A stretch of 64,000 bases of DNA from Owenia fusiformis (taxonomy: Eukaryota; Annelida; Polychaeta; Sabellida; Oweniidae): positions 4,426,571 to 4,490,570 of the forward strand of contig CAIIXF020000011.1 in NCBI GenBank assembly GCA_903813345.2, read 5' to 3'. A program made the position numbers and the translations under genes. The notes beneath the pieces are model-generated. The model did not search any database and was not told the DNA's origin. It saw only the letters and a program-made list of their open reading frames with translations. Positions 1-64,000 of the stretch are shown here, piece after piece; the first letter of the stretch is position 1; every line of letters starts with the position of its first letter.

Positions 1-430
1 CCTCGGAGACATCCATGTAGTCGGATATTTCCTATTGTAAATACTGCACACGCACCTCAGAGACATCCATGTAGTTTGACATTTTCTATTGTAAATACTG
101 TACACGCACCTCAAACAACATCAATGTAGTTGGACATTTTCCATTGTACTGTATACGCACCTCAGAGACATCCATGTAGTCGGACATTTTCCATTGTAAA
201 TACTGTACACGCACCTCAAACAACATCAATGTAGTTGGACATTTTCCATTGTAAATACTGTATACGCACCTCAGAGACATCCATGTAATCGGACATTTCC
301 TATTGTAAATATTGTACACACACCTCGGAGACATCCATGTAGTCGGACATTTCCTATTGTAAATATTGTACACACACCTCAGAGACATCCATGTAGTCGG
401 ACATTTTCCATTATAGGTACTGTAGAAGTA
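1..430. repeat. Tandem array, about 54-bp unit, about 8 copies
   Basis: Units begin CCTCRGAGACATCCATGTAG at about 1, 55, 109, 160, 214, 269, 324 and 378. Most are 54 bp; one has a 3-bp deletion. Two unit types alternate (GGAGACATCC and AAACAACATC). Since 54 is a multiple of three, the minus strand reads as an 18-residue peptide repeat (86-388), but this is a by-product of the unit length; no family is recognised. The array probably continues left of the window. Confidence 0.9.
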
Positions 431-1205
431 CTCAAAACTTCAATTTAGGCATTCCCATTGTAAATACTTTAAAGACACCTAAAGTACCCACAGTCAGATC
501 AAGCATTAACAGTTATTGTTTTTGTTTTCATACAATGGTATTTCCACGTAAAACAGATATAATGGAGTTTAAGCTAGCATATATAATCGAAACGCCAACC
601 TATCAGTATGACCAATCGCCCATACAAACGCATCCCTTAAATAATTTCCGCTCTAGTTTAGGTTGTGAAAAACATCGCAAGCTTAAACTCCCTATTAACT
701 ACTAGTCAACAGCTGGAAATTGATTCCGACATTGCCAAATACTAACAATTATTGGTCAGGAACCCTGCCAATATTCAAAATATAGCCTATAATTATCAAA
801 CTAACATTTGTCTTATTGGCATGGTGAATGTGAAGTTTCAAACCCCTACTGTTATTGAAGTTATTTTTGACATACAACAAACTGACAAACACCCATCATT
901 TATTCCAAAACAGTCAAACCAGTTTATCAAATGACAATCAAAACTGTTGCATATGGAGTTTTAAACATATCACGAAACAGAGAAACAGCAAAACATACAG
1001 ACAACAACTGAGTTAATTCATCAAAATTTAAATAAGATCAAAGATTGACGTGGTTTACGACGCCGTTTATTTTTTTCGTGAAGCGACTCAGTTAAATTAC
1101 GATTTCTCTGCACCCTGATGTCCAACCAAGAACATCAAAGTTAGTCTGTACGCTATGATGACGTAATTAATGACTTCGTGGAAAAATAAACAGGTTAATA
1201 GGCCA
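431..1205. other. Gene-free AT-rich sequence
   Basis: No recognisable protein homology, splice structure or terminal repeats were found. Short open frames (for example 752-934) have low-complexity composition typical of chance ORFs. Confidence 0.5.
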
Positions 1206-1207
1206 CC

Positions 1208-1537
1208 TTAAGAGGACTTCCACCTACCTCACTGGCAGATTAGGGGGGGGCCTGGGTGCCCGGGCCCTTGGGTGGGCCCAGAAAAAAAATTTGGGCCAAA
1301 AAAGGCCTTCAGGCCCCAAAAAGTGGGCCTTTTTGGTCACTCATGGGCCTTTTAAGGCCTTATTTTTTAATTTCAGGCCAAATTTTGAAGAAAATGGGCC
1401 TCAAAATTTCAAAATTTGGGCCCACTTTTGGGTAATAGGGGCCCAAAAAATGTTTCCGCGCAAGCGCGGACGTTTTTTTCTCTGACTTAAAATTTGGGCC
1501 CCCCCCCCCCCTTGTTGATTCCCAGATCCGCCCCTGT
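1208..1537. mobile_element. GGCC-rich MITE-like insertion
   Basis: A sharply GC-skewed block packed with GGGCC/GGCCC words. It is bounded by a left end near GGCAGATTAGGGGG and a right end that, reverse-complemented, reads CAGGGGCGGATCTGGG. The ends are imperfect inverted matches. CAGGGGCGGATC-type ends are familiar from non-autonomous DNA transposons in invertebrates. The inside is a series of self-complementary GGCC runs. No coding capacity is credible, and the ORFs at 1291-1485 and 1360-1740 only cross this block. No target duplication could be assigned. Confidence 0.45.
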
Positions 1538-1544
1538 ACCTTAG

Positions 1545-2029
1545 GTAAGTCATTAGGTAAGGAACCAATACCTACCAGAAATGAACAAGTATATGTTATC
1601 AACAAAAGTCTAACTTCCAAACCTGCCTTGATAGATGCTAATAAAAAAGCTAGAGCGTGTTTTAACTCTTTATGCAACATAGGAATGTAAAATGGAGGAC
1701 TTAACACATTAGTAAGTCTTAAAATATGGAATCGCATCATTATGCCGACGGCAATGAACGGATGCGAATTATGGTATTCTTTAAGTCCTAATGAAATTGA
1801 AACAATAGAGATAACACAGCGTCACATAGCAAAAATATTTCAGGGTATTGTGAATCGTACACCTAGTGGAGCTGTGATAAGCGTCTCTAGGGCAATATTC
1901 GGTGCAATCTTATATACATAAATTAAAATTAATGTTTCTAGGACGACTATGCAGATTAAATGACAGTTTAATACAGAAAAAATATTTATAATTCGCCTTG
2001 CGAGCACGATTGTACGAGATGTCCATAAT
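1545..2029 (+). pseudogene. Non-LTR retrotransposon reverse transcriptase, C-terminal part (left fragment)
   Basis: Translation of the plus strand gives the familiar end of a LINE-type reverse transcriptase: a stretch containing ARACFNSLCNIG, then LKIWNRIIMPTAMNGCELWY, then ITQRHIAKIFQGIVNRTPSG. In-frame stops and a frame change mark it as a decayed copy. The fragment stops at 2029, the target-site duplication of the transposon at 2030-7885, and resumes at 7886 in a compatible frame (GATGTCCAT joined to AATCTGCAT, read as D-V-H-N-L-H). The original element would have encoded a reverse transcriptase/endonuclease; this copy is non-functional. Confidence 0.75.
2025..2029. repeat. Target-site duplication ATAAT, left copy
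   Basis: ATAAT at 2025-2029 is repeated at 7886-7890 directly outside the inverted repeats of the 2030-7885 element. Removing the element and one copy restores a continuous reverse-transcriptase reading frame. Confidence 0.8.
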
Positions 2030-2116
2030 CACCCCGGGTGATCAATATCCTGTGTTCCGAATTTCGTTCCAGCAAGTCAGTGACCCGAGCTGTGTTTTTA
2101 CTGAATCCCGATAAAT

Positions 2117-2184
2117 ATGGCGTCTCGTTCGCCACTGGACGAGCCAGGTGACGAAAATGTGTCAAACAAATCAGATAGCATAAG
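2117..2184 (+). other. Candidate first coding exon inside the left terminal repeat
   Basis: AAATATGGCG opens a 68-nt frame ending in AAG|GTAAG, a good splice donor. It reads M-A-S-R-S-P-L-D-E... and ends S-D-S-I. The mirror-image copy in the right terminal repeat (7732-7799, minus) has the same length, same start and same donor, but a different middle (M-A-A-N-L-T-T-D-D...). Equal length, with differences concentrated in the middle, is what protein-coding sequence would give. No family is recognised and no following exon is secured. Confidence 0.35.
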
Positions 2185-3337
2185 GTAAGAATGAATATAG
2201 AGTAATGCATTCGGTGCTGGAATATGTTTTCAACATGTTCCTAAACGATTATCCATATGTGTAGGCTATTAATGCAAATCGAAGCATGAAACCAACATGA
2301 CCCAATTCGAAAAGCTCGCAGAAAACGATATCAGCGAGTCGTTCTTTGCCTTCTGTAAGTAATGATGGATACTCTGAGCATTGTATAACTGTAAAGTATA
2401 CCTTATTAGTATGTCTCAACTTGTGCTATGTTTGAATCCAAGCTATTATCTTTCATAAGCGTCATAGAAGTCGTTGAAAGATATATTCCATTCTACCGAA
2501 TAGGAATAGTCATTGTCCCGAAGCTACAGAATAAGATTATATATATTTTGTATACTTTTGAGAATCCATTCATGAATACATCAAGCTAATTTGGTGCTAC
2601 CTTTCTTGTTATTATTTTACAAATTCAAGATCGAATTTCCCTGTATATTGATTTCCACATTGGCATTGAACTGCAAATACAGGGTGTCCCAAAAAGTGTA
2701 CCCACTTTATAGAAGGAATATAACTATTCAAAAAAAATTGAACTTTTCACATGATTAGGATGCTCTCAATTAGATTTTTAAAAATAAAAAATGTGTGCAA
2801 ATCAAAACATTGCATTGCTGTCTGGTACAACCACGATGTCCATTTACAGGCCCGTATCCAGGATTCACCATTGGGGAGCGGTTTTACCAAGGGTGGAGTT
2901 TTTGCCAAGGGGGGGGGGGCTTTTTGACAGTTTTGATAGCACGATCGTATGTATAGTATCAGTATCTCAATGATAATACCTCAATTTGAGCTTTATTTGA
3001 GCCTAGCCTTCTACTATAAGTATGATCTGGCTGGCATCTGTTGTTTTGGCAAAAAATCATGTGAAAAGTGCTCAGAATGCATAGCCGTAGGGACCGGGGG
3101 TTCAATGGGTTCGGACGAACCCCCGGTCGGGATTTCCCCCAAAAAATATTTGTGGAAAAATTTATTGCAAAAACCAGAAACATATATTCAATTTATATGA
3201 CCAGTAGATAAAAATAGTAAAGTAACACTTCTCTCCAAAAGTTTTGCAACCTTAGGCACGGGTTGGGATTGTCTAATTTTGGGAAAACCCCGGAGCATTA
3301 TGCAAAGAAGAAATATCGATTATTTCGCCCAACTTAC

Positions 3338-4075
3338 AGGGTGTTAAAAATGCAACCCAAGGAAATCGCTATATCTTGAAAAATACTAGTTCAATTATAT
3401 TCATATTTTCACGAAAGAAAGAAGAGACTGTGTATGTATAGCTCCTGTAGATAGTTAGTTGTAAAACATGATGCCTTGGACACTCGCTCAAAAGACAGCT
3501 GTACTAGGAAAATACGAAAAACGCAGTTAGGGAGGACTGCAACCGCAGAAAAATAAAATAACTTCCTAACCATGGTCTATGGCTCTTCAAATTGGGCACA
3601 AATCATCTTCATTCACTGTATGGTAAATCTGTAGGGTGAAATCAAAATCACTTCAGGGACTTTACAGTCATGGAAATGCTTTCAAATCGCAGTCAAACGC
3701 CCTGGTTCAGGCAGGCTTAAGAAGGCATTTTGACCATGACTGTAAAGTCCCTGGAGTGATTTTGATAAAAGTCCACAAATTCACCACACATTGAATGAGG
3801 ATAATTTGTGCCAAATCTGAAGTGCCAAAAAGTGCAATCACCTATGACTGCGTTTTTCGTATTTTCCAAGTGCAATTGTCTTTTGAGCAGGTGTCAAAGG
3901 CATTGCTAACAACAAGAGCTATACACACAGACATCATGTTTTTCAACTAATTAACAACAGGAGCTATACATACACAGTCTCGCCTTTCTTTCCTGAAAAT
4001 ATGAACACGATTGGATAAGATTAGCATTGTCCAAAATATAGCGATTTCTTTGGGTTGCGTTTTTTTGACCACCCT
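3338..4075. mobile_element. Foldback (palindromic) MITE, 738 bp
   Basis: Starts AGGGTGTTAAAAATGCAACC and ends with its inverted counterpart (GGTTGCGTTTTTTTGACCACCCT). Internal landmarks also mirror each other, for example GGGACTTTACAGTCATGG and CATGACTGTAAAGTCCC, and CGAAAAACGCAGT and ACTGCGTTTTTCG. The arms meet near 3705, so the whole unit can fold into one long hairpin. No coding capacity. ORF 3947-4132 is inside the right arm and is not a gene. Confidence 0.8.
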
Positions 4076-5030
4076 AAAAGCTGCTCCATGTACGGGGAAA
4101 TAAACCAACCGTCTTAAGACTGATGAAAACACATTTTCTTTGAAATCCGTGCGCCTCCGTTTTGTTTTATTTCAAACGAAAAATCTTGCCAAGTCCCCGG
4201 GGCTGATAAGTCCTCAAAAGCAAATATTTAATAATAGAAACAATTTGAAATGAGTTATTATTCAAAGCATATGTATCATTTATAAACACAAGCAATTGAT
4301 CGAATATTATCCATCACTTTTTAAGGAAAAATAAATCCATTGCGAAAAAATCAGTTTTCTATTCAAATGCCCGTTTATCTCGGAGATTATATTAAGTTTA
4401 GATTGTTGCTGTTTCGGTGTATTTAGTATACGCTCTATTTTCACGAATATCAAACTTTAGTCATTCTGATACTCATAGCATCTCTGTTGCATCGCAGATC
4501 CTCAAGAAGGATAGAGATGGAGAGGGCGTGGCTTACCACGATAAACTTTAGTGGATCGTGTTAATGTCATTAATTATAAATGTTTAGCAAATAAATGGAT
4601 TAAGGGAGGGAATTAGGTAATGTCTGTGGTACTAAATACAAGTGTAAGCTAAAAAGGTACACACATTACAATTACGTGCAGTGGAAAGTTCTGTCAAATA
4701 AAAAAGAAAAATGCAGTCATCTTTTGCTGAGGAAAGCAAAGGCATAAGAAGGATTGTATCAAATAAGTCTAGATTTATTATTTCGAATGAGTATTTAATT
4801 GTCACAGTTAAAAAATATAAAAGATCACGTGGTGTACCCATATGCATTGCTTCCTGATAATCACTTTTTATTTTCTAAAAATAACGGATCCACTGATAAT
4901 CGTCAACGGATTATCGAGATTTTTAAACTCCAAAGACCTAATTTCAGATGGCCTGCGGTTGAATCTAATCTACTAATTAAATATAAAGCTCATTGGTTCC
5001 CCTTGGTTTACATTTAAAAAAATGGGAAAA
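4076..5030. other. Gene-free AT-rich sequence
   Basis: No domain, splice pattern or terminal repeat recognised. It lies inside the 2030-7885 element. Confidence 0.4.
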
Positions 5031-5033
5031 TTT

Positions 5034-5155
5034 GTGGCATTGGAAATGAAGTCAAGATACATTTCCATCAATATTATTATCCTCGCAGGTTATGTAAATA
5101 AAAATTCAAAATAAAGAGGAGGGAGCTAAGGTTGCCAAACTTATTTTCAATTCAA
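5034..5155 (+). repeat. Fragment of the foldback family also at 22376-22998
   Basis: The run GGAGCTAAGGTTGCCAAACT and the preceding AAGTCAAG..AC.TTTCCAT..ATATTATT...GTAAATAAAAATTCAAA matches the right half of the palindromic element at 22376-22998. Only one arm is present here. Confidence 0.6.
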
Positions 5156-6371
5156 AGAAAGGACGAATAGGTTTTTCAGGAGTAGTTGTTCTTTGTTGCA
5201 AGGCATTAAAATTTAAAAGAAATGTTTAATGTTACAGAGCACAGTTGATCAATTGTTATTTTAATTTGGTCTTTTTGGAATTTCAGACTGTTTCATTCCA
5301 TTCAATTTACTATTTTTCATCTGTCAATGTGCGCCATGATTAAATAAGTATTATTAATTCTCAAAAATATTTGCTATTGAATATACTAGTATTCAGTAAG
5401 TTACTGTAAGTTCATGAGGTTATTAGGAACTCCTCTATAACAAAATGAAATAAACATCTTTTGATTTGGAATCTTTTCAAAAATCAGCTAAAAGTGTGGG
5501 AATCGCATGTTTCAGAATTTGACATATCTGTGATTGAACTCTAACTAAAGAATGAATTGTATGTATGACAAATACAGAAAATGCTTTTATGTGAGGTACA
5601 CCGATGAAGGGGGAGGGTTGTGGATAACATAAAAAATCGAACCCCTGGTCACCAATTTCTGGCTACGCCACTGGAATGGTGAAAAACTGCAAGTTTTTGA
5701 GAGAATTTCTGACCAGCCCCCCCCCCCTCCTATCTGCAGGCCTGATTTAATAAATTATGCATGGATCCTGCCATTACCTTAGCAATGCTATCGTGAAAGC
5801 CTGGTGTGACCGTCACCTTTATGTGACATTTATGGCTTACTAAGTGAAGACTTTTTAGCCTGTTGTCAATATTATTGTATTTTTATGGGTAAATTGTAAT
5901 GCCTACTCTAACAGTGACAACGTTGAAATATATTACAATACCTGGCATATACCTGCTATATGATATGCTATATTTTTTGTCAATCCCTGCTTTTTGTGAC
6001 AATGTTAAAATATGTCATAAAAATGCCTGCTACAGTATGTGCAATGTGGATTGTGAAATGACCATTCTTTGAAGGTGTTGCAACATAGTCTCATAATTTA
6101 CACATGTTGTATTGTACTCTCATCCTCTGATGTGTGTGACCTCTTGACAATTTTCACATATTTTAACATGGGAAATCCTCAATTAATCAAATCCACTACT
6201 CATTTATTAATTACTCAGACTAGAAAAAAATCAGTCAAGTTGGCAAAGTATCAATATTATCAAATGCATTCAATTCTTATTTTTGATAAATTAAGATATC
6301 ACATGTGAATATACACTGCTTCTGTTCATTATGATTCAATAGTCTATAAGCATTTATCCATGAAGTGCGTC
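5156..6371. other. Gene-free AT-rich sequence
   Basis: Mostly AT-rich with short tracts of C. Around 5770-5815 (GATCCTGCCATTACC, ATCGTGAAAGCCTGGTGTGACCG) it carries a member of the dispersed repeat also seen at 47560-47670 and 50690-50780. No gene recognised. Confidence 0.4.
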
Positions 6372-6697
6372 GGAACACTGGCGATTCTTATTCGGTACTA
6401 TGGAATATATCTTATTATGCCTTCTAGGACGCTTATGCAAAGAAATGGTTTACATTCACTGGAAGCACGAGTTGGTACATACTTTGAACGTCTACCCAGC
6501 AATTATACCATGATAACAGTTTATCTCATTAACTAACAGAAGGTCAAAAACTGCTCGGTGACATACTTTCCAGCGAGCGTTGAAAATGAGGTCACGTTTA
6601 CTTATGCTTCAATTAGCAGTAATGCCCAACGCATATGGATAAACAACTAAGAAAATGTTGCAAACATATTTAGGCACCGAATGCGCCACTCTATATT

Positions 6698-7717
6698 CAC
6701 GCCCGGTGATCGTGAATATGGGACGGAGGGGGGGAGCAGGCAATTTCTGCTAGGAAATTCAACAAATCTGGAAGATTTATTTTTTCAAGAAAAAGTTTAC
6801 TATTGAATTGATAAATGGATAGGCGCACGGTATGGTAGAATATGTTAGGTTTTCTGGGATTTTTTCTGAAACAATACGCATCTAAGGTATGAGATCTATT
6901 AAAAAAGGCGCAAGGCCATCAACAGGCACAAATCAACGTGTTTGCTATAAATCAAGCAACAATGGTCTGGACGACCTGTAATAAATACTTGTAAGTGATG
7001 TTATCATAACTAAATTAATGTCATTGCTGAATTTATAAAATAAGTTTCCATATGTGAAATAAAAAATAATCGAAAATAATGAATTTGGGACGGAGGGGGG
7101 AGGGGACGGAGGGGGGGAGCAATATGTATATAAGACATGATTAGAGATGTTTCGCGACTTTAAGTCCTTTTACTCCAAATGTCCCCATTTTTCAGTCTCC
7201 AGGGGTATATCATCCAGTTTCTTACTAAGTTAATGAGTTCATTTTTCAAATACAAGAATTCGTGTGAAGTTGTTTCACTTTATAGAATTATTACTCCCCC
7301 CCTCCGTCCCCTCCCCCCCTCCGTCCCATTTGAATTATTTTCGATTATTTTTTATTTTACGTATGGAAACTTATTTTATAAATTCAGCAATGACATTAAT
7401 TTAGTTATGATAACATCACTTACAAGTATTTATTACAGGTCGTGTAGTCCATTGTTGCTTGATTTATAGCAAACACGTTGATTTGTGCCTGTTGATGGCC
7501 TTGCGCCTTTTTTAATAGATCTCATACCTTAGATGCGTATTGTTTCAGAAAAAATCCCAGAAAACCTAACATATTCTACCATACCGTGCGCCTATCCATT
7601 TATCAATTCAATAGTAAACTTTTTCTTGAAAAAATAAATCTTCCAGATTTGTTGAATTTCCTAGCAGAAATTGCCTGCTCCCCCCCCTCCGTCCCATTTT
7701 CACGATCACCGGGTGTG
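6698..7717. mobile_element. Near-perfect 1.02-kb palindromic insertion
   Basis: Two about 427-bp arms (6698-7124 and 7292-7717) are inverted copies with only scattered mismatches, separated by a 167-bp loop. The ends read CACGCCCGGTGATCGTGAA and, inverted, CACACCCGGTGATCGTGAA. A 5-bp direct repeat ATATT flanks it (6693-6697, 7718-7722). The left terminal repeat of the host element (about 2190) is a paralogous empty site with CTCTATATTCA.TCTTACC uninterrupted, in the antisense orientation. The ends resemble those of the host element (CACCCCGGGTGATC), so the two may be related families. Arms contain runs of G (GGGACGGAGGGGGGAGGGG) that could form G-quadruplexes. No coding capacity. Confidence 0.9.
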
Positions 7718-7731
7718 ATATTCAGTCTTAC

Positions 7732-7799
7732 CTTATGCTGTCAGAAAGTTTTGAATAATTGTCGACATCAACATCGTCTGTTGTCAAATTAGCCGCCAT
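7732..7799 (-). other. Candidate first coding exon inside the right terminal repeat
   Basis: Inverted counterpart of 2117-2184. ATG at 7799-7797, 68 nt, then AAG|GTAAG. It reads M-A-A-N-L-T-T-D-D-V... and ends S-D-S-I. See the left copy for the argument. Confidence 0.35.
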
Positions 7800-7885
7800 A
7801 TTTGTCGGGATTCAGTAAAACACAACTCGGGTCACTGACTTGCTGGAAGGAAATTCGGAACACAGGATATTGATCACCCGGGGTG

Positions 7886-8155
7886 ATAATCTGCATAGTC
7901 GGGGTTTTTTAAGTGACGTCATGTCTATTTTAGATACATATTCTGTTATCCGTCAAGAATGCTTAACTTATTTGGAAGGAAATACTTTTAAACATAGAAT
8001 TATGGACAAAGGAAAATGGAAATTATTAGTAAATGGCCAAGTTCAGTATACTGAATCAAAAACATGGCGAGAGACTGTCCACATTAATCCAAGATTACAA
8101 CGCTTTTCAAATGTTCATATCGAGTATAACACCCTTGGTATACGCAGCTAACGAA
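7886..8155 (+). pseudogene. Non-LTR reverse transcriptase, extreme C-terminus (right fragment)
   Basis: Open from the insertion junction to the stop near 8150. The frame reads GFLSDVMSILDTYSVI, then MDKGKWKLLVNGQ, then TWRETVHINPRLQRF. This is the usual tail of LINE-type reverse transcriptases (a W-R/K-E..-..PRL-..-F signature). It continues the fragment that ends at 2029; the 5.86-kb transposon separates them. Truncated, non-functional. Confidence 0.7.
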
Positions 8156-9990
8156 AACTGACCGGTACGGGTCAAAAGCTGGACCGGTACGGGTTAACGG
8201 TTTTATTTGAATCTAAAACAGCCATAACTTGCTCAATATTGACTTCCTCGTGTCTAACTTGAAATATATGATGCCTCCCGATGCTTTTAAGTACCCCAAT
8301 TTTTACAGATTTTTAAACGGACCAAAACTCTCTAAATGCACATTTATGCTCTTTTCTCTCGAGAACGACTGTCTCATTTTCACGATAACTTTTATTTAGT
8401 ACTTCTAACATATAAGATCTATTTTTCCCCATCAAGGTATGATGTAAATGACATGCTATTTACATCTTGTGAGTTTCAATGACGCGCGTTTGATTTTATA
8501 AAAAATGCCAAACTTTGTGACAAAGAATTTCATCAGCTATTGCCCCGAACCGGTCCGTCTTCTCGCTGCAAGCAGGGTGAAATTATCATATATTTCAAAT
8601 TAGTTTTAGTTCAACTTACATGTATGTATATAACTTTCTAAAGAAGCACCTCTGTAACAGAAACGCTGTTAAAAATAAATAAATAAATACCGTCGCCATA
8701 TTCAATTTAATTTTCCATTCAAAAAGATATTTGATATTTTAACAATAAATTAACTATGTCTGCAATAATGATGCACATATGACAACCATCGACATTAAGC
8801 AACCGTGGCACACTGGAACACCCTGACAACGGTAACAGATAACGTTATCACAAATATGTTTCATAATTTATGGAGAAATAGTTGATTACCTAAAACTCCA
8901 GTTAACTTCCGTAAAGTCTATTGTGTATCGATGAAATTTTCTTTTATTTTAGGTCAATATCACATCTGTTTATGATCTATTATGTCGAATCATATTTACC
9001 TACCCTGTCCATGGCTGACGTCAGCTTACCTAAAGTTTCTTCATAAACTGGCACACAATTGAGATTTCAATTTGTGTGCAGGCTCATGAACAACCTAGAC
9101 TTATTTAAGTATCCTAAAAAACACAGATGATGTGAAACACATCCCGCTAGATGAATATACTAACAAGAATGAGCTTGTTCGATGAATTTACATAAAAGCG
9201 CATTCGTTTTCAAAAAATCCAAAATTTCACGACTTTGGCTAGCCTTTGAATTTCCTATCTTGATTCCCCATTTCAGTATGATTCACAGATACGTGTTTTC
9301 ATTGGATATTTTTTCACCCTGGCCCTCGTACTCGGGTCAAAACGATTTTAGATCGCGCCAATCAGATGAATGCTATTGCACATGGGCACATTATCTTGAT
9401 CTATAACTGTCTATGTCTATTGAAAACCTTTGAATAGAACATCCAGCTTATTGAAATGGATAGACATAATTAATGCAATAGAATATTTCTACTATCTATT
9501 CATTATGACACTGAAGTCACAACTTGTAACTTCACTTATATGTAAACCAATACCAAGCACAGTCGTGTTGTACTTGACATTTTGAATGGCTTGCCGGTAT
9601 CCTCTAATCCCCGGGCCTGGTTGCATTGGCCAAATTCTAGCAAGTTCGAGGTATTTTCAAATAAATAACATTTAAAGTGACATTCCACATGCCCCGGCTA
9701 CCCCCCCCCCCCCACACTCTCAAATATGAATTTTCAGTTGAAATAAAAGTAAAAATAACCTTTTAGTTCACTACTGGTAATATCTTTGTCTTTGGGAAAT
9801 CCCCCTTCCTCTCCCTGTTTCTAGATGTAATTTTACATGTAGATTTCAAATATGATATCATTTTGACTGAATTTTGAATTTTTAACGTGGCAAATCAAGA
9901 TTATTTCGACTTGCATTTAATCTATTGTAGTGAGTGTGGTACAAAACGGTGCATATGTAAACTGAACAAAATTTATTGTTACATGCATGT
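8156..9990. other. Gene-free sequence
   Basis: Contains a doubled ACCGGTACGGGT motif (8161-8205) and homopolymer C tracts (about 9702), but no recognisable gene, splice pattern or complete transposon. Confidence 0.4.
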
Positions 9991-9997
9991 TGTAATG

Positions 9998-10142
9998 CCT
10001 TGGTCACATTTGCTCCGATTTTCACTACGGCGCCCGGCCGATAGAGTATTTTGTTCAAAGTTGAATACAATATTGAGCAAAACACTCTATCGGCCGGGAG
10101 CCGGTCGATGATGGATCGGTGCAAATGTGACCCAGGCAAGGG
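9998..10142. mobile_element. Hairpin MITE, about 145 bp
   Basis: CCTTGGTCACATTTGCTCCG...GGCGCCCGGCCGATAGAGT is mirrored by ACTCTATCGGCCGGGAGCC...CGGTGCAAATGTGACCCAGG. It folds into a single stem with a short loop around GTTGAATACAATATTGAG. No coding. Confidence 0.8.
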
Positions 10143-10928
10143 AAGTGGTAATTGTAATAACCATCCAAACAAGCTTTTAGAAAGTGTGTTGTCATGTAAA
10201 AACTAATTATTCTGATGTCACTTTGACACATGTATGTTTTTTATAAGAACCATCACTTTATTTATGATTTATCTATTCATTTATTTAGATATACACTTTT
10301 TTAACAGTGGTACTCTTACATTAAGGCGTAGTGCCATGTTGGTAAAAACAGCACATTTTATCAAACTGTGGTTTAAAGAGAATAAAAACATAGGCATGTT
10401 AATATTTACTTAAAATCGTATTTAGAAAGCTTTTTACTAGAGTCGAATAAACTCCATATTCGTGCCCCCCCCCCCCCCCTCCCAAAAATGTATAGCCTCA
10501 TCTCCCAGTAACCATTTCAATTATGTGTCAGTTGGGGCACTAAAGAATATCAGTGTTAAATGTATGGGAATTTTATCCTCGCAAAAATTACAGAATGGGC
10601 TATTTTCTTGTACATTTGCCCATTTATGTTTCACCTTTAAGACCTAGTTTCCCGGTCCGAGCAAGAAATTTTAATCGTCGTCTTGCAAAATCAAAATCAT
10701 TTCTTAAATAATACTGTAAACCTTTATGGTTAAGCTCAATAAGCTGTCTAAAAGTGTCAAGGAAAATTTTCCATTCATTTCAGTTTGTATCAACACTTCA
10801 ACACAACCAGGAAGTATTTTTTCGTATTTGTATCAATTGGTCAGAAAGATGAGAAGAAATACATATATTTATCGTATGATCTGTAAAATGAAGCCTTCTG
10901 ATTGGTCAGTTCTTGTGCTATACTTTAA

Positions 10929-11064
10929 GTTATTCAATGATTCGAGTAAAATACAAAAAATATTCTTCCCGAGAAGGTCGTATTTCACGATGCGCTAGCA
11001 GAGTGAAATACAGACCTTCAAGGGAAGAATATTTTCTGTATTTTACGAGAAATCATTGAATAAC
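10929..11064. mobile_element. Hairpin MITE ending GTTATTCAATGAT, 136 bp
   Basis: The left arm GTTATTCAATGATTCGAGTA and right arm TTTACGAGAAATCATTGAATAAC are inverted copies. The inside mirrors too (AATATTCTTCCC / GGGAAGAATATT). Related hairpins with ATTCAATAAC-type ends occur at 11783-11921 and 31405-31524. Confidence 0.8.
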
Positions 11065-11782
11065 GTTTTTATTCCATGATTACTCAGATAAAACTCCCCT
11101 AAATCAAGTCCATTTCCTTGGCTTGGGACCGGAGAAACAGATCAACCTTTTCACCTCAAAGATACTTTACATCGAAATTCCTTCAAAGTCTTTTCGGCCT
11201 TGTTGTTTGCTTTTATTGTATTATAAGTTTGATTTCATTTATTTTTTCTTTAATTTCATCAGCTGGAAGTGCAGTGTAGCGAAACGTTTTTTCGACTTTC
11301 GTCTGCCATATTGGATTTTTACTAGTTCATGAAAACAATGTTCATGCTTCATATTGATTTTTTGTTATATTTTGTTATATTTACCGATGCGTGTTTTATC
11401 CTAAAATTATAAAGTGTGATGATCACCGTATCATTTCCTGATATTCAAATCAGATATTTGTAGCAAAATGCAAATATTAGCATGCGTTGATTTTTTCAGT
11501 AATAGTCATATCCTTGATGGAAATCTGGGGCGTTGGGATACTGGACCGTATCCCAACGCTTACGTAATTTTCACTCTGTATCCAACGCTCAGTGGAATTT
11601 GCGTGTAAATACAGGATATATTTAAGTCACGTGGACCAATCAGATTGCAGGGAATTTTACCATCATGGAATAACAATCTGTATTGCTATTGAGATTGTCC
11701 CCATTGATCATCTCCGTCGCAATACAGAGAATATTTGTATGGAGGGGACATTCTCAGTAGCAATACAGAGGACGATAAAAAC

Positions 11783-11921
11783 GTTATAGAATGATTTGAA
11801 GTGCAATACAGGATATATTCTGATCTCGATAATCTGTATTGTCACTCGACTCCGTCTCGTTCAAATACGGAATTTCTCAAGCAGAATATACCCTGTATTG
11901 CACTTCAAATCATTCAATAAC
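11783..11921. mobile_element. Hairpin MITE with ATTCAATAAC-type ends, 139 bp
   Basis: GTTATAGAATGATTTGAAGT...GCAATACAGGATATATTCTG is mirrored by CAGAATATACCCTGTATTGC...ACTTCAAATCATTCAATAAC. A smaller palindrome (GTATTGCTATTGAGATTGTCC / GGGGACATTCTCAGTAGCAATAC) lies just upstream at about 11677-11756. Confidence 0.75.
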
Positions 11922-13425
11922 TTATATTGTTAAAGTGTACAAATTGTGTGCACAATACAAACAAAAAATATATACATACTAATGTATGATGTCTTGGGTA
12001 TGTGGTCTGTACTTGATCGGTGGGGGTTAGTGATTAAAATGACAGGAACTAGTTGCTTATTCAATATTGGGGAGTTGTCGGCAAAATCCCAAAACTGATT
12101 AGATGTATGCTAACTGTTAAACAGCGTTTTTTAAGTATTTTTTCAATATTGATCTCAAAAACAAAATGTACCACGACTGAGGCCAATTGAAAAATGGTAA
12201 ATATGTGATACCGAAAGAAAAAACACGTGTTCAGTAGATATACATGTAGTTATGACAACAAGCACATTGAATATGGATCTGCTAATATAAGATGACTGTT
12301 TTTATTTGACTTTTAAAGTTATCCTTGTTGAGCTAACTACCTGAAACTTATTTTTCAAATTGCATACATTAAATGGTAGAATGTTACAGATCGTCACAAT
12401 ACTCGGGAATATACCTTTAATTAAGTGCATCTTTGGTTCGTGTTGTTTCGTTTGTTCATAAAAAGCACCCTCCCCGGGGCACCCTCCATGTTAAACTGCA
12501 CGGGATCGGGAGACGTGTTTATTAAATTTTTAATGCGATTAAGAAACCTATGGTATGCTGCATCTTTATGGGATTCTTTACCAAAAAAGATTATAGCATC
12601 AGGAGTAGACATGAAAATGTGTTATTGTCTCTGGCTTAGAAGTGAGTTGTGATACCTGCGCACGCACAAATCTATTTGAACCCTATATAGGTGTTATCTG
12701 TTGTGTAATGACATTTCAGGACGATACGCTCCTTTTGGCACAACTATTTTTATTTACATACATCAATGAAATGGCAATATCTCCTAATCTATTCAGTATT
12801 TTTACGCCAAATTTTGACAAGTTGTTAACATGTGATAATGCTTATTAAAAATTGTATTTCAGTGATAAAATTTGAAGTATAGGTCCCGGAGTATACGTCA
12901 ATTCCAGTTTTTTACGTAAAACCGCTTTTACTTATCCGTCACCAGGCCAATATTTTCCTCTTATATTCACGTCGTGAAAGGGTTTTAATTCAACTTTGCA
13001 CAATATGAACGGTGTCTGTAGTGTGTTTTACCCTCTAATTTGCACCTAGTGTCAATAAAGCATACTAAGTCAGTCATATCTAGAAAAGAGAGCACGGTTT
13101 TATTTTAAGTTATTAAAGCTCTTAAGAACAACTTATAAATAGTTGATAACTTGGAGGACATCTACATTAACATCAAGGTAGAATCTTTCTCTCATCTTCC
13201 TTCTTTAGAGCAAATCAATATACAAATGGAGTTTTAACAAACTATGGCCAGTCATTCAGGCATCCTCAAAACTCAACTCAAAACGGTAGGGTTATTTTCA
13301 CTTTGCATCTAGAATGAGTCTTATTTCACTTCTAATTTAAAGTTATTTTTTAGACAACTGGCACTGGTCATACAACGTTATCTAATGTCCATTTCACCAA
13401 TGCCACAAAAACACTGCTTTATGTG
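11922..13425. other. Intergenic, 3' of the first transporter gene
   Basis: No recognised gene. Opposed small ORFs at 12421-12652 overlap on the two strands and neither shows a family. Part of 12850-13425 must hold the 3' UTR of the minus-strand transporter ending at 13426. Confidence 0.4.
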
Positions 13426-16400
13426 CTAGTTTTTCCTATTTTTGTGTCCATGGCGAGACATGGTGAACTGCGTGACGTAAAAGAGAAGACACATAAAAAT
13501 GGCACCTGACAGGTCCATCCATATAATACCCATAGCTCCGTGAGAAGTCAACAGATAGCCCCCGAGGTAAGTGAATACGACGCCTCCGATCCCTGCTCCT
13601 ATATCCCAAAGCATGATAGCAGCGCCGGTAATTTCGATATACTTCTCTGACCAGGCCATGCCACCTGCCCATAATGCCGTGATGAACACGCGGAATGTGC
13701 AACTCAGGATCCAGAATCCGGTGACATCTTTTAAGAGGAGAAAAACTGCTATGATGCTCACTACTAAAATACCATGAAGCTCTGTAAAGATTAACAAAGG
13801 CATCGGAATAAATTTTGCTAATATGATAATTAAAAAGTTGGCCCCTATGCCTGTTCCGATTGAAGCGCTGTTCACCAGAGCAGCTTCCTGCTCAGTCATG
13901 TTGAGGCTTTCTGTCGCTACAGCTGTATGGAAATTCACAAAAATAGCACCTAATGCGTCACAATAGAAGTAATACCATGTCAGAAAAACCATCATTAACA
14001 CACCAAAGCTCATGTTACCGCCAGCACAAGAGGCAGGCGACAAAAATTTCTTCATTTCCTGACTTTTAGCTGTGTTAGTGTATTTAATCCCATCAGGACG
14101 GGGCGCTAAATAGAAGCAAAGATATGCCAGCGATGCGAGTATTCCAAAAGCAGTGGTTATCAAATATGGGTAGATAATCTCAGATTCTGTCAAGATAGAT
14201 CCGGTGCCATTTGTAGGCATTGTATATGTTGAGTTAATTGTGCCAAGATTCGCCGTGGAGTTTATCAACATGGGGACCTCGATACGTCCAGACAGGAAGG
14301 GGTAGGCGAGCAAGGGGGCAACAAACGTCCCGACTCTCCAACCAAAGTGCATCGAATGCATTGGTGAAGGGGTATGTTTTCCCCATAAGGCGATCATCAT
14401 TGCATTCCCAACTGAAAATAAATAAAACATACATGTTATATCACAAAATATGTTCGCACACCAAGGGAGGTAGGGCAGGCAATCAATAGGGTAACAATGC
14501 TCTGGCAGTCCAACCAAAGAGTTAGTTTTTGGATCCGCCAATAACGTTCATTTTCTTGGTTCACATAATAATGCATCTGCATACAACTATAATTGTTATT
14601 AAATATTTAAACAAATTATGATAACTTGATACTACAGAACATATTCAAAACATCTGCAAAGGTTATTAGACATTGTAATATGAACATTACAGGGTATAAA
14701 GGGCACTACATATATGTATGTATGTTCTCTATATGAGCCAGGCAACAGAAAAAGGGGTCTTATCACAGATTTTTTCAATATTCTGATTTTTTGTTTATCT
14801 TAAAAAGCACAAAGAGACCTTTCAAATGAGCCATAGCTTGTGTCTTAACAGTTTTTCGTTGCATATATAGACCAGAAAGTCGGATTTGAATTTAGCACAT
14901 TTTCCTCTTTATATTGGGCACATTTTTGGCTCTGTAGCACAATTCTAATTTTTGTGATAAGACTGGTGAAATGTGAAATGCCACGAGTACTACTTTAGCA
15001 CTCGGCATATCTCCCTGTGACCGTTCATTGATGTGTTGGAGAATAAAGATATTTTACTGAGGTGCAATCGTTTAATTTTGGGTTATGATCATTTGTGATA
15101 ACGGCATATTTGTGCAAAGTTTCCAAAACCTCAGGTGGAGCGTTGCAAAATTTCCCAGGGAGTGTAAATATTTGGAACAAAGATATTTTCTTCAATTTGT
15201 AATTAGAATTCAGAGGGAATGAAATCTGAAACAATTTTTGAAAAATTGGCAAATTTGGACCCTATTTTAAAGGTTTGGCTAATGATTAGCGGGTATTAGC
15301 CGGTAGTCAATAATATGCATGTATATCCACAATGCATGACTGAAATGTTTGTTTTGCAAGAATGTTTCTTTTTTTTAAATCGATGTAACATTTACAGGTT
15401 GTAGTGGCTATGACCCCCAAGAGGGAGTATTAAGTGCCACTTAGGACAGACAATAATTGCCGTTGAATTTAGAAAAAACAGTGAATTTAAGCCCCTACCT
15501 AGTCCATAAAGGCCATGTGACACACCCTCGACCCAGTAGGACAGACCAAGTAGAACCAACCCATTGCACCATGGTTTAATGCCAACAGCTAGCGCCTCAA
15601 TAAAGAAACCCACAGCAAGCTGCAAGTCCCAAGTGCTCTGGAATTTGTCATATGTGATGCCAGCAATGAGGGATCCCATTGCCCAGCCTACTTCACGTCC
15701 TATCAGAGCTCTGGAGAGCTCTTCGTAGTTCACTCCGAGGCGAGAACGAAGATCGGGCATTGTGGGCCAACGTATCCCTTGTAGCATCCCCTGTTAAAAA
15801 TTATACAAACATGTTAAATGTGTTATCACGCATAACATGCATAAAAAGCTCATTTATTACCTGCAATTTGGGACCTGTCACCTGTGTCTAAATCCTTTAG
15901 TATCTCATGCCCGTAGCTAGCTTTTGGTAAGGGAGGGGCTCTAGAACTCTCTCAGTCCAACACACATAAACTTTTTACCTCGTCCTTCGTAATGCCAAAT
16001 GTATTATTAACAAATTAACAAGGGGCGGCCCCGAAGTTCAAGAAGGAGAGGGCTCAAAATATTTGCGCTTGCGCAGAAAATTTCGTTGCGTGGACATTTT
16101 TTGACCCAAATTTCGAAAAAGAATGCCCAAATTTAAAAAACAATGCCCAGTTGTGCACGTTTCTTATACAAATTGCACAGTTTATGTGGTGTTTGGGCCA
16201 AAAAAGTTTGTGACCTAATTTTTTCGGGGCCCACCTTGTAAGATTTTGAACTTTGAACTTACAGTACACCATCCATAAAAACTCTCAATTTTAATACAGC
16301 AAATGAATCATGTATTTGTCTGTCCAATAGCTTATTTAGACTGGTCTAGTAAATTTGGATTGTTTATAAAAAAAATTGGCACTATAACATCAAAATGTAC

Positions 16401-16936
16401 TGTACATATGTCACCAAATGTAACCTACCGCGAAACAGAAAGAAAATCCTTCAAGATAGCAAAAAGGTATGTCCACATTTCTTGGGATATATCAGGGGCA
16501 TGAGGAGTAAGTCATCCCTCCCTCTTATATTCTATAGCCTATATTAATATAGAGAATATTAGAGACTTACTAACTCCTTGTGATCAACGGGGGGGGGGGG
16601 GGGGCTCGAAAAGAGTCGATCGCCGAAGGTCAGTTGGTCACCGTATAGTTCTAAATTATCAAAAATACTGCTATTACTACTATTCAGTTTGTTTAAGTCA
16701 GATAATGGTCATTAATCACAAAATAAACTTACATTTACGATCCAGGTCAAAACGATAACTACCGTCTTTGCTATTCTGTAGTACTGTCGTTTATTACACA
16801 ATGCTGTATTCTTTTTTGCACTTTCTCCATCCTCATCTTCTTCTCCCTCTTTGATTTTCGTGTTGTAGAAATCAACCTTCTCAGAAATTTTAGTATAGCT
16901 ACTTGAATCCATCTTACTCATGTTATTCGTATGCAT
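13426..16936 (-). CDS. NaGLT1/MFSD4B-like major facilitator transporter, gene A (3 coding exons, 493 aa)
   Basis: Coding exons on the minus strand are 16936-16733 (68 codons, phase 0, ends AAT|GTAAGT), 15790-15499 (292 nt, ends CTAG|GTAGGG) and 14411-13426 (acceptor TTTCAG|TTGGG, stop TAG). The joined frame is open, about 493 aa, the normal size for this family. Exon 1 is a charged cytosolic N-terminus leading into the first membrane segment (AKTVVIVLTWIV). Exon 2 has the conserved YEELSRALIGREVGWAMGS and LSYWVEGVSHGLYGLG. Exon 3 begins VGNAMMIALWGKHTPSP...MHFGWR.G..AP, the hallmark seen in sodium-dependent glucose transporter 1 relatives, followed by about eight hydrophobic segments. The product is expected to be a plasma-membrane solute carrier; the substrate (sugar or other) is not decided by sequence. 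The start is the first ATG; two more follow at codons 6 and 9. Neighbour gene B is its tandem paralogue. Confidence 0.88.
16054..16280 (-). repeat. GGGCC-type dispersed repeat in intron 1
   Basis: Frames here translate to repetitive W-A/N-F-K words (for example WALFFKFGHSFSKFG), like the GGCC-rich block at 1208-1537. This sits in the intron between exons 1 and 2 of transporter gene A and is repeat, not coding. Confidence 0.4.
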
Positions 16937-17833
16937 TTTGAATTTAAGATCTTTACCTGCTGGCTAAAAAAGAATGAAATGGTTCTCAAGTTTCAACTAC
17001 TAGAGGATCAATTCAGACCCTGACTATAAAGGACAGTGTCATGAAAAAAGTTTTCTATTTTTTGATTTGAATATAATCACGGTGGTTTATAAAATCAAAG
17101 CCACAGTAACGGAATGTGACCCCTCCTCCACCTCTACTTGACTAAAAACATCACACGGTTGTAGTGGGAAGGGTATCACAAGGACTTCGACCTAGACCAC
17201 CAGATATTTTTCACGTTAAAAAGTGTATATTCTGTAGCGAAGTGCTTACTCTTTTCCTTGGGTCATGTGTTAAGTGGAACTTGATATAAAGACCATTTGT
17301 CCAGATTTAGAAACAGTAGCGACATTTTGATTTTCACTTTTAAAGCTATTCATGTGATCGCTTCGTGTGTACATTTGAACCAAAGGATGCTACTTTTAAC
17401 ATGCACAGTGTCTAGATTCGTCCGTTTTCTCAATAGACAGCCAAGTAAAGATCCACTGACTGGGATGTTGATATTATAAATCGCCGTGAAACGTATTGAT
17501 GTTCAAGTTGAGTCATGGTCCTCGCCAAAATTAATTGAGTCAGTGAACGGTTGATTGCAAAACGATATGTAATATGCTCTTCATGTGTTGCAAAATAAAC
17601 CATTTATGGAATTGGGTTATATATTTTCAATGCGTTACTAACAAATTTTAGATGTATTTTTCCTATATAAAACACATAATATCGCTGTAACGGTGTAAAC
17701 TTTTGTAAGGACGATTACGGGGACAATGAAAAGGTGTTATCATGCAAAATTTATTTAGATTTCATTGTTACATTTTGAAAGAGTTTTCATACAAATCATA
17801 CACTATTGATTGAGTTATGAGCATAGCAGGGTT
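16937..17833. other. 5' flank of transporter gene A
   Basis: Should contain the promoter of the minus-strand transporter. No TATA box or other motif could be assigned with confidence. Nothing else is recognised. Confidence 0.35.
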
Positions 17834-18042
17834 TATTATCCTAAATATTTGGTAAAATATCGCTCATTCACCTATAGTCTGACCTTTGACCCTATACCAT
17901 ATGGAGTTCAAAACAAACGCCAGGTTGCTTAGTCAAGCAGGATTGACTCCCAGAATCGAAGACGATATTTTCCAACAATGAAAAAGCTGAAATGTCGTTA
18001 TTTTCTGAAATTTAAATCCACGATTAAATGTTGAAGTGAACA

Positions 18043-18230
18043 AAATGGCGGCTGTTCGTCGGAATTCAAATTTTGTAGCACGAGGACATCCCCATATATA
18101 TGAGACTGAATACTCTGGGAGCCAATCCACCTTGCTGCTCAGTGAAAATTTTACAAGTAATACAGATTTTGCATCTTGTTCTTCCTTATGTTATCCAATA
18201 GAGAAACATTTTTGCCATTTTTTGGTAAGT
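18043..18230 (+). other. Duplicated open exon-like frame, 60+ codons, unrecognised
   Basis: ATGGCGGCTGTTCG opens a frame beginning MAAVRRNSNFVARGHPHIYE that ends near TTTTTG|GTAAGTAC, a good splice donor (about 18223). The copy at 20091-20278 keeps the frame open with only a few substitutions (R to W, P to Q). No family is recognised and no downstream exon is identified. It may be a real first exon or chance. Confidence 0.25.
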
Positions 18231-18298
18231 ACAAACGATTGAGATTTAGATTTTTACCAGAAAGTTGTTTAATTGTACCTCGTATTAAGGTAAGTATG

Positions 18299-18675
18299 CA
18301 TGTTCGGAATTTTGCTGCATTCCTCAATTGAGTCACTCTTTCTCCAAATTGTCTACATCTTTCAGTTTTGCACAAAGAGTGCACGTATGTGTCGTGAAAA
18401 GACTGCTAAGAAGATTTTTTGTAAAATATATAAAGCAACGAAAAAATGTGTGAGAAAATTCAGTGACTGAATTCAGTGACTGAATTTTCTTGTTTTTATA
18501 CATTGTACAAAACAAATCTTCTCACCAGTCTTTTCTAGGTTCACATTAGTTCACTCTTTGTGCAAAACTGAAAGATGTGTGAAGAAAAAATGTGGGGAAG
18601 AAATGATTCCTATTTGAAAAATAACACGTGACTTAATTGAGGAATGCAGCAAAATCCTGAACATGCAGACTTACC
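18299..18675. mobile_element. Palindromic MITE flanked by TTAA
   Basis: Ends GGTAAGTATGCATGTTC and, inverted, GGTAAGTCTGCATGTTC, with TTAA directly outside on both sides (18295-18298, 18676-18679). The inner arms mirror through GCTGCATTCCTCAATTGAGT and ACTTAATTGAGGAATGCAGC and around GAAAATTCAGTGACTGAATTTTC. Its left half also survives in the tandem copy (about 20335-20443). A diverged relative lies at 43899-44160. TTAA targets are typical of piggyBac and Kolobok elements. Confidence 0.75.
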
Positions 18676-19795
18676 TTAACAACGTAACATATTCACAGTG
18701 GTGAAACTTCAAACTGACCGACTTTCCTTTCTCTGTGAATTCACGAGATGTAAGCAGAATTTTCATTATTTTTGGCCACAAACGTGTGTCGGCATCATAG
18801 AAAATCCAAGCGTTTGCAAACGAATAGTTCACGAGACGCCAGAGTCATCAATGCTCAGTTTGTTACATAAACAGAACGTTAAAAACAGTTAACATTTGTA
18901 CTTTTCACTTCACATACTGTATCTGAATATATAACATGAGCCAACTGCTCTCTGCTGCTACTAATCTAGTGTAATCGGTATTATCACTAGCACCCTTTAA
19001 ACAGAAAACTAAAACATAAACAAACAGATAATTAATGTAATTCCGAATCCGGGCATGCCCCCTCCCCCTTGGTCTTGGTCACAAAGATTAAATGTATCTA
19101 GAGTATTAGTTAAATAATTTGCTATAATGTATTAACACAGGCACTCTCCTGCAGGAACCGCTGTTATCCGTACATTTCTAAACGTACGAATTAACCTTTC
19201 AGAAGAAAATATTTGATTTGCTTTAATATTGAACCAAGAGAAAAATAACTCACATAGAAAAGGCATTTGAAGTTCAGAGATTAGACATGCATGCACATGT
19301 TAAACAAAGTGCATGTTTTAGAATACCGTTGATTTAAAAAATGGCGACAGTTCTATAAAAATGAATGTATCATGTAATACAAACAACTTTGCCATCTTTC
19401 AATGACATTGATAAAAATTGATATATAAAGCTTGACAGATCGAAAATATTTTTTAATAATTTATTGTAAGCTTTGATGTGGTCCGTTTGAGCTGTTGTTG
19501 GTGTCAAATGAAAGATAAGGTTCTTATCAATCAATACATTGGACATACTATGAAATTCAAATGTAAGTCTTTATTTTGCCCAAAAACGTTGAAAATACGC
19601 AAAGTGAGACTTAAAGTGAGCTATGCTAGCAAGAGAATAACGTACAAGAATCTTCGGCCACAAACAATAGTGTCATGGTGATCATTTGGCATATTACAGA
19701 TTCCCTTATTATCTTATACACAATCAGGGCCAGTAAGGGCCGTTAAGAAGGGGACCAGCATGATCCCTGAGGGACCATAATTTCTTTTACACCGG

Positions 19796-19880
19796 ATCAA
19801 TCTTTTCTATACTTGTGTCCATGGTGGGACGTGACTACTTGTGTTACGTATAGGAGGGCGCACATCGTCACTGCGCCACC
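19796..19880 (-). pseudogene. Duplicated 3' tail of transporter gene B last exon
   Basis: About 85 bases nearly identical to 21017-21104, covering the final codons and stop of gene B. It marks the breakpoint of the tandem duplication and cannot be expressed as part of a complete gene. Confidence 0.85.
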
Positions 19881-21020
19881 ATTATCCTAAATATTTGGTA
19901 AAATATCGCTCATTCGCCTATAGGCTGACCTTTGACCCTATACTATGTATAGAGTTCAAAACAAACGCCAGGATGCTCAGTCCAGGAGGATTAACTGCCA
20001 GAATCGAAGACGATATTTTCCAACAATGAAAAAGCTGAAATGTCGTTATTTTCTGAAATTTAAATCCACGATTAAATGTTGAAGTGAACAAAATGGCGGC
20101 TGTTCGTTGGAATTCAAATTTTGTAGCACGAGGACATCCCCATATATATGAGACTGAATACTCTGGGAGCCAATCCACCTTGCTGCTCAGTGAAAATTTT
20201 ACAAGTAATACAGATTTTGCATCTTGTTCTTCCTTATGTTATCAAATAGAGAAACATTTTTGCCATTTTTTGGTAAGTACAAACGATTGAGATTTAGATT
20301 TTTTACCAGAAAGTTGTTTAATTGTACCTCGTATTAAGGTAAGTATGCATGTTCGGAATTTTGCTGCATTCCTCAATTGAGTCACTCTTTCTCCAAATTG
20401 TCTACATCTTTCAGTTTTGCACAAAGAGTGCACGTATGTGTCTTTGCCATCTTTCAATGAAATTGATAAAAATTGATATATAAAGCTTGACAGATCGAAA
20501 ATATTTTTTAATAATTTATTGTAAGCTTTGATGTGGTCCGTTTGAGCTGTTGTTGGTGTCAAATGAAAGATAAGGTTCTTATCAATCAATACATTGGACA
20601 TACTATGAAATTCAAATGTAAGTCTTTATTTTGCCCAAAAACGTTGAAAATACGCAAAGTGAGACTTAAAGTGAGCTATGCTAGCAAGAGAATAACGTAC
20701 AAGAATCTTCGGCCACAAACAATAGTGTCATGGTGATCATTTGGCATATTACAGATTCCCTTATTATCTTATACACAATCAGGGCCAGTTAGGGCCGTTA
20801 AGAAGGGGACCAGCATGATCCCTGAGGGACCATAATTTCTTTTACACCGGTGTAAAAGGGTATGAGGTCCTATCAAATTATGGTCCTACTCTCCATTGAT
20901 TTATATGGTGACCTAAATACAACTCTTTCCCTCATTATCTTATACACAATCAGGGCCAGTAAGGGCCGTTAAGAAAGGGGACCATAATCCCTGGGGGACC
21001 ATCATTTCTTTCACACCGGA
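19881..21020. repeat. Tandem duplication, copy 2, with internal deletion
   Basis: Second copy of the unit described at 17834-19880. About 1 kb corresponding to 18396-19387 is missing, so half of the palindromic MITE is fused directly to the TTTGCCATCTTTCAATGA block at 20444. The stretch TTATCTTATACACAATCAGG is itself doubled here (20764 and 20937), giving an extra about 115 bp. Confidence 0.85.
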
Positions 21021-24000
21021 TCAATCTTTTCTATACTTGTGTCCATGGTGGGACATGACTACTTGTGTTACGTATAGGAGGGCGCACATCGTCACTGCGC
21101 CACCAAAGTCAAGCCACAGTATTGCACTAGCCCCGTGATTGGTCAAGAGATAACCACCAAGGTAATTAAACAAAACACCTCCAACCCCTGCCCCTATGTC
21201 CCAAAGCATGATAGCCGCTCCAGTGATATCGATGTAATTTTCTGACCAGGCCATTCCACCAGCCCATAATGCAGCGCTGAAGAAACGAAAGGCGCAACTC
21301 AAGATCCAGAATCCTTGTACGTCATTAAGGACAATGAATATTGCTGCGGCACTCACTGCTAGAATACCATGCATCTCGCCGAAGATCAACAACGGCATCG
21401 GGATACATTTTGCCAGTAGAATCATGAGAAAGTGCGCGCCTATGCCAGTCCCAGTAGACGCACTATTAACCAGGGCGGCTTCCTGTTCTGTCATGTTGAG
21501 ATTTTTTGTTGCAACAGCGGTTTGGAATGACACGAAAACATTGCCTAATTGTTCAACAAAGAAGTAATAAGACGTTAGACAAATCATCATTAATACGCCA
21601 AAACTCATGTTACCGCCAGCACAGGACGCAGGTGACAAGAATTTCTTCAGTTGTCGACTTTTGGCTGTGTTTGTGTACTTAATCCCAGGGGGACGGGGCC
21701 CAATGAAAAATACAAGGTACGCTAGTGAGGCAAGTAATCCAAGGACACCGGTGATCAAATATGGGTAGATAATCTCAGATTCTGTCAAGATAAATCCGGT
21801 GCCATTTGTAGGCATTGTATATGTCGTGTTTAATGTTCCAGAATTCGCCGTGGAGTTTATCAACATGGGGACTTCGATACGTCCAGATAGGAATGGGTAG
21901 GCGATCGTCGGAGCCAAAAAAGCACCAGTCCTCCAACCGAAGTGCATCGAATGCATTGGTGAAGGGGTATGTTTTCCCCATAAGGCAATCATCATTGCAT
22001 TCCCAACTAAAAATAAATGAAACATTGAATAAATGTAATACTTATCACAAAATATATTGGCACACCAAGAGGGGTAGGGCAGGCAATTAATGGGGTAACA
22101 ATGCTCTGGCCGTCAAATCAAAGTATATCGAATGCATTGGTGAAGGGGTATGTTTTCCCCACAAGGCGATCATCATTGCATTTCCAACTGAAAATGAATA
22201 AAACATACATGTTTTATCACAACATATATATTCACACACCAAGAGATAGGACAGGCAATCAGTGGGGCAAATCTCTGGCTGTCCAACCGAATGCATTGGT
22301 GAAGGGGTATGTTTTCCCCACAAGGCGATCATCATTGCATTCCCAACTGAAAATGAATAAAACATACACTCCACTCCATAAGTTTGGCAACCTTAGCTCC
22401 CCCATTGAACTACGTGTTAGAGCCCCTTTACGTTTGAATTTTTATTTACTTACCCTGCAATGAAATTACTTATAATATTGATGAAAACGTAACTTGACTA
22501 TATTTCCAATACCTCCAAATTTTCCCAATTTTTTCGTCAATAGGTCGAAAATTGATGATACATTTGATGTGTTATTTCAATGGGAGAGGTTTTTTGAAAA
22601 ACAATTTTGACTTTAAAGAGTTATGACTTTGTTGAACCTGAAGAAACGTATCAATTTTTGTTAAATAAAGTTTGAAAATGCAATTGCCTACCTAACTTTT
22701 ATTTTTTGTACGGCTCGAATGGATGGATATTCTGTCAAATGGCTTGCGGCAAACCTACCATTTCCCTTTGGTTAACATGTGAATGTCGATTTTCCAAAAT
22801 TTATCAAATTTTTCATCAATTTTCGACTTATTGTAAGTGAGGAAAAAATTTGAGAAAATTTTGAGGTATTGTAAATAAAGTCAAGTTACGTTTACATTAA
22901 TATTATAAGTAAATAACTAAGTAAATAAAAATTCAAACGTGAAGAGGCTTTAACACGTAGTTCAATGGGGGAGCTAAGGTTGCCAAACTTATGGAGGGGA
23001 GTGCACATGTTATATCACAACATATGCTCGACGTTCCCACGCCAATTGCAAGGATGTAGGGCAGGCAATCAATGGAATGACAATACTTTGGCCGTCCAAT
23101 CAAAGTTTGAATGCATTAGTGAAGGGGTATGTTTTCCTCACAAGGCAACCTTCATTGCATTTCCAGCTAAAATAAAAATATAGTGGACATCTTTCGACAT
23201 AATATATCTTATATTCATATCTAGCCATATCGCTATATTGCAATATCCGCCTTGAAAAGTAAAAAAAACTATGGTTTCAATTTCTTATGATGAAAATAAT
23301 CTGATAAAAACGATGCTTTCAACCGTTGACAATCTAATTTGTGAAACTTTATCTTCAATATCATGTTAAAGTAAAGACTATAGTTTGAATCTCAAATTCT
23401 CTCATGTTAAAGTAAAGACTATAGTTTGAATCTCAAATTCTCTCATGTTTAAGTAAAGACTATAGGTTAAATCTCAAATTCCCTCATGTAAAAGTAAAGA
23501 CTATAGTTTAAATCTCAAATTCTCTCATGTAAAAATAAAGACTATAGTTTGAATCTCAATCTCATGTTAAAAAAGACTGTATAGTAGTTTGAATCTCCAA
23601 TTCTTAAATGTAAAAGTAAAGACTGTAGTTTGAATGTCAAATCATCTCTTTTCTGAAAATATCAAATACAATACATCTTTTGAAAATCGTTACCTAATCC
23701 GTACAGCCCGTGTGCCACACCTTCCACCCAGTAGGACAGGCCGAGTAACACCAAACCATTGCACCATGGTTTAATCCCAACAGCTAGTGCTTCTAAGAAG
23801 AATCCGACTGCAAGCTGCAAGTCCCAAGTGCTCTGGAATTTATCATATGTGATGCCAGCAATGAAGGATCCCATAGCCCAGCCTACATCACGTCCTATCA
23901 ATGCCCTTGAGAGCTCCTCGTAGTTCACTCCTAGACGGGCACGCAGGTCAGGCATTGTGGGATAGCGGATCGACAGCAGCATCCCCTGTGTGAATGAAAC

Positions 24001-25511
24001 TAAATTATTATCTTGTTTTCCAGGCCTATAGCCTGCATGATTTTGAAAGAATTTTTGATTTAGGGACGGTTGATTCGTTTCCGCCTCCTTACCCAACCCC
24101 CCCCCCCCCCTCCCCGGACTACGAGCCTGTTGTCAAGGGGATACGTCAGAATTGACGGAGTACAAAACTCAACTAAAATAAATTTGATAATTGATTAGAT
24201 GATATGGGAAATAAGTCCCCCTCGAAGTCTACTGTAGAATCCCTTCCACTGTTCAGTCCTAAGGTCTACCGTAGAGCCAGTAGTTCTACTGTAGTCTTAA
24301 GTTCTACAGTAGACTCCTGAGGTCTACAGTAGACTGTCCCTAGTTCTACTGTAGAATCCCTAGTTCTACTGTAGAGCCAGAATCAAAGGTCTACTGTAGA
24401 CTCCCGAGGTCCACTGTAGAGTCCCTCCATGGCTCTATTGTAGAGTCTTGAGTTCTACCGTAGACTCCTGAGGTTTACTACAGCGTCGTATGATCTATCG
24501 TAGACTTCCGAGGTCTACTTTAGAGTTCCTAGTTCTACTCTAGTGCCCAAAGGTCTACTCTCTCGAGGTCCACTAGGCCAATAGAGTCACTAGTTCTACT
24601 ATACTTTTGAATCCTTGAGTCTATAGTAGAGTGCCCAGGTTTAATGTAGCTCTACGTTATAAAATGCACGGGGGTTGTCCGAGAAGTAATGCACTATAGG
24701 CTCTAAGTTTATCAATACTTGATATTTGATATCGTATAATGAAAGTTTTGAAGTTTGCAAAAGAAAAACAAAGAGAATCAAATAAACTAGTTCAGTATGT
24801 ATATTTGGACATGTCACTAAGATTAGATATCTCTATTCCGTTTTCAGGAAATACAATTAGGATTGTAAGCAAAACATTGACGTGTTTTTGAAGAAAAAAT
24901 TGCCTCAACATTTTGCACTCCCGTCCCATCTACTTTCTTTAAGCCTCAGTAACATTTGATCTACGGAAACCGTACGACAGCCATAGCATCCCAAAATCGA
25001 GAGAAATACACAGCATAAAATAAAGGGATAAGCAGTTCGATGTCGATTTTTTATTTCGATTTTGTGAATCTACGGCCGCTGGACGGCCCCGTAGAGCAAA
25101 TATGACTGAGGCTTTAAAAATAAAATCTTAAATACACCTTACATTAACGACCCAAGAAATGACGATCAAAAGAGTTTTGGCCATCTTATACTTGAAAAGT
25201 CTTGACATTAACATCTTTTCTCTCTTGACTTTGATGATGCCTTCGTTTTCTTTGGAATTCACATCATAGAAATCAGCCTCATCGCCAGTCTTGATGCCAT
25301 TCACTTTCATATCATCCAGTTCCACATTGATGCCTTCGTTTGTGTGTCCTTTTGATTGACTGGTGTGTCTATTTGATTCATCGGTGTGTCCACATGACTC
25401 ATTTGTCTGTCTTGTGGATTTACCAGTGTCTGCAACGGATCCATACGTTCTATCATTCATCTTAATTCCATTTTTTAATCTGGCGAAAAGTGAAATTAAT
25501 TTAGAACCCAT
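21021..25511 (-). CDS. NaGLT1/MFSD4B-like major facilitator transporter, gene B (3 coding exons, 548 aa)
   Basis: Coding exons on the minus strand are 25511-25143 (123 codons, AAT|GTAAGG), 23985-23694 (292 nt, TTAG|GTAACG) and 22006-21021 (acceptor TTTTAG|TTGGG, stop TGA). The second and third exons have exactly the lengths and phases of gene A; the joined frame is open. The N-terminus is longer than in gene A and rich in His, Thr, Ser and acidic residues (QTNESCGHTDES). It is followed by the first membrane segment (AKTLLIVISWVV), then YEELSRALIGRDVGWAMGS and NAMMIALWGKHTPSPMHS. Expected to be a membrane solute carrier like gene A; the substrate is uncertain. The acceptor side of its last exon has been duplicated several times in the preceding intron. 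Confidence 0.88.
22110..22375 (-). pseudogene. Two tandem partial copies of the gene B last-exon acceptor region
   Basis: Each copy carries the polypyrimidine/acceptor (TTTCAG|TTGG) and the first about 22 codons (NAMMIALWGKHTPSPMHS), plus about 100 bp of intron tail (GGCAGGCAATCA, TGCTCTGGC). The copies follow the functional exon start (22006) with acceptors near 22190 and 22350, in the order intron-exon start-intron-exon start. Truncated; possibly usable as decoy splice acceptors. Confidence 0.85.
22376..22998. mobile_element. Palindromic MITE, about 620 bp, inserted in a duplicated exon unit
   Basis: Begins CTCCACTCCATAAGTTTGGC followed by AACCTTAGCTCCCCCATTGA, and ends with their inverse. 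Inner mirrors include AATTTTTATTTACTTACC with GTAAATAAAAATT, and CGAAAATTGATGA with TCATCAATTTTCG. It interrupts the third copy of the exon-acceptor unit, because AAAACATACA on the left resumes as CACATGTTATATCAC on the right. A one-arm relative is at 5034-5155. Confidence 0.8.
22999..23185 (-). pseudogene. Third partial copy of the gene B last-exon acceptor region
   Basis: Contains GGCAGGCAATCAATGG, a GCATTAGTGAAGGGGTATGT exon segment and a degraded acceptor near 23170. It is more diverged than the copies at 22110-22375 (for example AAGGCAACCTTCATTGC). Confidence 0.75.
23362..23645. repeat. Tandem repeat, about 40-bp unit, about 7 copies
   Basis: Units read TCATGTTAAAGTAAAGACTA followed by TAGTTTGAATCTCAAATTCTC with small changes. 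Located in intron 2 of transporter gene B just downstream of its exon 2 donor. Confidence 0.9.
24195..24660. repeat. Irregular tandem repeat of TCTACTGTAGA words
   Basis: Around twenty partly degenerate copies of the self-complementary word TCTACTGTAGA/GTCTACxGTAGAC spaced about 20-30 bp (GGTCTACTGTAGACTCC, AGTTCTACTGTAGAATCC). Located in intron 1 of transporter gene B. Each unit is a near-palindrome. Confidence 0.85.
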
Positions 25512-26300
25512 CTTAAAGTAGTCAGTTCATACTGGTCCGTTAAAGTGTTACTAATTCTCTCCGATTGTAGTCTTCATTGAACGATATCGACTATAAGAAA
25601 TTAGATTTCAATCCCGGATTTCATAGAGAGCTCAATATTTCGAACGTACTATTTAATACATAACATTAAAGTGTTTAATATTGAAGTTGTGTATGTTGCT
25701 CTAACGCAAACACATTTTTGTTTATGACTTTGGAGAAAAAACGAACGTTAAATTTTATGCGTGTCCTAAAAAGCAAACAATGTATACGATCGGGGTAACT
25801 TAAACTAGACTCGAATCGAATATCAATGTTATTAATTTTATACAATGTGACGACTGTATTCAAGTAGAATTTATTGTTAAATCCAGCATCTTTCGTTTTG
25901 AGGTTTTTCAAAACCATTATTTGAGATGTGTGTTTAACATAGAAATAAATGTGCAGAAAATGTCTCAATTCACAGATTAAAATTGAAAACGTAAAATGAA
26001 TTTAGGCTTACATGCACGATCCTTGCGTTAATCTGTTTATTGACCATCGAGGGATATATTGACATCTAGGGCAACCTTGAACTCTGAGCATGGCCTTACC
26101 TTACTATCCAACATTTAATGTCTCAGTCACCTTTGCAACTGGTGGCCGTGTTCTCTTAAATGTCTAAGGCCAATCATCGATTTTGCAAAAGGTTCTGAGT
26201 TCTGAAGTGTCTGTACTTGTCCGCATACTCGTTTCCCAGTTTGATTTTCAAAAACATCATACCTTGGAAATCCAAGATGACTTACTTGCACCGCGTGAAA
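25512..26300. other. 5' flank of transporter gene B
   Basis: Expected promoter side of the minus-strand gene. No core promoter motif is assigned. No other gene is recognised; ORF 25675-25968 has no family resemblance. Confidence 0.35.
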
Positions 26301-26309
26301 GGTGTCCCA

Positions 26310-27530
26310 ATCCAAGAAAATCCTATCTCGGATAATAGCGGATTAATCCGTGATCCAGATATACGCAATAAAATGCTAGATAATTATTACACAAGGCGGG
26401 GAAATCTTATCTTGCATAACTCCGCAATGGGAACCCTGATGATTCAAGAAAATGCAAGTTTTGTATTAATCTGGATCACACAATAGTTCTATCGCATTTT
26501 CCATTTATTTTTTGTATTGTACAATAAAGGTCTTTGTTACTTTATGGATATTTTCCCATTATGAGATACGTGTTTTTTAAGATTGACATATAACTGCATT
26601 ATCTAATCCGTTGATGTTAATTCTTGAATATTTCTGCATAGTCAGATGATGAAATGTTATTTTCCGTATAATGTTGGATTAGGGAATGCAATGAAAATGT
26701 ATTTCGGATAAATGTGGCATTTGTAGATTCAGGAAATTTTGTTTATTGTTTAATTTTGCATCGCTTAATGCAAGAAAGTTGTATTCCCGTATAAAGCTGG
26801 ATAAGGGAATGCAACGAAAATGCATTTCGGATAAATGTGGGATTAGTAGATCCAGGATATTTTGTTTATTGTTTAATTTTGCATCGCTTAATGCAAGAAA
26901 ATTGTATTTCCGTGTAAATCTTGATTAGGTAATTCGTCAAAATAACGGTTTTTCATAATTTAGGTGTTGTTAGATCCGGAGTTATCATTTCTTGCATATT
27001 TCTGCATCTCTAGATAAGGGAATATTATTTTCCTTATAAATATGAATTAAGTAATGCATTAATTTATTGATTCCGGATAAATATAACATTGCATGATGCG
27101 GAGATATAGTTTTGGATATTTTTTCCTCATTGGTTGATGTACAAAAATATAAATCTTGCATATATATGGGTTAGTTAATTCCTCCAAATAACTGTTTTGT
27201 ATAATGTATGTATTGTAAGATCCTAGATTATATTTACTTGCATATTTTCACATCTCTTGATATGGGAATATTATATCCTCTATAGATATGGATCTTGAAA
27301 AGCATAAGGTATTTTCACGTATTTTTCATCATTGTCCAATGCACAAAAAATAATTCCCACTCACATTCGGTTCTGTTCAATCAGTGCATTCTTAGATCCA
27401 GATCTCTTGATTTGGGGATATCATTTCATTATTTCTGTATTTTCATTATTATGTATATTGCAATGCATTGCAAAAATCAATTCTGGGTAAATATACTATT
27501 GTCAGATCCATAGGTTTATTTTCATGTAGT
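26310..27530. repeat. Diverged tandem repeat, about 118-120-bp unit
   Basis: Repeating landmarks are GATAAGGGAATGCAA.GAAAA, TTTCGGATAAATGTGG and TTTTGCATCGCTTAATGCAA. Neighbouring units at 26650-26930 are clearly alike and the outer units are increasingly diverged. Open frames here (26746-26928) repeat FNFASLNARKLY and are products of the repeat. Confidence 0.75.
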
Positions 27531-27951
27531 ATATACCCTCATTGCTAGCTACATAGAAACAAAAATGGCAAGACAGATGTTTGTATGTCCATTATTTTAT
27601 TGTAAAAATGAGCAATAAAGCCCATAAAATCATAAACTACAATACACTTTACAAAGTCCTGATGGCTGAGAACTATAAAAATGGCTAATAAATAATTAAA
27701 AATGCAAAAATATTATTTAAAACAATATGGTGAGGCAGATACCAGAACATCTAAGTTGCATTAGGATAATAATATCTGGTGATAGAAAAATATATGTCCT
27801 AAGTAGTTCAATGCATCGTTTTCAAAACATCCATATAATTAAACATATATGCATATAAACTACCATATTAAATACTTCTGAGAATCAAAACTGCATTAAA
27901 AATGAAATAACATATTAATTTGTAAGTTCCGTATATCAATCAGAAATCACC

Positions 27952-28097
27952 TATCACAATTCATGAAGAATATTGGCATCAAAAAGAATGCATATCACTG
28001 TGCCACAATTGAAAAAATTCAAGTTCAAATACTAAATGAATAATTTATACAAAAAGTTTGAAACATATCCTCCAAAACATTGCTTACTTTCTTTGTA
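27952..28097 (+). repeat. 146-bp direct repeat, copy 1
   Basis: Identical by eye to 28775-28920, starting TATCACAATTCATGAAGAAT and ending TTGCTTACTTTCTTTGTA. The flanks differ. Confidence 0.9.
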
Positions 28098-28646
28098 GCA
28101 TTACACTGATAAAATCCCAGCCTTGTACATAATTTTAGAACAAATACAGTAGAGGAACAACTCTTAAAAACATTGTACAACTAGAAAACAGCAACGCCAC
28201 AGAGTGGCAAATCCAACCAAACAAAACATGTTTTTACAAATAATGCCCATCTAACAGGTAAAATATGAACCATATTAGTCCACTGGTATTTGAGTTATTA
28301 AAATTGTGTTTTTATGAAAAATGGTGGCCATTTTAAACTCAAGCTTGAAATAGTTTCTTATTGAGCAGAGCTCCTTTGTCCCTAGGCATCAGCATATAAA
28401 ATATAGTTTGAAGACAATAAAATCAAACTAAGGAATGCATATGTTTTCATTATAACTGTTACCTAGAATTGAAAACTGTGACAGTCCATACTTTGTATTG
28501 GAGATTAATCCACCATTCAGACATTTTGTACAAGCACAAATTGCTAAAATATAAAACAGCATAAAAATTACCCCTATTTTCAGAATGGTCACTCACAAGC
28601 TAAGTTTACATGAGAAAGTGTTATGATTCAGAGTAGGCAAATATAA

Positions 28647-29536
28647 AAGGATGAGTCTGGATATCGACTTAGAAAATATTGAAAATTGTATTGTCTGAAA
28701 AACCAACTCAATCACACATATTATGAAACCTCAATATCTTATCCTTCTTCTAAGAGTACAAAAATATCAATTTGTATCACAATTCATGAAGAATATTGGC
28801 ATCAAAAAGAATGCATATCACTGTGCCACAATTGAAAAAATTCAAGTTCAAATACTAAATGAATAATTTATACAAAAAGTTTGAAACATATCCTCCAAAA
28901 CATTGCTTACTTTCTTTGTATAGACATTGAACATATGGCATTTCTTGATTAGTGAATTGGTGTTTATCTGGGTAATCAAGGGATAATAGTCACTCAAAGT
29001 TACTGAGCATCCAGTTTTGACACTTCCATTGTGTTGGTAAAATTACACATATTTCAGTCAAATTCATGCTGAGCACAGCATTTTGGTTTCAATTTTATAA
29101 TCTCTATACATGACCCTGGTGATAAAGAGTCAGAATCAATCAAAAAACTAAACCGGAAAACTGTGCTCATTGTGAAAATTAAAAGTGAAGCTACTTTTTT
29201 TTCTGATATTTCTTACATCAAATCGCAGCCATCTTGTTTTTCCCCTTTCAAATTAAACTGGTAGAAAATTCAAAAATTTAAATCCTAAAATATTTTTAAA
29301 AAAATAAAGTTATTTCTTCTTTATATGTCATATGTGTTGCCATTGGTATTTTTTCTATGATAACGATTATTTGTTTTCTGTTAGGATACTTATTTTGACT
29401 CTCAGCAGGGGGTTGATTATGCATCAAAACTCATGAAAAAGTATACTTATCAAATATAACTAGGACAGTTATAAAAATCATATTTCATGTACATTTGACT
29501 GAGGGACCAAAAGGGCATATATCCAGACTCATCCTT
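28647..29536. mobile_element. 890-bp unit with 18-bp inverted ends
   Basis: AAGGATGAGTCTGGATAT at 28647-28664 is inverted at 29519-29536. The unit includes the second copy of the 146-bp direct repeat. No coding capacity and no clear target duplication, so the assignment as a transposon is tentative. Confidence 0.5.
28775..28920 (+). repeat. 146-bp direct repeat, copy 2
   Basis: Identical by eye to 27952-28097, 823 bp downstream. Confidence 0.9.
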
Positions 29537-31400
29537 TCAACAAATAGTTAGATGCGAGTAGAAAAGTCACTTATTTTACTTATCCAGAGCTCAGTAAGGT
29601 CTTTTGTGATTAAGCTGACCAAAATTTACATCCAAAAATCAATTTGAAAAATCAACTTTTAAACCTTTCAAAGGTCACTGAAGGTCAAATCCTAAAACTA
29701 ATGTCAGATTTGAAATCCTGCCAACTCGTAGATGATTTCAAAAAAATTTGGTCAAATTGAAGCAAGTTGAAAAATAACTTATTTTTACTTTTTTGACGTC
29801 AAATATTTCAAAAACTGTAAAAATTTGATGCTGACATATATTGAGCAATATGTAGGGAATGCTTAAATCTAGTAATTATGTAATTCATTGCAAGATATGA
29901 TCAAGTATAAGGCAAACTTTGAGAAACTTGTCAATCACAAAACCTGCCATTGACTTTATACATGAGGAAGTTTCCTGAAAATGAAGTCCTACTTTTTGTC
30001 AAATTTTATAGAGTAAACACCAAAAACTGTTATTCCAAGAGCTTTGAAATCTTCAGAGGACATAAGTTGCATATGCAGCAACTACTATGAGTTATTTGAA
30101 AGTTCTATTTCAACAAGATGTTTACTGAAAACTTGACTTTTTGATGTCAAAATCAGCAATTTCTCGGAAACCAGGTGAACTTGGGAAATGGCGATGATAG
30201 GTCAAATAAGCATAATGGATATGCATATATAATGAATGTGGATATGACTCATTCCGAAAAGCAGTTTTAATTTGTGCGGCCAATGTTGACGGACGGACCA
30301 TCGGACGGACGGATGTCACAGAGGACAGATTTTTCGATACCAGCCTGTGACAAAACTTACTGTTTATGTGTTGCTGGGCAGCGTAAAATGTCAAACATAT
30401 CAAAAAGTTCAAATCTAACAGAAATATGCCAAATTGGCTAAAGAAAACTTCAGAACATGTGACATAAATGTCTGTCCAGGGTACCTGTACATCCTTCCCA
30501 GAAAAAAAGATACTGTATATCAACATGATTTACATTTTGATATACATCTAATTTTGGTCTATAAAAAACATCCATGTAAAAAAGTGTTGATGTTGATTAC
30601 TTATCACCCCTCGTAAAATATATGGGGTATCGAATGTTTTTAGGGTTTTGTTCCTCTGACCCTTTTCCGGGCTCTCACCAGGAAATATTTAGGGTGTGGT
30701 GCTAACATCTTCAGAATAACCATTCAATTGTGATAAATCATATTTATGCTATGTTTTATCCTTTTTACATGCTATTATTGTATATTCAGTCAAGTTTAGA
30801 CTGTGGAAATAGTCATGATTTGCCAATAGGGTGTGGAGGGAGCTAAATAGAGTGTGGTGCTGCGCCACAGTCTAAAAGCCTGGCGAGAGCCCTGCTTTTT
30901 CAATATGTTGATCGTCTTAGTGTCTTTGAAGCTTTTATCCACCTCCAGAATCAGTTTATAAAATTCAATTGTTTTCCATGTTAGCCTCATCAGAATAACG
31001 ATTGTTGATTCAGGATCCACTTCCTTGTCCAACATTATGTCACTAGTCACTCCTTGCCAAGGTTCTTTCTAATCAGTTGTCTTTAGTTGAAATGAGCGGT
31101 AATCCTTTGTCTGAAAGTATACAATTACAACCTCAATAAACTAGATCTTGATGATTCATAGACTAGATGCGAGTAGAAATAATCTTGATTTGTGGAATTA
31201 AATATTCAAAATTCAGAAGGCAGGTCAAATCTATAAATATGGTTTCGAAACTTTTTTATACAACTTTGAAAATATAATTTATTTGAAAATGTGACTTCTA
31301 ATCCATGTTATAAAATCATAAAAGTGAAATATCTTTTCTTGTATTGTACAGATAACATTTTCTTTTACTAGACATTTTTAATTTGCATAGTAAAATACAT
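29537..31400. other. Gene-free repeat-like sequence
   Basis: Contains AAGGTCACTGAAGGTCAAAT-type text (29660-29800) that recurs inside the transposase gene's intron at 41860-42090. A GACGGACGGACCATCGGACG block is at about 30290-30312. No gene recognised. Confidence 0.45.
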
Positions 31401-31404
31401 AGAG

Positions 31405-31524
31405 GTTATTAAATGGGAGGTTTTCGATACAGGGTATATCTGAGGGAAATACAACGGTCCCTCGGTTGATATATTGTATTTACCGAGGGATATACCCTGT
31501 ATCAAAAATCGAGCATTCAATAAC
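31405..31524. mobile_element. Hairpin MITE of the ATTCAATAAC family, 120 bp
   Basis: GTTATTAAATGGGAGGTTTT...CGATACAGGGTATATC...TGAGGGAAATACAA is mirrored by TTGTATTTACCGAGGGATAT...ACCCTGTATC...GAGCATTCAATAAC. Third member of the family at 10929-11064 and 11783-11921. Confidence 0.75.
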
Positions 31525-31719
31525 TGATTCATCCTATAGATACTTAGTAGATTTTGAGAATTAAACATCATTGAATGTTAGGGAACCCTAATGTAATAAT
31601 AATTACAAACGATAATTACAATCAAAACATGAATATTTTATCTCAATTTAAAGTCCTCAACAAGCTTTTAACATGTTACAGAGTATGAAATTAATATTTA
31701 TTAAATAGAGCCAAAGTAT

Positions 31720-31845
31720 ATCCCGGGAATTCAAAAAAGCACCGAAAGAAATTCCCGGGTATTGCTGATGAGCAGGTGATATCTATATCTCCCGCTCACC
31801 TCAGCGGGAGATATATATATCACCCGCTCGCCTCAGGTATCGATT
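31720..31845. repeat. Cluster of short palindromes
   Basis: CCCGGGAATTC.../GAAATTCCCGGG and GAGCAGGTGATAT.TATATCTCC..../GCGGGAGATATATATATCACC form stem-loops within 125 bp. No coding. Confidence 0.6.
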
Positions 31846-32089
31846 ATATTCCTGCATGTTTTTTACCTATTTCACTACTAAGTATGGGATAAATAGAGGT
31901 GATATGAAAGTTGAACCACTAAAACAGATGGATATTTAAGTTGACTGAACTTTCTACAACTATAAGAGTATTTGTCTTTAATTTGGCGAATTTTTTGCAA
32001 TTGGAAAATCGCCAAATTAAATAGTAGCCAAAAATCCTTGGAATTAGACAATTTTTTTCGTTTGGTGTATTTGACAGATATAAGAAGGA

Positions 32090-32470
32090 TACCAAGAAAA
32101 ATGGAGGGAAAGGAGTAGGGAAGGTATGGCAACAGATTTTGGACAGTCATATGTTCGATTTTTGCTATTTTCTGAGGGTTTAAACAGTTGCATATGGTGG
32201 GCTAATGCATTACTTCCAGGAAAAGCACTCATAGAGATAATAAAATTATTTTGACTTTGAGACAGGGAAGACAGTCGGTATGTGATGGCATGCGCAAATC
32301 TCTATTATGGCGGCCAATCCGATGTCTGGCAACCCTAACAAAAAATCTAGACAGTGTGCATTTTTACCTCCTGTGAAATAACAAGTGGAATTTAGAAGTC
32401 GTTTTGTGTTTTATTATCATTCTGCATCTTAATTCTATGTGTCGTGGTGTTAAAACGTCAGCAGAAATAT
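32090..32470. repeat. Repeat blocks whose inverted copies lie at 34600-35210
   Basis: Block A (TTTTTGCTATTTTCTGAGGG..., ATGAGTGC/GCACTCATAGAGATAATAAA) is inverted at about 34600-34710. Block B (TGGCGGCCAATCCGATGTCT, TTTTACCTCCTGTGAAATAA, GTGGTGTTAAAACGTCAGCAG) is inverted at about 35010-35190. Both keep their left-to-right order while each is inverted, which a single inversion would not give. Confidence 0.65.
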
Positions 32471-32932
32471 ACGATAATCAAGTGAATTAGACAGATTTTT
32501 CGAAAACCTGTCTCCAGTGCTCAGGATATAAAAACTTGTATTAACATGCTCAAAAGTGTGAATGTGCACCTCAATGTCAAGCTAAATTAATGTTGTATCT
32601 AAAACACATACCTGATCGACTCAAACCAGCTTGTCACTCACATATACACGCTTAAGCAAACTTAGCAAAAAGATGATCTGAATCTTGGAATTTCATTCAA
32701 GAGCTAGTAATGCTCGCTACATGTCTTCATCATAAGTGTTCATCAGATTGGTGCGGGCTCAGGAGAAAATCACCAATCAATCACGTTTATAAATTAATTT
32801 TGCCCACGAGAATTACAAGGGTAAAGAAATTCGTATTTATAAACGAACAAATTTGAGATAACCAAATATCAGTCAGAGAAATCTGACGATCTACGAAACA
32901 TCAAAAAATCAAAAGCGGGCTGACGGCGTATT

Positions 32933-34561
32933 CAGGGTTCGTACACCTTTTTCAAAATGAATTTCCCTGACATTTCCCTGACATTTCCAGGCAAAAAAGG
33001 AAATTTCCAGATCTAGTTTTCCTTGCACGGCCTCTAAAAAGTCTCTAACAACCGTATTATTTAAAAGACAAGACTTATTATGAAACATTTTGGGTTTATC
33101 CTTTTGTACCATTTCTCATGACTTAAAGGCATAATCAGATCTATAGGAGTGACGAAATTACAAGCAACTTGTATAATTGACCTACCAATCTATTCCTTAC
33201 AATATCAAATACAATATCTCACAAAAGATTCACAATATGTTTTAAATTGGTGAAGTTATCAGTGACTCAAAGTGCAAAAATGGGCGAAAAATGTTTAAAT
33301 TCTCCCAAATTATAAGAATGGTAACCATTCTTACAGAAAAATAATATATTGTTCTAAAAATCTTAAGTTTTCCTTGAATAAAGTATGCACTTTTTAGATT
33401 TTTTAGAAAATAGACATGACAAGGGATGACATGAGCCTGAAATATTTTAAAATTGAAAGAATTTTTTGTTTAGCCTGCTCGCTAATCTGATTCTCTCTTT
33501 AACTTTACTTCTACAGGCCGTCTTATTAACCAATTTATCATATTATTTATTGCATTATATTCTAATTTTACGTACAGTATTTACATTGCATAAGGCCAAA
33601 GGTAAACATACATATACAGGGGCATAGCCAACAAGTGTCAAGGGGGTGCATCTTTTGGGGTTTGCATCACTGCGAGCGAAGGAAAACCAAAAGGGGGTAT
33701 GGGGGTTCACCCCCGGAAATTTTTCAAAATTGACAATTGTATATGGTGCATTCTAAGCATTTCAAACTATAATTTGTTAATGTTTTGTAATGAATCCAAA
33801 TAAAAACTGAAACTTCAAAATGTTGATCTAAAGAAAAATAGCAACTCCATTGAGGGGCAATTCCCACCTAATGAAACATATTTTATCGAATACTATCATT
33901 GTAAACATTATATGAAAAATGCCAAGTGGCTTCTTGGGCAGAGACTCTATATACAGTAACAAAAACATTGGTATATAAAATTTTAACCAAATCTGTCAAC
34001 TGATATTTGAGTTATCACCCTGATAGATAAATAGACTGAATACGACCGGACTGTCGAACATACAGCTCCTTAATATACTTGTAAATACAATTTTAAACTG
34101 TAAAGAGTTCCTCAACAAACCATGAAACATATACCAGTAATTAGCTTTGAATGGCCTAAAACTAACTTACTACATGGAAAAGCATAATTGTATTGAACCA
34201 TCTATACATATTCTTTATTCGGTTTCAGTATAATGTTCACACTGTTCTTACAAATAGACAAAACCAGATTTAATGTCATTCAATCAACCCTAATGAAAAG
34301 ATTAACAATTAGTGGAAACAACTTAACATTTGATTTTGGATTTCATTGATATCCCGTCATAGCCTTAAAATGTATTTTGCTGGAACATTATTTTTTCAAC
34401 AATCATACAAAATTCCCTGACATTTCCCTGACACATCTTCTGTTTCAAAATTCCCTGACATTTTTGGCCCTTTTTGACCCAATTTTAAAATTCCCTGACA
34501 TTTCCAGCACCTGGAAAAATAAATCAATTTCCCTGACATTTCCAGGTGTGTACGAACCCTG
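32933..34561. mobile_element. 1.63-kb DNA transposon with CAGGGTTCGTACAC ends
   Basis: CAGGGTTCGTACACCT at 32933 is inverted at 34544-34561 (AGGTGTGTACGAACCCTG). Both ends are rich in TTTCCCTGACATTTCC words as subterminal repeats. A 5-bp direct repeat GTATT flanks it (32928-32932, 34562-34566). CAGGGTTCGTACA ends are widespread in non-autonomous animal DNA transposons. No transposase reading frame inside, so non-autonomous. It also carries a AAAAATAGCAACTCCA word shared with 28185 and 42470. Confidence 0.75.
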
Positions 34562-34599
34562 GTATTCTACTAAATGTTGTCTATTTCATATACTACTAT

Positions 34600-35210
34600 C
34601 TCAAAGTCGAAATTATTTTATCATCTCTATGAGTGCTTTTCTTGGAGGTAAAATCAGAAAATAGCCAAAATCCAACATATGACTATCCAAAATCTGTTGT
34701 GATACTTTCCCCCCTCCTTTAAATATTTGAGAAATGAAAAACTGACTCTTTTTCCAAAATCTAAAAATTAACTTTTAAAGTCACTACAAATAGTAAAAAA
34801 TGATTAATACAGTCAATATGGTACAACGAAAATGGGACTTCTGCGCATGTTAAAATTTTTCGTCAAAACTCAACTTTTGTTCAAGTTGATACGATTGTCT
34901 TTCGAACTAGAGACTTCCCTCATTCGAAAGATCATAAAAGACTTTATCTATACTGAAAATCTTAGATCCAAACATAGTAGAATACACCGTCATTCCTCAT
35001 TTGATTTGTATTTCTGCTGACATTTCAACACCACATCACATAGAATTACGATGAAGAATGATAATAAAACACAAAACAACTACTTAATTCCACTTGTTAT
35101 TTCACAGGAGGTAAAAATGCACACTGCCTAGATTCTTTGTAAGGGTCGTCAGACATCGGATTGGCCGCCATATTTGAAATGAAAATATCACTAAATAGAG
35201 CTCTGCGCAT
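34600..35210. repeat. Inverted copies of the 32090-32470 blocks
   Basis: See 32090-32470. Block A inverted at about 34600-34710 (GAGTGCTTTTCTTGGAGG, AAAATAGC.AAAATCCAACAT) and block B inverted at about 35010-35190 (CTGCTGACATTTCAACACCAC, TTATTTCACAGGAGGTAAAA). Confidence 0.65.
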
Positions 35211-36510
35211 GTCTCAACATTTCGACTGAATAAGAACATATTTTCAAATTTTACATGAGGACTTTAAAAACTTTAGTCTCCACTGACCCTGACAGACCTT
35301 GTCTTCAATAGGTATCCATGTTAAGATGACACCAACTTTTTTTACATCATTGCAGATTGGTTGAAACTGGAGTCTCAAAACTTACAGGCCCGTAGGGTTC
35401 AGGGGCCCCCTGGCCAAAAATTCTCACCATTTTGAGCACTTTTCAAGCGATTTAAGCCTTTTTTGGACCAATGTTGTCAAAGACAAACTCCCTTGAATTT
35501 CAAAAAGTAATCCCTCTTGGCATAGGGCTGGCAATTGGCCCGGTCAACATTCGTAAAATAAAAAATCATAATATTTACTTACGAAATACATTATCTACTA
35601 GTTCACCTAATTCCTGCTCCTCTTTTGCTCTTGTGCACACAATTCTCTATGAGGGCTTCTCTTCTCTTTGGTTCCTTGCTTAGGATGCTGAAAGTAGCAT
35701 TATAGTAAATAGATTAAGATATATAATATTGATCTACTTTGGTATCTATTATTCCTAAGTGGAGAGATGAGATGAAGCTTCCTTTTACATGAGACAAATC
35801 AGAGAGGTATTATTGTGCAATTAATCACTATTTAGTCTTTGTTCCTCAATCAGACCCTTTTCTATATTATGAAGTTACATATAGCTTTATAAAGTTCATT
35901 CGCCAACATTTTTAAAATTCATCAAAACTTGATAAGTTAGTAAAATTACAGACAACTTTGTTAATTTCATATCATATTCTCTCAATATATCACTGTTAAA
36001 TTAGTTGAAATGCTGTTTCTCTACATTTATCTTTAGGAAATGCACACAATCCGGAATTCAGTATTTGAATCCTTTAAACGTACCTATCTCTCTCTTGGAT
36101 TGAATCAAAGGAGTTCACTGTAGGCTATTTTCGCCATATTCTGAAAAATAAAAATATGGGTATCTCGTGTAGATTATTGCAGATTATCTTTCATAAATAT
36201 GAGATAGATCTATCAAACATACTGAAATTCCATGATTTTGCGTCATCGCAGAAATCCAGAGAATTTGAGTTTTTAAAATGTTGGCAAAGGACCACGAGTT
36301 GTTTGTAGAGTGAATCTGAGGAGCTTTTTCACTTGTGTTTTTCATCTAAAAAACATCAATACATTTTAAAACATTTTATTGACTATAAGATTGCACCATA
36401 TAATCCTAAGATTATCTATGGATTAACACCCAGGTATTGATATCTTTCAAACTTCAGAGGGCTGGGAATCATTATTACGATCGCTTTTGAATAATATTAA
36501 TGCTGTTTTA
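35211..36510. other. Gene-free sequence
   Basis: A GGCCCGTAGGGTTCAGGGGCCCC segment at 35386-35415 looks like one end of a GGCC-type repeat. No gene recognised. Confidence 0.4.
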
Positions 36511-36512
36511 AA

Positions 36513-36650
36513 TGGGTTTCATGTATCTCAATAATTTCTCAAATTGTGTAAATGAAACCCCTTCCTCCTGAAAGAGAAAATTCTTGGGATTAAGGAAGGA
36601 ATAACATTTACACAATTTGAGAAATTCTTGGGATACATGAAATATGAATA
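36513..36650. repeat. Inverted repeat with about 40-bp arms
   Basis: TTTCATGTATCTCAATAATT...TCTCAAATTGTGTAAATG is mirrored by CATTTACACAATTTGAGAAA...TTCTTGGGATACATGAAA, with an about 55-bp loop. MITE-like. It lies just left of the large element at 36789. Confidence 0.75.
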
Positions 36651-36784
36651 GGACAATAGCTAAATGGAACACTCTACCAGGTGACATGTTAGACTGTGAC
36701 AGTCATAGTAGTTTTAAATCATCATACTATGCCTATGTCAATAACTGCAATTAAATAGATGTGTTTTTAATATAGATCTATGTT

Positions 36785-36788
36785 TTAA
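36785..36788. repeat. TTAA target-site duplication, left
   Basis: TTAA immediately outside the left inverted repeat of the 10.4-kb element; matched by TTAA at 47168-47171. Confidence 0.8.
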
Positions 36789-36802
36789 AGTGCTAATTCG
36801 GT
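36789..36802 (+). repeat. Left terminal inverted repeat of the Kolobok-like element
   Basis: AGTGCTAATTCGGT, identical to the reverse complement of 47154-47167. Similarity stops after 14 bases (left continues GTTCC, right AAATT). Confidence 0.85.
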
Positions 36803-36958
36803 GTTCCTGGGGTCAAAATACAGTTTTTCAACATTCAGATAGATCAAATACACTACTCACGTTTCAACCCAGATGCAATCACAACATATTTTTGTATAAA
36901 TGTGAAATTTGATTCGGTTTTTTCCAACATCCGGGAACTTCAGTTCAGAGGTCATCCG

Positions 36959-36966
36959 TGACGTCA
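36959..36966. promoter_or_regulatory. CRE-like palindrome TGACGTCA, left promoter
   Basis: A perfect CRE/ATF consensus 52 bp upstream of the P2X7-domain start codon. The other gene of the element has the same octamer (47015-47022) 71 bp upstream of its start. Confidence 0.45.
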
Positions 36967-37017
36967 CGTTCAGTAACCTAGTAAAGCCGCCATTGAGAAA
37001 AGTATTTATTTTCGAAA

Positions 37018-37803
37018 ATGTCCGCACTAAACGATGAATATCTCGATGTTGAGGAAATGGATGCGTATTACCGCGAAACAGAAGATCAAGGAGAAGATGA
37101 AGAAGAAGATGAAGAGGGTTTCGTAGGTACCTTGGGAACTTCGGTGGAGATAGGAGAAGTACGGCCGTACATGTTCGATCCTGAGGCGTTGCCCGGGCGA
37201 AACAACCCCCAAGACGAAGTGGTGCAGCCTGAGTATGAGGATCCAAACTGGAGAAGTAACCTGGACGATTGGTGTACTTGTGGGAATTGCCAGGTTGAAG
37301 AGAAAGTCTCTGAGAGAGTTTGCTGCCAGGAGTCGCCTAAATGCAGAGACAAACTCAGTGAGGAAGTCTGCCGCCCATCGTCAGGACTGACCATTCCAAG
37401 GGATTGCATCACCCAGCATCGTGGTTTTGGACCGGTTTGCTTGGACAATGATGTTCTGTCTACAGCATGGAGGCAGTACAAAAGCCAATACCCTGATGGA
37501 TATGAGGGTCCCTACGACAAAAAGATGAGACACATAGCCTACCGTCAGCACCAGCGATGGGTACATGGGTTCCTTGGGAAGGATGTGAGGGTGGTGATAC
37601 CATCGTGTGCAACATCGTGCATCAGGGCACACTATCCACCCCCGGGATTAGAGGAGGATTTCCGTTTTACTGGGTTCTCGTATGGAGACAGCAGTCCAGA
37701 TGCAAGCCCAAGGTCGAGCCCAAGATCAAGTCCAAGGCCACAAGCACATCTTTTGATGAACATTCTCGTCTTCATTGCAATATGCATCTACCTGTTTGTT
37801 TAG
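37018..37803 (+). CDS. P2X7-type cytoplasmic (ballast) domain protein, single exon, 261 aa, probable tail anchor
   Basis: An uninterrupted frame from GAAAATGTCC to TAG. Residues 1-34 are acidic (EDEEEDEE). A Cys-rich core follows: DWCTCGNCQ (84-92), CC at 102-103, then Cys 109, 118, 130 and 141. Next come MRHIAYRQHQRWVHG (170-184), PSCATSC (195-201) and the aromatic FTGFSY (217-222). This order matches the zinc- and nucleotide-binding cytoplasmic domain at the C-terminus of vertebrate P2X7 receptors (compare its CC..C..., LRHCAYR and PSCC segments). No P2X channel part is present, so this is the stand-alone domain, known from many invertebrate genes. A Ser-Pro-Arg repeat (229-241) leads to LLMNILVFIAICIYLFV at the very end, a likely C-terminal membrane anchor. 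It lies inside the 36789-47167 element, 229 bp from its left end. Its role in the element is unknown. Confidence 0.85.
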   Translation: MSALNDEYLDVEEMDAYYRETEDQGEDEEEDEEGFVGTLGTSVEIGEVRPYMFDPEALPGRNNPQDEVVQPEYEDPNWRSNLDDWCTCGNCQVEEKVSERVCCQESPKCRDKLSEEVCRPSSGLTIPRDCITQHRGFGPVCLDNDVLSTAWRQYKSQYPDGYEGPYDKKMRHIAYRQHQRWVHGFLGKDVRVVIPSCATSCIRAHYPPPGLEEDFRFTGFSYGDSSPDASPRSSPRSSPRPQAHLLMNILVFIAICIYLFV

Positions 37804-39070
37804 AACTGCAGACACCATCTAGCTTAGCAGGCCATAGGTCTCTAAGCCCCTTTACTTCAAAGAGAGAAATGAGTTTATGAATAGAAAAATTGCATTTATT
37901 GCAAAAAATGTGTAAGACAGGGAATGAATGTTATCACTATGCTTTACTAGTCTAGCTGATATGAGTGTGAATGTGTGCATGACAAAACAAAAGAAATCCT
38001 AAGTCTTTTTCACTAAGATAAAATTTTTAATCAATGAAAAAACAGGTCCAGGTCAGATTCTATAAGAGGGGTCTAATTTTTCAATGGGGGCTCTACATTT
38101 TAGCATTGGAAAATACTAATTTGATTTTGAAACTGCTCATTTGATAAAATGCCCTACTGTACTATGAATATTACTGTCATTTCCATGTCCATCACATTGA
38201 TTTTCAGAAGACTACTCAAAAGGGTAATCCATATCTCATGTAAAATTGTAACTGAATCAAACCTCATAATTCACTCAAACAATATAATCACACATAAGGG
38301 GAAATATTACTTGATCATTGAATTTATTTTCATAACTCATTTACAATTCTATCAATAACATTTTCATGTGATTAGCCTTTGTTTTGAAAAATTCACCAAA
38401 TAGCCACAAAAAATTCACCAAATACATGGCAAATAGCCACAAAATTTCAGTAGTTTGATATTTAACAAGGCTATAAATGCAAAATGTCACCACTTATTTG
38501 TTACAGACACTGACTGCATACCATCGAAGACTGTCCACTTTTTGTTGGAAACTATAACAATATGTCAACACTTTAGGTGGTGACATAAAAATTTATATTA
38601 TCAATTTATTGCTCAATCTATTGCTTATTACAGTACAATTACATAATACTGTAATACGTTCATTCAATATAATGGTACTATATCTGTATATAGGTGGTTC
38701 TGTATACTGTGTTACTGCATTTCACATTTTATTTCATTTTAGTGCAATATTACAAAAACTACAAAATGTTGACAACTAGTTGTAAGTTATCCCTTTTTAG
38801 ACATGGTAACAACTTAAAATTGTTACAGATTATAAGCATTTCCATGGTAACAGATATTGCAAATAATGTGGTTTACAGTAAATCTGTCAAATTAATTAAG
38901 CTCAACATTACTTGTTCAGTCTAATGGTTCATTGCACATCACATTGAATTTCATTTTATTGCAACATTACAAGACAAAGCAAAAGCGCTTTTTTAAAGTG
39001 CACTAAAAAATTCTACAAGCTGCAAACCAGTTGAACAAGTTATCACTTTTTGACATGATAACAAATTAAA
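37804..39070. other. Space between the two convergent genes of the element
   Basis: AT-rich, no recognised gene. It should contain the 3' UTR of the P2X7-domain gene; no canonical AATAAA was spotted close to its stop. Small ORFs here (38149-38358, 38694-38924) are unremarkable. Confidence 0.4.
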
Positions 39071-39533
39071 TACTGTAAAACAGGTATTATTAGCGAGGGG
39101 TAATTGTTAGCGATTGTTAGCGATCGCTATAGTTTCGCTAAAAATTCAATTCGCTAAAATAAACCGGGCGCTAAAATTTGCAAATTCCCGGGAAACTACA
39201 AGAATACTAGTGCTCGATTTCTGGTTTAATTTGAGATTAGTTTGGACCGAAAAATCAACGATTTTAAATGCTACCGTGATTTTGTGATTAGTCAGATGAG
39301 ATTACAGTAGTTTGGACCAATACCATGTGCGTTAGAAGTCTTACATTTTGATAATTCCTCTGTCATGTCCGTTATTCATTCTTCTGCCATAAATGATGAA
39401 ATTTCTAATGCATTTCGCTAATTTGATTTTTTAAAGATTAATCTTCATTTCGCTAAAATTTCCCACGCTAAAACCCCCTAAAATTGAAAAATCGCTAAAA
39501 TTTCCCGGTGTCAAAATTACCTGTTCTTCAGTA
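39071..39533. mobile_element. MITE with TACTGTA...CAGGTAWTWTTAGCG ends
   Basis: The left end TACTGTAAAACAGGTATTAT and the right end inverse TACTGAAGAACAGGTAATTT form imperfect inverted ends. The inside is packed with TCGCTAAAA words. It lies about 40 bp beyond the transposase stop codon, so probably in or next to its 3' UTR. This repeat style (gcgaaatt-rich MITEs) is common in bivalve genomes. Confidence 0.65.
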
Positions 39534-39573
39534 ACTGGAACCAATAATTTCAAATGTTTACAGAAAAAAATAA

Positions 39574-42500
39574 CTAGTCCACAAATCTATCTGGAAATCT
39601 TGTAAAAAGTCTATTGTATAAATCATGTTTATCTGCTTGGGGGTGATCATTAGATGGTGCATGAGGTGTACTAGCTTTGATGGTCACCTCCCACTGTCTT
39701 GCCTCATTTTGGTTAAGAACCAGCCTGAACACTTCAGTCATCAATTCTTCATTGTATACTGGAATCAGTTAGAAAGTATGATTAACATTTTATAAGAATA
39801 TACTTCAATGGTTATGGCAATATTTCTAGACACTCAAATCCAATACAATATTGAGGTTAACAACTTACTGTACTCCTGGTAAATTTTGACGCTATAAAAT
39901 TTCGCGATTATTCAAAATTGCAATTTTGCGGCTATTTAATTTCGCGGATTTGAGTTGATGACATTTCGCGAATTGCACAAGTTGAATTTTTTCATATCAA
40001 AAGTCCCGGGTCAAATTCCGGGGGATTTTAAAGATAAATTTCGTGATGATAAATGTTCGCGACTTTACTGCATTCGCGAACAAAGCGAAATGAAATCGCA
40101 CGCGAACAATACCCGGAGTACAGTATATTTTTGAAACCTTTTGAACATCAACTTACTGAATGTAGGCTTGACAGTCAATACACGTAGTGTTGGTTCCCCA
40201 CTCTTTGCCCTTGGATATGTCACATTAAGCTGCTTCTCCCCCCTCTTGTTTTTGGCTATTGCCCGCCCAGCATTTTCATTATAGTACATTGCAGCAAGGA
40301 GCACTCTAAAATAAAAAAAATAATAGAAGTTGCAATTATTATCTTATAGAAAATTGGTAGCTTCAAACAAAAAGAAAAAACAGAGTGAACAGAATTGCAC
40401 CTTTGAATAGAATAGACACTTTTCAGGAAAATCCATGATGCCTTAACATTTACCCAGAATGATTAAAAAACTAGGCCTAATCAGTTTTAAAGTTTCATAT
40501 GTAGAAAGATCCTTGAACATTTCAGATTAATTGCTCAAATTGTTTGGCTGGAATCTTGGGCTTGCCCATCCTGGCAATCTGATCATAATGTAGCACCCAA
40601 GATAAAACTGTAGTGGATACATAAAACAACATGTGATGTTTACCCAAGTATGGATCATCATTAATAACAATAACACATGACATTTAAGATTTTGTAACAT
40701 TTTATAAACCCCTTATGTTTATAAATTATAATTTGTCACATTGCTATATGCCTAAGAAGTATTCGGTATCTTTGTGAAAGATGACTTCTTTCTTATGAAT
40801 GTATTTGGTGTGTTATTGTTAGATCTTCTTAGAGTCCCATCAAATCTACCAAACATTATACGGGTATTGTCACAATAATTATGGCCAAACCCCCAAGCTA
40901 ATCAATAATAATCAATAGGTTAACCTGCTTGTCATCCCTGCATAACCAAAGTGAATCATTTTGGGGGCAAAATGATTCACCACACTGTGGAATCCTTCTA
41001 AGGATCCGGTCTGTCCTACTGGGGACATTCTTCGCACATCAGCAATGAGTCGTTTGGAGTCAAGAACCAGCATTAAATCTTCATACTGCTTTGTTCCTAA
41101 AAATGAATAGATGCTTCATTATTAATTAAACAATTTAGAAATGAAGTAAAGTATGAATATCAGTAGACAGATAGATAGACATGGAACAAACCACTGCATG
41201 TTACAGCATGAATAAGACAAGACATGAGGCAAGCTAACTTGGTAATATTTTACAAACCTATTTCCCAAATGAAGACACAGTGAAAGTCTATTTGTGATAT
41301 AATAATCCTTTGAACCTCAGATTTCCTTACTCATTTAGATTCTTCATCCCTACTTATCCTAACTACATCATCATAAAATAATTATTATATAATACAATAA
41401 TAATTATAATAGAGTCTAGTTTATTTACAGTATTGGTATTACCTGGAGTCAACCAACGTTTAGGGTTTTCAATCACTCCGTGCTGACAAGTTGGGAATAT
41501 ATCTGTATCATGTCGGTGGATGTTTGCCACATGGTTGAACAGACTTCTCCATTTCGCCTCGGCTAGGTCACCATCCCCTCGACTTGTGGTTCCGCTCCAA
41601 TATAGGTGTATGATTATGGCCTTGAACCAAGCTCTGAGGTCCTCAAACTTCTTGGCTAATATTTCTAACTTCTTTTTCAGACCTAAAAATTAAAATTGAG
41701 CAAATAATAATGCAAGATGAATAGCACCACAGAGGGTTTAGTACTGGACTCACATGACACAAATATATTTTAAAAATAATATCTGGCAAGCTATTTTGAA
41801 TTTGAAATAATTTCGCTCCTTTGAAAAAAAATTTGGTCAATTTGAACTAAGTTGAAAAAAGGGTGACCTTTTTTGACCCTGAGAAGGTCATTGAAGGTCA
41901 AATCTCAAATCCAAAGTCAGATTTGAACTCATGAGAACTTGTAGATGATTTTGAAAAAATTGGTGAAATTGAAGCAAGTTGAAAAAATACCTTTTTTGAC
42001 CTTGAGAAAGTCGAGGAAAATTTGGTCAATATGAAGCAAATTGAAAAAGACCTTTTTGACCTTGAAAATGTCATTCAAGATCAAATTTCAAAATGAAGTC
42101 CGGGATAATAAAAACTGTGTTGTGGCCATTTTGAATGTGTCAGCCATCTTGGGTTACTTACCTTTTGAGATATGCCAAATATCGAAATAGTGGGTGACAC
42201 CGGCCCAGTTCTCCCGTATCCACTTATTGATTTGTGGGTGTCTATCCGTCACAAGATTTAAAATACGGATCTTGCTGGTCCCGTCTTCCAATTTAGAGCC
42301 ATCTAGAAGGGTGTTCTTGCATCTCTTTAGTCCTTCGAGCTCCATATGATAGGAGCTTTTGACCTCATTTTTCTGCAAACATATACAAGAGGTGCACATA
42401 AAGTTCTTGGAATTACTGTTCTTTTTATCATGTGTCTTGGGGCAAAGTTAAGTTAAACTAATAATAAAAAAAACAGCAACTCCAGGGAGTAGCAAATCCT

Positions 42501-45500
42501 ATTGAAAAATTCAAGATGGCTGCCAAAAAACTCATAAGATCCAATCAAGCACTAGTTTGCTCTTGCATTTCTAGCTTTGAACAAATATAATGAAAACCTC
42601 ATATATATATATATACTGCTGCGAATTTTGCTTCATTTACAGAACTTTGCTGCAGATATCAAAAGAATATCTTACCTGAACCAACTCTGAGCAGATGACT
42701 TTGTTCCTTCCCAAGTCAAGAAAGGTGTAGGAGCCATATTTGGCAGTGTGCCCCATGCTGTCACAACGAGCATCGCCAGCAATTGTAGTCTCTTCTGCTA
42801 CTGTTGAGATCAGTTCATGTTGTTTCCTTCTCCAAACAGTTTGTATTGCACCATGTAAATATTTCCTCTGATGATCATAGAATGTAGTGACGCAATAGCA
42901 TCGAACATTCATGAACTGGAAAAGTCTCATCACCTTTGATGCTAAACTGCCAGAAAACAGGATAGCTGAGGATAACACTAAATTCCCCTTAGGAATGCGT
43001 CCAACCATAGGTTGCGATTGCCATTCATAGCCTCTGCAACTCTTATTGGAACACACTTGTTTAATGTAAACCATTGTGCCCATGAAGCGTTTAATTATCG
43101 GAATGGCATCTTTCCTACATATCATGCAGATCGTTAATAACTTCATGAGCATAACTTCGTAAACAAGGAATATACGATTATCATTCCTCTCTTGTGCACT
43201 TTCCTCTTTCTTCACTAGCTTCTTCACATGCCTGAAATTTTAAGTAGAATAAAAATATAACAAGGCAGATTTTATATGGTTCCTCATATAATATATATTA
43301 TTGAGTTACGATATGGTTAGAGCTGATATGACTAGGAAATGGCATTAAAGATAATACAGGTAGCTCCACTAATATCTGAGTTTACATACAGACTGATCAC
43401 TTTGGCTTGTTTGGATAATTACACTAACATTCGACACCTGAATTAAAGTCACAGAAATCAGTTGTGAATTTGGGAGATCATAGTGTAAACTTACATTTTC
43501 TTCATTGGGCGATCGGGGGAATCATTTGCACTTGTTGAGCTGCTTTCTCCAGACACAAAATAGGTACAATCAGATGCATCATCATCACTGTTTATGTCAT
43601 CAGAGTCCTCACATTTAGCATATGGGTCCTTATCTAGGATATCCTGCAGAAGTGTTGGACGAATAACTGACCTACGAGGTCTAGGAGGTAAAGGCATTGA
43701 AGGAGGCACACTATCTTGATCACCATTGTCTACAAGCATATTTATCATATACAGTAAATAGGTAGGTTTTATCATCCAGATAAAAGAAGTTATGGGAGAC
43801 ATCATGAAAACTACAGAAGAACAGGTGCAACTCATCTATATGGAAAATGTGAAAACAGCAATTTGCCAATAAGACATTAGTCTATAAAGTTTTCTGGCCA
43901 GAGTGCATGTTCAGAATGTTGCTGCATTCCTCAAATTCAGTGAGATAATTCAGAAAAAATTCAGAAAATGTTCTCTTTTTTTTATACATTTTACAAAACA
44001 AATCTTCTCACCTGTCTTTTCTAGGCACATTAAGTGCACTCTTTGTGCAAAACTGAAAGAGGTAGACAATGTGGGGAAGGAGTGATTCTTATTTGAAAAA
44101 TAACATATGGCTCAATTGAGGAATGCAGCATAATTCTGAACATGCACCCTGTCCTTAACCAAATTCCATAGATGGTAGTTCAAGTATAAAAAATTCCATT
44201 TTTTAAGAAAAACAAAGCATTAACATGCACTAATAAATAACATGCAGAATGTCACCACCTGCCATAGTTATTGGAAGTTATAAGAAATTGTTATAGGCAT
44301 CAACCGCCAGACACCAACTGCCGTCACAAAAAACACATACCATAACATATGTCTAGAGGTAACAAAAAATCCCTTTAGAAAAATTACCTTCACATGTGTC
44401 TTGGTCGTTAGGCTCATCAGTATAGTCACTAGCACAAGTCTGTGTCCCACTGCATTTATAATTTTCCAACCAGAGAAGAGGAAGTGTTATGGGTTTCTGC
44501 AGAAACAAAATATAAAAATATAAGAATTTTAGGGAATTACTTTGAATCAAAATGGTAAAAACAATAACCCTATAATAATAAACATTATTTAATAGATAAA
44601 TCATTAAAAATAACTTACATTTACATTTGATTGTAGAGAGACAGAAACCACAGCCACAGGGGGAATTACATTCACATTCACAGGGAGAACATCCACAGGG
44701 GGAGCTACATTAACAGGGGGACCATCCACAGGGGAAACTGCATAAACATCCATAGGGGGAACATCCACTGGCGGAACTACATTCAAATCCACAGCGGGAC
44801 CATCCACAGGGGGAATTGCATCAACATCCATAGGGGGAACATGCACTGGGAGATTTACATCCACAGGGGGAACTTCATTCAAGTCCACAGGGGGACCATC
44901 CACAGGGGGAGCTGCATGAACATCCATAGGGGGAACATCTACTGGGGGATTTACATCCACAGGGGGAACTTCATTCAAGTCCACAGGGGGACCATCCCCA
45001 GGGGGAGCTGCATCAACATCCATAGGGGGAACATCCACCGGGGGATTTATATCCACAGGGGGAGCATTCACAGCGGGAACTACATTCAAACCCACTGGAG
45101 GACCATCCTCAGGGGAAACTGCATCACCATCCATAGGGGGAACATCCACTGGGGGATTTACATCCACAGGGGGAGCATTCACAGGTGGAACTGTATTCAC
45201 ATCCACAAGAGGAACAGGATTCTCTCTATTCTCCTAAAAAAAAGTTAGAAAAACATTATCATAAAGTGAAGGGGGAAAATACACTCTAGTAATAGTTCTG
45301 ATACTCAATAACAAAATATATGCAGTATGCACTAATATATACAGTATTGTCTTTTATAAACATTTCTTTAATTTATTATTTTAGTTCCTCTATTGATCTC
45401 CTCTGTATTCTTACTATTCAATACATTATCATACAGGGCAGGGTAACACAAAAAATATTTCAATATTTTGATCTGGGAATAACTTTCTAAATAATAGTCG

Positions 45501-46944
45501 AATGTACATCAATCCACATTTTTTGGCTGAAGCAAGCAATTATAGCATATGATTGAAAATAGCAAAAATCTTGTCAAATTAATTCAACATGAATTCATAA
45601 CATGTTCAAGTTATTGAGAGAGTTAATTCTTGTGTCACCCTGTACATAATTTGCATGCATAAAAGAGAAATTATATTCATTTAGAGATTGATTAAAAACC
45701 TTATCCGTGAAAAAATAATTATTGCGGATTTGTTAAAATTCTCAAGCAGAAATAGACTTCTCCCATCTCTTCATTTTTTCAATTACCAGGCATGAACAAT
45801 CATTTTTTAATAACTTACATTTCTCTGATGAATGGAAAGATCCAAAGGTTCAAGTTGTTCTGGTACATTTAGAGAAGCACTGGCACCTAGTGCTTTTTTG
45901 GAGCGATTCAAAGATACCCTCAGCTGCAATAGATAAAAATTCTAATCTGAGCTTACTGTACAAGTACATTATACATACTGGTTCGGCCCTCGGTCCAATA
46001 TTTCACTATATTGCCCGCAGAAATGACGTTAATGTACTATTATCATGATCATGGAGATCAATACACTTTACTCAGAGCTTACATTACTGTTACGTTTTAC
46101 ATTGTAGTTTAACACGGGAATTAATTTTTTTATTATCAAGGAAACTGCCGAAGATTGCCGTCGACACGTTCATGATATTTCCAAGTCATATTTTAGACAT
46201 TTACCCTTGCAAGATCAAGCTTTTTCACGGTATTCTCTCGTCTGGCTTTCTTTCTTGGTGAGCACTCTGGAACATCTTTTGTCAGTATACTAGGCACTGC
46301 ACCTGGTTGAATTCTCAGCTGACTGAAAAATATTGTCAAATGTCAAAAGCCTATTTATCTGGAAATATCTAAACAAAAACCTGAAAAATCAAATATTTTG
46401 GGGGGATACAAAGTTGGGCCCAGCCCAGCTTTCAGAAAAAGATCAAAATATATGCCTATTTTTAGCCTTCCCCTTGTCAATTTCCAGATCCGGTCGTTTC
46501 AAGAGAAAGTCCGTGTGAAAAAGAATAACCTAACTGTCTGAGTCAGTTTTCAGTCAATCAGTCCATGTCATTCGGTAGACCCAGTGGAAAACCAAACCCT
46601 CTTGCCGATTGATTTTTTTCGTTTTTATGCAAAATATTTCATTCTAGTTAATATGTACGTCTACATACAAGTACTCTCTATAAATGTATCGTTACTTACA
46701 TTGCAAAACCAGATCTTATTTGCATCAACTGGCTCGAATCATAACATCGGTCTTCAAAATGATCCGAACAAATTTGGGTCCTTGATTTCTGTGCTTGCTC
46801 CGCACTCAAGTCCCATTTTCTGGATTTAAGCACAAAACTACGCCATAGCTTGGCTGTTTTTATATCCTTTGGAAATGTATGAAGTGTTACGGCATTATTT
46901 TGCTTTGTATTAGAACATCCCCCGACTACACAGCGTAAAACCAT
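39574..46944 (-). CDS. THAP-domain, DDE-like (Kolobok-type) transposase, 12 coding exons, 979 aa
   Basis: Coding exons (minus): 46944-46700, 46322-46205, 45923-45819, 45233-44619, 44496-44388, 43729-43495, 43231-42676, 42372-42162, 41682-41443, 41096-40925, 40305-40157, 39758-39574. All junctions are GT-AG, the phases agree, and the total is 2,940 nt ending TAG. Residues 1-about 95 form a THAP zinc finger: C5, C10, HTFP, LWRSF, CSDHF, and the AVPSIL signature at the start of exon 2. Residues about 157-361 are a PPVDV/PPMDV repeat. Residues about 477-960 resemble a family of THAP-linked transposase proteins: GDARCDSMGH (D629 or D633), VTDRH (D704) and YYNENAGRA (E879) are my candidates for the DDE triad. 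Expected to bind the element's ends and cut and paste it. It runs inward from the right end of the element. No frameshift or stop was found, so the gene may be functional. Confidence 0.85.
39866..40125. mobile_element. MITE in the last intron of the transposase gene, 260 bp
   Basis: TACTGTACTCC at 39866 is inverted at 40115-40125 (GGAGTACAGTA). The inside is rich in TTCGCG words. It sits in intron 11 (39759-40156), leaving the splice sites intact. Similar in style to the element at 39071-39533. Confidence 0.8.
43899..44160. mobile_element. Diverged relative of the TTAA palindromic MITE, in intron 5
   Basis: GTGCATGTTCAGAATGTTGC...TGCATTCCTCAAATTCAGTG on the left and CTCAATTGAGGAATGCAGCA...GAACATGCACCCTGTCCTTAA on the right match the family at 18299-18675, including GTGCACTCTTTGTGCAAAAC. 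Located between exons 5 and 6 of the transposase gene. Confidence 0.7.
44619..45233 (-). repeat. In-frame coding repeat (PVDV/PMDV) filling transposase exon 4
   Basis: About 96-nt (32-codon) units such as NPPVDVPPMDVDA..PPVDGP, five to six copies with small changes. Repeat length and exon length are multiples of three, so the frame survives expansion. The opposite strand also reads open (44841-45248, IHRGNIH words), which is only a shadow of the repeat. Confidence 0.85.
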
Positions 46945-47014
46945 ATCGGTAAGATAAAACTTCAACTGGCAGCCATTGTTATTCCAAGCTTCATCCGGGT
47001 GTGTTTGCTGATCG

Positions 47015-47022
47015 TGACGTCA
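47015..47022. promoter_or_regulatory. CRE-like palindrome TGACGTCA, right promoter
   Basis: Perfect CRE/ATF octamer 71 bp upstream of the THAP-transposase start codon; the P2X7-domain gene has the same site at 36959-36966. Confidence 0.45.
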
Positions 47023-47153
47023 TCTTTTTTTCCCGGGAAATTTTATTATACCTGTGATTAGCATTCGGAAGGGCAGGTGAAAAAAGGGGTATGATATTTC
47101 TACTTACCAGTATCCACCAAATCGATTTTTGTAAGAAAAAAAACTAATAATTT

Positions 47154-47167
47154 ACCGAATTAGCACT
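47154..47167 (-). repeat. Right terminal inverted repeat of the Kolobok-like element
   Basis: ACCGAATTAGCACT, the exact inverse of 36789-36802, followed by TTAA (47168-47171). Confidence 0.85.
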
Positions 47168-47171
47168 TTAA

Positions 47172-47683
47172 TGTAAAAGGTCCCCAGTGCACAGCAACAA
47201 GCCTGAACTACTGGGAAAGAGGGGAGATGTCAACATGGAAGCCTGACAGTCTCCCCAGGGTATTTCAACACAAAGGGACTTCCTAGGGGGGTACACGGGC
47301 CAACCAGGAAGGTTCCTTTCAATTTCAAAATGAGTTGTAAACCATAAAGATCAATTTTTAAATTATATTCTATTCAAATTCTATCACTGGTTAGTGTTAA
47401 ATTATACATCTGCTTCATATGGGCTTATTAGCCTTTTGCTGATAATTGACATAGACATAGAATATACTTTTCCATATATTTTTGCACAATGGTCTCCTGA
47501 TTTCTTATTCTTGGGGTTCTACTGATGCAATAAAACCACTTGCTATCTATTGCAAGACTTATGCCTGGCACAACTGTCACCATGTTATTAGGTGTTTTTA
47601 AGTTTCGCAAGGATCCTGCCATGACTGTGGTATTGTTATCGTGAAAGCCTGGTATAACCATGACATAGAGGTTCTTATATGAG
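47172..47683. repeat. Dispersed repeat sequence
   Basis: CATATATTTTTGCACAATGG and AAGACTTATGCCTGGCACAA...GATCCTGCCATGACTGTGG recur at 51890-51990, 50690-50780 (inverted) and about 53485-53510. The stretch 47555-47605 is the uninterrupted version of the site where the 50790-53475 element inserted. No gene. Confidence 0.6.
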
Positions 47684-47802
47684 TACCTGTGCAAGATCGT
47701 CCATTCTTGATGAGCTTTGATAATTCTTCTTTATCGAGTCGCAAACGTGATAAAGAAACGTTATCAAAGCGAGTCAAGAATGGACGATATTGCACAGGTA
47801 CG
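47684..47802. mobile_element. Hairpin MITE, about 119 bp
   Basis: GTACCTGTGCAAGATCGTCC...ATTCTTGATGAGCTTTGATAA is mirrored by TTATCAAAGCGAGTCAAGAAT...GGACGATATTGCACAGGTAC. No coding; the ORFs across it are artefacts. Confidence 0.8.
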
Positions 47803-48128
47803 AATACAAGAAAGATTTTCTCATATGACTCTGTATAATGCTTTATTTTCACGTTTTCATAACAAAACTGGGTGCAAAATAGCTTCAGATTAATGGAACT
47901 TCATCTTTCAATTGTTATGACGTCATAACAATATTGTAGAAAATACATGGATACACGAGGCAACAAAGCTCCATTGTTATGACGTCACAGCTTAGTTTTG
48001 TAGAATGAGCATGGATACTCTTAGCAACGGTGTATTTGTTGCTATGTTGTTGATGTTTATAGACCAGTGATGTCACAAGTAAATCTCATCTTACACGTGT
48101 GACTTTTTAGGATGAAAGATGGCAATAG

Positions 48129-49137
48129 GTGGAATTACACCTACGATGTAAAAGCGCTTTTTAAAATCCTATCGGGTTTCGACCCGCCTTTAGAGTCAGG
48201 TGTAATCACAATCGCGGATTTAGAAAAGCGCTTTTGTAATCCTCCCAGACCCCTAGTCATTAAAAACCGCTTTCACACCCAAAGGCGGTTTAACGTGTAG
48301 GTGTAATACCGATTGGTTTTCAAGGCGCTTTAACTCGATTTTACACTGAACGAAAACTATATTTGCGCATGAGCATCAAGCATGTTATTGATTTCCGGTG
48401 TGGAGGAAACTTCAAAAAACAAAATTCAAATATTGTGCAAAACTCAATCAAATCACCAAAATGTCGAAACAAAGTAGAATTTATTGGGACCACGTCAATA
48501 CTGAGCGTATGCTTTCGATTTGGGCTGACAAAAAGATCCAGGCCATGATGAACGGCACGTTAAAAAATGCGATTGCGTATGACCTGATCTCGCAGGAAAT
48601 GAAAGTAAGCCTAAGCTTAAGTTAGGATAAATAATTTCTCAAAGATCTTTGTCTTGTTCACATCGTTCGTTCCTGTCCCATATTACCAAGGATGCCAAAC
48701 AGCCCCAACAAAAGTACCATCTTCATTTTACTGGATCTCTCTTGGATCTCTCCTAACGACCGAGCTTCTCTCTTTGCGCGCTTGTGCATTGTTTTCCATG
48801 CTTTCTTTAGCACATATTTGTTAACGCCAGAGGTAGATTGAATACGATTTAAGAAAAAAAGGAACATACAGTATCGGATCATTTTGAATCTCCAGAGATG
48901 GCGCTACGGTTGAAAGTGTATATCTAAATAGCAGATTTTGATGCAAATGCGATGGTTGATGGCAAATTTTTGTCTTAAATCAGTCTAAAGGCGCTTTAGA
49001 AAAATCAAGTATAATCACGAAAAGTTGTCTTCAAGGCGCTTTTAAAATTCTGGTGTTATCAGGATTGTGGTTTTCTAGCTTACGTTACCCAAAACGCCTT
49101 GAAAACGCCTTTAGCCATGAAATAGGTGTAATTCCAC
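48129..49137. mobile_element. PIF/Harbinger-like element remnant, 1,009 bp
   Basis: GTGGAATTACACCTA at 48129-48143 is exactly inverted at 49123-49137. Flanking triplets TAG and TAA are compatible with the TWA-type 3-bp target of Harbinger elements. Subterminal words AAGGCGCTTT/AAAGCGCCTT recur on both sides. It contains a Myb/SANT-like exon (48461-48604) but no complete transposase, so it is non-autonomous. Confidence 0.7.
48461..48604 (+). pseudogene. Myb/SANT-like DNA-binding domain exon of a Harbinger-type element
   Basis: ACCAAAATGTCG starts a 48-codon frame with the pattern Y-W-D.....E-R-M-L-S-I-W-A-D-K-K-I-Q and then N-A-I-A-Y-D-L-I-S-Q-E-M-K. It ends AAA|GTAAGC, a good donor. This is the trihelix/Myb-like first helix pair typical of the accessory protein that Harbinger elements encode beside their transposase. 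No second exon is recognised, so it is treated as a fragment. Confidence 0.55.
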
Positions 49138-49223
49138 TAAATATCTTGCATGGGGTAAAGATGGCTGTATCTTGGTTATTCATATGAGAAAGTGCTATAC
49201 TATATTGCAAGGTGTGTCATGAC

Positions 49224-49669
49224 TAGTGGTGCAACTCGCAAGAAAAATGCTACTCGAGTAAAAAGTGTGAAAATGCCACTGTAATCGAGTACCACTCGCA
49301 AAAATGAGGGAAAAATTTAAAAAAATAAAAAACTCACCTAGTCGACTGTTTGAAGACCAAATAGATACAATTTCTTCGTTTCTTCTATATGCAATTGATG
49401 TTATATATAGTTTGTATCAATTTAGTGAGAATAAATGTAGTTATTCATGCCATAATTGTGTTTGTTTGTTTGTTTTTAAATATTTTCATTTTGTTTCTGG
49501 AATCGATACTTTGTTTCGTTCAGTGCATCCAAAAATGATCATTCCCGGGGTATGAGATCGTTGTTTGGGAATTCAATGCCTACTCGAGTTTGAAAAACGT
49601 ACTCGAGTAACTATCTTGGACAGGTTCAACGAGTGAGTGGCGAGTACTGGCATTCGAGTTGCACCACTA
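49224..49669. mobile_element. hAT-type MITE, 446 bp, with 8-bp target duplication
   Basis: Ends TAGTGGTGCAACTCG and inverted CGAGTTGCACCACTA. GTCATGAC is duplicated directly outside (49216-49223 and 49670-49677). 8-bp duplications and TAGTG-type ends are hAT features. The inside has repeated CTCGAGTA words and no transposase. Confidence 0.85.
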
Positions 49670-49677
49670 GTCATGAC

Positions 49678-49830
49678 CCTGGTAATGTTAAAGCCTGATA
49701 TGACTGTGACAATGCTATATTATATTGCAAGGCCTGTCATGACCGTGGTAATGTTAAAGCCTTAAATGACAGTGGCAATGGTTGTAAGGCCTGTCATGAC
49801 CGTGGTAATGTTAAAGCCTGATATGACTCT
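49678..49830. repeat. Short tandem repeat, about 70-bp unit
   Basis: GGCCTGTCATGACCGTGGTA followed by ATGTTAAAGCCTGATATGAC occurs about three times, partly also left of the hAT MITE (49195-49223), which inserted into this array. Confidence 0.65.
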
Positions 49831-50780
49831 TGAATGAGATAAGAATTATAGTTTGTGGAAATGAATTATGAGTTAAGGTGCCATGGAAGTTAACAGGAAA
49901 TGACAAAACAAAAAATGCCAAAGCCATGCTGGATTTTTAAAAATTTTTGAACCAAGATAACAGAGTTCTGTTTGGACCTCTGGTCAGTTTAACTAGTTCC
50001 ACATATCATTTACACGACTGGGAACACAATGGAAATGGTCAGAATGACCATAAACATGATGAAATAACCTTTTCAGCCCTCTGAAAATGTGACTGAAAAA
50101 TAGCTAAAAGAAGATGCTCAGGAAAGGTCAATGAACAGAATCTTTTGATTTTTTCAGAAAATGTGTCCAATATATTGCTTAAAATGATGCAATCATTGAA
50201 ATTTTAAAAAATTGTCTGATACAATAACAGCTGTAGTAAAAAGGAAAATAAATCAATTTTCAAATCAGTTCTTTTTTTTAGATTCCAGCCATTTTAGGTC
50301 TCGCGATATCTCATGACTTTCGAAAGTAAAAATTTGCTACAAAATAACTCGTGTTAGCTTAATATGAATAGTCACGTGATCTTTCAGCGGTAATACCCAT
50401 GCGCATAAAAAGTACAATGCGCATGTGCACGCATGCGCAAAAAGTTAAAAATGGTGCGTGCCAGTTCTGGAATTTCTCCACTTTAACTGCAATTACACAA
50501 CAAGTAGGACTTATTGTCACCATGCGTCATGAAAAGGGCAAGTTACATTCAATTATCTTCTTAAATACCGTTTCTTATTCCAGCGCGCCTACTGGAAGTT
50601 GGAGAAAACCACTTCACAAGACGGTATATTTTAACGCTTCGTCAGCTGGCTTTTGAGCCAGCTGTGTTCAGTAAAGCAAGGCAATATAATATAGCATTGT
50701 CACGGTTATACCAGGCTATCACGATAACACTACAACAGTCATGGCAGGATCCTTGCGAAACTTAAAAACACTAATAACAT
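49831..50780. other. Gene-free sequence
   Basis: No recognised gene. 50690-50780 is an inverted member of the dispersed repeat at 47560-47670. Confidence 0.4.
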
Positions 50781-50789
50781 GTGACGGTT
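50781..50789. repeat. 9-bp target-site duplication GTGACGGTT, left
   Basis: Repeated at 53476-53484 right outside the element. The empty site in a related repeat (47555-47605, antisense) reads GTGACAGTT once. Confidence 0.85.
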
Positions 50790-51202
50790 TAACCAAACCC
50801 GTCTGGCCCAGTTATCTACTCTCGATATCGTAGATCTGGGCCAGACAATGTCCAATGCAAAAAAGGGGGGATTTACTCAGGAAAAAACATGTCGCTGAAT
50901 CATCACTTATTATTCATTCCATATTAGCAACTCCAACCAAAACATGGGGCTACATGTAAACCCAAGTATTTATTTGAAATAAAGAGTACATAACTTACAC
51001 ATAAATGTGGTGTTTTGTTTGTTATTTTGATGTTGAAATGGGCACAACATTTCGTCAATATTTCGTCAGTTCTCCGCACCGAACAAAGTCACGTGATGTG
51101 ACGTAACACGAGTGTGACGCGATAATTTTTAAACTTTCATGGAACGAAAATTCATTTCCCGGGAATCAATACATTCCAAATATTACGATTTGTTCAGCAG
51201 AT

Positions 51203-51457
51203 TTGTTATCAAAACGTAGATTACTTTATAAAACAGACGTATCTGTGTTGTATTTAGACTGGAAAGAAATATGGTGGACATTAAATACGATTTTTCAATT
51301 TGTTGAACTGATCAAATGTAGTACTGAACGAAATATGCAGCCGAGACTTCTCGATATTCTACGAGATTACGAACAGATTGCAGAAGAATTTCTCTTTTTG
51401 CTGCGTTTAATCGTTTCGTTCTTATTTATTAGCCGTCATCCAGCGATGGAAACCTAA
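51203..51457 (+). other. Unrecognised 84-codon open frame inside the element
   Basis: Reads YLDWKEIWWTLNTIFQF, then DILRDYEQIAEEFLFLLRL, with Trp and amphipathic spacing more protein-like than neighbouring ORFs. It has no recognised family. It may be a piece of the element's lost protein. Confidence 0.2.
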
Positions 51458-51602
51458 TATATACAAAGTTTGATACAAGGAACAAACACGTAAGTGACTT
51501 TTATGATGTTTATTCTTACTCGAGTCTCTAGCTTACAGCTAGACGTAACTTCATTGATTTCGTATGAACTCTAGAAAAGGTGCTACACGCACCTACACGC
51601 AC

Positions 51603-51999
51603 CTAGAGTCCATTTCACTGCTTCATTTCGTCAGTAGAACGGCAAAAATAAGAAATTGGGAAACCATTGTGCAATAATATATGGAAAAGTATATTCATAA
51701 TGTACATGAATGACATTTGTATATTTCAGATTTTTTAGTTTTTTGTGCAATAAGCCTGTGCCGTCTTGTAATTTGAAGAATTTCAGCCATGTTAATCTTA
51801 TTGAAAATAACATGGCAGAGAAACATCCAAATATAAGAGGCCACACACTTTATAAGCCAAACTAGAAGCAATCCAAGATATACAAATGTCATTCATGTAC
51901 ATAATGAATATACTTTTCCATATATTATTGCACAATGGTCTCCAAATTTCTTATATTTGCCGTTCTACTGACGAAATGAAGCAGTGAAATGGACTCTAG
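51603..51999. mobile_element. Foldback element, 397 bp
   Basis: CTAGAGTCCATTTCACTGCT...GTACATGAATGACATTTGTA is mirrored by TACAAATGTCATTCATGTAC...AGCAGTGAAATGGACTCTAG. The arms are about 125 bp with an about 150-bp loop. Nested in the 50790-53475 element. Confidence 0.8.
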
Positions 52000-52787
52000 T
52001 ACTCATTTTTTATAAATTTTATAAATATTTTTAAGAATATTAATTATATTTAGGATGAAGCGTTGCTTGTCTGGATTTAGATATTTCAAAATTTCATTTC
52101 GGAGTTTGACACATGGTGACATTTTCTCGCTGTAGCTAAAAATGGCTTCCGGTTCTGGACGTGAATAAAATGGAGGAAACTTTGAAATTATTCTCGCTTA
52201 AAGAAATCAAATATAACAATAGATTCAGACAGGGATGTGAGCTGATGTTCTTCAAATCGTATACATAAAGGTATATTTCATATTATTATGCCATATTTAC
52301 TGTGCGTGTTACACAATGGTTTACAATATTCATAGTACCAAGGCAGCTCAATCTTCTACTCAAAGCCGGAATATAGAGAAGGCTTTGGACCGAAGTTAGA
52401 CGGTGAACACCGCCTCTAATGCGTTGGATTGTCGTAAGGACTTGCATTAGAGGCGGTGTTTATCCTTGTAAATTCATGCCAATATAAGTTTTTCTTGATT
52501 ATTTTTGACGGTTCACTTTATTTTAATCTTCTGCTTAGAATATCTGCGTCATTTACAGAGAAATATAAACAAATGGATACATTGATGATTTATACAAAAA
52601 ATTACCATAGCTTTGTGGTTGTAGAAGGTTGAATTGTGCTAATTTTGTAGCAAAATCGCCGTTTGTCGCTACTGTTCACAAAATCTTTATGGCGGCTTCT
52701 ATTCTCACGAGATTTGACGAGAGTAGCCATTGAATATTGCTGCCATCTATTTAACTATACAGAGTTTATATCATTCATTCGACCATC

Positions 52788-52950
52788 ATGTATTCGATGG
52801 AAGAAATCAATGATCTCTATTCGCATAACATAAAACCAAAGTTTGGATTTGATTTGAAGCCAGAACAGTTACAAGACGTGATAACAAACATATTGAATCA
52901 AGAATCCACTATAGCAGTTTTACCAACTGGTTATTGGAAAACATTACAAC
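52788..52950 (+). pseudogene. Broken helicase N-terminal fragment (RecQ/SF2-like)
   Basis: Reads MYSMEEINDLYSHNIKPKFG, then LKPEQLQDVITNIL, then ESTIAVLPTGYWKT. KP.Q...I followed by a Walker-A P-TG-GK-T/S is the Q-motif/motif I layout of SF2 helicases. The Walker glycine is replaced by Trp (GYWKT) and similarity ends after about 54 residues at a CACGTGATCA-rich junction. Non-functional remnant, possibly cargo of the 50790-53475 element or a captured host gene piece. Confidence 0.55.
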
Positions 52951-53484
52951 ACGTGATCATCAAATTACGTCACGTCACGTGATCATCACACTGATTTATG
53001 CAACGCATGCGCACTTGAAATTAGGTCAGCGAAAATGTCAAGAAGACCGGTCAGAAATGCAATTTCGTCTTATCTGCAACGATTACACATAATTACTGTA
53101 ATAAAGCGAGGCATTTATGGGTTCATTTTGAAGATTTTTGGTCCCGCTATCCAGTGGTGAAAGAATTTTCAAGATTGAGGTAAGATCTTGGGAGAAAAGT
53201 CAAAAACATCAGATCCGGACTTTTCAGCATTTCTTAAATTTGATAAATTTACATTGCACGTTATGCACCCCTGGGGCCAACACGATCCTCAGAGACCCAG
53301 AGGGTGAATGAATGCACCTAGACCGAAGTAAGTTTATTCATTTATCAGCACGTATTATATATTGAAAAACCAGTGTGTTTTTTCCGGAGTAAATACCCCA
53401 TTTTTTGCATTGGACATTGTCTGGCCTAGATCTACGAGGTCAGGAGTAGATAACTGGGCCAGACGGGTTTGGTTAGTGACGGTT

Positions 53485-54150
53485 GTGCCAGGCATAAGTC
53501 TTGCAACAGATAGGGTCTGAATAAAACAGTGAAAATCCAATGATCTCTAGATATGATGAAATGAATGATGAAACATATTTTCCCACATAAATCATAACGA
53601 TAAAGAAATGTTATTATTTGGCCTACCTGGGTTTTCTTCCTTGAACTCTGAACAGGTTTCTGGAATGCATTTTGGCCGAGTGGTGCTTCATTTTTGTCTT
53701 CGACTCCTGTGAGATACTTCCAAACATCTATAACGATGATGATGATGAACTCACTCTTCGTGATCTGCTGGCATAACATCCATAAGTGTGATGATGGGGA
53801 CGATTTGCGTTTTTTCATTTTTCAATTTGAATTTCTGAGCTGACCGTTTTTTTCTCGGATAAATCATCGATTGGCGTTTTCCTCCAAATCTGGCGGCGAC
53901 TGCATATTTCACATTGGGTCTCCCTTTGAAAATTACATCTCTATTACTCATGACCAATCTTATGTACGTAAATATTAATAAAAATGGCTAGAGTCGAAGA
54001 TATCTATAAAAAAGGTGGGAGAATTTTAAATAACGCCTTTAGAATTTTAAAAATGGCCGTTTTGAGGATTCCCGGATGTTAAAACTTCGTTCAGTGATTT
54101 ATCCCGGGAATTTCTATTTCCTGCGGACCCGGCTATTTCCACCTTATTAT
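53485..54150. other. Gene-free flank before the satellite; one unrecognised minus-strand frame
   Basis: A minus-strand frame at 53957-53751 begins with S-N-R-D-V-I-F-K-G-R-P and is basic (YPRKKRSAQKFKLK). It could be an exon of an unknown nuclear protein, but no family, acceptor or partner exon is established. Confidence 0.3.
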
Positions 54151-54159
54151 ACGATGATT

Positions 54160-57100
54160 GTTCTTAATATGTCAAAGAAGTCAGAGAAGCAATTTACATA
54201 AAAGTGCCGAGTTGAATAGATTCCCATAGGAACATTATAGTACGGTTCAATATTGTGACTGTGAACTGGGTCAATATTGTTTGAGGTGTCTAGGAACATA
54301 AATGGGACATGGGTCACTCTTGTATGAGCTAATTTTATCCCGTTTTGGAGGCATAGTGACCTTATAGTACGGATCAATCTTGTGTGAGCAGGGCCAATCT
54401 TGTGTGAACCCGTGCAGTCTCATGTTACAGGCATAGGAGCATTATAGAACGGATCAATATTGTGTGAACTGGGTCAATATTATGTGAGGTGCCCAGGAAC
54501 ATTACAGTACGAGGGCCAATCTTGTGTGAGATAGTCCAATAGTATGTGAGAGGCATAAGAACATTGTAGCATTGGTCAATATCGTGTGAGATGTGTCAAT
54601 ATTGTGTATTGTGCCCAGAAACATTAGAGTACGGGTCACTATTGTGAGTTTTAATTCAATCCCGTGTTGCTGGCATACTGGGGACCTTATAGTACTGGTC
54701 AATCTTGTGTGAAAAGGGTCAATCTTATGTGAGATAGTCCAATAGTATTTGAGAGGCATAAGAACATTGTAGTATTGGTCAATATCGTGTGAGATGTGTC
54801 AATATTGTGTATTGTGCCCAGAAACATTAGAGTACGGGTCACTATTGTGAGTTTTAATTCAATCCCGTGTTGCTGGCATACTGGGGACCTTATAGTACTG
54901 GTCAATCTTGTGTGAAAAGGGTCAATCTTATGTGAGATAGTCCAATAGTATTTGAGAGGCATAAGAACATTGTAGTATTGGTCAATATCGTGTGAGACTG
55001 TCAATATTGTGTATTGTGCCCAGAAACATTAGAGTACGGGACACTATTGTGAGATTTAATTCAATCCCGTGTTGCTGGCATAGGGACCTTATAGTACTGG
55101 TCAATCTTGTGTGAGAAGGGTCAATCTTGTGTGAACCCGTTCAGTCTCATGTGAGAGGCATAGGAGCATTATAGAACGGATCAATATTGTGTGAACTGGG
55201 TCAATATTGTTTGAGGTGCCTAGGAACATTACAGTACGGGTCACTATTGTATGAGCTAATTCTATCCCGTTTTGGAGGCATAGTGACCATATGGTACGGG
55301 TAAATCTTGTGTGAGCAGGGCCAATCTTGTGTGAGATAGTCCAATAGTATGTGAGAGGCATATAAAACATTGTAGTACGGGCCAATATCGTGTGAGATGG
55401 GTCAATATTGTGTATTTTGCCCAGAAACATTAGAGTACGGGTCACTATTGTGAGATTTAATTCAATCCCGTGTTGCTGGCATGGGGACCTTATAGTACTG
55501 GTCAATCTTGTGTGAGACGGATCAATCTTGTGTGAACCCGGCAGTCTCATGTTACAGGCATAGGAGTATTATAGAACGGATCAATATTGTGTGAACTGGG
55601 TCAATATTATGTGAGGTGACCAGGAACATTACAGTGCGAGTTACTCTTGTATGAGCTAATTCCATCCCGTTTTGGAGGCATAGACCTTATAGTATGGGTC
55701 AATCTTGTGTGAGCAGGGCCAATCTTGTGTGAGATAGTCAAATAGTATATGAGAGGCATGAGAACATTGTAGCATTGCTCAATATCGTGTGAGATGTGTC
55801 AATAGTGTGTATTGTGCCCAGAAACATTAGAGTACGGGTCATTTTTGTGAAGATTTAATTCAATCCCGTGTTGCTGCCATAGGGACCTTATAGTACTGGT
55901 CAATCTTGTGTGAGAAGGGTCAATCTTGTGTGAGACAGTCCGATAGTATCTGAGAGGCATAAGAACATTGTAGTATTGGTCAATATCGTGTGAGATGTGT
56001 CAATATTGTGTATTGTGCCCAGAAACATTAGAGTACGGGTCACTTTTGTGAGATTTAATTCAATCCCGTGTTGGTGGCATAGGGACCTTATAGTACTGGT
56101 CAATCTTGTGTGAGACGGGTCAATCTTGTGTGAACCCTCGCAGTCTCATGTTACAGGCATGGGAGCATTATAGAACGGATCAATATTGTGTGAACTGGGT
56201 CAATATTATGTGAGGTGACCAGGAACATTACAGTGCGAGTTACTCTTGTATGAGCTAATTCTATCCCGTTTTGGAGGCATAGTGACCTTATAGTATGTGT
56301 CAATCTTGTATAAGCAGGGCCAATCTTGTGTGAGATAGTCAAATAGTATGTGAGAGGCATGAGAACATTGTAGTATTGGTCAATATCGTGTGAGATGTGT
56401 CAATATTGTGTATTGTGCCCAGAAACATTAGAGTACGGGCCACTATTGTGAGATTTAATTCAATCCCGTGTTGCTGGCATAGGGACCTTATAGTACTGGT
56501 CAATCTTGTGTGAGAAGGGTCAATCTTGTGTGATATTGTCCAATAGTATCTGAGAGGCATAAGAACATTGTAGTATTGGTCAATATCGTGTGAGATGTGT
56601 CAATATTGTGTATTGTGCCCAGAAACATTAGAGTACGGGCCACTATTGTGAGATTTAACTCAATCCCGTGTTGCTGGCATAGGGACCTTACAGTATGTGT
56701 CAATCTTGTGTGAGAAGGGTCAATCTTGTGTGAGATAGTCCAATAGTATCTGAGAGGCATAAGAACATTGTAGTATTGGTCAATATCGTATGAGATGTGT
56801 CAATATTGTGTATTGTGCCCAGAAACATTAGAGTACGGGCCACTATTGTGAGATTTAATTCAATCCCGTGTTGCTGGCATATGGACCTTATGGTACTCGT
56901 CAATCTTGTGTGAGAAGGGTCAATCTTGTGTGAGATAGTCCAATAGTATCTGAGAGGCATAAGAACATTGTAGTATTGGTCAATATCGTGTGAGATGTGT
57001 CAATATTGTGTATTGTGCCCAGAAACATTAGAGTACGGGTCACTTTTGTGAGATTTAATTCAATCCCGTGTTGGTGGCATAGGGACCTTATAGTACTGGT

Positions 57101-60100
57101 CAATCTTGTGTGAGAAGGGTCAATCTTGTGTGAACCCGTGCAGTCTCATGTTACAGGCATAGGAGCATTATAGAACGGATCAATATTGTGTGAACTGGGT
57201 CAATATTATGTGAGGTGCCCAGGAACATTACAGTGCGAGTCACTCTTGTATGAGCTAATTCCATCCCGTTTTGGAGGCATAGTGACCTTATAGTATGGGT
57301 CAATCTTGTGTGAGCAGGGCCAATCTTGTGTGAGATAGTCAAATAGTATGTGAGAGGCATAAGAACAGTGTAGCATTGGTCAATATCGTGTGAGATGTGT
57401 CAATTTTGTGTATTGTGCCCAGAAACATTAGAGTACGGGTCACTATTGTGAGATTTAATTCAATCCCGTGTTGCTGGCTTAGGGACCTTATAGTACTGGT
57501 CAATCTTGTGTGAGAAGGGTCAATCTTGTGTGAGATAGTCCAATAGTATCTGATAGGCATAAAAACATTGTAGTATTGGTCAATATCGTGTGAGATGTGT
57601 CAATATTGTGTATTGTGCCCAGAAACATTAGAGTACGGGTCACTTTTGTGAGATTTAATTCAATCCCGTGTTGGTGGCAAAGGGACCTTATAGTACTGGT
57701 CAATCTTGTGTGAGACGGGTCAATCTTGTGTGAGATAGTCCAATAGTATCTGAGAGGCATAAGAACATTGTAGTATTGGTCAATATCGTGTGAGATGTGT
57801 CAATATTGTGTATTGTGCCCAGAAACATTAGAGTACGGGCCACTATTGCGAGATTTAATTCAATCCCGTGTTGGTGGAATAGGGACCTTATAGTACTGGT
57901 CAATCTTGTGTGAGAAGGGTCAATCTTGTGTGAGATAGTCCAATAGTATCTGATAGGCATAAGAACATTGTAGTATTGGTCAATATCGTGTGAGATGTGT
58001 CAATATTGTGTATTGTGCCCAGAAACATTAGAGTACGGGTCACTTTTGTGAGATTTAATTCAATCCCGTTTTGGAGGCATAGTGACCTTATAGTATGTGT
58101 CAATCTTGTATAAGCAGGGCCAATCTTGTGTGAGATAGTCAAATAGTATGTGAGAGGCATAAGAACATTGTAGTATTGGTCAATATCGTGTGAGATGTGT
58201 CAATATTGTGTATTGTGCCCAGAAACATTAGAGTACGGGCCACTATTGTGAGATTTAATTCAATCCCGTGTTGCTGGCATAGGGACCTTATAGTACTGGT
58301 CAATCTTGTGTGAGAAGGGTCAATCTTGTGTGAGATAGTCCAATAGTATCTGATAGGCATAAAAACATTGTAGTATTGGTCAATATCGTGTGAGATGTGT
58401 CAATATTGTGTATTGTGCCAGAAACATTAGAGTACGGGTCACTTTTGTGAGATTTAATTCAATCCCGTGTTGGTGGCAAAGGGACCTTATAGTACTGGTC
58501 AATCTTGTGTGAGACGGGTCAATCTTGTGTGAGATAGTCCAATAGTATCTGAGAGGCATAAGAACATTGTAGTATTGGTCAATATCGTGTGAGATGTGTC
58601 AATATTGTGTATTGTGCCCAGAAACATTAGAGTACGGGCCACTATTGCGAGATTTAATTCAATCCCGTGTTGGTGGAATAGGGACCTTATAGTACTGGTC
58701 AATCTTGTGTGAGAAGGGTCAATCTTGTGTGAGATAGTCCAATAGTATCTGATAGGCATAAGAACATTGTAGTATTGGTCAATATCGTGTGAGATGTGTC
58801 AATATTGTGTATTGTGCCCAGAAACATTAGAGTACGGGTCACTTTTGTGAGATTTAATTCAATCCCGTTTTGGAGGCATAGTGACCTTATAGTATGTGTC
58901 AATCTTGTATAAGCAGGGCCAATCTTGTGTGAGATAGTCAAATAGTATGTGAGAGGCATTAGAACATTGTAGTGTTGGTCAATATCGTGTGAGATGTGTC
59001 AATATTGTGTATTGTGCCCAGAAACATTAGAGTACGGGCCACTATTGTGAGATTTAATTCAATCCCGTGTTGCTGGCATAGGGACCTTATAGTACTGGTC
59101 AATCTTGTGTGAGAAGGGTCAATCTTGTGTGAGATAGTCCAATAGTATCTGAGAGGCATAAGAACATTGTAGTATTGGTCAATATCGTGTGAGATGTGTC
59201 AATATTGTGTATTGTGCCCAGAAACATTAGAGTACGGGCCACTATTGTGAGATTTAACTCAATCCCGTGTTGCTGGCATAGGGACCTTACAGTACTGGTC
59301 AATCTTGTGTGAGAAGGGTCAATCTTGTGTGAGATAGTCCAATAGTATCTGAGAGGCATAAGAACATTGTAGTATTGGCCAATATCGTATGAGATGTGTC
59401 AATATTGTGTATTGTGCCCAGAAACATTAGAGTACGGGCCACTATTGTGAGATTTAATTCAATCCCGTGTTGCTGGCATATGGACCTTATGGTACTCGTC
59501 AATCTTGTGTGAGAAGGGTCAATCTTGTGTGAGATAGTCCAATAGTATCTGAGAGGCATAAGAACATTGTAGTATTGGTCAATATCGTGTGAGATGTGTC
59601 AATATTGTGTATTGTGCCCAGAAACATTAGAGTACGGGTCACTTTTGTGAGATTTAATTCAATCCCGTGTTGGTGGCATAGGGACCTTATAGTACTGGTC
59701 AATCTTGTGTGAGAAGGGTCAATCTTGTGTGAACCCGTGCAGTCTCATGTTACAGGCATAGGAGCATTATAGAACGGATCAATATTGTGTGAACTGGGTC
59801 AATATTATGTGAGGTGCCCAGGAACATTACAGTGCGAGTCACTCTTGTATGAGCTAATTCCATCCCGTTTTGGAGGCATAGTGACCTTATAGTATGGGTC
59901 AATCTTGTGTGAACAGGGCCAATCTTGTGTGAGATAGTCAAATAGTATGTGAGAGGCATAAGAACAGTGTACCATTGGTCAATATCGTGTGAGATGTGTC
60001 AATTTTGTGTATTGTGCCCAGAAACATTAGAGTACTGGTCACTATTGTGAGATTTAATTCAATCCCGTGTTGCTGGCTTAGGGACCTTATAGTACTGGTC

Positions 60101-63100
60101 AATCTTGTGTGAGAAGGGTCAATCTTGTGTGAGATAGTCCAATAGTATCTGATAGGCATAAGAACATTGTAGTATTGGTCAATATCGTGTGAGATGTGTC
60201 AATATTGTGTATTGTGCCCAGAAACATTAGAGTACGGGTCACTTTTGTGAGATTTAATTCAATCCCGTGTTGGTGGCAATGGGACCTTATAGTACTGGTC
60301 AATCTTGTGTGAGACGGGTCAATCTTGTGTGAGATAGTCCAATAGTATCTGAGAGGCATGAGAACATTGTAGTATTGGTCAATATCGTATGAGATGTGTC
60401 AATATTGTGTATTGTGCCCCGAAACATTAGAGTACGGGTCACTATTGTGAGATTTAATTCAATCCCGTGTTGCTGGCATAGGGACCTTATAGTACTGGTC
60501 AATCTTGTGTGAGAAGGGTCAATCTTGTGTGCGATAGTCCAATAGTATCTGAGAGGCATAAGAACATTGTAGTATTGGTCAATATCGTGTGAGATGTGTC
60601 AATATTGTGTATTGTGCCCAGAAACATTAGAGTACGGGTCACTTTTGTGAGATTTAATTCAATCCCGTGTTGGTGGCATAGGGACCTTATAGTACTGGTC
60701 AATCTTGTGTGAACCCATGCAGTCTCATGTTACAGGCATAGGAGCATTATAGAACGGATCAATATTGTGTGAACTGGGTCAATATTATGTGAGGTGCCCA
60801 GGAACATTACAGTGCGAGTCACTCTTGTTTGAGCTAATTCCATCCCGTTTTGGAGGCATAGTGACCTTATAGTATGGGTCAATCTTGTGTGAGCAGGGCC
60901 AATCTTGTGTGAGATAGTCAAATAGTATGTGAGAGGCATAAGAACATTGTAGCATTGGTCAATATCGTGTGAGATGTGTCAATATTGTGTATTGTGCCCA
61001 GAAACATTAGAGTACGGGTCACTATTGTGAGATTTAATTCAATCCCGTGTTGCTGGCATAGGGTCACTTTTGTGAGATTTAATTCAATCCCGTGTTGGTG
61101 GCAATGGGACCTTATAGTACTGGTCAATCTTGTGTGAGACGGGTCAATCTTGTGTGAGATAGTCCAATAGTATCTGAGAGGCATGAGAACATTGTAGTAT
61201 TGGTCAATATCGTATGAGATGTGTCAATATTGTGTATTGTGCCCCGAAACATTAGAGTACGGGTCACTATTGTGAGATTTAATTCAATCCCGTGTTGCTG
61301 GCATAGGGACCTTATAGTACTGGTCAATCTTGTGTGAGAAGGGTCAATCTTGTGTGCGATAGTCCAATAGTATCTGAGAGGCATAAGAACATTGTAGTAT
61401 TGGTCAATATCGTGTGAGATGTGTCAATATTGTGTATTGTGCCCAGAAACATAAGAGTACGGGTCACTTTTGTGAGATTTAATTCAATCCCGTGTTGGTG
61501 GCATAGGGACCTTATAGTACTGGTCAATCTTGTGTGAACCCATGCAGTCTCATGTTACAGGCATAGGAGCATTATAGAACGGATCAATATTGTGTGAACT
61601 GGGTCAATATTATGTGAGGTGCCCAGGGACCTTATAGTACTGGTCAATCTTGTGTGAGAAGGGTCAATCTTGTGTGAGATAGTCCTATAGTATCTGAGAG
61701 GCATAAGAACATTGTAGTTTTGGTCAATATTGTGTGATATGTGTCAATATTGTGTATTGTGCCCAGAAACATTAGAGTACGGGTCACTTTTGTGAGATTT
61801 AATTCAATCCCGTGTTGGTGGCATAGGGACCTTATAGTACTGGTCAATCTTGTGTGAGAAGGGTCAATCTTGTGTGAACCCGTGCAGTCTCATGTTACAG
61901 GCATAGGAGCATTATAGAACGGATCAATATTGTGTGAACTGGGTCAATATTATGTGAGGTGCCCAGGAACATTACAGTGCGAGTCACTCTTGTATGAGCT
62001 AATTCCATCCCGTTTTGGAGGCATAGTGACCTTATAGTATGGGTCAATCTTGTGTGAACAGGGCCAATCTTGTGTGAGATAGTCAAATAGTATGTGAGAG
62101 GCATAAGAACAGTGTACCATTGGTCAATATCGTGTGAGATGTGTCAATTTTGTGTATTGTGCCCAGAAACATTAGAGTACTGGTCACTATTGTGAGATTT
62201 AATTCAATCCCGTGTTGCTGGCTTAGGGACCTTATAGTACTGGTCAATCTTGTGTGAGAAGGGTCAATCTTGTGTGAGATAGTCCAATAGTATCTGATAG
62301 GCATAAGAACATTGTAGTATTGGTCAATATCGTGTGAGATGTGTCAATATTGTGTATTGTGCCCAGAAACATTAGAGTACGGGTCACTTTTGTGAGATTT
62401 AATTCAATCCCGTGTTGGTGGCAATGGGACCTTATAGTACTGGTCAATCTTGTGTGAGACGGGTCAATCTTGTGTGAGATAGTCCAATAGTATCTGAGAG
62501 GCATGAGAACATTGTAGTATTGGTCAATATCGTATGAGATGTGTCAATATTGTGTATTGTGCCCCGAAACATTAGAGTACGGGTCACTATTGTGAGATTT
62601 AATTCAATCCCGTGTTGCTGGCATAGGGACCTTATAGTACTGGTCAATCTTGTGTGAGAAGGGTCAATCTTGTGTGCGATAGTCCAATAGTATCTGAGAG
62701 GCATAAGAACATTGTAGTATTGGTCAATATCGTGTGAGATGTGTCAATATTGTGTATTGTGCCCAGAAACATTAGAGTACGGGTCACTTTTGTGAGATTT
62801 AATTCAATCCCGTGTTGGTGGCATAGGGACCTTATAGTACTGGTCAATCTTGTGTGAACCCATGCAGTCTCATGTTACAGGCATAGGAGCATTATAGAAC
62901 GGATCAATATTGTGTGAACTGGGTCAATATTATGTGAGGTGCCCAGGAACATTACAGTGCGAGTCACTCTTGTTTGAGCTAATTCCATCCCGTTTTGGAG
63001 GCATAGTGACCTTATAGTATGGGTCAATCTTGTGTGAGCAGGGCCAATCTTGTGTGAGATAGTCAAATAGTATGTGAGAGGCATAAGAACATTGTAGCAT

Positions 63101-63710
63101 TGGTCAATATCGTGTGAGATGTGTCAATATTGTGTATTGTGCCCAGAAACATTAGAGTACGGGTCACTATTGTGAGATTTAATTCAATCCCGTGTTGCTG
63201 GCATAGGGACCTTATAGTACTGGTCAATCTTGTGTGAGAAGGGTCAATCTTGTGTGAGATAGTCCTATAGTATCTGAGAGGCATAAGAACATTGTAGTTT
63301 TGGTCAATATTGTGTGATATGTGTCAATATTGTGTATTGTGCCCAGAAACATTAGAGTACGGGTCACTTTTGTGAGATTTAATTCAATCCCGTGTTGGTG
63401 GCATAGGGACCTTATAGTACTGGTCAATCTTGTGTGAGACGGGTCAATCTTGTGTGAACCCGTGCAGTCTCATGTTAGAGGCATAGGAGCATTATAGAAC
63501 GGATCAATATTGTGTGAACTGGGTTAATATTATGTGAGGTGACCAGGAACATTACAGTGCGAGTTACTCTTGTATGAGCTAATTCTATCCCGTTTTGGAG
63601 GCATAGTGACCTTATAGTACGGGTCAATCCTGTGTGAGCAGGGCCAATATTGTGTGATATCGTCCACTAGTATGTGAGAGGCATAAGAACAAAGTAGTAC
63701 GGGTCAATTT
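54160..63710. repeat. Satellite array: 40-bp subunits, 200-bp unit, higher-order blocks
   Basis: The 200-bp unit is five 40-bp subunits, most containing a GGTCAATCTTGTGTGAGA-type word. Units also contain CAGTCTCATGTTACAGGCAT variants spaced about 1,000 bp (56140, 57140), 2,600, 980, 825 and 980 bp. Long blocks are recently copied: 59750-60950 recurs at 61895-63095 (offset 2,145), and 57700-58160 recurs at 58499-58959 (offset 799). Because 200 is not a multiple of three, minus-strand frames reach only about 70-88 codons before rotating into stops. The many similar ORFs (HTRLTSTIRSLCQQHG words) are therefore not genes. Confidence 0.93.
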
Positions 63711-64000
63711 TGGAACTACGATCAATTACGAATAATAATTAGATTAAAAGATGCGGAGATAGTCAAGCAAGTAAAATTATCGTATCAAAAGAAAATTTAG
63801 AAAGAAACAACGGCCGTTTCGCACATTCCGGGAATAAAAAATGCGATAAGATGATTAAGTAATGCAGATTGTATAGGATTTGTATTTCTCTGGAGCACCG
63901 GGGTCCCGACGAATGAGTTATGCAAGACGGGAAACTTCAGCATCAAGTAATGATTGTTCATTCTTTTTATTGGATATTGTTGGATCACGTCACGGCGTGT
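63711..64000. other. Unique sequence after the satellite
   Basis: The repeat ends within GGGTCAATTTTGGAACTACG. Nothing beyond it resembles the satellite and no gene is recognised; the minus-strand frame 63797-63988 has no family resemblance. Confidence 0.5.

Follow-up and report, generated by a model that had tools for sequence, protein, structure and literature searches.

A Kolobok-type transposon in Owenia fusiformis combining a THAP transposase with KolX, a protein related to the P2X7 ballast domain

Does the gene for a P2X7-like ballast protein that lies close to a THAP transposase gene in Owenia fusiformis belong to a mobile element, and if so, is it a functional part of it or a passenger? 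In the window, i.e. the whole stretch of 64 kb that was analyzed, positions 36789–47167 form a complete DNA transposon of ~10 kb with two convergent genes, inverted ends and a TTAA on each side. We regard it as very probable that this is a complete cut-and-paste Kolobok element of the Kol0/KolX type in which KolX is a transposition helper and not captured cargo.

The ends are defined by the perfect 14-bp terminal inverted repeat AGTGCTAATTCGGT at 36789–36802 (plus strand) and 47154–47167 (minus strand). The target-site copies TTAA adjoin at 36785–36788 and 47168–47171, and if they are counted the perfect inversion comprises 18 bases. In a motif scan with up to 2 mismatches AGTGCTAATTCGGT gave two matches only in the 64-kb window, both exact; at least two loose matches (up to 2 mismatches) were obtained in 3 of 100 shuffles, compared to a real pair in which both are exact. 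Further inside, an 18-bp inverted repeat with 16/18 matching positions that starts with TGACGTCAC is located at 36959–36976 (plus strand, 171 bases inside the left end) and 47005–47022 (minus strand, 146 bases inside the right end). It is the sole further inverted match between the two 1-kb ends, and the two genes start 229 and 223 bases inside the ends. These subterminal repeats are candidate transposase or CREB-type sites. They might serve the transposase in the same way as the internal 10-bp sites near both ends that are bound by the P element transposase, as stated in the binding-site part of the P element study (PMC7776569).

The plus-strand gene KolX (37018–37803) is a single exon encoding 261 aa. 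Its sole Pfam match is P2RX7_C (PF20478, E 2.5e-14), solved P2X7 structures match with a best E of 2e-6 (6u9v), and no P2X channel domain was found in the 261 aa. Alignment with 6u9v and other KolX pieces delimits a ballast core at residues 84–220 (37267–37677, plus strand) with conserved cysteines and R-H..Y..R residues. The pattern WCxCGNC..CC..CIT..RHxAYR..PSC..IR..FP..GF is shared with the P2X7 ballast and with nanor/ZCD proteins; in contrast to P2X7 the channel part is missing, and in contrast to its ballast there is an additional cysteine, Cys141, which 15 of the 16 pieces retain. The Zn-ligand cysteines are kept in 85–100% of the aligned pieces: Cys 86, 88, 91, 102, 103, 130 and 197 in 10/11, 11/13, 12/13, 13/15, 14/15, 17/17 and 20/21, counted over distinct aligned KolX pieces from the loci fetched and only over those covering the position in question. 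On the basis of these alignments KolX is assigned a predicted P2X7 ballast fold. The single-sequence structure model is poor (mean pLDDT 41) with the exception of a C-terminal helix predicted at residues 243–260 (pLDDT 75 for 241–250 and 96 for 251–260). Residues 245–261 (37750–37800, plus strand) are hydrophobic and resemble a tail anchor, with a mean hydropathy of 2.86 for the helix. This tail recurs in the damaged C271 copy described below and was not found in the KolX stretches of B, C9, D and E that were read.

The second gene starts at 46944 on the minus strand and was modeled from sequence as a predicted transposase of 1,006 aa; its 12 exons are separated by GT..AG introns, the frame is free of stops, and one acceptor is ambiguous (43810 or 43729). 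Exon 1 (46700–46944) encodes the THAP DNA-binding domain (PF05485, E 4.6e-12) and exon 2 (46205–46322) an AVPSIL box after the THAP fold, which at residue 90 represents a variant of the AVPTIF box. Exon 3 (45819–45923) is followed by exon 4 (44619–45233) with an in-frame PPVDV/PPMDV tandem repeat, exon 5 (44388–44496) and exon 6 (43495–43810, or from the acceptor 43729). The catalytic region begins with the first D (GDARCDS) in exon 7 (42676–43231) and continues with the second D and the DIWH signature in exon 8 (42162–42372), an H2CH-type zinc finger in exon 9 (41443–41682) and the catalytic E (GSLEG) in exon 10 (40925–41096). Exon 11 (40157–40305) and exon 12 (39574–39758, stop codon included) complete the model, all on the minus strand. 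A Pfam search at E up to 0.1 returned THAP alone (PF05485, E 1.5e-12) and no catalytic domain; the DDE motifs were read by eye and lie at D656, D731, DIWH 752, HVANIHRHDTDIFPTCQHG 809 and E872 of the gene model.

Evidence for insertion came from the flanks. Joined at one TTAA, they match sequence elsewhere in the genome, and 38 of 48 match rows span the junction (best 40 of 959 candidates scored). All five empty sites that were read carry a single TTAA exactly where the element is bordered by two, and L050 is identical over 120/120 bases. All of them belong to further copies of the repeat hit by the insertion and are neither alleles nor orthologous sites, so that the empty TTAA sites envisaged by the initial annotation were found in this form only.

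To a similar extent the expectation of further copies with the same ends was borne out in part. The 18-mer of TTAA and end occurs 37 times exactly in the genome; allowing up to 2 mismatches raises this to 119 (100 listed), compared to 61 for the reversed control. Among the 100 of 119 matches listed no convergent pair of ends at element length was seen besides the window copy, and a second full-length copy of this family was not found in the genome. Its relatives are 13 short, gene-free derivatives of 250–844 bp, whose right end is of the A type and whose left end has diverged, and one damaged copy. The latter (C271) is 86% identical over the left 283 bp before an internal deletion, has TTCA as outer flank and gave no right-end match among the best 40 of 69 candidates scored; for these reasons it was rejected as a complete copy. 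L036, a near end with 2 mismatches and TTCA, and the end fragments L044 and L045 were left out of the derivative count. Since the gene-free derivatives have spread, KolX is dispensable in cis, and the ends seem to suffice as cis substrate.

The combination of both genes is not restricted to this locus; in three families of the genome KolX and the transposase lie inside one TTAA-bounded unit. Family B comprises four copies with both genes, each with TTAA and AGATGT at both ends (4/4), spans of 9.7–11.1 kb and unrelated flanks. The identity amounts to 97.5–99.8% in blocks >2 kb and 95.4% in one 1.2-kb block; this near identity suggests that the family may have moved recently. With 0–1 synonymous and 0–1 nonsynonymous codon differences per pair the copies differ too little for a selection test. 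Both copies of family C (9,845 and 8,388 bp) show TTAA and AGTGYYTGTAA at both ends, although the C4 copy is decayed. TGACGTCA is present at both ends of these two copies and was not found in the four family B copies, where the best match has 2 mismatches. For element D (C2:23.10M) the only candidates for TTAA-flanked inverted ends carry 5–6 mismatches in 16, and its borders are therefore left unclaimed; its C2 and C483 copies share 99.1% identity along 9.85 kb and could represent a single insertion on two haplotypes. A strict scan for ends of elements E and F found none.

Across the genome 25 transposase loci were detected, and for 14 of them a P2X7-domain locus lies no more than 12 kb away, where 0.07 would be expected; all 14 pairs are convergent. 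Co-occurrence within about 12 kb, which the initial annotation had proposed to look for in other invertebrate assemblies, was observed here in the one genome covered. Conversely, of the 59 KolX-like loci 45 stand without a detected transposase partner; detection relied on two queries only, and many of the 45 are fragments. In viral contigs 36 stretches match a pattern, none of which was confirmed. A KolX-like protein was also observed in a piggyBac neighbourhood at L048. Taken with the TTAA-bounded units and the empty sites, the pairing supports the original proposal that the P2X7-domain gene belongs to the transposon.

That proposal had left open whether the gene is cargo or helper. Pairing and convergent layout are kept throughout the five families compared, whose proteins are only 38–68% identical, and because of this persistence a helper fits better than cargo. 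From what is known of the family, the THAP/DDE transposase would bind sites near both ends, cut at the TTAA boundaries and reinsert at another TTAA; the insertion footprints are described here. KolX, a Zn-ballast protein and homologue of the P2X7 cytoplasmic tail, would assist transposition, e.g. by end pairing, cofactor binding, or transposase localisation or stability. Between KolX families pN is 0.23–0.45 compared to a pS of 0.76–0.89 in 10 of 10 pairs, and since dS is saturated selection on KolX is deduced from these raw proportions only. Distances of transposase and KolX over the five families correlate with r 0.66 (9 of 120 permutations as high), element E giving only 104–107 columns to each of its pairs; for co-evolution this is suggestive only.

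In the P element, a relative with THAP and DDE, the positioning of the ends depends on GTP, which is bound by an insertion domain (PMC7776569), and the ballast fold of rat P2X7 binds guanosine nucleotides (PMC7016195). By analogy KolX might be a detached guanine-nucleotide cofactor subunit of the transposase, an idea that we consider doubtful. In Kolobok this task would then fall to a separate protein with the ballast fold; its nucleotide pocket would later have passed into the P2X7 channel, where the GDP/GTP site would be a transpososome relic. A hint is given by the equivalents of rat P2X7 R546, H547, Y550 and R578, kept in 19/23, 20/24, 20/22 and 18/21 distinct KolX pieces covering them, although at the positions of R574 and K583 the residue is never retained (0/21 and 0/20).

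It is improbable that KolX is instead a host gene that was picked up a single time and travels between the ends as a passenger, with no role for the transposon. The spread of gene-free derivatives (13 copies read), for which the ends are apparently enough as substrate, and the 45 KolX-like loci without detected partner would agree with passive carriage; the recurrence of this gene, always convergent, beside transposases of five divergent families, the amino-acid constraint (raw pN < pS) and the description of KolX as second protein of the Kol0 group speak against it. The chance that two ordinary host genes merely lie between fortuitous inverted repeats is minimal: the terminal inversion has only 14 bases and no second full-length copy was found, but the single-TTAA empty sites refute this reading. 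It is also contradicted by family B, in which both genes recur in four copies at TTAA sites with unrelated flanks, and by the 14 pairings against 0.07 expected.

The initial assumption that the pairing was undescribed proved wrong. The KolX-related parts of Kojima & Bao 2022 (PMC9587614) describe KolX as second protein of Kol0-type Kolobok elements with a P2X7 ballast fold and propose that P2X7 arose by fusion of KolX to a P2X4-like gene. The vertebrate P2X7 tail would accordingly be a host-captured copy of a KolX-type protein, in line with the mobile source envisaged by the initial annotation, and this origin idea is not new. With the link published in 2022, the present element is a documented new example and not its discovery. 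What is contributed is direct evidence from one genome for a statement based on homology, namely that a gene resembling the P2X7 tail belongs to a mobile unit of the Kolobok kind: single-TTAA empty sites, a near-identical two-gene family of four copies and gene-free derivatives. Experiments on KolX function were not found, and those parts of the 2022 study give homology only; empty sites, family B and derivatives provide a ready experimental system for the role of KolX and hence for the original role of the P2X7 ballast and nucleotide site.

The element is a member of the Kolobok superfamily, very probably of the Kol0/KolX type, as the initial annotation had recognized for the superfamily from exact 14-bp inverted ends, outer TTAA and two convergent genes, all confirmed by motif scan, Pfam matches and gene model. 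In accordance with the superfamily it has TTAA target-site duplications on both sides, a DDE transposase with DIWH as the C/DxxH signature between second D and E and an H2CH-like finger (both by eye), and a THAP domain with AVPSIL in place of the AVPTIF box, which is part of the transposase motif list in PMC6004289. Its termini 5′-AG..CT-3′ have the 5′-RR..YY-3′ form that the passages on Kolobok ends in Kojima & Bao 2022 (PMC9587614) describe. A piggyBac-type element shares the TTAA target, and KolX-like proteins occur in a few piggyBac families according to the same study, L048 being one such neighbourhood here, but THAP, DDE with DIWH and H2CH-like finger, the lack of any DDE_Tnp_1_7 hit up to E 0.1 and the Kolobok form of the ends make this assignment next to impossible. 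KolobokP of the same superfamily has a His-Me finger nuclease and long terminal direct repeats, whereas here no direct repeat >14 bp was found between the 1-kb ends and the ballast protein replaces the nuclease gene, the second gene matching only P2RX7_C in Pfam and no His-Me nuclease. A CCHC zinc finger, which follows the first catalytic D in KolobokP/E/D/5, was not seen by eye between the first and second catalytic D. P element and THAP9 transposases share the N-terminal THAP and DDE/RNase H type catalysis; the GTP-binding insertion domain of the P element lies within its transposase, whereas here a separate ballast-fold protein stands alongside. The probable placement in the Kol0 lineage, whose type element is Kolobok-1_XT, is based on features: TTAA duplications, 5′-RR..YY-3′ ends, DDD/E transposase and ballast-fold second protein agree. 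Unlike Kol0 as described, the window copy combines a transposase modeled with 12 exons and an expanded PPVDV repeat with a KolX that ends in a hydrophobic tail; "transmembrane" is absent even as a word stem from the text of Kojima & Bao 2022.

The element at 36789-47167 of the window is best explained, with high confidence, as a complete cut-and-paste Kolobok transposon of the Kol0 lineage carrying KolX, its P2X7-ballast-domain protein, as a helper; the confidence was set lower because a second full-length copy of this family was not found in the host genome. The structure described in the initial annotation was recovered: a 10.4-kb unit with exact 14-bp inverted ends that, together with the TTAA on both flanks, form a perfect 18-bp inverted repeat. 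The window holds no further matches to these ends at up to 2 mismatches. Both annotated genes are present. KolX is encoded by an open reading frame on the plus strand (37018-37803, 261 aa) with a P2RX7_C domain (Pfam, E 2.5e-14), and P2X7 structure 6u9v matches the protein at E 2e-6. The THAP transposase gene on the minus strand was modelled with 12 exons, GT..AG borders and 1,006 aa without stops, the THAP domain coming first; the exon joins are those of the model, and exon 6 has two possible starts. THAP alone was matched in a Pfam search of the model. By eye, GDARCDS, TDRHPQ, DIWH, an H2CH-like finger and GSLEG follow in this order, a motif set in agreement with the Kolobok descriptions in the available parts of PMC6004289 and PMC9587614. 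Exon 4 contains an in-frame tandem repeat encoding PPVDV/PPMDV (44619-45233), whose periods include 39, 96 and 111 bp.

The pairing of a P2X7-domain gene with Kolobok, initially put forward as undescribed, is already in print: the literature on a Kolobok-P2X7 link, on KolX and on the fusion origin of P2X7 leads to Kojima & Bao 2022 (PMC9587614). According to the available parts of that paper, KolX is the second protein of Kol0 elements and resembles P2X7 476-595, the ballast fold; animal ballast proteins had previously gone unrecognised as Kolobok family members, and P2X7 originated from a P2X4-like gene fused with KolX. Since KolX is described there, we count the pairing as known. Rump et al. 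2020 (PMC7016195), as far as available, report ballast proteins across Metazoa without a transposon link, and the word stem "transpos" is absent from the text. Compared with the available parts of PMC9587614, the present analysis adds the empty sites, statistics on the pairing within one genome, short derivatives lacking genes, and counts of conserved residues. The system opens to experiment the question of why a ballast that binds zinc and nucleotides sits in the receptor tail, the key link being already published.

Searches of the host genome gave 41 matches for the KolX protein and 51 for the Pfam model (0/14 control genomes matching), and two transposase protein queries gave 27 and 36. After clustering, 59 KolX-like and 25 transposase loci were obtained. 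A KolX-like locus lies within 12 kb at 14 of the 25 transposase loci (0.07 expected by chance), and all 14 pairs are convergent, in the order seen in the window. These pairs include four copies of family B and the probable haplotype pair C2/C483, and condense to nine groups when B, C and C2/C483 are counted once each. No partnership to any detected transposase locus was seen for 45 of the 59 KolX-like loci. The THAP exon is present in six of the seven elements examined (A, the window element; the C3 copy of B; the C9 and C4 copies of C; D; E) and was looked for but not found in element F.

Family B comprises four copies (C3, 4.19 Mb; C1, 18.76, 42.40 and 43.46 Mb). Five of seven blocks >1 kb are 99.1-99.6% identical to the C3 copy, one is 97.5% and one 95.4% identical; short internal-repeat blocks show 81% identity. 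On either side, the four copies lose homology at a TTAA, beyond which their flanks are unrelated. Each copy yielded a KolX reading, the proteins being near-identical, and matches to transposase exons; in the C3 copy the THAP exon was identified as well. Both copies of family C (C9, 27.10 Mb, 9,845 bp; C4, 28.77 Mb, 8,388 bp) carry TTAA and AGTGYYTGTAA ends at either side; the C4 copy is decayed, with a stop in the KolX match and an interrupted transposase exon. From these borders and genes, one TTAA-bounded unit holds KolX and transposase in three families (A, B, C), which upholds the earlier claim that the P2X7-domain gene is part of the transposon.

For the empty-site search, the window flanks were fused at a single TTAA and run against the host genome. 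With 40 of 959 candidates scored, 38/48 listed matches span the insertion junction, and two of these cover the full 500 bases at 99%. All five sites read at the junction contain one TTAA and no insert; one is identical to the joined flanks at 120/120 positions, and one of the five shows a gap of 13 bases near the junction. Because such single-TTAA, insert-free sites match the joined flanks, the target of the window element was a copy from an older repeat family, the empty sites being insert-free copies of this host repeat and not alleles. Judged by this footprint, the element is mobile. The surrounding sequence (36539-36788 and 47172-47421) belongs to an abundant repeat family distinct from the element, and its left part also self-matches in reverse.

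The expected recurrence of the window ends was borne out on short gene-free derivatives, not as a second full-length copy; the nearest copy, on C271, consists of a damaged left portion. Among the matches listed, the exact ends pair nowhere apart from the window copy. Thirteen copies read are gene-free elements of 250-844 bp, whose near end resembles the window right end (70-74%, 13/13). The far part matches the window left end in 12/13: in nine the match spans 116-122 bases at 70-74%, and in three it covers some 30 bases at 90%. A TTAA stands just beyond the near end in 13/13 and beyond the far end in 12/13. With gene-free derivatives bearing TTAA-flanked ends, the ends alone therefore appear to suffice as substrate, and we infer that transposase and KolX are both able to act in trans.

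In the window element, an inverted pair of TGACGTCAC lies 171 bp in from the left end and 146 bp in from the right end (36959-36976 and 47005-47022), symmetric and just upstream of both genes. Each end of both family C copies has TGACGTCA at a depth of 158-160 bp, with the reading TGACGTCAT at one C4 end. When the window's left 400 bp were shuffled, 0.9% of the shuffles contained an exact TGACGTCA. Of the 13 derivatives, 11 were tested; in these the left site stands at 160-163 bp with one mismatch (11/11) and the right site at 144-146 bp, exact in 10/11. It is missing from all four family B copies. The sites might be read as CREB-type promoter elements, one per gene. Since the P element transposase recognises 10-bp internal sites close to each of its element's ends (PMC7776569, as far as available), another reading is that they are candidate transposase sites.

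KolX is clearly under constraint: pN is 0.23-0.45 versus pS 0.76-0.89 (saturated) in 10/10 pairs between families. The residue counts that follow refer to distinct aligned pieces of the fetched loci rather than to all 59 loci; some pieces share a single locus, and many were selected for similarity to the window protein. Cysteines that align with the zinc set of P2X7 are conserved in 85-100% of pieces covering them. The equivalents of rat P2X7 R546, H547, Y550 and R578 are kept in 19/23, 20/24, 20/22 and 18/21, and no piece keeps that of R574 (0/21) or K583 (0/20). In the available parts of Rump et al. (PMC7016195), the rat guanosine-nucleotide site consists of R546, H547, R574, R578 and K583, and R546 and R578 alone are reported kept beyond deuterostomes; if the host is a protostome, H547 is spread wider than reported there. 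That KolX serves as a detached guanine-nucleotide cofactor subunit of the transposase, an idea not seen in the examined parts of the literature, seems improbable to us. We prefer to regard KolX as a putative transposition helper.

The window KolX ends in a strongly hydrophobic C-terminal helix (LLMNILVFIAICIYLFV, 37750-37800), shared with the damaged C271 copy, where the helix is unchanged at the protein level despite decay elsewhere; KolX stretches from B, C9, D and E showed none. Family B KolX starts with MGNNSS in 4/4 copies (C3 copy, L005:1692-2381), a myristoylation-like N-terminus.

Ten of the 41 KolX-protein matches cluster near the start of one large sequence, within its first 1.9 Mb (C3:0.38-1.85 Mb). 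At L048 (C2:33363200-33369700), tandem KolX-like exons (FRHAAYRQFVLWEW..PSCC) adjoin a piggyBac-type transposase end (DDE_Tnp_1_7, E 2.6e-5, 24.1 bits versus a cut-off of 22.4), fitting the remark, in the available parts of PMC9587614, that a few piggyBac families have a KolX-like part. At L049 (C8:2487200-2493700), duplicated KolX exons (CSCLNCRN..CC) share the strand of a Kolobok-like transposase stretch (GDARMDSPGWNAKY and FNDIWH by eye; Pfam search without match), and the layout is tandem, not convergent.
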